64,000 nucleotides of DNA from Craspedostauros australis (taxonomy: Eukaryota; Bacillariophyta; Bacillariophyceae; Mastogloiales; Achnanthaceae): positions 1,054,001 through 1,118,000 of the forward strand of contig JAMXDE010000006.1 of NCBI GenBank assembly GCA_026770025.1, read 5' to 3'. A program made the translations under genes and the position numbers. The first letter of the stretch is position 1; every line of letters begins with the position of its first letter. This document shows, piece after piece, positions 1-64,000 of the stretch. The notes under the pieces were generated by a model, which saw only the letters and a list, made by a program, of their open reading frames with translations, was not told where the DNA came from and did no database searches.

Positions 1-1790
1 GAGGGAGTGCCCAAGCGGCGTCCAGCAGACGCACGCATCGACAAAGGAACGCAGCGACTTGATACCCATGCTCCCCCATGTCGGGCAGGGGACCAAGGGC
101 GTTAGCTACCGGGGAGGGGACATTCATACCTGCTGGCAGTTGGCCAGTGATGATCAGGGCTACAGAGTCCTGAGAGACATCGCTGACAGAGGTGTCTGTT
201 GTCATGGAGCCGGAGGGCTCTGCGTGAATGCTGGGGAGCTCAGAATCTTCATCGTCAGGGGTGTTGCTACCCACTGACTCGTCATCATTGACGTTCTCAG
301 GAGCCCGGAGGCCCCACTCATCGTTTGGAAATCGGTCTCCAAGCTGCCCACCCAAGGCGAGCTGGAGCCAAAGTCCTTTGTGAAAGCGCTTGTGGCGGTA
401 GACCGTCACAAGTGACTGCAGGAGCTCCTCTTGTGCTGTGGCCATTGCCGGGCAGTTGAAGAGCAGGTGGATCCCAAAGCGGTGGCCGGTCTGAACCGGC
501 GCATTGCAGCATGGGCAGTGGGAGCCTTGTCTGGCAGAGAGGATCCCAATGCGCCACCACATGATAGTGTGGAAACCTGTTGCGGTCCCAGGGGGGAGAC
601 CAGCATGCTTCGTCACCAGGGAGTGGTGCTGAAGCTGGCGTTTCATGTACTGGATGCTCTCGGGTCGGCTTCTGTAACCTGTGTGCCAGATATCCTTCTC
701 TCGCTTCGCGAGCGCGTTTTGGACCTGCTCCCGGATGATGGTGGCGTTGGAGGCGGAAGGGTCAGCAGGGACAGACCAATGCTTGGTGAAGGCATCATCG
801 AACTTGGGCATGTTGGACCAAATCCAAGTGAGCGTGCCAAAGCCCCAGGTGCGCTTGTGACATCGCATGGGGAGGCGGAGGAGGTCGCCGAGGTGGCAGT
901 CAATGGCATGGGCCTTGACAAAGGCGCAGGCCTTGCGGCCAGCGGCCACAACATAGATCGGCGGTAGGCAGGTCTCCTCCCAAACAGCGAGCGACAACAT
1001 GTCAAGGGTCCCGAAGGGGATGCCTAGTATGAGCTTGATGCACTTGCCGACTGCGCGCTCGAGGTGGTCCGTGATGGCCTGGCACATGCCGAACAGCTCA
1101 GAGCCGTAGAGCAAGCGCGGGAGGACCACGGCCCCGATGACGTAGATTTTGGCATTGAGCGGAATGACGGGACACTTGAGGAAGGGCTTGAGGGCATACA
1201 TCGTTGTCCTGGCCAGGTTCGACTTGATGGCAGCCAGAGACTGCGCTGTGGGCGTGGATGTGAAGGTGAGGCCCAGGTAGGTGTGCTCCTCAACAAGGGG
1301 GACAGGGCCGCCACTGATGGTGAGATCGTGGAGGTGCTGAACAGCCTCCAGTCGCTCCGCGGGCAGGACCCCGGTCTCGAAGAAGGGCAGGATGCCGCAC
1401 TTCGCAGCGTTGGTGCGCATCTCGTTGGCCTCAGCCCAGGCGGTGACATGGTGGCAAGCTAGGGCGACGTTGTCGGCGGTGGCCGCCAGGGTGGCGGCAT
1501 CGTCGGTGAAGAGGAGCCCCCCAATGGGGATGGTGGGATAGACCCCGTCGTGCGAAGAGCCGTAAGGGACATTGACGCCTCTGAGCCCGTCCCAAATATC
1601 GTCAATGAAGATATTGAAGAGGACACAGGACAAGGGTCATCCTTGACGCACCCCGCGGTTGAGGGTGACCACGTCGGAGTAGACTGGCGTGCCGCCATCG
1701 AACAACCTCACTGTCCTGGGTTTCAAAGATCTCCTTGAATCACTTGTGCCTGCTCCAAACGTGGTTCAGGCCAATTCGTGAAAAAACGAG
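1..1790 (-). pseudogene. Partial non-LTR retrotransposon reverse transcriptase, broken
   Basis: Read on the minus strand, one frame is open from a TGA at 1637-1639 to the window edge. It continues, across that TGA, the C-terminal half of a LINE-type reverse transcriptase. RT motif B reads RGVRQG, then TGA, then PLS, so the stop replaces a residue that is often Cys in this family. Motif C reads LLFTDDAATLA (about 1510-1480). A Cys/His cluster near 525-450 (CPCC, then H and C) resembles the C-terminal zinc-binding region of LINE ORF2 proteins. Near 1700 the homologous reading jumps frame. Upstream of about 1790 nothing further is recognisable, so this is a 5'-truncated, decayed copy whose 3' end lies outside the window. 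It differs from the LINE at 13-21 kb. The RT identity is secure; the clade is not assigned. Confidence 0.75.
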
Positions 1791-1826
1791 TCATGTGTGT
1801 CAGGAAATCCTTCCTTAGCCTAACTG

Positions 1827-4800
1827 CTAGTTTAGATCTATTAGAGGATGATCGAAGTTGACCTGTGTTGGTACCTGTGTTTGCGGGGCACGATCGCTTC
1901 CGCCATCACTGTCTGGTAGGTTTGATTGTTCCGGTTTTGCGTTCGATCCATCGACAGCGACCTCCTCAACGTCGAAAACGCATGACGATGCGGTGTCTGT
2001 CACGTGTTGAGATTGTTCTGTGCTTTCAGAATCTTCATTCACGGCGTCATCATCGTCTGCGTCGACCGCACCAGACTCCGATTGACCTCGCACCAGCAAC
2101 GGCGCACTCGATGTTGCACACCACAACTTGAGCGCCAGGAGCTCATCGTCCGACACAACGCGATTCTTGGAGGAGGCACTTCGTGATCGGCGACCCGCGG
2201 ATGACGCACTGGCCGATGGGCAGATGATGTCAAAGTTTGCGACACCCCTCAGCTCCCGACGAAGCTGTTGGAGGTTTCCAAACTGCGTGCAAGCCAGCTT
2301 CGAATTTGGTGGTGCATGAATGCTTCCATCCTGCTGTCGTTGAAATCCATACCGCTGAAGCAGATCCCAAGCCTCCGTGGAGGACAACAACGGCGCTTGC
2401 TGCCTCTGAGCCAGATTCGTTCCGTCCGGGAGATTGCTGTGGCGCACAAGCAGATCCAGGATGTACCTATCATCAGCACTCAGGTGTTCTGTGTTCGGCA
2501 TACCATTGTGCAGGAAGTGTTGAAAGACTTCCGTCGGGCTCGAGAATCGCTTCGTGTACTGGAGGCGACTTTCCCCGTCGCAGTAGTACCACCCATTGGA
2601 GTATTGAACCCCAGTGCCAGGGCTGCAAGCGAGTTCGTGCTTCGGAGCATAATGAAGATCGAGCATGTATTCTGCCCACGGTGCGTCCTTGCGCTTCTTT
2701 GTGGACGTGGTAGCTCGCTTCTGCGGTCGCGAGTTACTCGTCTCGGACGTGCGCATGCCATCGCTCTCCAGCTCCGTGTCACCATCGTTTGGGTTAGACT
2801 CATGGTACTCGTGGTGCTTGCGTTTCTTCGTTCGATTGTGCCGCTCTGATTGCGTAGGGTCATCTTGCTTCGCAGGTACCTTTGCTTCCTCATCCTTCGC
2901 AGCTTTCGCCTTGGTAAAGCGACGCTGCAGGTCTGCATCCTGGGCATCCTGCTTCTGGAGGAAATCCACCAGTTCATCGACTGTAGCGAAATAATCCTTG
3001 TTGCGTTCCAGCTTCATTTTCTGCATGCTGGACGCACCGAGATGCGCGTGTTGCGGTGGGATGTACCACCAATTATCCAAGGCGCTCAAACCCTTCATCA
3101 CCTTCCAACCATTCTTCTCGATGCGGTTTCGAACGTTGCAGGGGAGGTAGTACGCGCCCTCGGATTCGATGGACGTGACGGTTCCCGATGACGATGCTGG
3201 GCTCATGACGAGTGCGGACTCGTTCTGCGATTCGTCATGGTCGAAATCACTGCCATCGGATGTCGTTTCGTCTGGCGAGCTGTGGTGTGCAGCTCGCGGC
3301 GGTGTAGATGGTGGCGTTTCCAACTTCTTCTTCTTGTTCTTTTTCTTCTTCGGGACCGTTCGCTTGGATTCTGTCGCCTGCAAGGTCGCGAATTCCTCAC
3401 GGATGGCTGATCCGTACACGCCGAAGTAATCGCGAGCCTTGCAATAGTTCATGACGTCCTCTGCTTGGATGAAGAAATCGACCCCATGCACCATTTTCAA
3501 CTTGATCGTTTTGTCCTGTGCAGCTTGGCCCAACGCAGCGATGGTTTCCGGTCGTCCATAGACGTAGTTGTGAAATTCGAGCTGCGTCTTCGTCATGGCG
3601 CAGCGCACGTGCCGCCTGAGGGAGCCGCTTGAGATGAACGCCCAGCCAAGCACTGGTTTAAGGATCTGGTGCCACAGATGAGAGAGGCGATAGAATTCAT
3701 GCTCGATATCGGTCTCCGTTTTTTGCTTTGGTCGACGTTTGATCCCGGTGCTGTGACGGTAGCCGAGCTTCCTTGGCGACTTGATGTGCCGGGAAGACTG
3801 GCGGGATCCCTGCGTTGCCGCTGATGCAACAGATTGGCTATCGGCTGGTGAAGATGGGATGAGTGTGCGTTTGGCCTTTGGCGCTCTAGTGGATTTTGGC
3901 GAAGTGACGTGATGCGCACGTTCGTCTTCGTCTTCGTCGGCGGATGAAGGCTCATCGCTCACTTGGTTCTCATCGTCAAGTTCATCTTCATGATTGGCGC
4001 CATCATTCTGCCCGACGCTCATGTCCGCGTCCTCCCTTGTTTCATGGATCTGGGTGTCGTTCTCGCTGTCGCTGGAACTTGCGCTCTCCGATTCCTGCGA
4101 CAGATCGGCCGGCGCAGATCGCCTTGCCGCGACGGTATTGAAGAGCGGTCCATTCCATTGCAGCTGTTTGCGACAGAACTGCTGCAGTTGCTCTCCGTTC
4201 ATGGGATCGAAAGGCTTGGCGGTTGCCGATGGCAGGACGTACATGAATTCTGTGGTGGCGGCATCCTGCGTGCGAACCTGATGCGACGTCATGCCCGCAA
4301 AGGTGAGCTTGCGCAGGACAGCGCCAAAATCCTCGCTGTCGCGCAACGGCGTTGTCAACTGCGGCAGAACGGTTTGCGGCGATCTGGGCGGAGTCGACGT
4401 CGCGGGTGCGCTGTTGCGATCGGCGGTGACTTCTCCATCCGCGCTGCCAGCCGATTCGCCACTGACGGAAACGGCCACGCCGCTGGTAGGATCCTGCGGT
4501 TCGGTTTGTGTGGGCTGGACGGTGTTGGAAGGATTTGCGGTGGCAGTTAGCTGCGCGTTGGCGCGAGAGTGATTTCCCAAGAAGATAAGGCAGATCCTCT
4601 CGAAGTGTCCCGGCCGCCTCATGTGAGATGCGGAAACGGTGACCTCATGTGCATCGCGACGGGCCGTTTTTGCCTGCATGAAGGCGTAGGCCTCATCCAG
4701 AGCGCGGTGAAAACAGATGAAGTCATCTTCGGAGGCGAAGAGTTCGCGTCGATGACGCTGCTTCGGGATGAACCGAGTTGTGCCAGCGTAGTAGTTGACG

Positions 4801-5135
4801 TAGTCATGATCGTCCTTCACCATCGCCAGCTCGGTCTGGAATCCCAGCAGCCGCGCCACCTGCGGGGTTTGTTCCGGCGATGACATGGAGAGATTGGGGA
4901 GGTCCGTCTTAATGGTGAATTCCATGGCAGCCATCGACAATTCATGCTCCACCGCTTCCGCGTCCTGCGATGGGATGGATTGCTGAATATCCTTGAGGCA
5001 GGTATCCAATTCCGGATAGAGCAGAGCGGGCCAGTGGAGCTTGTCCGCTGATGCGGAGTCCGCCTTGCAGTGCTTGCCGAGTCGGTTGTCACTTTCGAAA
5101 GGAACCCATACGAGGATCCGGGATTTCGCATCCAT
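1827..5135 (-). CDS. Large, probably nuclear protein with repeated GW/YF modules, function unknown
   Basis: A single uninterrupted 1102-residue reading frame starting at an ATG (5133-5135). The N-terminus (LVWVPF, then HWPALLYP by residue 40) loosely resembles PWWP/Tudor-type folds that begin with a VW strand and a WPA motif; this is an inference. Basic runs near residues 593-606 (PKKKKNKKKK) and 768 (KKRKHH) look like nuclear localisation signals, and residues 365-405 are strongly acidic. From about residue 500 there are at least four loosely repeated modules of 60-80 residues, each with a GW or YGF, an aromatic/Pro segment and a D-Y/F-F element followed by a helix (about 500-600, 665-730, 840-885, 930-975). 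The C-terminus is acidic and Ser-rich. A chromatin- or DNA-associated role is plausible but not shown. The gene is transcribed away from the P450 cluster. Confidence 0.8.
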   Translation of the reverse strand: MDAKSRILVWVPFESDNRLGKHCKADSASADKLHWPALLYPELDTCLKDIQQSIPSQDAEAVEHELSMAAMEFTIKTDLPNLSMSSPEQTPQVARLLGFQTELAMVKDDHDYVNYYAGTTRFIPKQRHRRELFASEDDFICFHRALDEAYAFMQAKTARRDAHEVTVSASHMRRPGHFERICLIFLGNHSRANAQLTATANPSNTVQPTQTEPQDPTSGVAVSVSGESAGSADGEVTADRNSAPATSTPPRSPQTVLPQLTTPLRDSEDFGAVLRKLTFAGMTSHQVRTQDAATTEFMYVLPSATAKPFDPMNGEQLQQFCRKQLQWNGPLFNTVAARRSAPADLSQESESASSSDSENDTQIHETREDADMSVGQNDGANHEDELDDENQVSDEPSSADEDEDERAHHVTSPKSTRAPKAKRTLIPSSPADSQSVASAATQGSRQSSRHIKSPRKLGYRHSTGIKRRPKQKTETDIEHEFYRLSHLWHQILKPVLGWAFISSGSLRRHVRCAMTKTQLEFHNYVYGRPETIAALGQAAQDKTIKLKMVHGVDFFIQAEDVMNYCKARDYFGVYGSAIREEFATLQATESKRTVPKKKKNKKKKLETPPSTPPRAAHHSSPDETTSDGSDFDHDESQNESALVMSPASSSGTVTSIESEGAYYLPCNVRNRIEKNGWKVMKGLSALDNWWYIPPQHAHLGASSMQKMKLERNKDYFATVDELVDFLQKQDAQDADLQRRFTKAKAAKDEEAKVPAKQDDPTQSERHNRTKKRKHHEYHESNPNDGDTELESDGMRTSETSNSRPQKRATTSTKKRKDAPWAEYMLDLHYAPKHELACSPGTGVQYSNGWYYCDGESRLQYTKRFSSPTEVFQHFLHNGMPNTEHLSADDRYILDLLVRHSNLPDGTNLAQRQQAPLLSSTEAWDLLQRYGFQRQQDGSIHAPPNSKLACTQFGNLQQLRRELRGVANFDIICPSASASSAGRRSRSASSKNRVVSDDELLALKLWCATSSAPLLVRGQSESGAVDADDDDAVNEDSESTEQSQHVTDTASSCVFDVEEVAVDGSNAKPEQSNLPDSDGGSDRAPQTQVPTQVNFDHPLIDLN

Positions 5136-6332
5136 GGCTGCTGGATGAATGCTGGGTTGGTCGCTCTTGTGGTTGTTGATGGAAGCGTCGGCCGTGGAAG
5201 AACAAAGCTGCTGATTCCACCTGTATGATCAGTATTGTATTAGTCAATGCAACCCTCAGTGGCACGCTGCCAACACCTTGGTTTGGATTACGGCTGCTGC
5301 CGTTTGCCTTTTGTTTGTGTTTGTGCTCTTGGCTAAGTTGTGTTTGCGTCCAAACGATGTTCGAAGTCAGCGTGTCGAAGCCGATACGGAGGGCAATGCG
5401 CAATGCAATGCTCCCCAGTCGATGTGGTTTGATGAGAACAGATTGGAGGAATGGGATCACCAAGTCTTCCGCGCTGGTCGGCCTTGATGGGTTGATGGAG
5501 AGGAAGGAGCCAACAACGATGTCGATTGGGGGTTTGTTCCTGTTTGCGCAAGTGGAGGGAGATTTGTGCGAAGCGTCATTTTTGTGTTGTTCCTTCCTTG
5601 GTACTTTCTCCTGTACAATTTACATACGAAATTTTGTACGCATAGTTCCTACTGGTTTTTATGGCGCGAAGTGAAAACGTGATTTGTGGTGGTTCAGTCG
5701 TGGATATTATCACGAATGGACTCGGGACCTGATGCCAAAGATTCTTGGATTTGGATGTCGAACACGAGAAAAGAACTGACGCACAAAAGCTTCGCTCGGA
5801 ATCCACTTCCGACAAAGCCAGAATTCATGTTTGCGGGCGACAATCTGTCTCATTTCTGTTTGGATCATCAACCAGTGAGCAGGGAGCCTCCCTCCTTGGG
5901 ATTTATGATGCAGACATCACCATCTATTACCACACTTCATACAGGAGAAACAACGATAGATCTCACTTCAAGCCGGGCTCAACACAACTGCGTTCGATGG
6001 GATTATCCTTTGTCTCGTCCTTTCCCCGTGCTCGTTGGGGCTCGATTTGTTAGCATTGGAAGATGCTGTTTCCTTCGCTCCAGTCGGTTTCAGCGCGCGC
6101 TTCCATCTCCTCTCCTAAACGACCGAGCGGACGGGCCACGAGGGATCTGAGTTCTTGGAGAGGGTTGATGCTTGTGGGGTCTGGCTTTCGCGATGGATTG
6201 CCGAAGATGCTCTCTCCCGACAACCCACCCTCAGGCCCACACACACCCCATCAATCGTCCATATTCTCCACATGATCTCACAAAACGAGCAACAGGAACA
6301 GGAAGATCCTCACCATCACGACAACAACGACG
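5136..6332. other. Intergenic region between the unknown gene and P450 A
   Basis: This 1.2 kb separates two divergently transcribed genes and must hold both promoters. Short open frames are present but none has recognisable protein features. From about 5975 to 6332 it carries a diverged version of the leader seen before the other P450 genes: a CAACTGCGTTCGATGG element near 5987 and a C/A-rich run just before the start codon. Confidence 0.6.
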
Positions 6333-7793
6333 ATGACGATGACGGACTTCGATTTTGCGACGGCATTGCGAGACAACATCGCAGCCGTGATTCTCCTGCC
6401 ACTGGGGCTTGCCATCGGATGGTTGGTCGTCGCCTTGAACAGACCACCCGCCAAGGATGCTCCTGCGAAGAGTCCCGCTGGGATCATGGAGTCTGTCAAG
6501 ATGTTTGCGTCGTCCGAGGTACCTTGGTGGCATCTCCAACTTCGGGAGTCCTTGGGATCGTCCATCTTCCAACACAACATCCCCGCCCCTGGTGGTATGT
6601 ATGTCCTCTGCTCCGCGAAGCATCAACGTGAGGTTATGCTCGACAAGACTACGAACAAGCCGCTGGGCATGTACGCAGGCTTCGACAGTATGATTGGACA
6701 CAAACAAATGGCCACGCGCTCCACAACCGACCCAAGCTTCAAACAGATGAAGAAAGCCGTCGCACACTCATTTTCCTCTGCGGAAGTCAATCGAATGAAT
6801 TCCATCTGCATGAAGTACGCCAAGCAATGGGAAACAGACTTCCTCGAGAAGCTGGCAGACACCGACGCCACGTTCGATCCGTCCATCGAATTGCCGAAGA
6901 CCGTCTTCAAGTCCATCATGGGCGCAGCCTTCGAGTACGAATCGACTCCTGAAGACTTCGATTTGTTCACATCCAACTTCGAAGTGGCTGCACGTGAATT
7001 TGCCTTCCGTCAGGCCGCCAATCCTTTGCGGGCTGCATTCAGCTTCATGATCCCAGAAGTGTGGGCGGCGCGTAAATGCGGCGATGCTTTGCAGGACTTT
7101 GGGAAGAAGATTTTGACAGCCTATCGCGAGAATCCCAACAAGTCGGAGCACAACACGTTGATCAAGGTGATCGAGTCCAACCCGTACGATATGTCCGAAG
7201 AAGCGAAGGTGGCAGAACTGCTTATGTTGCTCATTGCAGGCTTCGATACAACGGGATACACCCTTGCCAGCACCGTCGTGTTGTTGGCCAAGCATCCCAA
7301 CGAGATGAGAGACCTGCGGCAATCGTTGTTGCAGGATGATCCAGCGAAATCCAAGGATCATCTCAAGCGTGTGATCACCGAATCTCAACGCATGGTCCCT
7401 GTTGCTTCGATGGGCTCCGCTCGTCTCGCCAATCGCGACTTCATCTTTGTGGATGAGCCCTCCAAACGCATGGTCAAGGTGCCGAAAGGTGCCACCCTCT
7501 TTCTTCCACAGATCACGGCTCACCGAGACGAGGCGGTGTTCGAAGATGCTACTCAGTTCAAGCCTGATCGATGGGAGAATCCGACCAAGGAAATGGTACA
7601 GAACTTTATTCCATTCGCCGTGGGCAATCGCAACTGCCCTGGCCAATCGTTGGCGATTGCTGAACTCTACACGGTGTTGTCAAATATCCTGTCCAAGTAC
7701 GAGTTCGAATTGGTGACGGAAGGCAAGCTGGATTTCTTCTTCACTTTGAAGTATGCCAATACCAAGCTCCGAGTGAAGAGGGCGGAGGTTTGA
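6333..7793 (+). CDS. Cytochrome P450 (copy A)
   Basis: A 486-residue, intron-free haem-thiolate monooxygenase. An N-terminal hydrophobic segment (about residues 19-35, LLPLGLAIGWLVVAL) is a likely ER signal anchor. The I-helix oxygen-binding motif AGFDTTGYT, the K-helix ExxR (ESQR) and the haem loop FAVGNRNCPGQ with the axial Cys are all present. The length is normal for a microsomal P450. Two in-frame ATGs (6333 and 6339) are possible; the second gives MTDFD, closest to the MDFD start of the paralogues. The substrate is unknown and the CYP family cannot be assigned from sequence alone. It is the most diverged of the six copies at the 5' end, and its 3' half resembles copy F. It probably works with an NADPH-P450 reductase encoded elsewhere. 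Confidence 0.95.
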   Translation: MTMTDFDFATALRDNIAAVILLPLGLAIGWLVVALNRPPAKDAPAKSPAGIMESVKMFASSEVPWWHLQLRESLGSSIFQHNIPAPGGMYVLCSAKHQREVMLDKTTNKPLGMYAGFDSMIGHKQMATRSTTDPSFKQMKKAVAHSFSSAEVNRMNSICMKYAKQWETDFLEKLADTDATFDPSIELPKTVFKSIMGAAFEYESTPEDFDLFTSNFEVAAREFAFRQAANPLRAAFSFMIPEVWAARKCGDALQDFGKKILTAYRENPNKSEHNTLIKVIESNPYDMSEEAKVAELLMLLIAGFDTTGYTLASTVVLLAKHPNEMRDLRQSLLQDDPAKSKDHLKRVITESQRMVPVASMGSARLANRDFIFVDEPSKRMVKVPKGATLFLPQITAHRDEAVFEDATQFKPDRWENPTKEMVQNFIPFAVGNRNCPGQSLAIAELYTVLSNILSKYEFELVTEGKLDFFFTLKYANTKLRVKRAEV

Positions 7794-8429
7794 GGAGGAA
7801 CCCGAAATAAGTGTTTCAAAGTTGCGGCAATCGTTGCATTCATCGGTACATTCCAGAATCACAAGCAACGAGGTCTCGGATAACATTAACACGCGATATC
7901 ATCTTTCTATTGGTTCCTTGTTCGCGCCACTGCTGACACAATGACCCATAAATCTTACTCGAACTCAGAGAGGACACGGCTGCGCTCGGCAAGATTGGGC
8001 TCGGCAAGATTGGGCTCGGTCTTGTCCTTTCATGGTCGAATCGCTCACGCCCGGCGGAGCTTTTGTATTCACCCCGGTCGTTCTCAGTACGCGCGCTTCT
8101 GTCTCCTCTCTCTGTGTCTCTCTGACCAACGAAAGATCCTGCTTCTTGCGAGGAGGTCGATGCATTTGAGGCCCGAGTTGCCTCCGTTGATGATGGGAGG
8201 GAAGACCAGGACATGTGGAAAGAAAGAGAAAATGAACTATCATGTCTTGTGGTGCTCTGATTTCTGTGATGGATTGCGACAGATGCTTCCTCCAACAATT
8301 CTCTCCCTGGCCAACACACCCCATCAATCATCCATAATCTCCACATCATCTGACAGATCAAGAAACAGGAGCAACAGGTGCAACGATAAGCTCACTATCA
8401 CCATCGCGATCACGACAACAGCCGCCACG
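7794..8429 (+). promoter_or_regulatory. A-B intergenic region with conserved P450 upstream module
   Basis: The segment 8035-8140 (GGCGGAGCTTTT, then CTCAGTACGCGCGCTTCTG, a CT-rich run and GACCAACGAA) is shared with the upstream regions of copies C and E at a similar distance from the ATG, which suggests a retained core promoter or 5' leader. Just upstream a 15-bp unit (GCTCGGCAAGATTGG) is tandemly duplicated at 7984-8013. The last 120 bp before the ATG is a C/A-rich leader common to all copies. Confidence 0.45.
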
Positions 8430-9881
8430 ATGGACTTCGATATTGCAACGGCATTGCGAGACAACATCGCATCGGTGCTCCTTCTCCCGCTCGCACTTGC
8501 CATCGGATGGTTGGTTGTCGCCTTGAGTAGACCACCCGCCAAGGATGCCCCTGTGAGGGTCCCTGGTGGGATCATGGAGTCCATCAACGTGTTGCCATCC
8601 TCCGAAGCACCATGGTGGCATCTCCAACTTCGAGAATCCTTGGGATCGTCCATCTTCCAGCACAGCATCCCCATCCCTGGTGGTATGTACGCTGTCTGCG
8701 CCGCAAAGCATCAACGCGAGATTCTGCTCGACAAGACGGCCGACAAACCAATACAACTATACACAAGTTTCAACAGCGTTCTAGGACACAAGCAGATGTC
8801 CACACGCTCAACGCATGACCCCCTCTTCAAGACAATGAGGAAAGCCGTTGTGCACTCATTCTCCTCCACAGAAGTCAAACGGATGAATTACATCTGCACG
8901 AAGTACGTCAAGCAGTGGGAAACAGAGTTCCTCGAGAAGCTGGCCGACACCGACATGACCTTCGACCCATCCATCGAGTTGCCGAAGATCGTATTCAAGT
9001 CCATCATGGAAGCAGCCTTCGAATACGAATCGACTCCCGAAGACTTCCACTTCTTCGCGTCCAACTTCGAAGTGGCTGCACGTGAATTCATCCTTCGCCA
9101 AGCCATCAATCCTTTGCGGAAAGCACTCAGCTTCATGATCCCAGAAGTCTGGGTGGCGCGCAAATCCTGTTCCGCTTTACAGGACTTTGTGAAGAAGATT
9201 TTGAAAGCCTATCGCGAGAATCCCAACAAATCGGAACACAACACGCTGATTAAGATGGTCGAGTCCAATCCGTACAGTATGTCCGAGAAGGAGAAGATTG
9301 CGGAGCTCCTTTCCTTGGCTATCGGCGGTTTTGATACAACGGGATACACACTTGCCAACACTCTCACGTTACTCGCAAAGCACCCCAAGGAGATGAAGGA
9401 GCTGCAGCAATCGTTGTTGCAGGGCGATCCGGAACAATCCAACGGTCATCTCAAGCGTGTGATCACCGAATCCAAACGCTTGATCCCTGTTGGTGCATTG
9501 AGTTCCGTTCGCGTCGCCAGTCGAGACTTCATCTTTGTGGATGAACCTTCCAGTCGCAAGGTCAAGGTACCGAAGGGTGCCACGATCTTTCTTCCGCAGA
9601 TCACGGCTCACCGAGACGAGATGGTGTTCGAAGATGCTCAACAGTTCAAGCCTGGTCGATGGGAAGCCCCGACCAAGGAAATGGAACAGAGTTTTACGCC
9701 ATTTGCCTTGGGCAGACGTAACTGCCCTGGCCAATCATTGGCAATGGCCGAGCTCTACTCGGTGTTGCCAAGCATCTTGTCCAAGTACGAGTTCGAATTG
9801 GTGGCGGAAGGCAAGCTGGAATATTTCATGACATTGAAATACACCAACACCAAACTCCGTGTGAAGAGGGCGAAGGTTTGA
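8430..9881 (+). CDS. Cytochrome P450 (copy B)
   Basis: A 483-residue intron-free P450. The reading frame is open upstream to 7941, but the start is placed at the ATG at 8430 because copies C, D, E and F share the MDFD(I/L)ATALRDN start and the extension is leader sequence. It has an N-terminal hydrophobic anchor, the I-helix GGFDTTGYT, the K-helix ESKR and the haem loop FALGRRNCPGQ. Its 3' part, from the I-helix onward, and its 3' flank (9882-10330) are nearly identical to those of copy D, whereas the 5' parts differ. This points to sequence exchange between B and D. Function is an oxidation of unknown substrate, probably at the ER membrane. Confidence 0.95.
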   Translation: MDFDIATALRDNIASVLLLPLALAIGWLVVALSRPPAKDAPVRVPGGIMESINVLPSSEAPWWHLQLRESLGSSIFQHSIPIPGGMYAVCAAKHQREILLDKTADKPIQLYTSFNSVLGHKQMSTRSTHDPLFKTMRKAVVHSFSSTEVKRMNYICTKYVKQWETEFLEKLADTDMTFDPSIELPKIVFKSIMEAAFEYESTPEDFHFFASNFEVAAREFILRQAINPLRKALSFMIPEVWVARKSCSALQDFVKKILKAYRENPNKSEHNTLIKMVESNPYSMSEKEKIAELLSLAIGGFDTTGYTLANTLTLLAKHPKEMKELQQSLLQGDPEQSNGHLKRVITESKRLIPVGALSSVRVASRDFIFVDEPSSRKVKVPKGATIFLPQITAHRDEMVFEDAQQFKPGRWEAPTKEMEQSFTPFALGRRNCPGQSLAMAELYSVLPSILSKYEFELVAEGKLEYFMTLKYTNTKLRVKRAKV

Positions 9882-10800
9882 GTATTATTGTATTAGAGCG
9901 CGCAATGTCAAGCACTCATGAAGTAGGGTCGAGTTCTGGCTGGACGTGCATTAGTCTCGATAACATTTAGTGTGCAGGCAGTAATGTTTGCAGATCAGAG
10001 ACAAATTCATCTTGGACTGCTGATCGCAACGGAAGCGACCCTATCTGAATGGTGCCCGCGCCTATCCTTTCTCGCTGGCTAACTGCTTGCGCATTGGTGA
10101 CCCGAAATCGGCCGGATCGAGAGTTTCTTCAAATGTACAATGACTTTGTAGACGCATCATCACCAATGCATTGAACTGCTGCGCTATGTGTTGTTGGATA
10201 TGATCTCAAGCGGTGTATATTTCCCAAGGAGACTACGTTATGAACTTCCGCCATTGTAACATGGTCTCTTCGAGCCTTGTCAAGTTCTTGTTGGCATACA
10301 TGGCATGGAAACAAAGGCACATTCATTCTCTCTAGATTCAAGATCTGCGTTTGTGTATGAGTGTGTCCCTCAGTTCTATTCAACTGGGGTACTTGCTCAT
10401 TGATACGATATTGGAAGCTGCGGTGGAACGTCAAACTATATATTTCTTGTAGCTCGATCGAATCACCCGCTGACAAGTCCTGGATACCTTGGATACAAAA
10501 TCGCGTTTCAGTCGTCCCTCTTTCGCGCCACCGCTGAGACGAAGATCCATAAATCTGGCTCCAAACCAGCGAGGATACAGCTGCGTTCGACGAGATTATC
10601 CTTTGTCTTGTGCTTTCTTCACCCGAGTCGCTCACGTCCGGCGGAGCTGTTTTATTCACCCTGTCGTTCTCAGTACGCGCGCTTCTGTCTCCTCTCTCTG
10701 TCTCTCTGACCAACGAAGGATCCGAATTCTTGCAGACTGACGACGTGCGTGAGTTCCGAGTTGGCATTGCTGGTCACAAGAGGGAGGATCAGAGGGTCGA

Positions 10801-10852
<52 letters not shown>

Positions 10853-11059
10853 AATCACAGATTGCGTTGTTCTGGCTTTCGTGATGTGCTCGCTGCCGCT
10901 AGTGTGCTACTTCCTCCAGCCACCAATCTTTCGCCCACACATCTCAGAAACCATTCACATTCTTCACACCATCTCATAAATCGAACATCAAGAAGAAATA
11001 AGAGCAAGATCATCCACACAATCTCAACCACGACTACTACCACGATAACAACGACCACG
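9882..11059 (+). promoter_or_regulatory. B-C intergenic region: 3' flank of B and upstream module of C
   Basis: Bases 9882-10330 match the 3' flank of copy D (22991-23418). A CTAG at 10332-10335 is the uninterrupted equivalent of the CTAG where the mobile elements after D begin. Bases 10344-11059 are the C upstream region and are duplicated before copy E (52109-52789). The block 10625-10720 is the conserved module with CAGTACGCGCGCTTCTGTC. An AG dinucleotide run of about 23 units lies at 10804-10850 in the presumed leader. Confidence 0.5.
10804..10850 (+). repeat. (AG)n microsatellite in the 5' leader of P450 C
   Basis: About 23 AG units. The orthologous position before copy E (about 52568-52580) has only a handful, so the tract expanded or contracted after the C-D/E-F duplication. 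Confidence 0.9.
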
Positions 11060-12511
11060 ATGGACTTCGATATTGCAACGGCATTGCGAGACAACATCGC
11101 TCCCGTGCTTCTTCTCCCGCTCGCGCTTGCCATCGGATGGTTGGTTGTCGCTTTCAACAAACCACCCGCCAAGGATGCTCCGGTCAAGACTACTGTTGGG
11201 ATCATGGAGTCTATCAAGATGTTTGCTTCATCCGAATCGCCATGGTGGCATCTCCAACTTCGAGAATCTTTGGGATCGTCCATCTTCCAGCACAACATCC
11301 CCATCCCTGGTGGTATGTATGTCCTCTGCTCCGCGAAGGATCAACGTGAAGTTCTGCTCGACAAGACGGCTGACAAGCCGTTGCAACTATTCGCAGGTGT
11401 CGATACCTTGCTTGGACACAAGCAGATGTCCATGCGCTCTGCAACCGACCCACGTACGAAGCAAATGAGGAAAGCCATCTTGCACTCGCTTTCTTCTTCG
11501 GAAGTCAATCGAATGAATTCCATCTGCACGAAGTACGTCAAGCAGTGGGAAACCGACTTCCTCGAGAAGCTGGCAGACACCGACGCCACGTTCGATCCAT
11601 CCATCGAGTTGCCAAAGATCGTGTTCAAATCCATCATGGAAGCAGCCTTGGAGTACGAATCGACTCCCGAAGATTTCCACTTCTTCACATCCAACTTCGA
11701 AGTGGGTGCACGTGAGTTCTTCTTCCGCCAAGCCGTCAATCCCTTGCGGAAGGCATTCAGCTTCATGATCCCAGAGGTCTGGGTGGCGCGCAAATGCTGC
11801 TCCGCTTTGCATGATTTCATGAAGAAGATCTTGACAGCCTATCGCGAGAATCCCAACAAATCGGAACACAATACGTTGATTAAGATGGTGGAGTCCAATC
11901 CGTACAGCATGTCCGAGAAAGAGAAGGTTGCGGAGCTCCTTTCCTTGGCTATCGGCGGTTTCGATACGACGGGATACACACTTGCCAACACTCTCATGAT
12001 GCTTGCAAAGCACCCCAAGGAGATGAAGGAGCTGCAGCAATCGTTGTTGCAGGGCGATCCGGAACAATCCAAGGATCATCTCAAGCGAGTGATCACCGAA
12101 TCCCAGCGAGTGCTCCCTGTTAGTGGAATAAATCCCATCCGTCGTGTCAATCGTGACTTCATCTTGGTTGATGAACCGTCTAATCGCAAGGTCAAGGTGC
12201 CGAAGGGTGCCGCTGTCTTGCTTCCGCAGATTTTGTCTCACCGAGACAAGATGGTGTTCGAAGATGCTACTCAGTTCAAACCTGGTCGATGGGAGAATCC
12301 GACCAAGGAAATGGTGCAGAGTGTTATTCCATTCGCCCTGGGCAAACGCGCCTGCCCCGGCCAGTCGTTGGCCGTTGCTGAGCTCTACTCGGTGTTGCCA
12401 AGCATCTTGTCGAGGTACGAGTTCGAATTGGTGGAGGAGGGCAAGCTGGATTATTTCATGACATTGAAATACACCAACACCAAGCTCCGTGTGAAGAGGG
12501 TGCAAACTTGA
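11060..12511 (+). CDS. Cytochrome P450 (copy C)
   Basis: A 483-residue intron-free P450, start chosen at the MDFDIATALRDN ATG shared by the paralogues. The hydrophobic anchor lies at about residues 17-33, the I-helix GGFDTTGYT at about 298-306, ExxR (ESQR) at about 347-350, a PERF-like FKPGRW near 406, and the haem loop FALGKRACPGQ at about 425-435 with the ligand Cys near 432. All core residues are present, so it should be functional. It is the sister of copy E: coding region, upstream module and downstream flank are all duplicated. An open frame on the opposite strand (11387-12589) is a codon-bias shadow. Confidence 0.95.
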   Translation: MDFDIATALRDNIAPVLLLPLALAIGWLVVAFNKPPAKDAPVKTTVGIMESIKMFASSESPWWHLQLRESLGSSIFQHNIPIPGGMYVLCSAKDQREVLLDKTADKPLQLFAGVDTLLGHKQMSMRSATDPRTKQMRKAILHSLSSSEVNRMNSICTKYVKQWETDFLEKLADTDATFDPSIELPKIVFKSIMEAALEYESTPEDFHFFTSNFEVGAREFFFRQAVNPLRKAFSFMIPEVWVARKCCSALHDFMKKILTAYRENPNKSEHNTLIKMVESNPYSMSEKEKVAELLSLAIGGFDTTGYTLANTLMMLAKHPKEMKELQQSLLQGDPEQSKDHLKRVITESQRVLPVSGINPIRRVNRDFILVDEPSNRKVKVPKGAAVLLPQILSHRDKMVFEDATQFKPGRWENPTKEMVQSVIPFALGKRACPGQSLAVAELYSVLPSILSRYEFELVEEGKLDYFMTLKYTNTKLRVKRVQT

Positions 12512-13113
12512 GGAGGAGCACGAAATGAATGTCCCAAAGTTTCGGCAAACGCCGTATTTATTGATATAATACATTCCAGAATCACTCACTACTGATCATA
12601 CTCCAAATCCCAAGTCCCGGATACCTTCAACGCAACATTTTTTCGCTGTTGTTCGTCAGTGCCGCCACCGAGAGGAAGAACCATAAATCTCACCCCAGAC
12701 CCTGACAAGGTACAGTTGCGTTCGACGAGGTTGTCCTCGCATTCTCTCCTGTCCGCGCCACCCTCAAATCGCTTCAACGAGCTGTGGGCGGTGGCGTATG
12801 TCTTCTGTCTCGCATCATTCTCAGTGCGCACGCTTTTGTCTCCTCTCCCAGCGAGAGAACGAACGAAACAGAACAACGCAAGATCTGAGGTTCTCGCGGA
12901 AGTTGGCGTATGCAGTTGCGAGGGTCACCATTGTGGCGACGAGGAGGAGTAACGATGTGCGGGGACGAACCACGGCAACACGTGATCTTCTCGCTTTCAT
13001 GATCTGCATGCTGCCGGTACTGTGTTGCTTCTTCTGGACAACTGTCGTTGCCCACTGCCCACGTCAATCATCCGCATTCTCTTCTCTATCTCACAAATCG
13101 AGGAACGGGAGCA
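12512..13113 (+). promoter_or_regulatory. Orphaned upstream region of P450 D
   Basis: This segment is nearly identical to 54242-54840, the upstream region of copy F. It includes the module at about 12785-12870 (CAGTGCGCACGCTTTTGTC). It would be the promoter and leader of copy D, but the LINE now lies between it and the D start codon, about 8.4 kb away. No gene is visible in it. Confidence 0.6.
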
Positions 13114-13128
13114 AGAACATCCCCACAA
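13114..13128. repeat. Target-site duplication, left copy, of the 13-21 kb LINE
   Basis: AGAACATCCCCACAA occurs here and at 21492-21506. The uninterrupted paralogous leader of copy F holds this sequence once (about 54843-54857). Confidence 0.95.
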
Positions 13129-13264
13129 ATAAATAAATAACTCAAGGATTAAACTCTCTTATGAGGCTGCGCCGGTGGCGCTTTTCTCCGCCTCCTTTAA
13201 TCTTCGCGCAGGGCGCGAAGGGAGCACGGAATCCATGTATCGTTTTGCATGTAGTGTGTATACC

Positions 13265-16200
13265 TTACTCGCCCACTGTTGATGCGCCTGCGCCTTCGCC
13301 GGGGGCCGGGTGAGCTTGCCGCCTGAACTGCAGCCACTTGAGCAGGGCACCAGAGGCGGCCGGCTCTTGTAGCTTTAGTGCAGCCTGCTCCACCCATACC
13401 GCGACTTGCGCTGCTGGCGTCCCCACAGCGGGGGCACTGAGCAGTATTCGCCTGTGATCGGCTGGATCCGTCTCGAGGCGAAGCTGAAGTGATTGTGCCC
13501 TGTCGCGCAGAGCTTGGACCATTTCAGCTTCGGCCGAGTCTTGATTCTCAAAAAGTGCTTCGTTTCTCGCCGCCCAATGCTCCCATGCTATCTGCCAGAT
13601 GCGCCGCACGAGCTGCCGGGACCACTTCGCCGCGGACCTGCGAGAGCGCTGCTGCTCCAAGTACTCTTGCTGCATCTGCTCCCAGTGCTGGACCAGCAGC
13701 CCTTTCCGCAACGCTTGGGGCCCCACTGCTTGCTGCTGCTGAACGGCTTCGTGGGGCTGGCTGCCTGGGCTGGTGATCTGTAGGAACGCCGAGCCTTCAA
13801 GCTGACTCCGGAGGACGGTCATCATGCTGGCTATCAGCGCTGGCCGTGTTGGGTACTTCTGCAGCCATCTTCGAATCTCCGTTAGATGCTTCTTCGAAAT
13901 CCGCCGACGGTCATGTCCAGGACATTCCCAGAAGTGCCGGACATCCTCACTTGCACCACAGCTGGGGCATTTGTCGGAGATCCGCATCCCCCATCGTTTC
14001 ATTCGCTTGCCAAATGGAGCTTCCCCTGTGACCAACTTGATCGTCAACGTGCGCTTGGAAATTTCGAGAACGGCGAGAGCGCTGCCGACGGTATGCCAGG
14101 CAACAGGTAGGCCGCGATGGAGCACCCGGCGCGAGATCAGTACGTCAATCGCTTCCCGGCGTGCTTGGGCACCCGCCACCGCAGAATAGACCACTTTTGT
14201 CAGCTTAGCCGATGCATTGAACGTCACTCGCTCGCCATGCACTTGCCCACTGTACGCCGCCACCTCCTGCATGGAAACTCTTGCGGATCCTGCTACTTTG
14301 TCGGCAATCACGTTCATTCGCGCCCACTTATCGAGCGAACCCCATCCCATCTGATCATCCTGGTGGCCTTTGACGTGCCGCCCTCGAATTGAGATTGGTA
14401 CTTCCATGCTGAGGCTTCTGACCGCTCGTAGCAAATCTGCGTCGGTGGACGAGGGAGACAGCCGCCACTCTGGGTCCAGCGCCTTGAGGGCGCCGATGTT
14501 GTCGCACCCCACCTCCACGCTGCCGTCGTCAATCCCATACACTTCACAGATCACCGCAAGAATCGTCAGAACCCCGTAGATCCCAGCGAGCTCCGCTCGG
14601 TGAGACTGCATAGTACCGTCGGTGGCTGGCGCAAGATTAGCGACCAATACCTGCGCGGTACTGCTGCCGTAATTGGCGAGTATCACCGCTCCAGACGCGC
14701 CCGTTCCTTGCGCAACCGACCCGTCGCTGCAGGCCACCGCTGATCCCTGTCGCACAGACCGGGCCACTGTTTCCCAAGCTCCCGTTTTCCCGTATTGCTG
14801 CACCGCCCATGCTCTCGAGCGTGGCAGGGCTAGTATGGCTGCTTCCACTGTACTGGCGCTTTCTGGCTGTGAAATGCTGCCCTCTCCCGTTCCTGTGACA
14901 ACAATCCTGCCCCGCTCGCGATACCCGTCCACCACCTTCGATGGCCGTCGCATGCTGGCGTTGGCCAACTCATACAGCTTTCGTCTTCCGCGCCTCGGCA
15001 CTCTGATGTAGCATTGACTTGGTTGCTGCTGATTGTGAAGTCTGTCACTTTCAGAATCCCAGAAGACTAGCGGTTGCTGCGATGTGAACCCCTTCCAATG
15101 CCCGAGAGGCTGCGCCAGACGCGCTGCACCTGTTCTGGAGGCTTGGAATATTTGTCGAATGGCTTGGCTCCACAGCCGCCAACACTTTGGCTCGAGCTCC
15201 CCCACTGGCGGCCAGCGGAGGCATGTGGACCGCAGAGGGATCCCCCCTGGACTCAGTGCGGACGGGAGAAGTTGTGCCCCGTCGGCAGAGACGATATCCA
15301 ATAGCCAGAACACTTTCTGGGCTATTCTGCACAGGTTGATGACTCGCTGCTGCTGCGGATCAAACGCGAAGGCTTGGACGCGCTCCATGATCGGCGCGTC
15401 GTTTTGTCGAGGGGCGTGCAGTATCCCATTCTCCCACTGCACTGTGATGCCCACCTCGCGTGCCTCTATCCACACCGATTTCATCCACGAATCGTCAGCC
15501 AGATGACTCCACTTCGCCGGGTCGCGGCAGAATACGTCTGGGGTGCCCACTTGCAGCGTCAGAAGTTCGACCTGCGTGCGCATCAGTTTCCCTGTCAGTG
15601 TTGGCTGTTGCCAGTGTCGTGTCAGCTGCTCGAGATGCCTCGTGACTTGCACGTAGTAGAGGTGGTGCACTCCAAGCCCCATACCTTCGTGCGGCCCGAA
15701 CACCAATTTCCTGGATACGTTGCGCTGGACCCCAGCTGTTGGCAGCGCTGCCGCTAGAACGGGACGCATGATTCTCTCGGCCGCTGCCTTTGTGAACGTC
15801 GAGCTGGACAATGGATATTCCAGAGCTTTCCATATTGTGGACTTCATTGCTATCCATGCATGGGTCCTCAGCATTCGTCCTCGTCGCATTTTGTCTGCCC
15901 ATTTCTCGGCTTTAGCCGTGTAGTACAACTCATTGTCTTTCTGGTTCCCGTCGTGGCGCACCATGACTCCCAGAGCTTTTCGTGCTTGGTCCACCCGAAG
16001 CCTGAGAAGTGTGGACCGCTCCTGGCTATCTGGCTGACGGATACTGATGTCCCCTGGCTGTTCCTCGATAGTCTTGTATCTCCACCGAGTGCCTTCCCAC
16101 TTGAACGACATCAAGTACCAATAGCTTTTCCGCGGTTCCAATGCCCCGCCGGTTGCCCGTAGCATGCCCTCCCACGCGTCGACCACCTGCTGAATTTCTG

Positions 16201-18938
16201 CGACACAGCCTTCCTGGTCGCTTGGTTCTGCCCTGACGGAGTGAATGAGGTCCGTGTCGTCCACAAACGAGAAGCACACCAGCTTGGCTGTCACTTGCTG
16301 CGTTGGACTGACCGACGTGAATCCGTACCCTTTCTCAGACATTGCGGCCATGATTGGCGAGCTCATCGCCACCCACCCAGCCGGCGATATGCCGAGACCT
16401 TGGAGCAGGCCTTGTAGCTTGGAGCCGCGATGGGGGTATGTGTGCGTGGATTTTCCGAAACCCGTCAGCACGTGGTGCTTCATCGCTTGGATAGCGGTCG
16501 TCACGCTTCGCCCCACCGTTGTGGGCACCCCAATTCTTTTCATGCTGAGCTCCAGCAGCACGTGTGCCATCCGGTCGTAACAGCTCTTGGCGTCGTTCGA
16601 GCATATACAGCTTGTGGCCGCTGTGATTCTGATGATATCGTCTGTCATTCTGTTGTTGAGACTGACTTCTGCTGCGCTTCGTTGTTTTCTGCTCCCGTAT
16701 TGCTCATCTGGCAGCATCCGGTGATCCTCTGCGTGTCTCATCATGATCTTTCCGATCCATTTGAGATTAGCGTTGAAATCTCCTTCTACGAGGCTGATGG
16801 TGCGGAATCTGGAAACTCGGAAGTTTCCTGGCTCCTTCAGAAGCGTCACATCGGTACACACCAGCCATCTGGACAGATTATAACCCGTCCGAAGCGATAT
16901 CTCTCTCATGATCGCGTCCACCTCAGCCAGATCGTTGCATTTTGCATTTGCCTTCCAGAGACCGAAATGTAGTCCTGACGGGCCCGACGTGGTCTTTTCG
17001 CGTGCCTTGGACCACAGCTGTTGATGACTGGCCGTGGTGATGTTGAGATCTTCCTCTTTCCATGGTATGACGTCCGTCTTGCTGAGTTCGTCGAGCAGCT
17101 GCTGGTCGTAGATACCGAGCTTGCTGCGGTGCCGTCGTCGGGTGGCTGGCAAACTCATCCTTTGTACATCCCTGGCGAAAGCTGCATGCTGTAGGGGAGT
17201 CACATAGGCTTGTCTGTACTTAGCCTCGTTGGCTTTCATACATTGAGCGATGACCGTCTGTTCTCTGTCGTACACCTCTTCTTCCCCTTCCTCGTTGTTC
17301 GCGATAACCAATGTCACTTTGCTGTTTGCATCGTAGTCCCCGATCACTTGCCTGATGGCCTTGAACGTCGCCACCACTTCTTCTCTCTTTTGGATGGATA
17401 TGAGAGCTGCTTCCGCGGTGATGTTTCCTTCTCTGGCCACTTCTTCCGCCCATGACTGCAGGAATGTCGCCCTGTGCTTCTGCGCGTCCTTCTTAGCAAG
17501 CTTCCACTTCTTATGCGCCCTTCGCCGCTTCTCGTCCAGGTCCTCCTTGCTGAGGATGGCAGTGCGGATCGTTATCCCTGCTTGTTTCTTTGCTCGTTCA
17601 TACCATCGAGAGCTCACCTTTTTTCCTTCCCGCCGTTTCCATGCCAGGTTCCAGAACTGCTTCTCCATGGCTTTCTGCTTTATGATTGGAGAGAATGGAA
17701 CCTTGCCTGTGTATATTTTCCGGGCCCCTTTTTCCGCGCTTAACATGATTCGCGTTCTGTCTGCGTCGATGGCTTCCATTGCTTCCCTCTGATCTTTCGT
17801 GAGCTGTTCTGACTTTCCCACCTCAGCTCGCAACTGGCCGACTCTCTGAATCACGTCCTTACTCTTGTATTGCTTCAGGACTTCAGCTTGATACCTTCGG
17901 ACTGTCACTGGTCGGTTGAGACGGACCCGTCGCCCTTCGAATTTTTGCGTAGGCTTGCTGGCCGTTCCGAACACTGATTCTTGTGCAATCTCTATCCATG
18001 CTGTTCGATGATCCCAAGGTCCGAATTGGCTGTATCCTGACCGCACCACTTGAAGCAACTCTGGAACCCATATGCCGTCGATGACTCTGTCCGAGTTGGC
18101 TCGTATGTTGGTTGAAAGGCCTGGAGCTGTGGGGTGGTGACTAAGGATTGCCTCCTTCATTCGTTGGCGTGTCATCATATCTGCCATTTGAGATCTTCCC
18201 ACTGGCATGTTAATATTGCCCCCGACTATCACTGTCTCGCCTGCGTCTCTCCACTGTTGCATGGATACTTCCAGGTCTTTGATCAGCTGTGCGATGGGTG
18301 ATGTATTGTTGCCTTGTGACTCCAGCCACGATGCTTGTTGGTTGTAGACTGTCCCGGTGCTTTGTCCTCCTTTGTTTGGAATATAGATGCTCACAAACCG
18401 AATTGTTGTATCTTGCCGCCCTCTCACCGCCATGCTTGCCCATCGTCCCATCTTTTCCGGGTCATTGTCTCTGCTTTTGTATCTGCCTGTGACATTCCCC
18501 ACCATAGTACATGCGGTTCCCCCCCATTGTCTTGGCCCTCCCATCTTCTCTCTCTCTCTCATTGTACGACAAGGAGTGTCTTTCCATGTGTACATGTTTC
18601 TTGGATCTCGTCTTCCATGAGTTCATTTGGCCGATCTTCGACCAGTTGATTCCTATCTCTGATAGGAGGACAACGTCGATTTGTAGCCTCTTGACCCATT
18701 GCCAGAGATCGTCGTTCTTCCAGTGGTTCGATCTGGTCTGCAGACATCCCACGTTCAGGGCAGCAATGCGTAATAAGGTGCCGCCCTTGGTGCGCGTAGA
18801 ATCTCCCCAGTGCCGGTCGAGGAGGTCTGGCCCTTCCTGGCGCCTTTCCTCCGGGGTTGCATCCGTTAGGCTTGCGGGGGTGGTCGACGATGCTTCGCCT
18901 GCCCCCAGCCTTGCCTTATTCTTGGCCCTCGCTCCCAC
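13265..18938 (-). pseudogene. LINE ORF2: APE endonuclease / RT / RNase H / Cys-His, one frameshift
   Basis: The first part (18938 to about 18550) holds the start of an APE-type endonuclease (AALNVGCLQ, then LLSEIG with the catalytic Glu). The rest (18595 to 13265, about 1770 residues) is in another frame and holds VSIYIPN, GGNIN and WDHR of the endonuclease. It continues with RT motif A (DAKSCYDRM), motif B (QGLGISPAG) and motif C (FVDDTDLI), then RNase H (SDGS, RAELAGIYG, CDNIGALKAL, MNVIADKVA) and a CPSC...HFWEC zinc-binding motif. The frames overlap at a CT/GA microsatellite (18546-18560), so slippage there is the likely cause of the break. As it stands the endonuclease would not be made in one piece. 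RT, RNase H and zinc motifs are otherwise intact. Confidence 0.9.
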
Positions 18939-19041
18939 CCGTGCTTGAGGCAGGTAGCGGAGCGCCGGACGCCTCTAGCTGGGCGCGCAGAGCCGCGATG
19001 ATTGTTTCCTGGCTAGCTATAGTGTTCTTTTGTTCTTGCAC

Positions 19042-21360
19042 TCAAACACGGCTTGCCTCCAGTTCTTGAGCTTCTCTCGCCATTTGCATTGCTTCTTCAA
19101 GCTCCGCGTCGATCGCTTCTCTTTCGTCTATTGCTGTTTGTGACTCAGGGATTATGTACCTGGACGATGCCGCAGACTTCCCGTACTCCGTTCCAAAGGT
19201 CTTGAAGCTTTCATCTTCCAGTCGTGCCTTCTTGCGTTTTGGTGCCTCGTTGTTGCTTTCCATGATGTTGATGCCCTCGATGATGACGTTTTCAAAACCT
19301 TCGTCTAGGTGAAATTCCATCTCTTCTTCTGTCTCAACATCCACGTATTCGCCGTTGTCGTCCTTGATCATGTTGCTGCTCATGGCAACAATGTCTTTGG
19401 AGAACCATTTGTTGGTGGATTCGTTGATCTCCGAGGAGCATCGAATCCCAATGGTGTGGATTAGACCAACCACCTGCGCATATCGCTCCTCGAATGCGAC
19501 GATGTGGATTGCGTCTTCCTTGCCGTCTGACATGTGCGTTGTGCTGACGTCATGGATCATTGGGCACCCGTCGATGGTTTGTTTGGAGAGGAATTCTCGA
19601 AGCGTGATGGTTTGGGTTTCCTGATCTTTGACATCCAGTGCGAAGTCGCATTTGAGCTGCTCGTACTTGAGCCGGCGGACGTAGCTTTGGTGCTTCCTTG
19701 TCATTGCCTGTACCTTTGCGGCCGTCTTCGTCCCCATCACTGATGTTCCGGGTTTTGGAACATACCGGTAATTGAGTCCACCTCTGTCCCCGTCCTTGGT
19801 GTTGAAAATCTTGCCGAGCAGTTTGGAGGCCCTGCGGGCGTCTTTGACGTCTGCATGAAGATGTAGGGCCATCCACAGAGCATTGTACCAGCTGCCGCCG
19901 AGCTGCAGATGCTGCTCCTTCACGTCCTCTGACACCTTCCCCACGTATTTCACCCGGCCACCAACTTTGAGTTTTGCTCTTTTTCCTTCCAACAGTTGGT
20001 TGATGACGGACAAGGCTTGCTTTGCCTTGGTGAAGTTCCCGGAGTACGCCATGAATCCGATCTCTGTGGTATGCTCTGCGTCCTTCAGATCTTGGATGTA
20101 AGAGTACTCACCCTCGCCGTAGGCTCCTTCAAGCTCCGTGTTCCAGCTGGTGAACATTTGCATGTCCATGTTTGAGGACAGGAGCACTTGAAGATACACG
20201 TCTTCGCTCTTGGATGTTGGGTTGGCTTTACCGACGAAGTATCTCAGATCCTTCCATGCCGCTGGTATATCATCCGCCGTGACAATGCAGCCTTTAGCCT
20301 TGTTCTTCTTGTACCAAGGACTGATGATCAAGCTTTTGTCCATGCTCGAAGCCTCTTCGTACCACAGTCGGAACCTTTCCTGGAAATCTCGAACCGGTGT
20401 TTTCGAACTTTTTGGGATCTTCAATCTCATCTCGAAACGCTCGTAGTAGCGTCGCCTAGGAGTGGACATCTGCTGTTTGTCTTTCTTTTGTAGAAGTGTC
20501 CATCCTTTGCTGGCTTCTTCGTCATTGCCTGCTTGCCGCTCTTTTTCCGTTGGAGCTCTTGCCGCTTTGAGATTGCTGGCCGCGTCGCGTGGGACTGGAG
20601 ATGTGATTTTCGTTGCTGTTGTGTACGCTGTCAGATTGGCTTGTTTGAGAGGCTTCTTTGTCATGAGAGCCTCTAGGTCGTAGCTTTCATCATCGCTGTC
20701 CACTTTCATCTTCTCGTTATTGGAGTCAACTTCTGGTGGCGCGTGCTCTTCCATGTATTGGCAGCCCATGTAGTTTGTTGCTGCTGCCCATAGTACAGTC
20801 ATCTGGTTGGCCGACATTGTCTTGTGGCCTGGCTTGAGCGCGTCTACGAAGCATCGGATTGGGTTGGTGAGAGACAAATCTGTCACAAGTTGTTTGATGG
20901 CAACTCGCACAGGATCGTCTGAGTTCACTTTTGTTTTCCCCAGCTTGGTTGTGCGCCCATCCATCACCGTCTGGAAAAAGGCTGTCATCTCGCTGATTGT
21001 GGGCATGTACGCCGACACCATTGACGTGTCGCTTTTCTCCCACCTCGCTTTCATGACCAGGGTCTTCTTCGTCTGGTTGTGCAAGGCTCTGTCCTCTTCC
21101 CCATACATCTCTTCTGGCTGGAAGGCTTTGGCTTGTTGGATGATCGTGTCATGAAGCTTCTTCCAGCGCGCGGTGTTCGGATCTTTCCACTCCGTCGCTA
21201 TTTCTCCCCGTTTCTCCATCGCCTCTTCTTCGATTGCTCTCGGATTTGGCTTGGGAGGTGGCTTCGGAGCTGCTGTTTGCACAGCTGGTCCTTGCTCATC
21301 CATCATCTCAACGTCGTCGGCTTTGTCATCTGCGATTCGAATGTGTTTGGTTGCCTTCAT
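19042..21360 (-). CDS. LINE ORF1, Gag-like protein
   Basis: A 772-residue frame starting at the ATG at 21358-21360 (MKATKHIRIADDK). The frame is open further upstream, but that extension runs out of the element into the antisense of P450 D, so it is not used. The protein is hydrophilic and Lys/Glu-rich with a mixed-charge C-terminus (EEAMQMAREAQELEA); I see no zinc knuckles and no recognised domain. Its position 5' of an endonuclease/RT frame and its size suit an RNA-binding ORF1/Gag role, which is an inference from order alone. Confidence 0.75.
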   Translation of the reverse strand: MKATKHIRIADDKADDVEMMDEQGPAVQTAAPKPPPKPNPRAIEEEAMEKRGEIATEWKDPNTARWKKLHDTIIQQAKAFQPEEMYGEEDRALHNQTKKTLVMKARWEKSDTSMVSAYMPTISEMTAFFQTVMDGRTTKLGKTKVNSDDPVRVAIKQLVTDLSLTNPIRCFVDALKPGHKTMSANQMTVLWAAATNYMGCQYMEEHAPPEVDSNNEKMKVDSDDESYDLEALMTKKPLKQANLTAYTTATKITSPVPRDAASNLKAARAPTEKERQAGNDEEASKGWTLLQKKDKQQMSTPRRRYYERFEMRLKIPKSSKTPVRDFQERFRLWYEEASSMDKSLIISPWYKKNKAKGCIVTADDIPAAWKDLRYFVGKANPTSKSEDVYLQVLLSSNMDMQMFTSWNTELEGAYGEGEYSYIQDLKDAEHTTEIGFMAYSGNFTKAKQALSVINQLLEGKRAKLKVGGRVKYVGKVSEDVKEQHLQLGGSWYNALWMALHLHADVKDARRASKLLGKIFNTKDGDRGGLNYRYVPKPGTSVMGTKTAAKVQAMTRKHQSYVRRLKYEQLKCDFALDVKDQETQTITLREFLSKQTIDGCPMIHDVSTTHMSDGKEDAIHIVAFEERYAQVVGLIHTIGIRCSSEINESTNKWFSKDIVAMSSNMIKDDNGEYVDVETEEEMEFHLDEGFENVIIEGINIMESNNEAPKRKKARLEDESFKTFGTEYGKSAASSRYIIPESQTAIDEREAIDAELEEAMQMAREAQELEASRV

Positions 21361-21491
21361 GGTCAGGTTGGTATCTTTCGAGTTACGTAGAATTCGCTGT
21401 AGTTTGAGTACTGATCTTTGTTGATGTGTTTCGTTTTTGTGTTTTTCTAGTGTTATCGTGTGTTTCGTTTTTTCGGGTTCTGGTATTGTAG

Positions 21492-21506
21492 AGAACATCC
21501 CCACAA
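21492..21506. repeat. Target-site duplication, right copy, of the LINE
   Basis: AGAACATCCCCACAA, identical to 13114-13128, followed directly by TCATCATCACGAT of the P450 D leader. Confidence 0.95.
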
Positions 21507-21535
21507 TCATCATCACGATCACGACAACAACGACC

Positions 21536-22990
21536 ATGATGGACTTCGACTTGGCAACGGCATTGCGAGATAACGTCGCAGCCGTGCTTCTCCTCCCGCT
21601 AGCACTTGCCATCGGATGGTTGGTTGTCGCCTTCAACAAACCACCCGCCAAGGATGCTCCCGTCAAGTCTACTGCTGGGATCCTGGAGTCCGTCAGGATG
21701 TTGGCATCATCCGAATCACCATGGTGGCATCTCCAACTTCAAGAATCTTTGGGATCGTCCATCTTCCAGCACAACATCCCCGTCCCTGGTGGTATGTATG
21801 TCCTCTGCTCCGCGAAGGATCAACGTGAAGTTCTGCTTGATGAGTATGCGGACAAGCCGATCGCCGTATACGGAAACATCGACAGTATAACTGGACGGAC
21901 ACAAATGGGTACACGATCAACACTTGACCCACGTATGAAGCCAATGAGGAAAGCCGTCGAACACTCATTTTCCTCTGCGGAAGTCAATCGAATGAATTCC
22001 ATCTGCATGAAGTACGCTAAGCAATGGGAAACAGACTTTCTCGAGAAGCTGGCAGACACCGACGTCACGTTCGATCCGTCCATCGAATTGCCGAAGGTCG
22101 TATTCAAGTCCATCATGGAAGCGGCCCTCGAGTACGAATCGACTCCCGAAGACTACGATTTTTTCGCGTCCAACTACGAAGTGGCTGTCCGTGAATTCAC
22201 GTTCCGTCAAAGCGTCAATCCTTTGCAAAAGGTATTTGGCTTCATGATCCCAGAAGTATGGGCGGCGCGCAACTGCTGCTCCGCTCTGCAGGACTTTGTG
22301 AAGAAGATTTTGAAAGCCTATCGCGAGAATCCCAACAAGTTGGAACACAATACGCTGATCAAGGCGGCCGAGTCCAATCCGTACGATATGTCGGAAGAAG
22401 ATAGGGTTGCGGAACTGCTTATATTGCTCATTGCAGGCTTCGATACAACGGGATACACACTTGCCAACACTCTCACGTTACTCGCAAAGCACCCCAAAGA
22501 GATGAAGGAGCTGCAGCAATCCTTGTTGCAGGGCGATCCGGAGCAATCCAACGATCATCTCAAGCGTGTGATCACCGAATCCAAACGCTTGATCCCTGTT
22601 AGTGCATTGAGTTCCGTTCGCGTCGCCAGTCGAGACTTCATCTTTGTGGATGAACCTTCCAGTCGCAAGGTCAAGGTACCGAAAGGCGCCACGATCTTTC
22701 TTCCGCAGATCACGGCTCACCAAGACGAGGCGGTGTTCGAAGATGCTACTCAGTTCAAACCCGATCGATGGGAGAATCCAACCAAGGAAATGGAACAGAG
22801 TTTTACGCCATTTGCCTTGGGCAGACGTAACTGCCCTGGCCAATCATTGGCAATGGCCGAGCTCTACTCGGTGTTGCCAAGCATCTTGTCCAAGTACGAG
22901 TTCGAATTGGTGGCGGAAGGCAAGCTGGAATATTTCATGACATTGAAATACACCAACACCAAACTCCGTGTGAAGAGGGCGAAGGTTTGA
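21536..22990 (+). CDS. Cytochrome P450 (copy D), mosaic, promoter displaced by LINE
   Basis: A 484-residue intact P450 starting MMDFDLATAL; the second ATG (21539) gives the 483-residue length of its paralogues. I-helix AGFDTTGYT, ExxR (ESKR) and haem loop FALGRRNCPGQ are present. From the start to the I-helix it is nearly identical to copy F. From about 22440-22458 on it follows copy B (LANTLTLLAKHPKEM, the ALSSVRVASRDF segment, the C-terminus and the 3' flank), except for a short A/F-like patch around FEDATQFKPDRWENPTKEM. Only about 30 bp of its own leader remains between the LINE duplication and the ATG, so expression would need a promoter within the LINE or elsewhere. Confidence 0.93.
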   Translation: MMDFDLATALRDNVAAVLLLPLALAIGWLVVAFNKPPAKDAPVKSTAGILESVRMLASSESPWWHLQLQESLGSSIFQHNIPVPGGMYVLCSAKDQREVLLDEYADKPIAVYGNIDSITGRTQMGTRSTLDPRMKPMRKAVEHSFSSAEVNRMNSICMKYAKQWETDFLEKLADTDVTFDPSIELPKVVFKSIMEAALEYESTPEDYDFFASNYEVAVREFTFRQSVNPLQKVFGFMIPEVWAARNCCSALQDFVKKILKAYRENPNKLEHNTLIKAAESNPYDMSEEDRVAELLILLIAGFDTTGYTLANTLTLLAKHPKEMKELQQSLLQGDPEQSNDHLKRVITESKRLIPVSALSSVRVASRDFIFVDEPSSRKVKVPKGATIFLPQITAHQDEAVFEDATQFKPDRWENPTKEMEQSFTPFALGRRNCPGQSLAMAELYSVLPSILSKYEFELVAEGKLEYFMTLKYTNTKLRVKRAKV

Positions 22991-23418
22991 GTATTATTGT
23001 ATTAGAGCGCGCAATGTCAAGCACTCATGGAGGACGACTTGCATTGGTCCTGATAACATTTAGTGTGCCAGCAGTAATGTTTGCAGATCAGAGCCAGATT
23101 CTGCTTGGACTGTTGATCGCAACGGAAGCGACCCTTTCTGAATGGTGCCCACGTCTATCAATTCTCGCCGAGTAACTATCCGCGCATTGCCGATCCTGAA
23201 ACCAACTAGATCGAGAGTTTCTTCAAATGTAAAATGACTTTGTAGACGCATCATCACCAATGCATTGAACTGCTGCGCTATGTGTTGTTGGATATGATCT
23301 CGCGCCGCATGAATTTGAAGACAAGGTCGTACATGTTTAAATCTCGGAGCACGGTCTCTTCAAGTGTCATGAAGTCATCATCAACGCATGTTATGGCAAC
23401 AAACCACATTCACTCTCT
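22991..23418. other. 3' flank of P450 D
   Basis: Homologous to 9882-10330 after copy B, with the same GTATTATTGTATTAGAGCG start. No gene is visible. It ends at a CTAG where the first inverted-repeat element begins. Confidence 0.7.
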
Positions 23419-25230
23419 CTAGTGTCTTTTGGCTTGGGTGGAGGCCAATTTTTTTGGTAACCATTGGTAACAATTGGTAACTAGTCGTATGAGTCAATTT
23501 CGCCGTAGACGCTGGTACATTTTGTACGTCAGTCCCACTCGAAGCGGCCCAAAAAACACCTTTTCTGCCACAAACCTCCTCGGCAAGTTCATGCCGCTCC
23601 ATTTGTTTGAGCTCTCCTTTTGTGAGCATTCGCATATGTGGATTTTAATCACCCTCTCCAAGTTTGGCGGCGATTGGATGGGTAGTTGTCGAGATCTACT
23701 CGTTTCTCTGGGGCCACCACTCCATATTGTCATTCACGAATGCCAATCACCGCGATGTATCGTGGCGAATTTTGTGTACCCCACCGCGTGTTAACACGCG
23801 GTGAAAATGATCACAAAACAATGTGATACCAACCGATGTGTTCCTCACATGCCATGATCAGTTCCTTACATCCTGATATCATCCATTGTGGCTTCGTTCA
23901 TCGTATTGCATTGTAGTTGATGATATGGTTGATACTTTCTACAATATCGTTTCAGTTATACTCCAGAATACTGTACACCAGCAACAGTCTTGGCAACAAC
24001 AACTTGGATGCATGTGTATTGTTGCATCAATCCTGCTTGGGAGAGCAATGATCCCTTGGTTAGCAGCAGCACACAATAGCAGTCCAAAATAGACCAGAGT
24101 CGACTGTTTCACACTGAGGAGTTCCACTTCGCCATGCTCTCACCGCTCTTCTTTGGATCTTCCGCATCGCTGAGCATGTGCAACTGCGCCGCGCAAAATT
24201 TCCACGCCATGTGCGCGCATTTTAGCATGTGTCACCTGCGCAATGTAGAGGCCGGTGTTCGATTGGCCATAGTTGTGCTGGAGATCAGTATAGAACATCA
24301 GGCTACCTGCACAGAACGGTTCGAACGCGGTTTGATAGAGCACGAACAGCGACTGCGTCAACGACCCTGCCCATCGCATGAGTGTAGCAACCGGTGTCAA
24401 TGAAGACAGTTTTGGCGCCTGATCAGGAAGCGATGTTTCCTCGCGAGGATAGTACACGATAAAGTGACGAAAAACTTGCAATTGGTATATCTTTGGAGGA
24501 AGTGAGATTCGAAGACCAAGGCTACATGGGCAGGTGCAAGAGAGGATTCTGCGTCACCTGAAAGCAACGGAACGATGATCCGACGTCAGGGCGATGCACA
24601 ACCTTGCATAAAGTAAAGAGACTCCTGCGAACAAAACAGTTCGAATCAACAACACGTAAAAACGCGCGATATTTTTTGGCGCGAACTTTTGTGCGTTCAC
24701 GGATTGATGATCATGGCTGTCACGAGCATTAGTGACTAACTTCAAACACCCAAAGCAACACACAAACGCATTCCGGACCGCTGACCAGCACACCACCCAA
24801 AGCAGAATGAAGTTGCGGATTCAGCTATGCCATCCACTTGAGTAATAGACGAAACAGAATTGGATGCGGGTCTTTGGAAGACAGTTGGTCGCTGTTGGAC
24901 CAAAACGCAACAAATTTCTGTACCAGAACGTCGTAGACTCTACGTGGTTACCAATGGTTACCAACGAAAAAATTCCGAAATCGCGTCCGTACGTCGTCCG
25001 TGCGAAAAAGGCCGATAAAGGGTAAAAAGAGGCATCGAGATGAACGGAAAGCGGAGATCGTTTGCCAACAATGAAGACATCAACAGATAGCTCTCACTCT
25101 CCTCTTTCTAATAATGCAAAGATGTCAGGAAACGGGCATCAACTCATCAAATGGCAGCTTGTGCCGTCGGCGATATGCCAATGGTTACCAATAATTACCA
25201 AAAAACCGGAAATTAGCCAATAGCCACTAG
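23419..25230. mobile_element. 1.8-kb inverted-repeat element, copy 1 (CTAG-flanked)
   Basis: The ends are inverted: CTAGTGTCTTTTGGCT at 23419 and, reverse-complemented, CTAGTGGCTATTGGCT at 25230. Both are followed inward by a TTTTTTGGTAA tract and repeated GGTAAC/GTTACC words. The CTAG exists once at the equivalent place after copy B (10332-10335), so CTAG, or the TA within it, is the probable target duplication. Internal minus-strand frames (for example 24140-24481) are partly conserved in the second copy but match no family I know. It is probably non-autonomous. Confidence 0.75.
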
Positions 25231-25785
25231 TGTCTTTTGGCTTGGGTGGAGGCCAATTTTTTTGGTAACCATTGGTAACAATTGGTAACTAGTCGTATGA
25301 GTCAATTTCGCCGTAGACGCTGGTACATTTTGTACGTCAGTCCCACTCGAAGCGGCCCAAAAAACACCATTTTTGACACAAACCTCCTCGGCAAGTCCAT
25401 GCCGCTCCATTTGTTTGAGCTCCCCTTTCGTGAGCACTCTCATGTGTGACTTTTTATCGCCGTCTCCAACTTTGGTGGTGATTGGATGGGCAGTTGTTGA
25501 GATCCGTTTGTTTCTTTGGAGCAGGCACTCGTTGATCCCATTCACGAATGCCAATCACCACGATGTATCGTGGCGAATTTCTGTGTGCCCCAGCGCGTGT
25601 TAACACGCGGTGGAAATGATCACAAAACAATGTGATACCAACCGATGTGTTCCTCACATGCCATGATCAGTTCCTTGTATCCTGGTACCATCCATTGTGG
25701 CTTCGTTCATCGTACAACATTGCGGTTGCTGATACGGTTGATAAGTTCTGCAATAGCGTTTCAGCTCGACTCCAGAATACCGTAT
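25227..25785. mobile_element. 1.8-kb inverted-repeat element, copy 2, first part
   Basis: Collinear with 23419 to about 23976 of copy 1 and starting at the CTAG that ends copy 1, so it entered the duplicated target of the first copy. It stops at CGTAT (25781-25785), where a 12.7-kb insertion begins. The second part resumes at 38499 and the third at 45921. Confidence 0.85.
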
Positions 25786-25879
25786 GGCCCCATTCAGGGT
25801 ACGATCGTACGATCCTGCCGATTTTTTATCGGATAACATTACTTTATTAGCACACGGTGTAGCGTCTTGTCGCATAGGC

Positions 25880-28076
25880 TTAGATATGTCTAGCTAGCTT
25901 CTACGACACAAATACCTGGCTGACTTGTCCTCGTCGTAGACGAAAATGATGACGTCATTGACGGTCGATGTCAGACTGCAATGGTATCGAATGGTGTGGA
26001 TGGCGATGTTGTGGCAGATTCGGCGCCGCGTTGATTCCTCGCGTCGTTTTGGATTTGGCTTGGTGAGGGGTTGCCTCCTTTGTTCGTGTTGTGCCATGGA
26101 GCACGGCGATGGTGGTTGCGTCCCTACATGTCCACTTCCACGTCCACGACAATAGCAACACTTGTGAATACTACACAACATAATATTATATATTATAATA
26201 CAATATGGTGGAATGGAGCACAGTGACTTCTCCTTTGGTCTGCAAAATAGAATTTGATTTAACACTTGTTATAGCATTGTTTGTAAAAACAAAGTCCTGC
26301 GAAACCTGCTTTGCTTCCCATGGACATGAGACAACATGGTCATCTACTGAGCTGTTGGCATGGTGCAGAAAGAGACTGGTGGCAGAAGTGTTGTTTTCCG
26401 TGTTGCTTCTTGTGTTGTGATTCAAGTGCATGCAGGTTCATTGACACCAAAACAAAAAGCCAAGAGGAGAACAGATGAACAACAGACAGAAGCCAATGCT
26501 GGCTGTTGGAAATGACTAGCAGAGAGGAGGTCCAAACACGTGGGCAGGGAATAGACCTGAAGTGAGGACAAGGCTGTACTATCCGTTCATGACCTAGACA
26601 ATATAATACATCGTTTCTTGTTTTCAGTTTCAGTTCTTTTCATTTTTGACAACAACATCTGTGAACAATACCACTTTCTTTACATCTTTTGAAAGCTGTT
26701 GAGCACAGCTTTCCAATGAATATGTTTAAGTTTAATGTTTCTTACTGCCATCTTATCGCTAATCAAGCCTGAAGCACTTGTGAATTCATTCTGCACCATG
26801 GGACTGAAGTGGAACTGTTCAGCAAGGCTCAAACTGTGAGGCTGGCAACGTCAAATCCGCTTTTCTACATCACACTTGCTGAAACTGCTGTTGTACTTTG
26901 CTTTCAGCAATTCCTTGCTTTCCTCTTCCAAGGTTTTCATCTCCTCTCATGTCCTTTACATCTTCATCACCTCCTTCCTTCAAGCATGCATGCATGGGTG
27001 TGGCAACATCATCACTTTTGATGTTCATCTTCATTTTGTCTTGGCTTTGCGACATCGCACCTTCCGCAAACTCAAACAATCATGGAGCTCACAATTTCAT
27101 TGCACTCACAAAAATCATCATACTCGCACGATCACCGCACCCATACTACCATGGTGCCATCTCTAAAACACACACCCAAGCCACCACTGCACCCTCAATC
27201 TTCGAGCCCCCACAAGGAAGCAACAGCAACACCCGAATTGCATCCTGCTTCCAATCCTCCACAATTCCAAGCAGAGAGCGTGTGTTGGAAATCCGGGGTA
27301 CCCCAGTCTCTAGTAGTAGTCTCTGGTTACCTATTCATGTTATTGCATTGTTGGAACTGTGAGTACAACATCTTCATCACTTTCAATTCCATTTGCCAAA
27401 GCATACATATTCCACAGTAGCACACAGTCTTGCCCTTGCTCATGCAGTGCTGTCCTCCTGCTTCATCATGTCATGCAGCATGTACTCCATGTACATCTCA
27501 TCTTGCAGTATTGGTTCATCTCATCATGCATCTCATCATGCATCTCAGATATTCCATCTCCTGCCCTCTACCAATAGTTTCGTTAGCATAGACATCGCCG
27601 AGTCGTAGGCGTCACACAGATCGGTTCATTCGATCAGATCAGGGTTTCCCATTCGTCACGGGAACACCTTGGTTGAGAGCTCGTTCAGCTCCTCGATCAT
27701 CAAACATCTCCGATCGTTTCACATCTCCGATCATCTCTGATCAACTCCGATTGTTTCTGATTGTTTCTTCGCCGATCACTTCACCGGCTTCCTGGATGTT
27801 CCTCATCTCAGGTTCGTTCACAGGCCATCTCACACTTCGTGATGTTGGCCTTCCTCCAGTACTCTTTTTCATTGGTTGCGACATGGGGGCCGTAGTCGCT
27901 CGTATCGTGATGTTGGTCACGATTCCAACATCCCCGCCCCCTGCGACATACACGTGTGATTGGCATTCCTGCATTGAGGTCACGGACACCATAGTCCGGT
28001 TCGCATTCGGCACGTGGCGTTCTCCACCACAAGTTACGTGCAGCTCACATTTTTCTGTGTCACAATGATCAAACGT
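25880..28076. other. Non-coding left interior of the 12.7-kb insertion
   Basis: No convincing gene. It holds an AT-rich palindromic stretch (26180-26200), tandem copies of CTCATCATGCAT near 27515-27545 and repeated TCTCYGATC words at 27700-27780. Confidence 0.5.
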
Positions 28077-28224
28077 GGGAGTTGCGGTAATGTATCATTT
28101 CATGACATTCGACTCCTGACTCTTGGGTTATTGGGAGGTGCGGTAGTGTAGCATTCCACGATGCTCAACTCCGCACTCTTGAGAGGTGCGGCAATTCGGT
28201 GTTTCACAACACCCGATTCCTGAC
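28077..28224. repeat. Three tandem imperfect units of 44-56 bp, each with a small hairpin
   Basis: Units at 28077-28124, 28133-28180 and 28181-28224 share a start like GGGAGKTGCGG and an end like ACTCCTGACTCTT. Between these each holds an inverted repeat of its own sequence, for example GCAT..ATGC in unit 2 and GGTGTT..AACACC in unit 3. They lie just upstream of the transposase relic and could be transposase-binding sites; that role is a guess. Confidence 0.55.
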
Positions 28225-28892
28225 AAGCGTGCTTGCATATGACATTGGTCACCCATACGTTGTATTTGTCCACAAGTCTCTCATGTCTCCAATGAACAAT
28301 GACAGCAAAGATCGAACAGCACATCTGCCACCAATGCCCACCTACTGTGATTTCTTGGAGAGTGGTCCACCCAACAGCCCCACCAATCCATGGGGTAGTG
28401 TCAACAGGGATGTGTGGTCTTCCTACAACAGCTCATCAAATCCACCCCAACAGACTTCTCCATCTGACCACACCGATTCCATGAGCCAACAATGCACGGC
28501 GCTTTCCTCCAGGTTGAGCAATAGCAGCATCGAACGCAACTGCTCAACATGGGTCAAGCCAACTATTCGCCACATGGATCAATCAGCAATGGCAAGGCAC
28601 TTTGCCTCAGCCAGGAGAGATCCTTTATTCAGTGCCAGTCCAGCTCTGTTCGGATCAAGCATCAGCAAGCAGCCCAACCAAGTTTGCCAGCCCATCTCTG
28701 TTGCAATCAACCATGATAGAAGTGCAGATGACATTGCATCTGCTGCATCTGCTCCCCAAGGGGCTGCATCTGCTTCTCAACATCATCCAGGGAACCATAT
28801 ACAACATCAACATGAGACAAAGCCAGCACTTCAGTATGTGCCACTACCTGTGAGTGCACACAACTGCGCATCCAGCCCATCCGCAATGTGGA

Positions 28893-29863
28893 AATGAACA
28901 TTGACACTATCCTAGAAATCTTCTTTCCTGTTTCACTACTGGAGAAGATCCAATTCCACACCAACAGCCATCTTTGCAACACCAAATTGATGGCAACTGC
29001 CATCACTGTCCCTGAGCTGTACATCTTCTTTGCCATGTAGTACTAAAATGGGATTCTTCTGAGCTCCAGCAAAATTGACTACTGGAGAACTGCCTTGATC
29101 TCTGTTCCAACTCATCTACTCATGACATACATGTCCAGAGCAAGATATGAAATGGTATGGAAGCATATGCACTTCATTGCATTGCCAACCTTGGACAAAG
29201 TGTCTGAATTGTCAGTGGAGACTGCAGCTGAACCACCAGAAGCTGAGGATGCCATGAACCCCATGGACTTTGTTCCAGCTTGGGAATGGAATGCATCAGA
29301 AGTGTCAGAAGGGTTGCCACCAGAATCTGAGGAGCATGCTGCTGGTAGCCCACAGAGCCCAAGCAGGGAGGCAAGAGCATCCACACTATCACAACGGAAA
29401 CCATCCGCCAAGTATCATCCAGTGCTCCAGACCAATCGGTCGTGGTATGGCAAGGTTCAACCCCTTCTCAACCACACCAACAGTGTGTTGAAGCAGCTGT
29501 GTCTGAAACCTGGCTATGCTTGTGCCATAGATGAGATGATGGTTCAATTCAAGGGAAGATCTGCACAGATGCATTGCATGCAGCAGAAGCCAATCAAGGA
29601 AGGCTACAAATCCTATTCCCTTTGCTGCTTAGCCTCGGGGTTCATGTTCCATGTGCTGCCATTGGGGCGCCTGGACAATACCACCAGGATCAACAACACC
29701 GTGGCAGAGCTGCTTGCCAAAACTCAATCCTGCTGACAGGCATGTTGTCGCCATGGAAAATCTATTCCCCACAAAGACTGTCATTGAGAAGTTGAGGGAG
29801 ATGGGAGTGGGCATTGTGGGAACTGCAAGGAATTGTTGTGGATTCCCTCCCAAGGAAATGAAG
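28893..29863 (+). pseudogene. piggyBac-type transposase relic, 5' part
   Basis: Fragments of a DDE transposase of the piggyBac (DDE_Tnp_1_7) type are spread over several frames. From about 28893 there is an N-terminal segment with stops. Then 29095-29736 holds MSRARYEMVWKHMHF and, further on, AIDEMMVQFKGR, the region of the first catalytic Asp. A frameshift near 29700 leads into VVAMENLFPTKT and GIVGTARN, where the second catalytic Asp (usually DN) reads EN. The gene is cut at 29864-29868 by the copia element and resumes at 37049. Stops, frame changes and the altered residue make it non-functional. Confidence 0.85.
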
Positions 29864-29868
29864 GACAT
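29864..29868. repeat. Target-site duplication (GACAT), left, of copia element
   Basis: GACAT precedes the left LTR and recurs at 37049-37053 after the right LTR. Confidence 0.95.
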
Positions 29869-30493
29869 TATTAGCGCACGCTAAATCTCTAACAATAGCG
29901 ACACCCGTCGACCAATCAGAAATCTTCACTTTTCTTACCTTTTCCGTTCCGAACGGAAATTTTGGTCGAAAATCCGTTGTGTCAGATTTGTGTCGCATTT
30001 CGCGTCGCAAGAATCGTTTTCCCTCAATCACAGATCCAAAAATGTCGCGGAAATTGATTTCTTGCCAAGATGAGCCAATCTGCCCAATCAGGACAGACTT
30101 GGATCTTGGGTGTGACACGTGCGAATCTTGCCCTGACCTTCTCAAGTGAATACGATCAATCGTGTGATCGTACTACTAGCAACATCGTGAGAAGACGTAA
30201 TACACAACACGGGCTATCGCGGTGTTTTTTGTTCATTGACTTTTGCACCTCATCTTCACGCAGTAACACGCACATTTGCCGTGTTGTCTCCGTGTTAATT
30301 TCACTTGCAATTTGCATGAGACCTGTCATGTCTCTCTCATGCTCACAGTTCTCAAGAATCCATCTTGTGAGCTCGCCTGCATTCATACTACCATACGGAT
30401 AACACTCAATAACAAACACTCATCCTCACCCCAACAACAATCTGATCACTCTACGTTTCAGTGCGGAATCCCATCCTTGATTTCGTTCTAACA
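29869..30493 (+). repeat. Left LTR of copia element
   Basis: 625 bp, TATTAGCGCACGC at the start and TTCTAACA at the end. It should contain the promoter and transcription start; no TATA box was assigned. Confidence 0.95.
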
Positions 30494-30813
30494 GATTAAC
30501 AGTCGCAAGCTTTCACCTACTGAATTGATTGCGTGACAATCCATCCATCCTTCATCCCTCGTCCATCCACGAGCGATCCCTTCACCTTCCATCACGTGAC
30601 GACGTGATTTCGTTTTTCCTTCGGCTTTCTCGCATTCGCAGAACGCCCTCCTTTCGGTTCCCCTGCTGAGTTCGGGCCTTCCCACTCAGCCATCCAAGAC
30701 TTCCTGCAGCACCCTCCCGCACCAGAAGACGATTCAGTCAGTGCACTCCAGCCTCGGCTACCCTTCAGCCTCCAGCATCCGCATCCACTCTCTCCATCCA
30801 TCCATCGCCAATC
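30494..30813 (+). other. Untranslated leader of copia element
   Basis: 320 bp between the LTR and the gag-pol ATG. It should hold the primer-binding site and packaging signals; only the position supports this. Confidence 0.6.
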
Positions 30814-33800
30814 ATGTCGACTCCTGAGATGGACCTCGCCACCTTGGATCACATCCTTGGTGTCATCGGCATCCCTTCGGACTCCACTCCTCGCGACATC
30901 ATCGCCCATGCGGACATCGTCAGCCCTCTTGACCTTGTCTCGCTCACCGAAGATGATCTTCGCAGCTTCCAACTTCGCGATGAGATCGATGATGGCGAAA
31001 CCATCGTCGCCGTACTCGGAGTGAACCACATCCGTAAGATCCTCAACCTTGGCAAGTGGTATCTCACCCAAGCCATCCTCGACGACAATACCTGGAACGA
31101 TCTCGATCGTACCTCGTTCATGGCGTTCACAGCCGAGCAGAACAACCCTTCCCTTCCGTCTTCGCACTCGCATTCGACTGCAAGCTCTCCCATTCCGTCT
31201 CCGATGGGCATGGGCCACCACACCACCACTCCAGCATCCGCATTCCGTCCAGTGACTGAAGAACCTCTGCATGTGAACTTCGCATTCAATCCTTCGGCTT
31301 CAGTGCCTGATCCTGCCTTCCCGCAACCACCTGTGACTCCATCCATGGCAACCTCTTCCAACTTCCAAGGTGTCCATGCCATGGAGCTACCGGCTGACTA
31401 CGTCAAGGAGTTCAGCAAGGCAACCAAGCGAGAGAGCCTGTCGCTCCCGACACTGAAGGACGACAAGCACTTCCTCACCTTCATGCGGACCTTCCAGACT
31501 CTTTCCTTCTCTCATGGACTCAACCACCATCTCGACATGGACTTCATGCCAGCACCCAAGGACGAGGCCTTCTTCGCGAGCCAGAATCGCTACCTCTTCG
31601 CCGTGCTCACTGAGCATGTCAAGACTTCCAAGAGTCGGCGCATCATCCGTGCCTACAAGAAGTCTTGCGATGGCCGTGCGGCCTATGCCGACCTCGTTGA
31701 CAGCTACACCAGTGGCGTCGTCGGCGAGACTCTGTCCATCAAATACAGAGACACCATCGTCGCCTTCCGTCTGGACCAGACTTGGACCAAGACCCGCGAG
31801 CAATTCCTCGATGCCTGGGAAACCAAGTTCGATGACATCGAAGAGCTCGATGATGCATGTGTCAATGAGGCGGTCAAGCAGCAATGGTTGCGTACCGCCA
31901 TCGGTCCTGATGTCGACTTGACTCGGGCTTACACCAACGTGAAGTCCAACTCCCGTCAACGTCACAAGCAATCTCGCGGCTTCATCAAGGTTGGTGTCTC
32001 CTTCGAAGACCTCCTTGAGTTCGTCCGTGATGAGGCACAATCCCTCGACGCCAACCAGCCTCGCACCACATCTCGGCGCAAGGTCAACAACGCCAAGACC
32101 GGCGGCTCCGCTGGCAAAGGCAATGGCAAGGACTATGCCAAGGACGACCGTCGTTCCATCCCCAATGATGAATGGCGTGAGATGTCCAAGGACCAACGCA
32201 AGGCATTCCTCGAAGCAAAGGGAAAGTGGCGCAAGAACAAGGGCAAGGGCAAGGCTGACTCCCACCGAGCTGCCAACAACGCTGCCACATCTTCGGGCAC
32301 CACCGACACTCCTTCCGCAACCCCGTCCGCTGGCAACACGGACTCTTCCAAGGCTGGTGACCAGTCCACTGCCATTGATCGCCTTCTCGCTCAGACCAAG
32401 TCCACCTCTTCGTCTGACGATACTCCTCAACTGGTCTACAAGGGCCAGACCTGGCGCCTTGCCAACTCCACGGTGGTCCGGTACAGCTTCAACAAGCTTG
32501 TCAAGGACCACTCTGGCTCTCTCGTCGACAGCGGTGCCAATGGTGGCCTGGCTGGCGATGACGTCCTCGTTCTCTGCAAGACGGGACACACTGCCGACGT
32601 CAGTGGCATTGGTGACTCTGCCATCGCCAACCTCGACATCGGTACGGTTGCTGGTCTCATCCAGACCACCGAAGGGCCCATCATTGGTAAATTCCACCAA
32701 TATGCGCTCTACGGGAAGGGCAAGACCATCCATTCATCCAACCAGCTTGGTGCCTTCGGAATGGATGTCAACGAACGCCCACGGAATCTCCCTGGAGGTC
32801 GCCAGACCATCATCACACCAGGAGGCCACATCATCCCACTGGCTGTCCGGCAGGGCCTGTCCTACATGGACATGGCCAAGCCCACCCGCTCCGAACTCGA
32901 CAAGTATCCACATGTCGACTTCACCGCGGACGACGAATGGGACCCTTCTTCCCTCGACCAGGAGATGAACCTCGACGACGTCGACGATGATGACGCCGCA
33001 GCACTCCAGCGCCGCGAGAACAACTCTACCGTTCTCACGGCCTACACTGGTGCTCGCCAAGCCGACATCGCTGATAACCCGGGCAGCATCATTGCCACTC
33101 GCAAGCCTGCCGACTACGAGGCTCTCCGACCCCACTTTGGCTGGATTCCAGCTCGTCGCGTTCGCGACACTCTTCGGTGTACCTCCCAATGGTACCGTAC
33201 CGCCGAGCGTTTCTCCATGCGCAAGCATTTCAAGTCTCGGTTCCCAGCGGCCAACGTCGACCGTCTCCATGAGACGGTTGCGATGGATACGCTCTTCTCT
33301 GATACCCCTGCTCACGACGACGGGGTTCCTGGCCATGGCGGCTGCACCATGCTTCAGGTGTACGTCGCCCTCGACTCTCGGTTCACGGCCGGCTTTCCCA
33401 TGCCATCCGAGAGCCGCATCTCCGACACTCTCCATGACTTCATCCGACGCCACGGGGCTCCCGACCTACTGATGTCCGACAACGCCAAGGCGCAGATCGG
33501 TAACAAGGTTATGGAGATCCTCCGGCAGTATCACATCCGTGATCACCAGAGTGAGCCAGAACATCAACACCAGAACGGCGCGGAACGCCGGATCCAGGAT
33601 ATCAAACGCACAACCAACGGTGTGATGGATCGCACGGGTACTCCCGACCGCTTCTGGCTGATCTGCACGCTCTATGTGGTTGATCTCTTCAATCACATCG
33701 CGCAGGTCACCGCTGGCTCCATCACCCCCCTTCAAGCTGCCTTCGGACAGCGACCGGACATCTCCAAGTTCCTGTCCTACCGATGGTGGCAACCTGTCTA

Positions 33801-36399
33801 CTACCGGGTTGACAACCCCACCTTCCCCAGCCAGTCCAAAGAGCGCAGTGGGCGCTGGGCCGGTCCCTGCCTTCACAAAGGCGATGATCTTACCTTCTGG
33901 GTCCTCGACGACGAGACCCAACGACTTCTTCCTCGGTCTGCCATCCGACCTGCCGACGACTCTGCCACCCGCAATCTTCGTGCGGACTTCCCCTTCCCCA
34001 TTGTTGGGGAGGACGATGGCTCTGATGCCATGAATGTGGCGAATGGGGAGCCAGACGACGACATCTCCGTCCCTCCTGACTCCGACCCCATCGTACACTC
34101 CCTCGCCGATTCCATCCTGGCTGACCGCCGCGGCACAGACCCTGAAACAGTGGGGAATGCCAAGGTCCACATCCCAAAGTTCTCTCCCGAGGATCTCGTT
34201 GGGATGACCTTCATCCACGAGAAGGATGGCCAACAAGTCAAAGCGGAGGTGGTGCAAAAGGTCAATGACCTTGATGCAGCCAACCACCAACGCATCAAGA
34301 TGCTACTCGCACTGGCTGATGGGGAGACGCATGACCTCATCTCCTACGTTGAGCTCGCCGACATCATCGAATGGCAACAGGAGCACAACGACGACCCTGA
34401 CGCCAAGTGGGAGTTCGACTCCATCATCGGACACGAGGGTCCCCTCTCATCTTCCTCTCCCTCCTACAAGGGATCAAGCTTCAACGTCATCGTCAAATGG
34501 GGAAACGGCTCCACCTCCACCGAACCCCTCTCCATCATGATTCAGGATGATCCCGTCTCTTGCGCTGCCTACAGCCGGCGCCACGAGCTGCTCGACGAGC
34601 CTGGCTGGAAGCGCCTCAAGCGCCTCGCCATCCGCACCAATCGTCTCGAGCGCCAGGTCCACAAATCGAAGACCTTCAACCACGCTCCTACCTTCCAGTT
34701 CGGTGTCCAAGTCCCTCGCAACCACAAGGAAGCGATGCGACTCGACGACAAGAACGGCAACACTCTCTGGGCCGATGCCGAGAAGAAGGAGATGGACCAA
34801 CTCTTCGGGTACCACACCTTCAAGTCTCTCGGCAAAGGCGCCCCTGTCCCCTCTGGCTTCCAGAAGATCCGTCTCCAATGGGTCTACGCTGTGAAGCACG
34901 ACCTCCGCCACAAGGCGCGCTGCGTCGCTGGTGGTCATCTCACCGACCCCTGCAAGGATGCATCCTATGCAGGTGTGGTCAGTCTCCGCTCTCTCCGCCT
35001 CTCCCTCCTCGCCGGCGAACTCAACGGCATTCCAACATGGGTTGGAGACATCGGCAATGCGTATCTTGAGGCCTTCACTCAAGAACGCATCTGCTTCATC
35101 GCTGGCGACGAATTCGGTGACTTCGCTGGTCATACCATGCAGATAGTCAAGGCACTCTACGGCCTGCGCACATCGGGCGCCCGATTCCATGAGGCTCTCG
35201 CCGACACCCTTCGCGACATGGGTTTCCTCCAATGCCGCTCCGATCCCGACGTCTGGATGCGTGACGCCAACTCCCATTGGGAGTACGTCTGCGTCTACGT
35301 CGACGATCTCACCGCGACGATGGCCGACCCCAAGGCTTTCTTCGACATCCTCTCTTCGAAGTACGGGTACCAGCTCAAGGGAGTTGGTCCTATCAAGTAC
35401 CACCTCGGTGCTGACTTCGGCCGTGATCCCGACGGCACTCTCAAGCTCTCCCCGCAATCCTACATCAAGCGGATGATGGAGAACTACGAACACATGTTCG
35501 GCGAGCTTCCCCACAAGATCAGCTGCCCTCTCGACAAGGCTGACAGTCCAGAGCTCGACACCTCTTCCAAACTTAGCGAAACCAACAAACGCAAGTTCAT
35601 GTCGCTCATCGGTGCACTCCAGTGGTGTATCTCCCTCGGACGGTTTGACATCTCTGTCGCTGTCATGACGCTGGCACGCTTCCGCTCAGCTCCTCGCCAA
35701 GGTCATCTGGATCGCGCAAAGCGCATCTACGGATATCTTCGCAAGCATCCTGATGCTGCCATCCGCTTCCGCACCTGCGTCCCCCGCTTCGATCTTCACT
35801 ACGAGGTTCCCAACCATGACTGGATCTACTCCGTCTACGGGAAGACCTCCGAGGAGATTCCGGATGACATCCCCGAGCCGAAAGGCAAGCCTGTCCGAAC
35901 CACCACGTTCGTTGATGCCAACCTTCTCCACTGCCAAGTCACTGGCAGATCCGCTACCAGTGCTCTTCATCTGGTCAACCAGACCCCCATCGAATGGTTC
36001 TCCAAGCGTCAAGGCACGGTTGAGACCGCCACCTACGGGTCCGAGTTCGTCGCTGCCCGTCAGGCTACGGAGCAGATCATCTCCCTCCGTCTTGCCCTTC
36101 GTGAAATGGGCATTCCGATCGACGGCCCCAGCTGGATGCTGGGTGACAACCAGTCCGTCATCACCTCCTCCACGGTCCCCAAGAGCATGCTCTCCAAGCG
36201 CCACAACGCACTGGCTTACCATCGCGTCCGGTCCGCTGTCGCCGCTGGCATCCTCTACTTCATCAAGATCCCCGGCACGCAAAACGTCGCCGACGTGATG
36301 ACGAAGTTCCTCCCGTGGGCTGTCTTCTGGCCCCTCGTGAAGCCCATCCTCTTCTGGAAAGGACACACCGAGCCCTCTTCCCCGACCTACAAGACCTGA
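30814..36399 (+). CDS. Copia gag-pol polyprotein
   Basis: A 1861-residue polyprotein without interruption. The Gag region occupies the first 550 residues and ends in a Lys-rich stretch without an obvious CCHC knuckle. The aspartic protease motif DSGANGG lies near residue 570. The integrase core carries its catalytic triad (MDTLF, SDNAKAQ, NGAERRIQD) at about 825-930. Reverse transcriptase has GDIGNAYLEA and YVDDLTAT, and RNase H has FVDANL, YGSEFVAARQ and GDNQSV. The order protease-integrase-RT-RNase H defines the copia superfamily. RNase H contains RQGTVETATYGSEF in place of the more usual SSTEAEY form, as I recall for copia elements of diatoms. It encodes what is needed for its own transposition and looks active. 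Confidence 0.96.
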   Translation: MSTPEMDLATLDHILGVIGIPSDSTPRDIIAHADIVSPLDLVSLTEDDLRSFQLRDEIDDGETIVAVLGVNHIRKILNLGKWYLTQAILDDNTWNDLDRTSFMAFTAEQNNPSLPSSHSHSTASSPIPSPMGMGHHTTTPASAFRPVTEEPLHVNFAFNPSASVPDPAFPQPPVTPSMATSSNFQGVHAMELPADYVKEFSKATKRESLSLPTLKDDKHFLTFMRTFQTLSFSHGLNHHLDMDFMPAPKDEAFFASQNRYLFAVLTEHVKTSKSRRIIRAYKKSCDGRAAYADLVDSYTSGVVGETLSIKYRDTIVAFRLDQTWTKTREQFLDAWETKFDDIEELDDACVNEAVKQQWLRTAIGPDVDLTRAYTNVKSNSRQRHKQSRGFIKVGVSFEDLLEFVRDEAQSLDANQPRTTSRRKVNNAKTGGSAGKGNGKDYAKDDRRSIPNDEWREMSKDQRKAFLEAKGKWRKNKGKGKADSHRAANNAATSSGTTDTPSATPSAGNTDSSKAGDQSTAIDRLLAQTKSTSSSDDTPQLVYKGQTWRLANSTVVRYSFNKLVKDHSGSLVDSGANGGLAGDDVLVLCKTGHTADVSGIGDSAIANLDIGTVAGLIQTTEGPIIGKFHQYALYGKGKTIHSSNQLGAFGMDVNERPRNLPGGRQTIITPGGHIIPLAVRQGLSYMDMAKPTRSELDKYPHVDFTADDEWDPSSLDQEMNLDDVDDDDAAALQRRENNSTVLTAYTGARQADIADNPGSIIATRKPADYEALRPHFGWIPARRVRDTLRCTSQWYRTAERFSMRKHFKSRFPAANVDRLHETVAMDTLFSDTPAHDDGVPGHGGCTMLQVYVALDSRFTAGFPMPSESRISDTLHDFIRRHGAPDLLMSDNAKAQIGNKVMEILRQYHIRDHQSEPEHQHQNGAERRIQDIKRTTNGVMDRTGTPDRFWLICTLYVVDLFNHIAQVTAGSITPLQAAFGQRPDISKFLSYRWWQPVYYRVDNPTFPSQSKERSGRWAGPCLHKGDDLTFWVLDDETQRLLPRSAIRPADDSATRNLRADFPFPIVGEDDGSDAMNVANGEPDDDISVPPDSDPIVHSLADSILADRRGTDPETVGNAKVHIPKFSPEDLVGMTFIHEKDGQQVKAEVVQKVNDLDAANHQRIKMLLALADGETHDLISYVELADIIEWQQEHNDDPDAKWEFDSIIGHEGPLSSSSPSYKGSSFNVIVKWGNGSTSTEPLSIMIQDDPVSCAAYSRRHELLDEPGWKRLKRLAIRTNRLERQVHKSKTFNHAPTFQFGVQVPRNHKEAMRLDDKNGNTLWADAEKKEMDQLFGYHTFKSLGKGAPVPSGFQKIRLQWVYAVKHDLRHKARCVAGGHLTDPCKDASYAGVVSLRSLRLSLLAGELNGIPTWVGDIGNAYLEAFTQERICFIAGDEFGDFAGHTMQIVKALYGLRTSGARFHEALADTLRDMGFLQCRSDPDVWMRDANSHWEYVCVYVDDLTATMADPKAFFDILSSKYGYQLKGVGPIKYHLGADFGRDPDGTLKLSPQSYIKRMMENYEHMFGELPHKISCPLDKADSPELDTSSKLSETNKRKFMSLIGALQWCISLGRFDISVAVMTLARFRSAPRQGHLDRAKRIYGYLRKHPDAAIRFRTCVPRFDLHYEVPNHDWIYSVYGKTSEEIPDDIPEPKGKPVRTTTFVDANLLHCQVTGRSATSALHLVNQTPIEWFSKRQGTVETATYGSEFVAARQATEQIISLRLALREMGIPIDGPSWMLGDNQSVITSSTVPKSMLSKRHNALAYHRVRSAVAAGILYFIKIPGTQNVADVMTKFLPWAVFWPLVKPILFWKGHTEPSSPTYKT

Positions 36400-36423
36400 A
36401 TGTCCGGGACACGCTTTGGGGAG

Positions 36424-37048
36424 TATTAGCGCACGCTAAATCTCTAACAATAGCGACACCCGTCGACCAATCAGAAATCTTCACTTTTCTTACCTTTTCC
36501 GTTTCGAACGGAAATTTTGGTCGAAAATCCGTTGTGTCAGATTTGTGTCGCATTTCGCGTCGCAAGAATCGTTTTCCCTCAATCACAGATCCAAAAATGT
36601 CGCGGAAATTGATTTCTTGCCAAGATGAGCCAATCTGCCCAATCAGGACAGACTTGGATCTTGGGTGTGACACGTGCGAATCTTGCCCTGACCTTCTCAA
36701 GTGAATACGATCAATCGTGTGATCGTACTACTAGCAACATCGTGAGAAGACGTAATACACAACACGGGCTATCGCGGTGTTTTTTGTTCATTGACTTTTG
36801 CACCTCATCTTCACGCAGTAACACGCACATTTGCCGTGTTGTCTCCGTGTTAATTTCACTTGCAATTTGCATGAGACCTGTCATGTCTCTCTCATGCTCA
36901 CAGTTCTCAAGAATCCATCTTGTGAGCTCACCTGCATTCATACTACCATACGGATAACACTCAATAACAAACACTCATCCTCACCCCAACAACGATCTGA
37001 TCACTCTACGTTTCAGTGCGGAATCCCATCCTTGATTTCGTTCTAACA
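36424..37048 (+). repeat. Right LTR of copia element
   Basis: 625 bp, identical to the left LTR except at three sites by eye (GTTTCG/GTTCCG, GCTCACC/GCTCGCC, AACGATC/AACAATC). Confidence 0.95.
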
Positions 37049-37826
37049 GACATCGAAGATGATCGCTTCAACTCTCTGTACATCTGGACAGAGAGTGACA
37101 AGTATGTCATTACTTGATGGGTGGATAACAATGTGGTGCTCATGGTGAGTACAGTCCATTATGCAAATGAGACAGTCGCAAAGAATCGACATCGACCACA
37201 ACAGACCACAACAAACAAGAACCATCTGAAGATTGTCTGGGGTGATGACTGGAATGCTGCAAACAGGATCCCAAGAATGATCGATGACTACAATCATTGG
37301 ATGGGAGGGGTGGATTGGCGTGATCAGCTTCTCGCATACTATCAACCAAATCTGCAGTGTTGAAGGGTATGGATGCCAATCATGTTTCACCTACTTGACA
37401 TACTGAGAGTGAACTCATGGATCATGCACAGTCACCTTGTGGAGGAGGATTGAATGGATCACAAATCATATGGCTTGGCAATGGTGGAAGCACTGGTGTT
37501 GAAAGCGAGGACCTGTGAAGTCCGTGGCACAAGGAGGGCAAGGAGAATCCCAAAGCAGATAAGAACAAGGACAAGGATGAACAAGAATCAACCAGTGTTG
37601 AGCGAGGATAGGTTCATGGGTGTGTACAAAGACCACAGACAGATAATCGACGAAGATGGAAAGCAACAACTTTGCCAATATTGCTGCTACTTGAAGGCCA
37701 CAAATAAATTACTGGCCTGGAAGAAAACACTCCCAAGAGGGTCAAACGGATCTGCAGCTTGTGTAGAGTCCATGTCTGCAAAGACCATTGGGGTATATAC
37801 CATGGAAGGTGATGAAGTATGGTAAA
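37049..37826 (+). pseudogene. piggyBac-type transposase relic, 3' part
   Basis: Continuation of the gene cut at 29868. It reads through a TGA into WVDNNVVLMVSTVH, then IPRMIDDYNHWMGGVDWRDQ with the third catalytic Asp region, and MFHLLDILRVNSWIM. The end (about 37670-37815) is Cys-rich across two frames (CQYCCYLK, then CSLCRVHVCKDHWG), the zinc-ribbon-like tail common in piggyBac transposases. There are at least two stops and one frameshift. Starting GACAT at 37049 it repeats the copia target duplication. Confidence 0.85.
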
Positions 37827-38498
37827 ACAAAACTTCAGTGATTCCCGACAATAGCACTAGTAAATGATGGTACCGATTTAGTTTTCACGTAGGCCGTGGT
37901 AGGACAAACGCGTTCAAAAATTTACACGGTGTCGAGATATACGATATAATAGTGCAATTATCTCTGGGTCATGAAGGGATAGAGTGTGCATATGGAGGGA
38001 AGGCAGTGTGTGCTGCTTGAGACATGGACGAAGCTCAACGTCCCAGGACATCAACGGGAGCAGAACCGAGAACAAGGCAGTGTGAAAGTCAAGGCGGGGG
38101 TGAAGATCTGGATTACCCACCAACCCACAACTCTGGATTTCGACCACTGATCCACAGCCCAGATGAAGCATCATCATCACCATGCCTACTGCTACCGCGC
38201 AATCCTCAACATCTCTTCGCACCCAACCGCCTTGCCCACGCGAAATGTGAGTCTGTCGATCAAGGGCACGACTGGACAGCAAGCTGAAGCACGACTGGTG
38301 ATTCCCAACACAATTTGCCCTTTTGCGTCCGCATGCTATACGTGTCTAGTTGTAGATTAATGCGAAAAATATAAACTTTTTAACTATAAGGTCCAGGCGT
38401 CTAATAATTCACACATATACCCTCCACAACATAATAGGATGATATCGGTCCTCAAATTAAAAATCGGCAAGAATGTACTATCGTATCCTGAATGGGGT
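37827..38498. other. Non-coding right interior of the 12.7-kb insertion
   Basis: No convincing gene. It becomes AT-rich after 38340 and ends in the inverted terminal repeat from about 38455 to 38498. Confidence 0.5.
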
Positions 38499-39627
38499 CG
38501 TATACCAGCAACAGTCTTGGCAACAGCAACTAGGATGCATGTGTATTGTTGCATCCATCCTGCTGGAGGAGCAATGATCCTTGGTTAGGATTAGCACACA
38601 GGAGCAGCCCAGAATAGAGTAGAGTAGACTGCTTCGCACCGAGGAGTTCAACCTCGCCTTGCTCTGACCGCTCTTCATTGGATCCTCCACATCGCTGAGC
38701 ATGAGGAACTGCACTGCGCATAATTCCCACACAATGTACGCGCATTTTAGCATGTATCGCGTGTGCAATGTAGAGGCCAGTGTTCGATTGGCCATAGTTG
38801 CGCTGGAGATCAGTAAAGAACATGAGGCTTCCTCCACAGAACGGTTCGAACGTGGTTTGATGGGGCACGAACAGCGACTGCGTCAACGACTTCACCCATC
38901 GCATGAGCATGAGATGCGTGGTTAGTCTTTGGGAGGGTGTAGCAACTGGCGTCAATGAAGACAGGTGTGGCGCATGATCAGGAAGCGATGTTTCCTCGCG
39001 AGGATAGTACGCGATAAAGCGACGAAAAAACTTGCAATTGATATGTCTTTGGAGGAAGTGAGGTTCGAAGAGCAAGGCTACATGGGCGGGTTAAGGAGAG
39101 GATACTGCGTCTACTGAAAGCAACGGCACGATGATCCGACGTCAGGGCGATGCACAAGCTTGCATAAAGTAAAGAGACTCCTGCGAACAAAACAGTCCGA
39201 CTCAACAACACGTAAAAAACACGATAATTTTTGGCGCGAACTTTTGTGCGTTCACGGATTGGGGATCATGGCTGTCACGAGCATTGGTGACTGACTTCAA
39301 ACACCCAAAGCAACACACAAAAGCACTCTGGACCTTTGACCAACACATCACCCGAAGCAGAATGAAGCAACGAATCCATCCATGCCATTCACTTGAGCAA
39401 TAGACGAAACAGAATTGGATGCGGGTCTTTGCAAGACAGTCGGTCGCTATTGGACCAAGAGGCAACAAATTTCTGTACCAGAACGTCGTAGACTCTACGC
39501 GGTTACCAATGGTTACCAACGAAAAAATTCCGAAACCACGTCCGTATGTCGTCCGTGTGGAAAAGGCCGATGAAGGGCAAAAAGAGGCACCGAGATGAAC
39601 ACGAAGCGGAGACCGTTTGCAGACAAT
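38499..39627. mobile_element. 1.8-kb inverted-repeat element, copy 2, second part
   Basis: Collinear with about 23977-25072 of copy 1, including CAGCAACAGTCTTGGCAAC and GGTTACCAATGGTTACC. A minus-strand frame (38530-39075) is partly conserved with copy 1 (FTDLQRNYGQSNTGLYIA) but is unrecognised and broken elsewhere. It ends at AAT (39625-39627), where the next element entered. Confidence 0.8.
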
Positions 39628-40209
39628 AGAGAGGTTTCGCATTCCACTCAGCCATTCCCGCGAGGGAGTCATAACCTGATAGAGACATTTATCCGGGGGT
39701 GGCGAGAAATCACCCCCTCGCTCAGTGGAATTGATTTCCATTTCTGCACCAGAAATGGATATCAATTCCACTCAGAGAGTCCCGGCAAAAGTATCACTTC
39801 CACGCGGAGATGTATGTTTATCCAATCAAGAAACTTCTATCGATGTCTACAATAGATTTTATTTCTAGTCTAGTTCTTGCTTCGAAACCATGCTAGTGCT
39901 AGGATTATCGTTTCTCGCAACAGACTCTATAAACATATCCATAATGCACTCCAATTAGAGTATAACCTTCAAAATTGTAATATCATACTGTCAAAATGTC
40001 CATTGATCTCCACTGATCGTCCGCCAAAGACTTCCAGGTCTAAAAGGTCTAGATTCTAATCGAAACGGAATTTGATGAATGACTAGATGGACTAACTTCA
40101 GTCCTTCCAAGAACCAGCAATTCTTGAGAACTCTTGTTGGCACCATGTCGTATGTGACATGGCGTCTGGGGGCCTCTGAGTGGAATACGAAACAATGCGA
40201 AACCTCTCT
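39628..40209 (+). repeat. Left block: AGAG...CTCT element with structured head
   Basis: AAT on both sides (39625-27, 40210-12) and inverted ends AGAGAGGTTTCGCATT / AATGCGAAACCTCTCT. The head has GGGAGTC (39664), the box ATAACCTGATAGAGACATTT (39671-39690), a 7-bp G/C hairpin (39695-39701 with 39711-39717) and a 22-bp hairpin (39724-39745 with 39752-39773, one mismatch, 5-nt loop). GTCCCGGCAA follows at 39779-39788. The sequence ATTCCACTCAG occurs at 39641, in the 3' arm of the long hairpin, inverted in its 5' arm, and inverted near 40181. No coding potential. Confidence 0.7.
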
Positions 40210-40214
40210 AATAG

Positions 40215-40373
40215 GACCCACTTGAGTGACGGGACCTGCAGTCCGTCCTGGGATGGTGGCAACATACGGGGCTTTCGACCAAGCCACCCACATATTAATA
40301 AACTAGATAAAAATATAAGATGCACTGTGGACGCCGATTTTGCTTTAATGTCTTATTTTAAGTTTTATGGACC
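40215..40373 (+). repeat. 159-bp inverted repeat, left copy, of core transposon
   Basis: Reverse complement of 44658-44816 with two mismatches. It begins GACCCACTTGAGTGACGGG and ends TTTTATGGACC. Confidence 0.95.
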
Positions 40374-40646
40374 CATCGATTTCGCGCTCATCTAGACACG
40401 ACTAGCGCACTACGGCCAGATTCGGTGTCTTGGTGCCTTGATTCGTATCGCCAAAAGAAGAATTATCGATGTCAATTGCAGTGCTAATTTATTTTCTTAG
40501 TCCCTCCAAACCGTGATACGTGTGAAACCGTTGAATTGGCGTTACGCTGTGAACACGCGCACCAATCACGGACGATCCAGCAGTGAAGCAGTTGCACAGA
40601 CTCGTACGACATCGATAAGACTCATAATCTGCATCGTTACCCCTTT

Positions 40647-43600
40647 TCATCTTAATTGGGTTTCACGTGTGTAATAACTTGCCTCCATTGCAGCTCTGAC
40701 TTGCCACAACAATTGTGTTTTTATATTTTGTTCCACCAACTCTGGAGATTCCGTATTCTCCTTCATTGTTTGTGTCTCGCACGCAATTTGCTCCGATGCT
40801 TCGTTTTCTTCTTGTTGCAGTGCGATTTCCTCCTCATCTGCTGTTGTGTGTTGTGCAGGCACGATCTCTGTGTCGGTGCTGTTCGCGTTCGTCGGTGGTG
40901 GGGCGATTGTTGTGTTCGTTGTGTTTGTCGCGGTTTTGTTGATCGTGGTTTCCGGGGTTCTCGTGTTCGCGGCCTTCGGTTTCGTGCGCTGGTACGACGC
41001 GGACATGTATAGCTTCACTTGCATTGGGTTCACGTGCACCCGCGCATACCAGTCAGTCTTCATTTTGGTCGTCTCCATGCACCGCCTGAATGCCTCGTAC
41101 TCGGTCGGTCTGTTCTTGGGGTCCGCGCGTGCCACTCTGCACACCTCCTCCAACACTTCCACCAGGTATGGGCAAATGGGCTTGTTGCATCGTATGGCTT
41201 TCGCAGCCCAGCCAGGTCCAGCCAATTGCAGGTGTTCTGTTGCTGCTGTGGTGTCCTGCAGTACACTACTTACGTCAGGTGTCTCCAAGGCTGCCATGTT
41301 GATCGCTTCGAGGTACGTCAGCGCCTTGCTTTCGGTGGTGCTCTTCACGAACCTGAGGGTCTTTTTCTGCTTCCGCGGCGATGTTGCTGTGAGTGGTTGT
41401 TACGTTGATTGGTGTTCGTTGATGATGGGAACCTCGAAATTCATGACGTCATAGTCTTCCCATTCCGCTTCCTCCACACGCACTGGATTAGTGACATTTG
41501 AAGCTGCAAGTAAGTCTGTATAGCCATTTCTGTGTTGCATCTCGTGCGTTGATCGTACATTCATGCCCTTCGCACGGAACCTGTTGCACGGATTTGTCTT
41601 GTGCATCACACAGCGACCTTCCAAACCTGATGCATCAACCAAGACAGTGGTAGTACCTCTGATATTTCCCATTCGCATCGCGTTGAAGATTTTGTGTTCG
41701 GTTTGAATTTTGCCGCCGCTTTGCATGTATGATCGTAGTACGATAGTGATGTAGGCGAAGTGAGTGTCGATTCGTCCTTTGCCGGTTTGGGCTTCTGTGT
41801 AGATCCAAATGACAAATTGGGGAAGTCCGTTGCGTGACATGTTCTTGTTGATCCGCGATGAGACAAGCGCGATGTGCTCATGGCTGGCAAAGCAGCCCGC
41901 GTTGTCTGACTGCAGAATGATTTCTGTGACTGATGGTAGGAGATTGTGTACCTTCTTCTGGATGATTTTGAGAAGCCCACCAACTTGAAGTGTGTCTTGG
42001 GTTGGCCGGCCATGAACAATTATGTCAACAAAGCGATACGTGAATTTGTCATTTTTGCAGATGACAATCATAACACCAAGGAGCGACATGCCCTTCTTGC
42101 CCCAGTACTCTGTCTGCAATTCTCCTTGCGCTGTCAGTAGAATCTTCTGCTTATGGTCGATGACAACATAGGCGCACTTGTCATTGTTGTTGAGCTTGGC
42201 CTTGTACTTGTTCATATGCTCGAATTGGACCTTTGCTCTCACTTGGTGTGCCACGTACGCAATGATCTCGTTGTTGAAGCCCGATACCACCTCCAGCATA
42301 CTGCGTAGTTCATCCTCATGGTCGCATAGATGATTGGCCTTGAGTGTCTCAATGAATGGGGCGACGTGAGCATCCATGAATCGCATTGCTTCTCCACATC
42401 TGTCGCATACCTTGCCTTGTTGATTGTGCAATGGGGGAAAGGGTGTTGGCATCACACTCTGCGATTGCTGTGGGAGGATGGACGACCATGCATGTCTTGT
42501 TGGTGTTGGCAGGCACTGTTGTGTTTTTGGTGCTGAGTGCAGACTTTGCCTGTCGAATTTTTTAATCGTGGCAAAGGGCGAAATGAGCGCAATGCATCGG
42601 GTCTTCTTCGCACTTGATCTGCATGTGCGACGCGGTATACTCCCACTTGAGGAATGTGATCATAAGGTCCAGATCGCGCAACAATGTCTCACAGGTTTGA
42701 ATGTACTCCACGGTTAGGTCGTCGTGTCCGTCATCACCGTTGAATGAATCCTCGAGTAGGGTATTCAAGCGCACGAGCATCTCCTTCAGCATCTTGGTTG
42801 CCATCCAGAAGTAGTTTTCAAAAGAGGAGAGACCAGTAACCACTTTGCCTCTGCGCATGAGCAGGCCTGTCATTTGTTGGAATGCTGGCTCACTGACTGG
42901 GTTGTTTGTTGTAGTCTTGTATATTTGGAACAGCTCGTCGACGCTCGTCTCGCCACGTTCGAATACTGACACATTTTCAAATATCACCCCTCCCCACTTG
43001 ATGTTGTGACAAAGTCTTGCCTCGTATGTGGTAGTGGTGCTGATGAAGGACACCATGCTGTCCAAGCTGTATGCGCTGATGCAATAGTTGTAGACAGCAG
43101 CACCAAGCACATTGCCCTTGCGCAAGAGCTCGTAGTAGTTGCGCAGAGTGAGGAGCTGGCCCCGCGTGATGGTGTATTGCTGTGGCAAGAGGCCGAGATG
43201 CTGAACGTCAGGAAGTTCGCTCTTGTATCAGGTGAGGAGGTTTGTGCACTGGCGTGGCAAAGCGGACATGGCAAGAATGCACCTTGCTGTACGTGCGATG
43301 TTCTTCTCACCGACGAGGCAAATCGTGTAGAGGTTGGGAGCTAGCTTGACTGGCAGCAAGTCCACTCCTGCGCGCACGAACGCCACCACTTGCTCCATCT
43401 GCGGAACTGGCAAGGTCGTGGCTGGGATCAGCGCTTTCCACAGCGCATTGGAGGCCACCGCAAAGATCTTCTTCACTTTGCTCCACACTTGCCTGTCGGA
43501 ACTGCGCCCCAATACAAATCCGCAACGAGGAAAGTCAGCAAGAACAGAAGCGAGGGTCTTCCCTCCGAGCTCCTGCAAGACCTCGCGCATGGTTTCAAAT

Positions 43601-44229
43601 GCATCAGTCCTCTCCTTGTTGGGTTTGAATCCGAACCTTCTCGCGCTTGATTTCCTGGTCTTGGTTCTGTTGTGTCTCTTGGGGCAGTAGGCTTCGTAGT
43701 CGCCAGCGTTGCCACGTTGGATGTGCTTGCCTTTCTTTTCTGGTTGGATGGCTGGTGCGGAAAGGGGTGTGGGGAGGGATTCCAGAGTCGAGACGCAGAC
43801 ATTGACATGCACCTTTGTCCCTCCATTGGAGCCGTGTCTGAAGGCCTGCACAGTGACCTTGGAGGTATCAAGAATCATGCCATTGTTGGTGGTGATGTGC
43901 ACACGGACGAAGAGCTTCTTGTTGGTTGCATTGAGTGCGCGAACCTGTTCATTGTTGGTGAGGATCTCAACGTCACACTCGTTGTCGAAGGTCGCACCTT
44001 TGAGCGCAGGAGGCAAGACCTTGTTTATTGTAGGCGGTGGAATGTGTTGCTTCCCATCCATACCCAATGGAGGCAGAAGCTTCTCACCAGTAGATGGTAC
44101 AAACAGTTCCTTGCGATTGATCGGATCCAGTGGAAACGGACGCACAGATGGAGAAGATGGCATACGTTGCTTCTTGGAGGGAGAAGGATTGGCGTCCTTC
44201 GACGCAGCTTTCGTGGTAGAGACAGGCAT
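40647..44229 (-). pseudogene. Unclassified DDE-like transposase gene with two stops and one frameshift
   Basis: Likely start ATG at 44229 (MPVSTTKAASKDANPSPSKKQR, with an NLS-like KKQR). The product would be about 1190 residues, but TGA (43228-43230) and TAA (41400-41402) interrupt the frame. It also shifts near 42565, beside an A-run (RC ATTAAAAAATTC), after which reading resumes. A CDRCGE motif is followed by a probable catalytic region: YVVIDHKQ, then LQSDNAGCFASHEHI, then IYTEAQTGKGRIDTHFA, which could supply D, D and E. The combination SDNAGC...EAQ.GKG..D recalls a motif I associate with uncharacterised animal and protist transposase-like proteins; no superfamily is assigned. The long C-terminal tail (40647-41348) is Thr/Glu-rich. 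Its place inside near-identical inverted repeats argues that it is, or was, the transposase. Confidence 0.7.
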
Positions 44230-44657
44230 GACGCTGATTGGCACTGATGGGAGGATGGAGATGAGTAGTATTGATGGAAGTGAACTGAGCAGGAGGGATG
44301 CAAGAAGGTGACGATACAAACACTACATGAACATGCAACAAGCACCGTACACCACCACGAAAAGCAAAACTCGATTTGGTGGCAAAATGTGAGGAGATTT
44401 GTGACATGTGACGAGAGTCAAAATTTAAATTTGAATCGTAACGTCCAATAACGGCGACTTATTTCAAAAACGTGTTCGGACAGGTCGAACAATGACGTGG
44501 CTGAAATGTCAAATTCCGTGCGCAACCCGTCAAAAAATGGCCTTTCCCGAACGTGTCTGGGCACATTGCGTTGTTTGCATCGGAAAAGCTAATCAATGCC
44601 TTGCGATCATCACGGAGCAGCGTGCATATTCGACCAAGTGGACCGTAAATCTACAAA

Positions 44658-44816
44658 GGTCCATAAAACTTAAAATAAGACATTAAAGCAAAATCGGCGT
44701 CCACAGTGCATCTTATATTTTTATCTAGTTTATTAATATGTGGGTGGCTTGGTCGAAAGCATCGTATGTTGCCACCATCCCAGGACGGACTGCAGGTCCC
44801 GTCACTCAAGTGGGTC
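44658..44816 (-). repeat. 159-bp inverted repeat, right copy, of core transposon
   Basis: Inverted copy of 40215-40373. The right block starts two bases after it, at 44819. Confidence 0.95.
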
Positions 44817-44818
44817 AT

Positions 44819-45920
44819 AGAGGCCTATCGCATTTCACATTGGGAGTCCCACGGTACAAAATAACCTGATAATGACATTTTTAGAGGGGCAACATGCGAA
44901 CTTCCCCCTCGGAAAGTGAAACTCGATTGCGTTTTAGGAGCCAAAAACACAATTGAGTTTCACATTGCAGTCCCGGCAATCCAACCTTCCACGTGTTGGA
45001 ACGAAACCAATGGCCAATCATTTCTCTTCATTTGCAGCAATGTTGAGTCGTTCTTGTCGTGCTGATGATAGTTCTTTGAGATGCTAGTGATGATGAAACT
45101 AGCATTCCGAATGAGGGGTGCATGGAGCGATAGAGAGCGATTACGATGTCGAATATGCCTATAAGCTTCACATATGATATCTGCGCGCAAGTATCAAAGG
45201 CCACCTTCATGATCCAGCTGAGGAATCTTTGCTCATTTCCTATTTCACCCGATACAACATCCGCGGCGTGTTCCTGATGCTCTGAGGACTAGTGTCGTCA
45301 GATACGACCAGGGACTTCTACCAACGCGCATTTTGCATCCTTTGGAGATCCTGACTGCCATATCGGAAGTTGTTGGTGGTCTCCAACCAACCCAACATGC
45401 AATCGCAATAGTTCTGTGTAGACTGCGGTAAGAGCTTCTGTTGGACAACAAGCTGATGATCTATCTCCATGATACAGTGATCAAGAGGTTTCTGTCGTCG
45501 ATATTGGCAACAGAGCCTTGAACAAGCCATGAATTATCAGGGACAAAATGCTTGCGCATATGTTACCGGACCTCTGTTAGTGGCAAAGTTGAGACAGAAG
45601 AGATGGCAACGAAACTCTCACACCAGGAAGTTCCTAAGAGGAGAAATAGGGATTTGCGTTGCGTGCAACTCAGAGCCCACCCATTAACGATCCTACCATC
45701 CTTTGGTCTCCACAAGTGATGCGATAACCTGCAACGAAGCATTCAGATCATATCAGTCTAAACTCGAACTCTATTCTACAGAAGAGAAGCCGATTCAGTC
45801 ATGTTGGTCGTCTTTCTGAGTAGGTCACGAACTAGTCACTAGTACCAATGTGAAATCCGAATGTGAGTGCCACATGTGACATGAACACAGGGGTGTGAAT
45901 GTGAAATGCGATTGGCCTCT
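44819..45920 (+). repeat. Right block: AGAG...CTCT element with structured head
   Basis: Starts AGAGGCCTATCGCATTTCAC and ends with the inverse, ATGCGATTGGCCTCT. The head mirrors the left block: GGGAGTC, the box ATAACCTGATAATGACATTT (44861-44880), a G/C hairpin (44884-44889 with 44905-44910) and a 20-bp hairpin (44916-44935 with 44944-44963, one G-T pair, one mismatch). GTCCCGGCAA is at 44970-44979. TTTCACATTG recurs at about 44833, in the 3' arm of the long hairpin and inverted near 45860, and as TTTCACATT at the right end. The remaining 0.9 kb has no gene. Confidence 0.7.
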
Positions 45921-46080
45921 AATGAACACATCAACAGAGAGCTCTCACTCTCCTCTTCCTAATGATACAAAGATGTCAGGCAACGGCTGTCAGCTCATCG
46001 AATGGCAGCTTGTGCCGTCGGCGATAGGCCAATGGTTACCAATAATTACCAAAAAGCCACAAAAAAGCGCAAATTAGCCA
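45921..46080. mobile_element. 1.8-kb inverted-repeat element, copy 2, last part
   Basis: Collinear with 25070 to about 25220 of copy 1 (AACAGAGAGCTCTCACTCTCC, then GGTTACCAATAATTACC). Its terminus AAATTAGCCA is followed by CCAG instead of CTAG and lacks a few terminal bases, so this end has decayed. Confidence 0.8.
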
Positions 46081-47732
46081 CCAGGTGCGCTTTTCGGGTT
46101 TTTGGCTGATTCACTTTTCTGTCTCCACGCTGCGTGCAATGTTCAGTAGACTAAGTCACGAGAAAAACGTCAAAATCGGACAACACGTTGAGTGTTCACT
46201 GTGGGATCAAGACCAAGATGTACGTTCCAGTCACATGGGAACCAAGATGAAGATGTGTCATTGATAGTATCATTTATTGCTGCGTTGATGTGATGGTCCG
46301 AATGGAATGCATAACGAATCATGTCACAGCGGAAGAGAAGTACCGCAACGACAGCCTCTCATAAGTACGTATGTACAATGACAATGGTATCATGAGTATG
46401 TCAGGTCTTGGGTCTGGGCGATGGCTGCTTGAATGGTTCCAGTGGTCGAAGTCCTCCTCTCTTCTGACCACGATTCTGGTGGGGGGTGATGGCTGCATGG
46501 ACAGTTCCAGTGGTCGAAGTCTTTCTCTCTTCTGACCACGATTCTGGTGAAGGGGTGTGGTGTATGTTGTATCTGTGTGGCGGAAGTCGCAGTCGCAAGG
46601 GTGCTTTCTCCTCCTCCGGTTGGAGACCTGAGCTGGTGTCGGTAGTTCCAGCCACATTCCACACCACCGGACTCGTTGCATCTCGCACACTCATGGCACA
46701 TCGAACACACAACACACTCGCGATATTCATAGGAATCACTCCGTTGCCTCCGAAATCGACACAAAGTCTCATAAACAATCAATCAGCAGATTGGAAACGC
46801 CGGCAACCAGCAATCAACTAACAACCAGCAGGCGTTGCAAGGAGACGACAAACCTCCCTGAGGCCGCAACGAAGAGAAACAACTCAAAAGGTACGCACAC
46901 ATCACGAAGAAAGGGGGATGGAATACTGGCTGATGCATGAGGAAGAATCGACAACGCACACACACGCGCACGCACAGAACCACACCAACACAACGGAGAG
47001 TGCATTCATTTGCAAAACCGACGGCACGACGCACGTGAACTGCGGATAGCATCGCAGATGGCGCAGCAGCATTGATGAAACGGCAGCACGCACCAACGCT
47101 CAAGATGCAAGATACCTACGAGTATGAGCACCATACCTACCATACGTTCCAGTCAATCTTCGCGGCCCGTTATGCAGCGATGCTGCGGCGCCTGTCGATG
47201 GCGACTATCTCGTCCAGGATGCCTCATGTCATGCCAATGCCAGACGCGCACCACTCCACATCAAGGTGTTCAAATCCCGCGCCTCCTCCAAGCCGATTTA
47301 ACTCATGCAGCTCTTTGCCATAACCATCTTTCCTTCTTTCCCCTTCCCTTCGCACGCGCAACTGATACCTCCTGTGTGTGCAATCTTGACGTGATCGAAT
47401 CGTTGCGATGCTGGGTCGATTGATGGATATCGTTGATCTTCATTGATTGCCGTCGTTGTCGTTGCTCCCCACCACGTCTCCCGTCATTTCACATTCCAAC
47501 AATTTGGCGCAAACAAACGAACACATCACTGCAACGTTCACAATCGTTGCCGTTCTTCGTGGGACGAAACTCGCCACCAAACGTATGCCTGATGCGCGCA
47601 TTGCCAATCTCAACCCATACGTGATCCGTACCAACCCATTCCCGTGGCACGTACGCATACATGCATGCGTACAAATGCGCCCGCCGTACAGAACCAAGCA
47701 GTGTCACGACGACGACGAAGACAACAGCAAAG
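46081..47732. other. Intergenic region before the secreted Cys-rich gene
   Basis: No convincing gene. A 68-bp unit (GATGGCTGC...CACGATTCTGGTG) is duplicated in tandem at about 46420-46555 and explains overlapping open frames on the minus strand. The promoter of the next gene should lie in the last few hundred bases. Confidence 0.55.
46420..46555. repeat. 68-bp tandem duplication
   Basis: Two adjacent copies with a few differences, each containing CCAGTGGTCGAAGTC and TCTTCTGACCACGATTCTGG. Confidence 0.8.
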
Positions 47733-50330
47733 ATGCTCTACACAAAGGCAGCCTTCGCGTCCTTTCTCGCTCTCGCCGAGACGGCAACGGTCCACGCCGT
47801 GCTCCGCGGCAACAGGACTCCCGTGGATCCAACCGAGAAACTCCGCACGATGGTGACGAAGACCCGCATCCTCAAGGGCGCCGGCATCGACCTGAAAACC
47901 AACAAGGGCAACAAGAGAAACGCTGCGGTACCTACGGACAATCAGGCTGGTGCAGAAACAGCCGCGCCAACCGCATTGCCGACTGCCTCGCCGACCTCCC
48001 AGCCCACTCGCCTGCCAACATCCAAACCATCAGCTGCCCCAGCCGTCTTCGATTCCACCATCTCCGTTGTCTGCAAGCCCGATGGTGCCACCATCCTCTC
48101 ATCACAAGAGGTAAGCGCTAAGACCATCATCTGCGATGCGAACAAGCCATCCTGCCGCGAGGCCATCACCGCAGTCAAGGAGTCCAAGCAGCTGCAGAAC
48201 TTCTTCGCGTGTGCAGGAGACCTCGGCGAAGGAGCTGCACGCAAGCTCTTTACCAAGTACGCATCCAGCGACATCCTTGCTGGCCAATTGACCCTGGTCG
48301 CTGCCACCAAGCCACTCCTCGTCACCGAGCGAGCGGATGCCATGGACACAGCATGCGCGGCCATCGCTGCGATGCAATCACCTGCCGTCGCAGACCCATG
48401 CTGCCAAGGATCCTCGGGATGCACCTCAGTCACCGGTTCCGCCTCCAACTCTCCTCCATTCATGACCGTCGCGATCACTGCATGCACCGGTGACAGCGCC
48501 TGCAAGGATATGGGCCCCAATCCCCTCATTCTTGATTCTTCCTGCATTGGCACAAGTGCATGCGAGTTGATGAACGAAAATGAAATCAACCCGTCCATCA
48601 CAGGAGTCACCTTCGTCGGTGAGATGGCATGCACCACCCCTCAATCTTGCGAGGGAGTGGGGCGTCGTTCTCATGGTGATGTCACCATCCAGACCGGTGC
48701 ATGCATTGGGTCAGACGCATGCAAGGCAGCTGGACGCCGTGTCGTGCAGAAGGCCCTCTCCAACAACCGCAGCCACATTGACATCGGTGAGAATGCGTGC
48801 GTCGGCAGCAATGCCTGCAAGGATGCCCATTCCACTGTCAATTATGGTACTGCTGGCAAGCGTGCAGGCAGCCTGACCATTGGTGCTGGCGGCTGTGCCG
48901 CTGATGGGTCATGCGAGAAGATGGGCTTCAATGACGGGATGACAACCGACCTCGTCGTCCCTCTTGGTGGATGCGGCAGTGTTGAAGGCTGCAAGGGATG
49001 CATGACGAAGACGGAGTGCAACTCCGACGAAGTCTACATCATCAGCAACGTGGATGAGGCCTGTCCAAAGGGAGGCAACGACAGCAACAACAATCCAACA
49101 GGAGACAAGGTGGATGAGTACTGCATTGGCAAGGACACCTTGCCCACAGACTCTCCAACTTTTTCTCCTACCCCTTTCCCCACACCTCTCACGTCAGCTC
49201 CTACATCAGCCCCAACAGGTCCGACAGCAGCTCCAACATCGGCACCAACAAGCGCGCCAACTTCAGCACCGACCTCGGTCCCAACAGCTCCAACAGCAGC
49301 ACCGACGAGCGCACCAACTTCAGCACCGACGAGCGCTCCGACTCCCCTGACATTCCTGTCTACTCTCAGAACACCAAACACAGTCGCAGGGATGACCCTT
49401 CTCTCCACTATCCAGAACAAAGCTGATCTCCTCGGGATCTTCGAAAACCAGGCAAGCATTGCTGACGGCGTCGCTCTCTTCAATACCATCAGTGGAAAGA
49501 CCGGTGTCCTCGAGGTCTTCAGCGCAGCCGCCGCTGCCACGGGTGAGATGTTCACGGGAACAGCTGCTGCTGCTATTGGTTGGTGTGGCATGGCAGGACG
49601 CACATGCTGTGACGGGTTCGAAGCCTGCTCCTGGACCGGCATCGCATCTATCGCATCCAACAGTTGCATCGGGGACTTCGCTTGTAAAAAGATTGAGACT
49701 CAGTCCATAATCTTCCAGGGATCCTGCCTCTCCGGAGCTTCTTCCGGTGAATATGTATGCTTCAACTTCAACTTCAACTCTGGAAGTGGCAAGGCCTCCA
49801 TCATTGGGCCAGGATCATGTATGGGAAACAAGGCATGCTACACCCTTGCGGATCACTCCAACGGCGACGCCATTATTGGCGCAGGATCATGCACTGCAGA
49901 AAGGGCCTGCTTTGGCATGGGTTCTGGACCAGAAGACTATGCGACCGTAACACCCACCAAGGGCAATGGCACCACTGACAACAAGCGTGTGTCCAACACT
50001 ATTGTGGGAGCCGGATCCTGTGTCAACCACCGCTCGTGCGACCTCATCAACGCACACTACGACGGTCTCGAACCATACAACCAGTTTGAGGGAGACACAA
50101 CTATTGGTGACGGTACTTGCGTGCCAGAGGAGTCCTGCCGTTTCCTGGGCTACGGCGAACACTTTACCGCCGACATCATTCTCTCCAACAACGTGTGCAA
50201 CGATCTCTCTGTCGTGGATAACACCAAATGCAACCGATGCCAACACGAAATCACTGAGGGCAACGCCTGCAACTCTCTCACTGCTGTCTTGACCATTACC
50301 TCCGGCAGCTCTTGCCCAGCCTGCACCTAA
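47733..50330 (+). CDS. Secreted Cys-rich repeat protein with Pro/Thr linkers
   Basis: An 865-residue protein. The ATG at 47733 is chosen because it gives a clear signal peptide (MLYTKAAFASFLALAETATVHA); the open frame upstream is not needed. A first Pro/Thr/Ser linker is at about residues 80-105, and a second, made of repeated APTSAPTSAPT units, at about 470-540. Both sides of the second linker carry many copies of a repeat of 20-40 residues with the pattern I-G-x-x-(S/A)-C-x-(G/A)-x-x-(A/S)-C (for example SCIGTSACELM, ACIGSDACKAAG, SCMGNKACYT). Repeats of this kind occur in predicted extracellular proteins of diatoms. It probably acts in the cell wall, matrix or surface; ligands are unknown. 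No membrane anchor is evident at the C-terminus. It has no functional link to the P450 genes around it. Confidence 0.88.
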   Translation: MLYTKAAFASFLALAETATVHAVLRGNRTPVDPTEKLRTMVTKTRILKGAGIDLKTNKGNKRNAAVPTDNQAGAETAAPTALPTASPTSQPTRLPTSKPSAAPAVFDSTISVVCKPDGATILSSQEVSAKTIICDANKPSCREAITAVKESKQLQNFFACAGDLGEGAARKLFTKYASSDILAGQLTLVAATKPLLVTERADAMDTACAAIAAMQSPAVADPCCQGSSGCTSVTGSASNSPPFMTVAITACTGDSACKDMGPNPLILDSSCIGTSACELMNENEINPSITGVTFVGEMACTTPQSCEGVGRRSHGDVTIQTGACIGSDACKAAGRRVVQKALSNNRSHIDIGENACVGSNACKDAHSTVNYGTAGKRAGSLTIGAGGCAADGSCEKMGFNDGMTTDLVVPLGGCGSVEGCKGCMTKTECNSDEVYIISNVDEACPKGGNDSNNNPTGDKVDEYCIGKDTLPTDSPTFSPTPFPTPLTSAPTSAPTGPTAAPTSAPTSAPTSAPTSVPTAPTAAPTSAPTSAPTSAPTPLTFLSTLRTPNTVAGMTLLSTIQNKADLLGIFENQASIADGVALFNTISGKTGVLEVFSAAAAATGEMFTGTAAAAIGWCGMAGRTCCDGFEACSWTGIASIASNSCIGDFACKKIETQSIIFQGSCLSGASSGEYVCFNFNFNSGSGKASIIGPGSCMGNKACYTLADHSNGDAIIGAGSCTAERACFGMGSGPEDYATVTPTKGNGTTDNKRVSNTIVGAGSCVNHRSCDLINAHYDGLEPYNQFEGDTTIGDGTCVPEESCRFLGYGEHFTADIILSNNVCNDLSVVDNTKCNRCQHEITEGNACNSLTAVLTITSGSSCPACT

Positions 50331-52108
50331 GCGCCCTGTGAAAGCACAGAAGCACGAGCACATTCCTCCTTCGGTTCTGCGCCAAATCCAGGTCTTGAAG
50401 GGTTCGGGCCAGCCACCTTATGGATCATGACAAGTCACCCTCTTCATTGGGTCTTCAGCACAACAAAAGTATCGAAAGGATCTCGCCGTCCATCGGCATA
50501 CAGTATCCACGGACTTGGGTGAGAGAGTTGCTGGGACAAGAATGCGATGTAGGGCTCAATCTGACCAGTGCCGGACAGCCCCAACGCACGGCACACTGCA
50601 ACACAATTCACGTCACACATCCTTGCACACTTGTAAAACGAACATACGTACATACAGGTCAAAGTGTAGTATCAGCCGAACATCATCAACCTAGATTATT
50701 GCTTCGTTTAAATCGGACCAGGACAAAGCCCCATGGAGGAGCATGGTGCCTCCGAGTACGGATTAGCCAGCCACTCGCACACTGGGAGCACGACGCAGCG
50801 TCGAAACGAAGACGATCAGCAGCCAGAACTGATGTGATCAGTAATGGTTCATGGGTGTGAGCTTCTGGAAGATCCGCACATGGATGTTCCTGTGGTATAG
50901 ATTGCGGTCATGTTAGTGTTCAATTGCTATTGCACGATGATGCTATGTGTTGGCTCTCGACAATGAGTTGGTGTCAGGAATCGAGGGTACGCTTCTACCA
51001 AGATACTACTTATTGCCGCACCTCCCAACGACAGTTTTTAGACTAACTCGAATCAACTATTCGGATTGCACTCGGACACCCTTGTAGCTTGTCCCACCTC
51101 ACACAATCATCCATGTGCCACATCACATCCAGTCATGTCCCATGACAGAGGCTGTCCATAGTCCATCATGATAAAGAACGAGTTTTGGGATCATACGGGT
51201 CGTACCGTCTGTCAGTCGACCGTTGTGGTCATCTGGTCTTGTGCAATGACTCCTACGCGCCAACGGTGTAGCAGTTTCGTACGTGAGCATGTGTCGCAAC
51301 AGAATCCTGTCAGAGCAGGAGAGAACACACAGTTTCGAGGACCACAGCTCGAAACAGCAACGACAACAACAACAGCCACTAACGCTAGATAGGATCGTCT
51401 TCTGTGTGTCTTGAGGTCTCTCCTTTGCAGCACTTACCAGCTTGCAAGCATCAGAATTCATTCTATAATGAGTGCGAACCTTGGATTTGACCAATAGGGA
51501 TGCATCCGCACATGTGCCAAGAACTATGGACGATGCAATCAATAAATCCCAAACAGTCAATGCGGTTCGACGGACAGAAGTTGGGACAAACTTGGTCCGG
51601 GACTGATCCGGGACTCGACTGTCCGTTTCGCGTACACGGTATTTGGTATCCAAAACCGATACTGTGATGAAAGGCTACCGCATGCACGATGTGTAGTTGA
51701 ACCACAATCCACGCTTTGCTCGCCCTCCAGCTCATGCACCCCTGCCACCTGTCCAGCTCGTCATCGTGCCGAACTTGTACCCATCTTGAATCATATCCAT
51801 GTGAATGGATCAGGTGCTGCTCTACGGATGGCAACCCTGGACGACTGTGTGTGTGCAGAACCACCACGACATGTTGCTGCACAACAAAGAACGGCTGAAG
51901 CACGACAGCATGAACTCCTACCTTTTTACTCGATCGTCCTATCAATAGTAAGCTTAACACATAAAACAAGCAATCAGAAACAATCTTCACAGCTTACTTC
52001 TGAGTCTTCTACAGTTACATCATTGTTCTCAACATCAAACTGCGTCAAAACCGGTTGAAGGACAGACCATCCTCCTGACAACGTGCGAAAGACACGGAAT
52101 ACCAACTA
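50331..52108. other. Intergenic region before the duplicated P450 pair
   Basis: No gene supported. Open frames on both strands are short or compositionally odd. Homology to the upstream region of copy C begins at about 52109 (ATCTGCATTTGTGTATGAG), the left edge of the duplicated block. Confidence 0.55.
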
Positions 52109-52789
52109 TCTGCATTTGTGTATGAGTGTGTCCCTCAGTTCTATTCAACTGGGGTACTTGTGTATGGTTACTTCCTTGAAAGCTGCGGTGGAACGTCGAA
52201 TCGTCTATTCATTGTACCTCGATCGAGTCGCCAGTTGCCAAGTCCTGGATGACATTGACGCGACTTCGTCTTTCTGTTGGTTCCTCGCTCCCGCCGCCGC
52301 TGAGGCGAAGACCCGTAAATCTGGCTCCAAACCAGAGAGGATACAGCTGCGCTTCACAAGATCGCGGTCGGCCTTCTCCTTCCATGGTCGAATCGCTCGC
52401 GTCTGGCGGAGCTTTTTGATTCACCCCAGTACTTCTCAGTACGCGCGCTTCTGTCCCCTCTCTCTGTCTCTCTGACCAACGAAGGACTCGAATTCTTGTA
52501 GACGGTTGACGCGCGCGAGGTCTGAGTTGCCAGAGTTGGTCGCAAGAGAGAGGATCAGAGGGTCAACGAAGAGAGAGAGAACAATCATGGCTTGTGTTGT
52601 TCTGGCTTTCGCGATGTGCTCGCTGCCACCAGTGTGCTGCTTCCTCCAGCCACCTCTCTTTCGCCCACACATCTCAGAAACCATTCACATTCTTCACATC
52701 ATCTCATAAATCGAACATCGAGAAGAAATAAGAACAAGATCATCCACACAATCTCGACCACGACTACTACCACGATAACAACGACCACG
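52109..52789 (+). promoter_or_regulatory. Upstream region of P450 E
   Basis: Paralogue of 10344-11059. It includes the conserved module at 52383-52489 (GGCGGAGCTTTTTG, CAGTACGCGCGCTTCTG, GACCAACGAAGGA) and the C/A-rich leader. The AG tract is short here. Confidence 0.5.
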
Positions 52790-54241
52790 ATGGACTTTGA
52801 TATTGCAACGGCATTGCGAGACAACATCGCAGCCGTGCTTCTCCTCCTGCTCGCGCTTGCCATCGGATGGTTGGTTGTCGCCTTCAACAAACCACCTGCC
52901 AAGGATGCTCCCGTCAAGACTACTGCTGGGATCATGGAGTCTATCAAGATGTTTGTGTCATCCGAATCGCCATGGTGGCATCTCCAACTTCAAGAATCTT
53001 TGGGGTCCTCCATCTTTCAGCACAACATCCCCGTCCCTGGTGGTATGTATGTCCTCTGCTCCGCGAAGGATCAACGTGAGATCCTGCTCGACAAGACGAC
53101 TGACAAGCCGTTGCAACTGCTTGCAAGTGGCAATACCTTGATTGGGCACAAGCAGATGGCCACGCGCTCAACACTTGACCCACGTACGAAGCAAATGAGG
53201 AAAGCCATCTTGCACTCGCTTTCTTCTTCGGAAGTCAGTCGGATGAATTCCATCTGCACCAAGTACGTCAAGCAGTGGGAAACAGAGTTCCTTGAGAAGC
53301 TGGCAGACACCGACGCCACGTTCGATCCATCCATCGAGTTGCCAAAGACCGTGTTCAAGTCCATCATGGAAGCGGCCTTCGAATACGAATCGACTCCGGA
53401 AGACTTCCATTTCTTCACATCCAACTTCGAAGTGGGCGCACGTGAGTTCATCTTCCGCCAAGCCGTCAATCCCTTGCGGAAGGCATTCAGCTTCGTGATC
53501 CCAGAGGTCTGGGCGGCGCGCAAATGCTGCTCCGCTATGCAGGACTTTGCGAAGAAGATCTTGATGGCCTATCGCGAGAATCCCAACAAATCGGAACACA
53601 ACACGTTGATTAAGATGATCGAGTCCAATCCGTACAGTATGTGCGAGAAAGAGAAGGTTGCGGAGCTCCTTTCATTGATTATCGGCGGTTTCGATACAAC
53701 GGGATACACCCTTTCCAACACTCTCGTGTTACTTGCAAAGCACCCCAAGGAGATGAAGGAGCTGCAGCAATCGTTGTTGCAGGGCGATCCCGCACAATCC
53801 AAGGATCATCTCAAGCGAGTGATCACCGAATCCCAGCGAGTGCTCCCTGTTGCTGCGATGAATCCCATCCGTCTTGTCAATCGTGACTTCGTCTTGGTTG
53901 ATGAACCGTCTAATCGCAAGGTCAAGGTACCGAAGGGTGCCACTGTTTTGCTTCCGCTGATTTTGTCTCACCGAGACAAGATGGTGTTCAAAGATGCTAC
54001 TCAGTTCAAACCTGCTCGATGGGAGAATCCGACCAAGGAAATGACTCAGAGCAATCTCTCATTCGCCTTGGGCAATCGCAACTGTCCTGGCCAATCGTTG
54101 GCCACTGCTGAGCTCTACGCGGTGTTGCCAAGCATCTTGTCCAAGTACGAGTTCGAATTGGTGGCGGAGGGCAAGCTGGATTATTTCATGACATTGAAAT
54201 ACACCAACACCAAGCTCCGTGTGAAGAGGGTGCAAGCTTGA
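52790..54241 (+). CDS. Cytochrome P450 (copy E)
   Basis: A 483-residue intron-free P450, start at the shared MDFDIATALRDN ATG. It has the N-terminal hydrophobic anchor (LLLLLALAIGWLVVAF), I-helix GGFDTTGYT, ExxR (ESQR) and haem loop FALGNRNCPGQ. It is the duplicate of copy C, with the same leader and 3' flank and scattered substitutions throughout. The divergence includes active-site-neighbouring stretches (for example LPVAAMNPIRLVNRDF against LPVSGINPIRRVNRDF), so the two may differ in substrate preference; this is an inference. Confidence 0.95.
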   Translation: MDFDIATALRDNIAAVLLLLLALAIGWLVVAFNKPPAKDAPVKTTAGIMESIKMFVSSESPWWHLQLQESLGSSIFQHNIPVPGGMYVLCSAKDQREILLDKTTDKPLQLLASGNTLIGHKQMATRSTLDPRTKQMRKAILHSLSSSEVSRMNSICTKYVKQWETEFLEKLADTDATFDPSIELPKTVFKSIMEAAFEYESTPEDFHFFTSNFEVGAREFIFRQAVNPLRKAFSFVIPEVWAARKCCSAMQDFAKKILMAYRENPNKSEHNTLIKMIESNPYSMCEKEKVAELLSLIIGGFDTTGYTLSNTLVLLAKHPKEMKELQQSLLQGDPAQSKDHLKRVITESQRVLPVAAMNPIRLVNRDFVLVDEPSNRKVKVPKGATVLLPLILSHRDKMVFKDATQFKPARWENPTKEMTQSNLSFALGNRNCPGQSLATAELYAVLPSILSKYEFELVAEGKLDYFMTLKYTNTKLRVKRVQA

Positions 54242-54886
54242 GGAGGGGCACGAAATGAATGCTCCAGAGTTTCGGTAAATGTCGTATTTATTGATATAAT
54301 ACATTCCAGAATCACTCACTACTGATCATACTCCAAATCCCAAGTCCCGGATACCTTCAACGCAACATTTTTTCGCTGTTGTTCGTCAGTGCCGCCACCG
54401 AGAGGAAGAACCATAAATCTCACCCCAGGCTCGGGGGGATGCAGTTGCGTTCGACGAGGTTGTCCTCGCATTCTCTCCTGTCCGCGCCACCCTCAAATCG
54501 CTTCAACGAGCTGTGAGCGGTGGCGTTTGTCTTCTGTCTCGCATCATTCTCAGTGCGCACGCTTTTGTCTCCTCTCCCAGCGAGAGAACGAACGAAACAG
54601 AACAACGCAAGATCTGAGGTTCTCGCGGAAGTTGGCGTATGCAGTTGCGAGGGTCACCATTGTGGCGACGAGGAGGAGTAACGATGTGCGGGGATGAACC
54701 ACGGCAACACGTGATCTTCTCGCTTTCATGATCTGCATGCTGCCGGTACTGCGTTGCTTCTTCTGGACAACTGTCGTTGCCCACTGCCCACGTCAATCAT
54801 CCGCATTCTCTTCTCTATCTCACAAATCGAGGAACGGGAGCAAGAACATCCCCACAATCATCATCACGATAACGACAACAACGACC
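54242..54886 (+). promoter_or_regulatory. E-F intergenic region, upstream of P450 F
   Basis: 645 bp between the E stop and the F start. It is nearly identical to the C-D interval with the LINE removed and has exactly the same length. The module with CAGTGCGCACGCTTTTGTC lies at about 54515-54600. It shows the empty site of the LINE near 54843-54857. Confidence 0.55.
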
Positions 54887-56341
54887 ATGATGGACTTCGA
54901 CTTGGCAACGGCATTGCGAGATAACGTCGCAGCCGTGCTTCTCCTCCCGCTAGCACTTGCCATCGGATGGTTGGCTGTCGCCTTCAACAAACCACCCGCC
55001 AAGGATGCTCCCGTCAAGTCTACTGCTGGGATCCTGGAGTCCGTCAGGATGTTGGCATCATCCGAATCACCATGGTGGCATCTCCAACTTCAAGAATCTT
55101 TGGGATCGTCCATCTTCCAGCACAACATCCCCGTCCCTGGTGGTATGTATGTCCTCTGCTCCGCGAAGGATCAACGTGAAGTTCTGCTTGATGAGTATGC
55201 GGACAAGCCGATCGCCGTGTACGGAAACATCGACAGTATAACTGGACGGACACAAATGGGTACACGATCAACACTTGACCCACGTACGAAGCCAATGAGG
55301 AAAGCCGTCGAACACTCATTTTCCTCTGCGGAAGTCAATCGAATGAATTCCATCTGCATGAAGTACGCCAAGCAATGGGAAACAGACTTCCTCGAGAAGC
55401 TGGCAGACACTGACGCTACGTTCGATCCGTCCATCGAATTGCCGAAGGTCGTATTCAAGTCCATCATGGAAGCGGCCCTCGAGTACGAATCGACTCCCGA
55501 AGACTACGATTTTTTCGCGTCCAACTACGAAGTGGCTGCCCGTGAATTCACGTTCCGTCAAAGCGTCAATCCTTTGCGAAAGGTATTTGGCTTCATGATC
55601 CCAGAAGTATGGGCGGCGCGCAACTGCTGCTCCGCTCTGCAGGACTTTGTGAAGAAGATTTTGACAGCCTATCGCGAGAATCCCAACAAGTCGGAACACA
55701 ATACGCTGATCAAGGCGGTCGAGTCCAATCCGTACGATATGTCGGAAGAAGATAGGGTTGCGGAACTGCTTATATTGCTCATCGCAGGCTTCGATACAAC
55801 GGGATACACCATTGCCATCACCCTCGTGTTGTTGGCCAAGCATCCCAAGGAGATGAGAGACCTGCGGCAATCGTTGTTGCAGGGCGATCCCGCACAATCC
55901 AAGGATCATCTCAAGCGCGTGATCACCGAATCCCAACGATTGCTCCCAGTTGCTGGAGTGGGCCCACTCCGTCTCATCAATCGTGACTTCATCTTCCGTG
56001 ATGAATCTTCCAACCGCAATGTCAAGATCCCGAATGGTGCCACCCTCATTCTTCCGCAATTCGCTTCCCACCGAGACGAGGCGGTGTTCGAAGATGCTAC
56101 TCAGTTCAAACCCGATCGATGGGAGAATCCGACCAAGGAAATGGTGCAGAGTTTCATTCCATTCGCCGTGGGCAAACGCACCTGCCCCGGCCAATCGTTG
56201 GCAAATGCTGAGCTGTTCTCTGTGTTGTCGAGCATCTTGTCCAAGTACGAGTTCGAATTAGTGGCGGAAGGCAAGTTGGATTTCTTCATGACGATGAAGT
56301 ACGTCGACACCAAGCTCCGCGTGAAGAGGGTGAAGGCCTGA
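54887..56341 (+). CDS. Cytochrome P450 (copy F)
   Basis: A 484-residue P450 beginning MMDFDLATAL (483 from the second ATG at 54890). I-helix AGFDTTGYT, ExxR (ESQR) and haem loop FAVGKRTCPGQ are present. From the N-terminus to the I-helix it is nearly identical to copy D; beyond that it keeps its own sequence (IAITLVLLAKHPKEMRDLRQ, VGPLRLINRDF), closer to A. It probably represents the original 3' half that D lost by exchange with B. Confidence 0.95.
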   Translation: MMDFDLATALRDNVAAVLLLPLALAIGWLAVAFNKPPAKDAPVKSTAGILESVRMLASSESPWWHLQLQESLGSSIFQHNIPVPGGMYVLCSAKDQREVLLDEYADKPIAVYGNIDSITGRTQMGTRSTLDPRTKPMRKAVEHSFSSAEVNRMNSICMKYAKQWETDFLEKLADTDATFDPSIELPKVVFKSIMEAALEYESTPEDYDFFASNYEVAAREFTFRQSVNPLRKVFGFMIPEVWAARNCCSALQDFVKKILTAYRENPNKSEHNTLIKAVESNPYDMSEEDRVAELLILLIAGFDTTGYTIAITLVLLAKHPKEMRDLRQSLLQGDPAQSKDHLKRVITESQRLLPVAGVGPLRLINRDFIFRDESSNRNVKIPNGATLILPQFASHRDEAVFEDATQFKPDRWENPTKEMVQSFIPFAVGKRTCPGQSLANAELFSVLSSILSKYEFELVAEGKLDFFMTMKYVDTKLRVKRVKA

Positions 56342-56767
56342 CTGTTCTACCTTAATGTGCGATACCATACCAAGGTGCACAACAGCAGCTAATGTCGCAA
56401 TAGACTCAAATGGTATTATATAGCGTAGAGTAGACGTTGGCATCCTCATGGTAATGGATGGTTCGGTATTTGGAGGGAGAGAACACCGGGCAAACATCCC
56501 GGGATGCGATCAAGTGAACGATCGGAGCAGAGTACGAGCTCCTCGCAGAGTAAGTCCAGTTTCCGACCGAGCTCACACTGATCCCGATAGCATCGAGGGT
56601 GCCGCTGGGGAGTCGTGTCCGCGGATCAGAGACGGATTCTATGAACAACGACGTTGGAGACGCGCCGTCGCAACTGCATTTGAACTGGAGGAAGGTTTGT
56701 CACCTCTGCTCGTACGAGCTATGGCTGTGCTTCATGTTTGATTGGCCTCGTCCATCGCACCACCGTT
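56342..56767. other. Convergent intergenic region between P450 F and THOC5
   Basis: 426 bp holding the 3' ends of two convergent genes. No other feature is visible. Confidence 0.5.
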
Positions 56768-58531
56768 TCATGCCGTCAACACAATTTCATCCCACCCTTG
56801 CAAAATGCGATGCAGCTGGAATTGCAAGATCCAGTCGACGTTAGACACGGCCCCCAACATTTCCGTGTTGACCTGCTGTTCCAATTGCCGCAGCGGGGCA
56901 TCGCTGGCATCGAAGGTCCAGACGGGCGGAACTTCTGGATACTGCGCCATATCGATCTGGACCTGCACCGTGCGATGGATAGTGTTTCGTTTGGTGATGG
57001 TGACGTCGTAGGAGTAGATGCTGAAGGACTTGTTGTTGCGCTGGAAGGATGTGAGCTTGACCTGTTCGGGTATCGTCATGCCGGGTGCGGTTGGCACGGT
57101 CTTGCGCGTCATCGATTGCAGCGCGGCGTGCAGGACGGCCAAGCTCTGCACGCGTTGTTCCAAACGTTTCACGATAGCGCTGGTGGAATGATGGCGCAAG
57201 GCACGCAGTTGGTTGGTGGAGATGTTGTTGTTTTCTTGTGCCGAATGAATGCCAGCGATGTAGTTGCACCAGTGGTATGGGCGGTGCTTGTGTGCGTCAT
57301 CTGCGCTGTCGTCTGTGGTGTCGTCGACATCATCGGTCGGAAGGATGTCGATGAGAGCACCATCGTCGCCTGGGAACAATTCATGGATGAGCAATTCCAT
57401 CGGCGCGGAGGACTGTGCCAGGATCATGTCGTTGGCGGAATCGTAGACGAATTGGATGGCGACAAACCGCTTGGCGTTGACCAGGCTGGTGGTACCGTCG
57501 GACGATGATACGGTTGGGATGGGGAGTTTCAAAGTCAATTTGGGGCCGTTGTCGCCAACGGCAGCAGCGTTGGTGGAAGTGTTGGTTATGGCCACAGTGG
57601 TGGCAGTCGTGGTGGCAGTCGTGGTGGCGGTGGCAGCTGCGGAAACCTTGTCAATCTCCAGGATGGGATACGTTCTCTGAAGCTTCGACCCGGACAGCGT
57701 CTCATCGGGCAAGGCGGAGTCCAAATACGACTGCAACTGGTGAAAGAGCGTGTACAGGGCCCGCGGCAAAAGCGCCGACTCCGCCTTATCCAGCAACGCC
57801 GTGCGCTGCGTTCCGATCTTGCGCAACGAGGGATTGACGGTGTCGTGAAAGAACTTTTGCAAGGGCAAACTGGAGCGTTCCATGTCGTGCAATTTCTGCG
57901 GAATGTCACGCAGCAACCTTGATTTGGATTCGAGCTTGCGCTTCGTCTCCTGCAGCTGCTTCGTGAGGGCCTCGCGACGCTGCGTGAGCTGTGTGCGTTG
58001 CTCGACCTCCTGTTGCATGACCTGCAGGAGCTTTGGTTTCTGCGATGGATCGAGGTAGTCGATGTCGTGGAAGAAGGCACGGATGGTTTTCGTGGTGTCC
58101 GCGTTTGCGATATCCTCATTGGTATTGGCATTGCCGTTGCCATCTGCGTCCACATCCATGGCAGACGCGGCGGCTGGATCGACATTTTCCTGCGCCAGCT
58201 TGAAGAGATGCGGCGTGTCGAGAATGCGCTGTTGACATTGCTGCAAGGTGCTTCTGTGATGATTCTTGAGGTAGACGAGGTTGGCCAGCCGCATGTCCTC
58301 CTTGTCGGCGCGCTCCCGTTGCCTGCGATGCTCCTCTTGCTGCTCGTGCAGATGGGACAGCACATGCCGCTGCAGGGCCTTGAGGTGGAGCATCTGCATC
58401 GTCGCATCGGCAGCGACGTCGGAAGCGCTCTCCATCTTGTCGATGAGACCGAGCAGATCGTTCAATCGTTGCATCGTCTCTGCTTCGTAGGCCTGCATCT
58501 TTTGGCGTTTAGCATCGCGTTCGTCCGTCAT
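56768..58531 (-). CDS. THOC5: THO complex subunit 5 homologue
   Basis: A 587-residue protein starting MTDERDAKRQKMQAYEAE. The N-terminal third is Gln/Glu/Arg-rich coiled coil. LHLKALQRHVLSHLHEQ and LVYLKNHHRSTLQQC match the region of THOC5 that reads similarly in animals and plants (helices followed by the LxYEKxHL-like segment), and the downstream MQQEVEQRTQLTQRREALTKQL coiled coil is also typical. It is shorter than the roughly 680-residue human protein. THOC5 belongs to the nuclear THO/TREX complex that couples transcription to mRNA export. A low-complexity Ala/Thr insert lies near residues 295-320. The assignment rests on the N-terminal half; the C-terminal half is diverged. Confidence 0.75.
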   Translation of the reverse strand: MTDERDAKRQKMQAYEAETMQRLNDLLGLIDKMESASDVAADATMQMLHLKALQRHVLSHLHEQQEEHRRQRERADKEDMRLANLVYLKNHHRSTLQQCQQRILDTPHLFKLAQENVDPAAASAMDVDADGNGNANTNEDIANADTTKTIRAFFHDIDYLDPSQKPKLLQVMQQEVEQRTQLTQRREALTKQLQETKRKLESKSRLLRDIPQKLHDMERSSLPLQKFFHDTVNPSLRKIGTQRTALLDKAESALLPRALYTLFHQLQSYLDSALPDETLSGSKLQRTYPILEIDKVSAAATATTTATTTATTVAITNTSTNAAAVGDNGPKLTLKLPIPTVSSSDGTTSLVNAKRFVAIQFVYDSANDMILAQSSAPMELLIHELFPGDDGALIDILPTDDVDDTTDDSADDAHKHRPYHWCNYIAGIHSAQENNNISTNQLRALRHHSTSAIVKRLEQRVQSLAVLHAALQSMTRKTVPTAPGMTIPEQVKLTSFQRNNKSFSIYSYDVTITKRNTIHRTVQVQIDMAQYPEVPPVWTFDASDAPLRQLEQQVNTEMLGAVSNVDWILQFQLHRILQGWDEIVLTA

Positions 58532-59873
58532 GGTTGTTGCTGGCGTCGGTCAGTGGTGTTGGCAAGTGCAGGTGGGAGTGCTGGTGGTGTCGATATGTGA
58601 CGATCCTTTGAGTATTGGTATGGTACGGCCTACTATATTGTGTTGTTTGCGGCGGCGGCTTTCGTTGTTGTGCGCTGATGGCACCATGGTCAACACTTGC
58701 ACAGGAGCTCACCGCGGTTTGGCTGCGACAGCTTTTGGGTGATCTCGTCGACGTCTCGTCCGTTAAATAGATCGGAGATAGATTCTGTCCGCTAAACAAC
58801 AACAACAATAGTCATTGTACCAACTGTGGTACTTGTGATATCCCGCGATACCACGTTTCTTCGATGTACCATGAAACTGCCGCCACGCCTTGACGTCATA
58901 GTGCCGGCACCAAGAAGCGATTTCTTCGCGTTCTATCATAGTGTGTCCGGCACGTGTTTGAGGTCTCCTTCCTGTTCATTTCTGTTCACACACGTCACAA
59001 CAAACACGAACGGAGCGTTCCCCCCCCCCGTATCCTCACGCCCCCCAGATGCGCCAATCCACAGCCTCCAAACGTTGACAGAGTTCGTGTTGAACAATTT
59101 GATTGGCTTCTTTTTGGTTCCATGTCATCGTGTGGCCATCTGGTTGAGCTATCCACTTTTTCGTCGTTGTTTTCGCTCGTGCTGTCATGGCGCTGCTGCC
59201 AACCAACCAACTGGCTGACAAACTGGCTGACAAGCTGACGAACTGACTTCTTTGCGCCTTTCGCGAAGCCGTGGGAGCGTATTTCCATCGTACTGTGCCA
59301 ACAGAGGAGGTGAGTCGTCAGCATCGAGTGAGGTGTGTGTCATCATCCAATGGTGAGTGGTTGGAAGGAAGGAAGCATGTTCAAGCAGAGAGTAGAGTAG
59401 AGTAGAGAAGAGTAGAGTAGATCGCAACAATACCCATACCAATACCCGTACCAATACTCTTGCAATCCTCCGACTGATTGAAGCCAACCGCTCAGCCCAA
59501 GACGAAGCAAAGAAGAAAAAGGGAAGAAACGGTTCTTGTCGGCATTTGGTCTTGGCTCCTCACCATTCGCATTGATTCGTTCGCCTTTGTTGGAGCGGCC
59601 GTTATCATCGTTCTCTTGGTTGCCATCCGTGCCATCACCAGCTTCAACGTCAACGACGACAGCAACGCACGCAACGCACACAACGACGACAGCGTCTGAC
59701 CCCATTCAGCAAATCGCCACCGCCTTCACAATCCTTACCCTCTTTGACTGCTCGGGGTCATAAAGAACATCACATCTGTTGCAAAATACCGGCAGCATTC
59801 CGTTCATGCAACCACCGTCAACCACCGTCAACCACAGACAGACTATTAAGAAAGAAGAATACGAGCAGACAGC
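58532..59873. other. Divergent intergenic region between THOC5 and L-aspartate oxidase
   Basis: 1.3 kb containing both promoters. GAGTA repeats (about 59390-59420) and a CCCCCCCC run near 59021 are simple repeats. Open frames here have no supporting features. Confidence 0.55.
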
Positions 59874-62044
59874 ATGATCCGAAACCTATCGAAGCAAGTG
59901 GCGACGCTGTCCGCAAGGCAGCACCAGAGATGGCAGAGGAGGCAGCTGTTGGCACTTGCCACGGCCTCCGCTGGCAAGACCACGCAGCGATCATGCTTCT
60001 CCACAACAACCAACGCTGCAACAAGCGCCGCACCGACCGATCGACTCCTCGTGGTAGGATCCGGAGTGGCCGGCAGCGCCTCCGCGTTGATCGCCGCCGA
60101 AACCTACAACATACCCGTCACGTTGCTGTTCGCTGGCAGCATGCCCGACGACTGCAACTCCAACTGGGCGCAGGGCGGTATCATTTACCGCAACCATGAT
60201 CCCGAGAGCGGGGATTCGGCCGATTCGTTGGCGCGGGACATTCATCGTGCAGGTGCCGGGCTGTGTCAGGATGACGCCGTGCGGAAAGTCAGCCATGAAG
60301 GTCCGCAGCGCGTGGAGCAGCTTCTGCTGCAAGGCACGCCGTTCGCCAACGTGCCCTTCGATCGCACCGCCAAGGGGGATTTGAGTTTGTGTTTGGGTGA
60401 GTGCTACCACAGGCAGTGCGGAGCATTGTATTCGGCTGCATTCTGTGATGTTGTTCTGCGGTATGATCTATGTGGGCATTCTTCAGATGACGATGGTGTT
60501 GGCAGGCGCGACGGCACATTATTCTGCATTACTTGTCATGGACTGACATCCGAAGGTGAAATCGAAATTGCCCACATTGCATTCCCCTGCATACTGCGTT
60601 CTAATATATATTTCCGCAACTGCCTTTGGTGTTCCCACCATTGTCACTATCGCCACCACCGACATCACCTCGAAACGCAACGTCATGCAACAAAACGAAA
60701 CGAAACCAATGATTCATTTTCCTCACACTTGGGCATCCCACAGAGGCATCCCATGCGGCACCGCGCATCCTCCATTACGCCGATCAGACTGGCAGACTTA
60801 TCACCCAGCACATTACAAAGGCAGCCGTGCAGCACCCATTGATCACAGTGCAACCAAACACGGTAGTCACTGATCTCGTCGTCGATAATAACAACAACAA
60901 CAATTCGGATGTTTGCATCGGTGTCCACACGCTCGATGGAACCACGGGACGGCAGGACATGGAACTCGCATCACGTGGTGTCGTCTTGGCCAGCGGTGGC
61001 CTGGGCGGCATCTACGAGCATTCCACCAACCCAGCAGGATTCAACGCTCTCGGATCCAGCGTCGCACTCGCCACACGCCGCAATGTGCGACTGCAGGACC
61101 TCGAGTACGTGCAGTTCCATCCAACTTCTCTCTTCATTCCCAACGAGGCACGATTCCTCCTCACAGAGGCGCTGCGTGGCGAAGGCGCCATCCTGCGCGA
61201 TGCCAAGGGGCGCGCCTTTGCGAAAGATTTTCATTCCGATGGAGAACTCGCGCCACGTGATATTGTGGCACGTGGTGTATTCGATGAACTGCAAAAGACG
61301 GAGGGCCAGCACAACGTCTTTTTGGATATCACCCATCGCGATACCGACTGGTTGCACGAACGGTTCCCCACGATCCAGGCGCATCTGTCACAGCGCGGCC
61401 TGGATCTGGGACAGGATCGTTTGCCCATCACGCCCGCAGCACATTACACGTGCGGTGGCATCGCGACGGATCTGCATGGCAAGACCACCCTCAAGGGTCT
61501 CTACGCCGCAGGTGAGGCCGCGCGCACCGGATTGCATGGTGGAAATCGGTTGGCATCGACGTCGTTATTGGAAGGTCTGGTGTTCGGTTCCTCCGTGGCG
61601 GATCATGTCGGCAGCGACGAAGGCATGCACGCCAATTACGAAGCGCAACAATGTGTCGACCGGTGGGCGGGACAACAGCAACAAGAACAAAGACAGCAGC
61701 AGCGACGCCCATCCGCACAACACGTCGAATCCGTATCACGCCGCGCCAACGAACTGCTGCGACAAGTGCGGCGCATCATGTGGGATCACGTCGGCGTCGT
61801 GCGCACCTCGTCCGGCTTGGCCACGGCCTCAGAAGCGTTGGAAGATATCCTGAATGAAACCAACGATCTGCATGCGCGATGCCCCACCATGGAGACGAGC
61901 GGCGTGCGTGATGCCGTTTCGGCCGGATACGCCGTGACGCAGGCTTGTCAAGCCAATCCTAATTCGGCTGGCGCGCATTACATCCTGCCCGATTCTGCGG
62001 AAGAGGATACCGATGATGATGAAGCCATTGCGGCGGCCAGATGA
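59874..62044 (+). CDS. nadB: L-aspartate oxidase, organelle-targeted, one intron
   Basis: The spliced product is 607 residues from exons 59874-60396 and 60744-62044. This FAD enzyme oxidises L-aspartate to iminoaspartate, which quinolinate synthase (NadA) uses in de novo NAD synthesis. The first 55 residues are Arg/Gln/Ser-rich without acidic residues, a probable transit peptide. Then come the FAD-binding GSGVAGS (about residue 62), SNWAQGG (about 97), QFHPTSL (about 299), EALRGEGAILRD, PAAHYTCGGI (about 405) and GLHGGNRLASTSLLEG (about 438), all hallmarks of NadB rather than succinate dehydrogenase. The splice joins DLSLCL to EASHAAPRILH in phase 1. A Gln/Arg-rich run lies near residue 490. 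Targeting to plastid or mitochondrion is not decided. Confidence 0.93.
60397..60743 (+). other. Spliceosomal intron of the L-aspartate oxidase gene
   Basis: 347 bp, GTGAGT at the 5' splice site and CCCACAG at the 3' site. Removing it restores a continuous NadB reading across the junction; the unspliced frame has no NadB similarity in this stretch. Confidence 0.9.
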
Positions 62045-62653
62045 GCAAGTGCATCTGTGTGGAGGTGTGACTGAATCAATGAATGAACCAATGAATTGTG
62101 AGAGCAAATGGTACAGACTGCGGAATGTGCTTCTTTGCGATCAGGGCATACACACTCAAAGACAAGACTTGTACAATAGAGAGACCGAGACAGTAGAAAA
62201 ATGACGTGAAGGCTTCCAACCCAGCACTATGTATCTTATGTACGTATGCACGTACATAGTTAGGTCGTCGTGCTACGGATACGTGCCCTGCAGTATTTCT
62301 ATTGCATCATCTTGTGTTGAAGTACGAGTATTGTGTGAAGAAGCGAACCGGACCCAATGCAGCAGCAGGTAAGATGCGAATGAAACATCAACCCGATTGG
62401 CACTCTCTCTCCTTCTCGAGCGTCCTTGTTCCATTAGAAGTGTGATACTACTCTTATTTCTTGTACCAAATGATACGACACTCGTACCTACTCGTATGTT
62501 ACAGTTATGATTGCGCTTGTTGCTCTTCCCCTTGTCAGTAGCCGACCGACCGATCGCAGTCGGTCAAATGGTTTCACTTTGTCGCTCCCCTCTCCTCCTC
62601 TCTTGCTGTTGGTACGCCCATCAGCATTCCATTCGGCTGGCTCCTTTCCTACC
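62045..62653. other. Convergent intergenic region
   Basis: 609 bp between two convergent genes. A near-palindrome around TATGTACGTATGCACGTACATA (about 62238-62259) is the only notable element. No gene is seen. Confidence 0.5.
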
Positions 62654-63703
62654 TTATCTGCGATTGCGAGCACGAGCACGAGCACGATTACGTCCCTTTG
62701 CCTTCTTGTATTCGTAGTCGAACGAGCTGGAACTCGACTTGGAAGTCTTCGTCGGAGCCCCGATGGGGGCGGAAGTAGCTGCGGTCTGCGGGGCGGTTGT
62801 GGGCAACACAGACAGAGTGGGCGCCGAAGTGACTGTTGAAGAACGGGACTTGCTGGACTTGGAGGAAGACGAGCTTTTGGAGGTTTTGCTGGTGGGACAG
62901 TCCAATCCATTGCTGCTGCCGCCGCCCTTGCCACCAGAGGACTTGCTCTGCTTGGTATCGGCGGACTGCTGCGGCAGCATCAAGAGCTCCGGGTCGAGGC
63001 ACACCTCGTACTCGGTGGAGTTGAATGCCTCGAAGATCCCGGTCATGACTTGAACTGGGTCGCAGAGATCAAAGGTGGCACCCTCCTCGATGTTCTCGCA
63101 GTCGATCAGCTCGCGCAGCTCCCCGCTGCCGGGGCATGTCCGCAGGATGCAGGAATTGCACTGCTCGTCGTTGGCGAACACGGCGCAACCGTTGCAGCCG
63201 CCGGGGCTGTCGCATCCGGTCTGCTCCACCGACAGCACGTCGCCCGCGTTGCATCCCGTGGTGTACTGGATGACGCCTCCCAACGCCGATCTTGTACCGT
63301 TGACGTTGTAGAGGGCCTGTGCGCTGCGGATACCGCATGAGGTCTGCTCGTCGTTGCAGTAGGCGCAGTTGGGGATGCAGACCAAGCGCACGCCGGCTTC
63401 GGTGGTCTGGCATTCGCATTGGAATTCCGGCACAGCGGCCTCGTTGGTCATGGCGTCCATCTGGCATTCGTCCATTGCTTGGAGTCGCCGGCGGTGAGAA
63501 TTCGTGGCGGGGAAGCCTTCGACGCCGTTGCCCCAGTCGTAGGCCTGTTGGATCCAGAAGGGGCGATCGGCGACCACATCTGCGGTGAGGGATGCTGTTG
63601 TCGAGGCTGCGGAGCCCGCATCAATAGTGGTGGGGTTGCCGACAGCTTTCGATGATGATAGCAACGATATTATCGTCAGCAGAGACGCTCTGGAGCCGCT
63701 CAT
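62654..63703 (-). CDS. Secreted Cys-rich protein with Lys/Ser-rich tail
   Basis: A 349-residue protein. The ATG at 63701-63703 is the first true start and gives a signal peptide (MSGSRASLLTIISLLSSSKAVG). The middle (about residues 75-235) contains over twenty Cys in closely spaced pairs (CECQ, CIPNCAYCNDEQTSC, CDSPGGCNGC, CNSCILRTC), implying a disulfide-rich extracellular domain. The C-terminal third is low complexity, rich in Ser and Lys with KSS, SKS and KTSK words, then Pro/Thr linkers, and ends in an Arg/Ala/Lys-rich basic run (RNRARARARNRR). Lys-Ser tails of this kind recall silica-associated proteins of diatoms, but composition alone does not prove it. A cell-wall or secreted matrix role is the best guess. 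Confidence 0.8.
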   Translation of the reverse strand: MSGSRASLLTIISLLSSSKAVGNPTTIDAGSAASTTASLTADVVADRPFWIQQAYDWGNGVEGFPATNSHRRRLQAMDECQMDAMTNEAAVPEFQCECQTTEAGVRLVCIPNCAYCNDEQTSCGIRSAQALYNVNGTRSALGGVIQYTTGCNAGDVLSVEQTGCDSPGGCNGCAVFANDEQCNSCILRTCPGSGELRELIDCENIEEGATFDLCDPVQVMTGIFEAFNSTEYEVCLDPELLMLPQQSADTKQSKSSGGKGGGSSNGLDCPTSKTSKSSSSSKSSKSRSSTVTSAPTLSVLPTTAPQTAATSAPIGAPTKTSKSSSSSFDYEYKKAKGRNRARARARNRR

Positions 63704-64000
63704 CGTGATCTTCAGCACCGCGTCGATGGTTGTCAATGAACGCTGGATATACCTTGCCAATCGAAAGCAAAGGGATGTGACTTCAAATCAAGTCAAGTCA
63801 ACTCGGCTTGGCTCAATGGAAAGTATTGAGTGATGTGGTATGAGTGAATGTGGTATGAGTGAATGTGAATGTGAAGCTCAAAGGTGGTGGCTGATCGTTC
63901 TTTCAATGTGACAATGGTGGATGGTCCTCGTCTGGCAGAGTATGGTATGCAAGGTAGTGTGATGACAGTTCGCTGCAGTTGCGCGAATTTTCTGCTTGTC
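63704..64000. other. Upstream region at the right edge
   Basis: Presumed promoter of the secreted protein. A 15-bp unit GTGGTATGAGTGAAT is duplicated at about 63835-63864. No gene is seen. Confidence 0.45.

Follow-up and report, generated by a model that had tools for sequence, protein, structure and literature searches.

The closest described systems to the locus reported here are DNA transposons. In the account of PMC4482050, the Pangu group is characterised by ANT target-site duplications (TSDs), terminal inverted repeats (TIRs) starting with AG and two open reading frames, the second of which has no known motif, and its hosts include one heterokont; according to PMC12730594, Pangu corresponds to Harbinger2 in Repbase. 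For PIF/Harbinger transposons, ORF1 is described as binding the TIR and bringing the transposase (PMC2836001), whilst the ends of piggyBat and piggyBac are described as palindromes bound by paired DNA-binding domains (PMC11707139).

The window that we analysed, a 64,000-nt stretch of the 74.8-Mb genome of the diatom Craspedostauros australis (C4:1054001-1118000, contig JAMXDE010000006.1), holds two look-alike blocks with a shared head, which an earlier sequence-only reading had proposed as either a structured RNA or a transposon end. All the positions that it gave were confirmed on the sequence, and it is the transposon-end alternative that has stood: both blocks are complete non-autonomous DNA transposons, with matching TIRs and TSDs. 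They are small non-coding elements of the Pangu/Harbinger2 type, filed as such by their TSD, TIR and ORF traits, and the 160-nt head is their left end.

Two Pangu-type elements and a later insertion

Table 1. Features of the two elements and of the transposon between them (positions in the window).
Feature	Positions	Strand	Remarks
TSD AAT preceding left element	39625..39627		flank reading
Left block, complete non-autonomous Pangu-type element	39628..40209	+	family A, AGAGAGG...CCTCTCT
Family motif ATTCCACTCAG inside left TIR	39641..39651	+	unpaired copy
Conserved first box ATAACCTGATAGAGACATTT, left block	39671..39690	+	
G-run/C-run hairpin, left block	39695..39717	+	
63-nt palindromic hairpin, left block	39717..39779	+	family-motif copies form the outer arms
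Conserved last box GTCCCGGCAA, left block	39779..39788	+	
Left-block tail	40143..40209	+	small palindrome CCATGTC...GACATGG, inverted family motif (40176-40186), TIR
AAT after left element	40210..40212		presumably shared with right element before the later insertion
Separate central transposon at the junction	40215..44816	-	TIRs of ~160 nt; TSD ATAG 40211-40214 and 44817-44820
Right block, complete non-autonomous element	44819..45920	+	family C, AGAGGCC...GGCCTCT
Family motif TTTCACATTG inside right TIR	44833..44842	+	unpaired copy
Conserved first box, right block	44861..44880	+	
G-run/C-run hairpin, right block	44884..44910	+	
Palindromic hairpin, right block	44913..44966	+	outer arms are TTTCACATT copies
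Conserved last box GTCCCGGCAA, right block	44970..44979	+	
Right-block tail TIR	45898..45920	+	with inverted family motif AATGTGAAAT
TSD AAT following right element	45921..45923		

The inverted repeats of the two window elements are 17 and 24 nt long (Table 1). The left block matches many places in the genome, and the right block at least 42 nearly full-length ones, its own included, a lower bound drawn from the best 40 of 96 candidates scored; the other 41 are 93-96% identical to it and have sharp ends. Long relatives of the left block, of 4.1-5.3 kb, have only nucleotides ~1-177 (202 in one) and 517-584 in common with it, so that the short left block, which retains only their head and ~68 nt of their tail, looks like a pair of transposon ends. 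In autonomous copies the head is accompanied by two convergent genes, one for a DDE_Tnp_4 transposase and one, on the head side, for ORF1. The transposase is a 444-aa protein with the DDE_Tnp_4 domain (PF13359; E 4.5e-19 in L031) in the long copies examined, and all five transposases scanned contain this domain (three from the A group, one from D and one from E; families are given below).

Twenty-two elements were read at both ends. In 20 of them the flanking triplets are identical and of the form ANT; the two exceptions lie at C5:2505285 (ATT/AAT) and C70:122653 (CAT/AAT). Read on one side only, the flanks of 90 of the 98 heads gave AAT 43 times, ATT 34, ACT 7 and AGT 6, in a search that itself demanded A-N-T before AG. 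In the heads shown, which cover all eight families, the TIR starts with AGAG or AGGG, the TIR search having demanded AGRG, and the TIRs have the Pangu length of 11-40 bp and its beginning in AG or GG. Since ANT TSDs and AG TIRs are here combined with two ORFs, the second without a known motif, and the transposase is a DDE enzyme of the IS5/Harbinger type, we file the elements as Pangu-type. Membership in PIF/Harbinger sensu stricto was rejected, as the TSD is ANT and not TWA, and ORF1 has no Myb/SANT match.

At the junction of the two blocks, the original order was presumably AAT-left-AAT-right-AAT, into which a third, unrelated transposon then entered, duplicating ATAG. The minus-strand ORFs of this central transposon are broken into pieces, for which a Pfam search returned no match, and its ends have at least 40 matches, its own two included (from the best 40 of 124 candidates scored). 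A 4-bp TSD is present in four of the five copies of its family that could be clearly read at both ends, the window copy included, the others being ATAG (C57), ATAT (C7) and ATAA (C40); the flanks of the C37 copy do not match. The TIR of a family F element also contains a relative of the central transposon (L086, C7:1496920, and L127), with the TSD ATAT, a second example of the central transposon's family at a Pangu end.

Elements of the Pangu-type group insert beside and into one another, and the window pair is one such tandem. In 14 of the 90 heads with a readable flank, CTCT or CCCT stands immediately before the ANT, where we estimate that about one such 4-mer would be expected by chance; by eye, these 4-mers are mostly the terminus of a neighbouring element of this group. 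In three heads (L099, C17:124824; L092, C13:245058; L109, C34:567213), the end of another Pangu-type element lies at an ANT inside the palindrome. Along with the 14 ends that abut, these cases suggest insertion near resident ends.

Some smaller observations may be added here. Several autonomous copies also have the small palindrome of the left tail (40143-40162), which the right block has in part, and its GACAT is also present in the first box of the head. Elsewhere in the window, an open frame of 1861 aa with a reverse transcriptase domain (RVT_2, PF07727, E 5e-21) marks 30814-36399 as probably a Copia-type retrotransposon, and an 889-aa open frame at 47661-50330 carries DUF7640 (E 8.5e-10) and a PT repeat.

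The head, its palindrome and the family motif

With up to two mismatches, the pattern of the first box occurs at 158 sites in the 74.8-Mb genome, against 10 for a reversed-pattern control. Of these sites, 98 distinct heads were read (100 places among those listed), and families among the rest may have been missed. Sorted by motif, the heads make up eight families (A 20, B 8, C 26, D 8, E 9, F 18, G 7, H 2), four heads having been assigned to other families by hand. In the 90 heads for which a TIR could be located, its start is 42, 43 or 53 nt from the first box. The last box is kept in 91 of the 98 heads, across all eight families, and lies 108-110 nt from the first in 83 of these 91; in the other eight this distance is shortened (55, 78, 79) or lengthened (111, 119, 128, 128, 129). 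The A heads L006 (C12:1249178) and L027 (C17:119499), one in a short and one in an autonomous element, share the same 30-nt loss, which leaves the same smaller palindrome. An IMG/VR search with the first box gave two matches, both without head context, which we took as chance.

In the window itself, the two first boxes are equal at 18 of 20 positions and the last boxes at all ten, the G/C hairpins start where they had been placed, and the long hairpins stand at 39724 and 44916. The inverted arms were found independently as 30 nt on the left (90% complementarity, 3-nt gap) and 26 nt on the right (85%, 2-nt gap), and both cores are more stably folded than shuffled sequences (39664-39786, z -7.2; 44843-44975, z -3.6). 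Strong folding, together with the position of the head upstream of ORF1 in autonomous copies, could speak for a structured or hairpin RNA made from the head, perhaps a small RNA source or a 5' leader of ORF1. We nevertheless regard such an RNA as very unlikely. No Rfam family was found at E up to 1 within 39400-46200, and the head is kept in elements without ORF1. The G/C hairpin is not universal, as it occurs in 75 of the 98 heads and in none of the 18 of family F. Nor is there a universal closing helix: the proposed pairing of GGGA with TCCC into a three-way junction is not a trait of the group, since only 43 of the 98 heads have a GGGA at 12 nt or less from the first box, and families C, D, F and H contribute none of these. 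In the window, too, GGGA stands at unlike offsets, +36 on the left and +23 on the right, where it precedes the GTCCC of the TIR and does not adjoin the first box. Finally, copies of the stem motif occur outside the stem, a third and unpaired one in the TIR and a further one in those tails that were read from families A, B, C and E.

A covariance model, as the earlier reading had recommended, recovered both heads in the window but also the other strand of the palindrome, and RNAalifold returned 13 pairs only. The underlying alignment (A1, 32 rows) combines 30 of 40 distinct cores with the window's two, omitting L001 (identical to the left core of the window), two C, two D, two shortened and three duplicated hairpins; in it, MAFFT set the arms one base apart between families.

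The arms themselves were compared by permutation, with one representative for each of the eight families and thus 40320 arrangements, the families being not fully independent because A and B are related. When the 5' region is paired with the 3' arm, the summed score of 144 is reached by the true arrangement only. Cross-family scores are 4-9, except for A with B (16, 19), and own scores 9-29; family H, with an own score of 9, fails to exceed the best that it reaches across families, and it ties in all three matrices. The most complete hairpins are exact: the best of family A pairs at 31 of 31 positions (C14:1438254), and the 30-bp palindrome of family F, with a 1-nt centre, at 30 of 30 in 12 of 17 heads, whilst pairing is less complete in families D, E and H. 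Together, the permutation result and these exact hairpins argue that the covariation is genuine and general at the level of families, and looser within them. Among 16 distinct family A hairpins, pair 25 is T-A in 7, C-A in 6, C-G in 2 and T-G in 1, and pair 4 is unpaired in 12; family F has a single compensated change (CG to GC), accompanied by one unpaired intermediate. The proposal that the arms covary at fixed spacing has hence survived in large part: the arms change together and are family-specific, and the spacing is mostly kept, with the eight altered spacings and the indistinct family H as exceptions.

From family to family the palindrome differs in sequence, yet it remains symmetric and for the most part matches the tip of the element that carries it. 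In its outer part, the 3' arm repeats in direct orientation the stretch found immediately inside the TIR (in family F, TGTAATTTGA in both), and the sum of 76 for this match is attained by the true pairing alone out of 40320, family H again tying. The tails that were read from families A, B, C and E have an inverted copy. In ten autonomous elements of A or B, the 9-nt motif is present three to four times, at the ends only, and that of the other family never. Motif copies at both the tip and the far end of a 4-kb element point to a repeated protein site, and not to a folded RNA, for which two pairing partners would be enough.

The inner stem is a different matter. Without the outer 16 and 14 nt it still pairs family-specifically (sum 83, reached by 2 of 40320 arrangements, one of them the true one), the A and B arms pairing with each other about equally well. 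We considered whether it consists of further copies of the TIR motif and rejected this, as the match is not significant (3448 of 40320) and clear copies are seen only in A, E and G. Moreover, the hairpin centres occur in reverse-complement versions, as C in 12 and G in 5 of 17 family F heads, and as CAC/GTG and CCG/CGG in family A. This inner pairing and the two-way centres could reflect a second dimeric site, a DNA hairpin or cruciform, or repair by template switching.

The second of these possibilities would have the palindrome read as structure, as a DNA hairpin or cruciform or as a fold in a single-stranded intermediate, so that shape and boxes are recognised and the inner sequence is free as long as it pairs. 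Family-specific pairing beyond the TIR motif fits this well, as do the fully paired palindromes of family F with their compensated pair, the fully paired A head, and the reverse-complement centres, which the inversion of an extruded palindrome would give. However, among the 16 distinct hairpins of family A, six have the mismatch C-A at pair 25 and 12 are open at pair 4, the stems of families D, E and H are less fully paired, and the unpaired motif copies in the TIR and tail are left unexplained; on balance, we hold this reading to be rather unlikely. Template switching in replication would also keep the arms alike without selection. The arms could then be maintained mainly by mutation, through such quasipalindrome correction or conversion between repeats, with little function for the stem beyond its motif copies. 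The reverse-complement centres of A and F and the common unpaired intermediates in family A are in keeping with such a process, but the kept last box and its distance of 108-110 nt from the first, in all eight families, point to selection on a footprint, and we think a mainly mutational origin improbable.

ORF1, the transposase and the choice of ends

The A and B elements amount to a natural swap, in which nearly one transposase goes with two kinds of ORF1, and the motif, at either end and in the palindrome, changes along with ORF1. Mean transposase identity is 93.4% within A, 91.2% between A and B and 90.2% within B, whilst the corresponding values for the ORF1 domain are 91.7, 72.9 and 87.8%. 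In the ORF1 tree, A is set apart from the rest with a support of 100/99, and B as its own clade reaches a support of only 80/30. B as one clade is rejected by the transposase coding DNA (AU p 0.023) and by the ~220 nt just inside the tail motif (AU p 0.019), and is not rejected by the transposase protein tree (AU p 0.127). The domain alignment (A2, 16 rows) was made without L033 and L071 (stop codons), L041 (near-identical to L040) and L046; the trees were built without L046 for ORF1 and protein, without L046, L069 and the E elements for coding DNA, and, for the tail, also without L042.

Because the head adjoins ORF1, their joint inheritance alone could be linkage, and only the tail motif argues otherwise. 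This motif fits the ORF1 type in all four B tails and in all nine readable A tails (the tail of L042 is unreadable). The coupling is not strict, as shown by L069 and L068, whose ORF1 proteins are 65% and transposases 88.5% identical, and whose tail motifs are one base apart. Still, the match between ORF1 and motif at both ends, despite near-equal transposases, is most simply read as ORF1 binding the motif there and also on the palindrome.

Neither of two ORF1 proteins had a Pfam family above the curated cut-off. The alignment of the ORF1 domain against Pfam gave a best E of 0.00062, in one of 16 members, with no family common to more than four, and a PDB sequence search of this domain showed no recognisable DNA-binding domain; the binding by ORF1 that we propose is therefore drawn by analogy. 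ORF1 (L033:703-2544, L043:750-2564) has long asparagine runs, whose length is very different between copies.

By this analogy, we consider it probable that the palindrome is an inverted pair of ORF1 docking sites at the left end of a DNA transposon. The conserved transposase would read the conserved boxes, and ORF1 the family-specific motif, which stands in the TIR and at the tail and also forms the outer part of each stem arm. Two ORF1 sites in inverted orientation at a fixed distance from the tip could make the left end the loading end, in an asymmetric synaptic complex. Whenever ORF1 changed, all copies of the motif would have to change too, which may be what appears as covariation of the outer stem. 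ORF1 docking on the TIR motif leaves the symmetry of the inner stem unexplained, as this is mostly not a copy of that motif. Perhaps both kinds of recognition are combined: a eukaryotic IS5-like DDE transposon could read its left end partly as a hairpin or cruciform, through a palindrome of fixed length whose inner sequence is free if paired, together with a changeable ORF1 docking motif, which would let the recognition of ends be re-addressed as a module with the catalytic protein unchanged, an idea that we put forward as doubtful.

Were the inner stem read as structure, this would be an unusual structure-read end in a cut-and-paste DDE transposon. The swap between A and B offers a testable handle on the choice of ends in two-protein Harbinger-type transposons, on the need for a second protein, and on how non-autonomous families change masters.

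Likeness to known transposons

The nearest likeness is to Pangu/Harbinger2 within the PHIS superfamily (PIF/Harbinger-ISL2EU-Spy), with which the elements of C. australis share ANT TSDs, AG TIRs, two ORFs, a DDE transposase of the IS5/Harbinger type and a second ORF without a known motif, as described in PMC4482050. The words hairpin, palindrom and subterminal are absent from the main text of that paper, and we found no description there of the left-end palindrome, the boxes or the motif families. The ANT-targeting Harbinger of the brown alga Ectocarpus is also alike, in its ANT duplications and its two tail-to-tail genes, according to the main text of PMC12477816; hairpin and palindrom are absent from it, and the likeness rests on TSDs and gene order.

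In PIF/Harbinger transposons with an ORF1, such as Ping/mPing and Harbinger3_DR, labour is described as divided between a DNA-binding ORF1 and the transposase, much as we propose here, in a text from which palindrom is absent (PMC2836001). Their TSD is given as TWA in PMC4482050, in contrast to the ANT of the elements here. Both kinds have non-autonomous partners.

The transposase of piggyBat and piggyBac is one that we take to be unrelated to that of the elements here, and the likeness lies in the ends: subterminal palindromes are bound by paired domains, and the left and right ends are unlike, in the account of PMC11707139. There the palindromes are short, of 14 bp (imperfect) and 19 bp, whereas the left end described here carries a long one.
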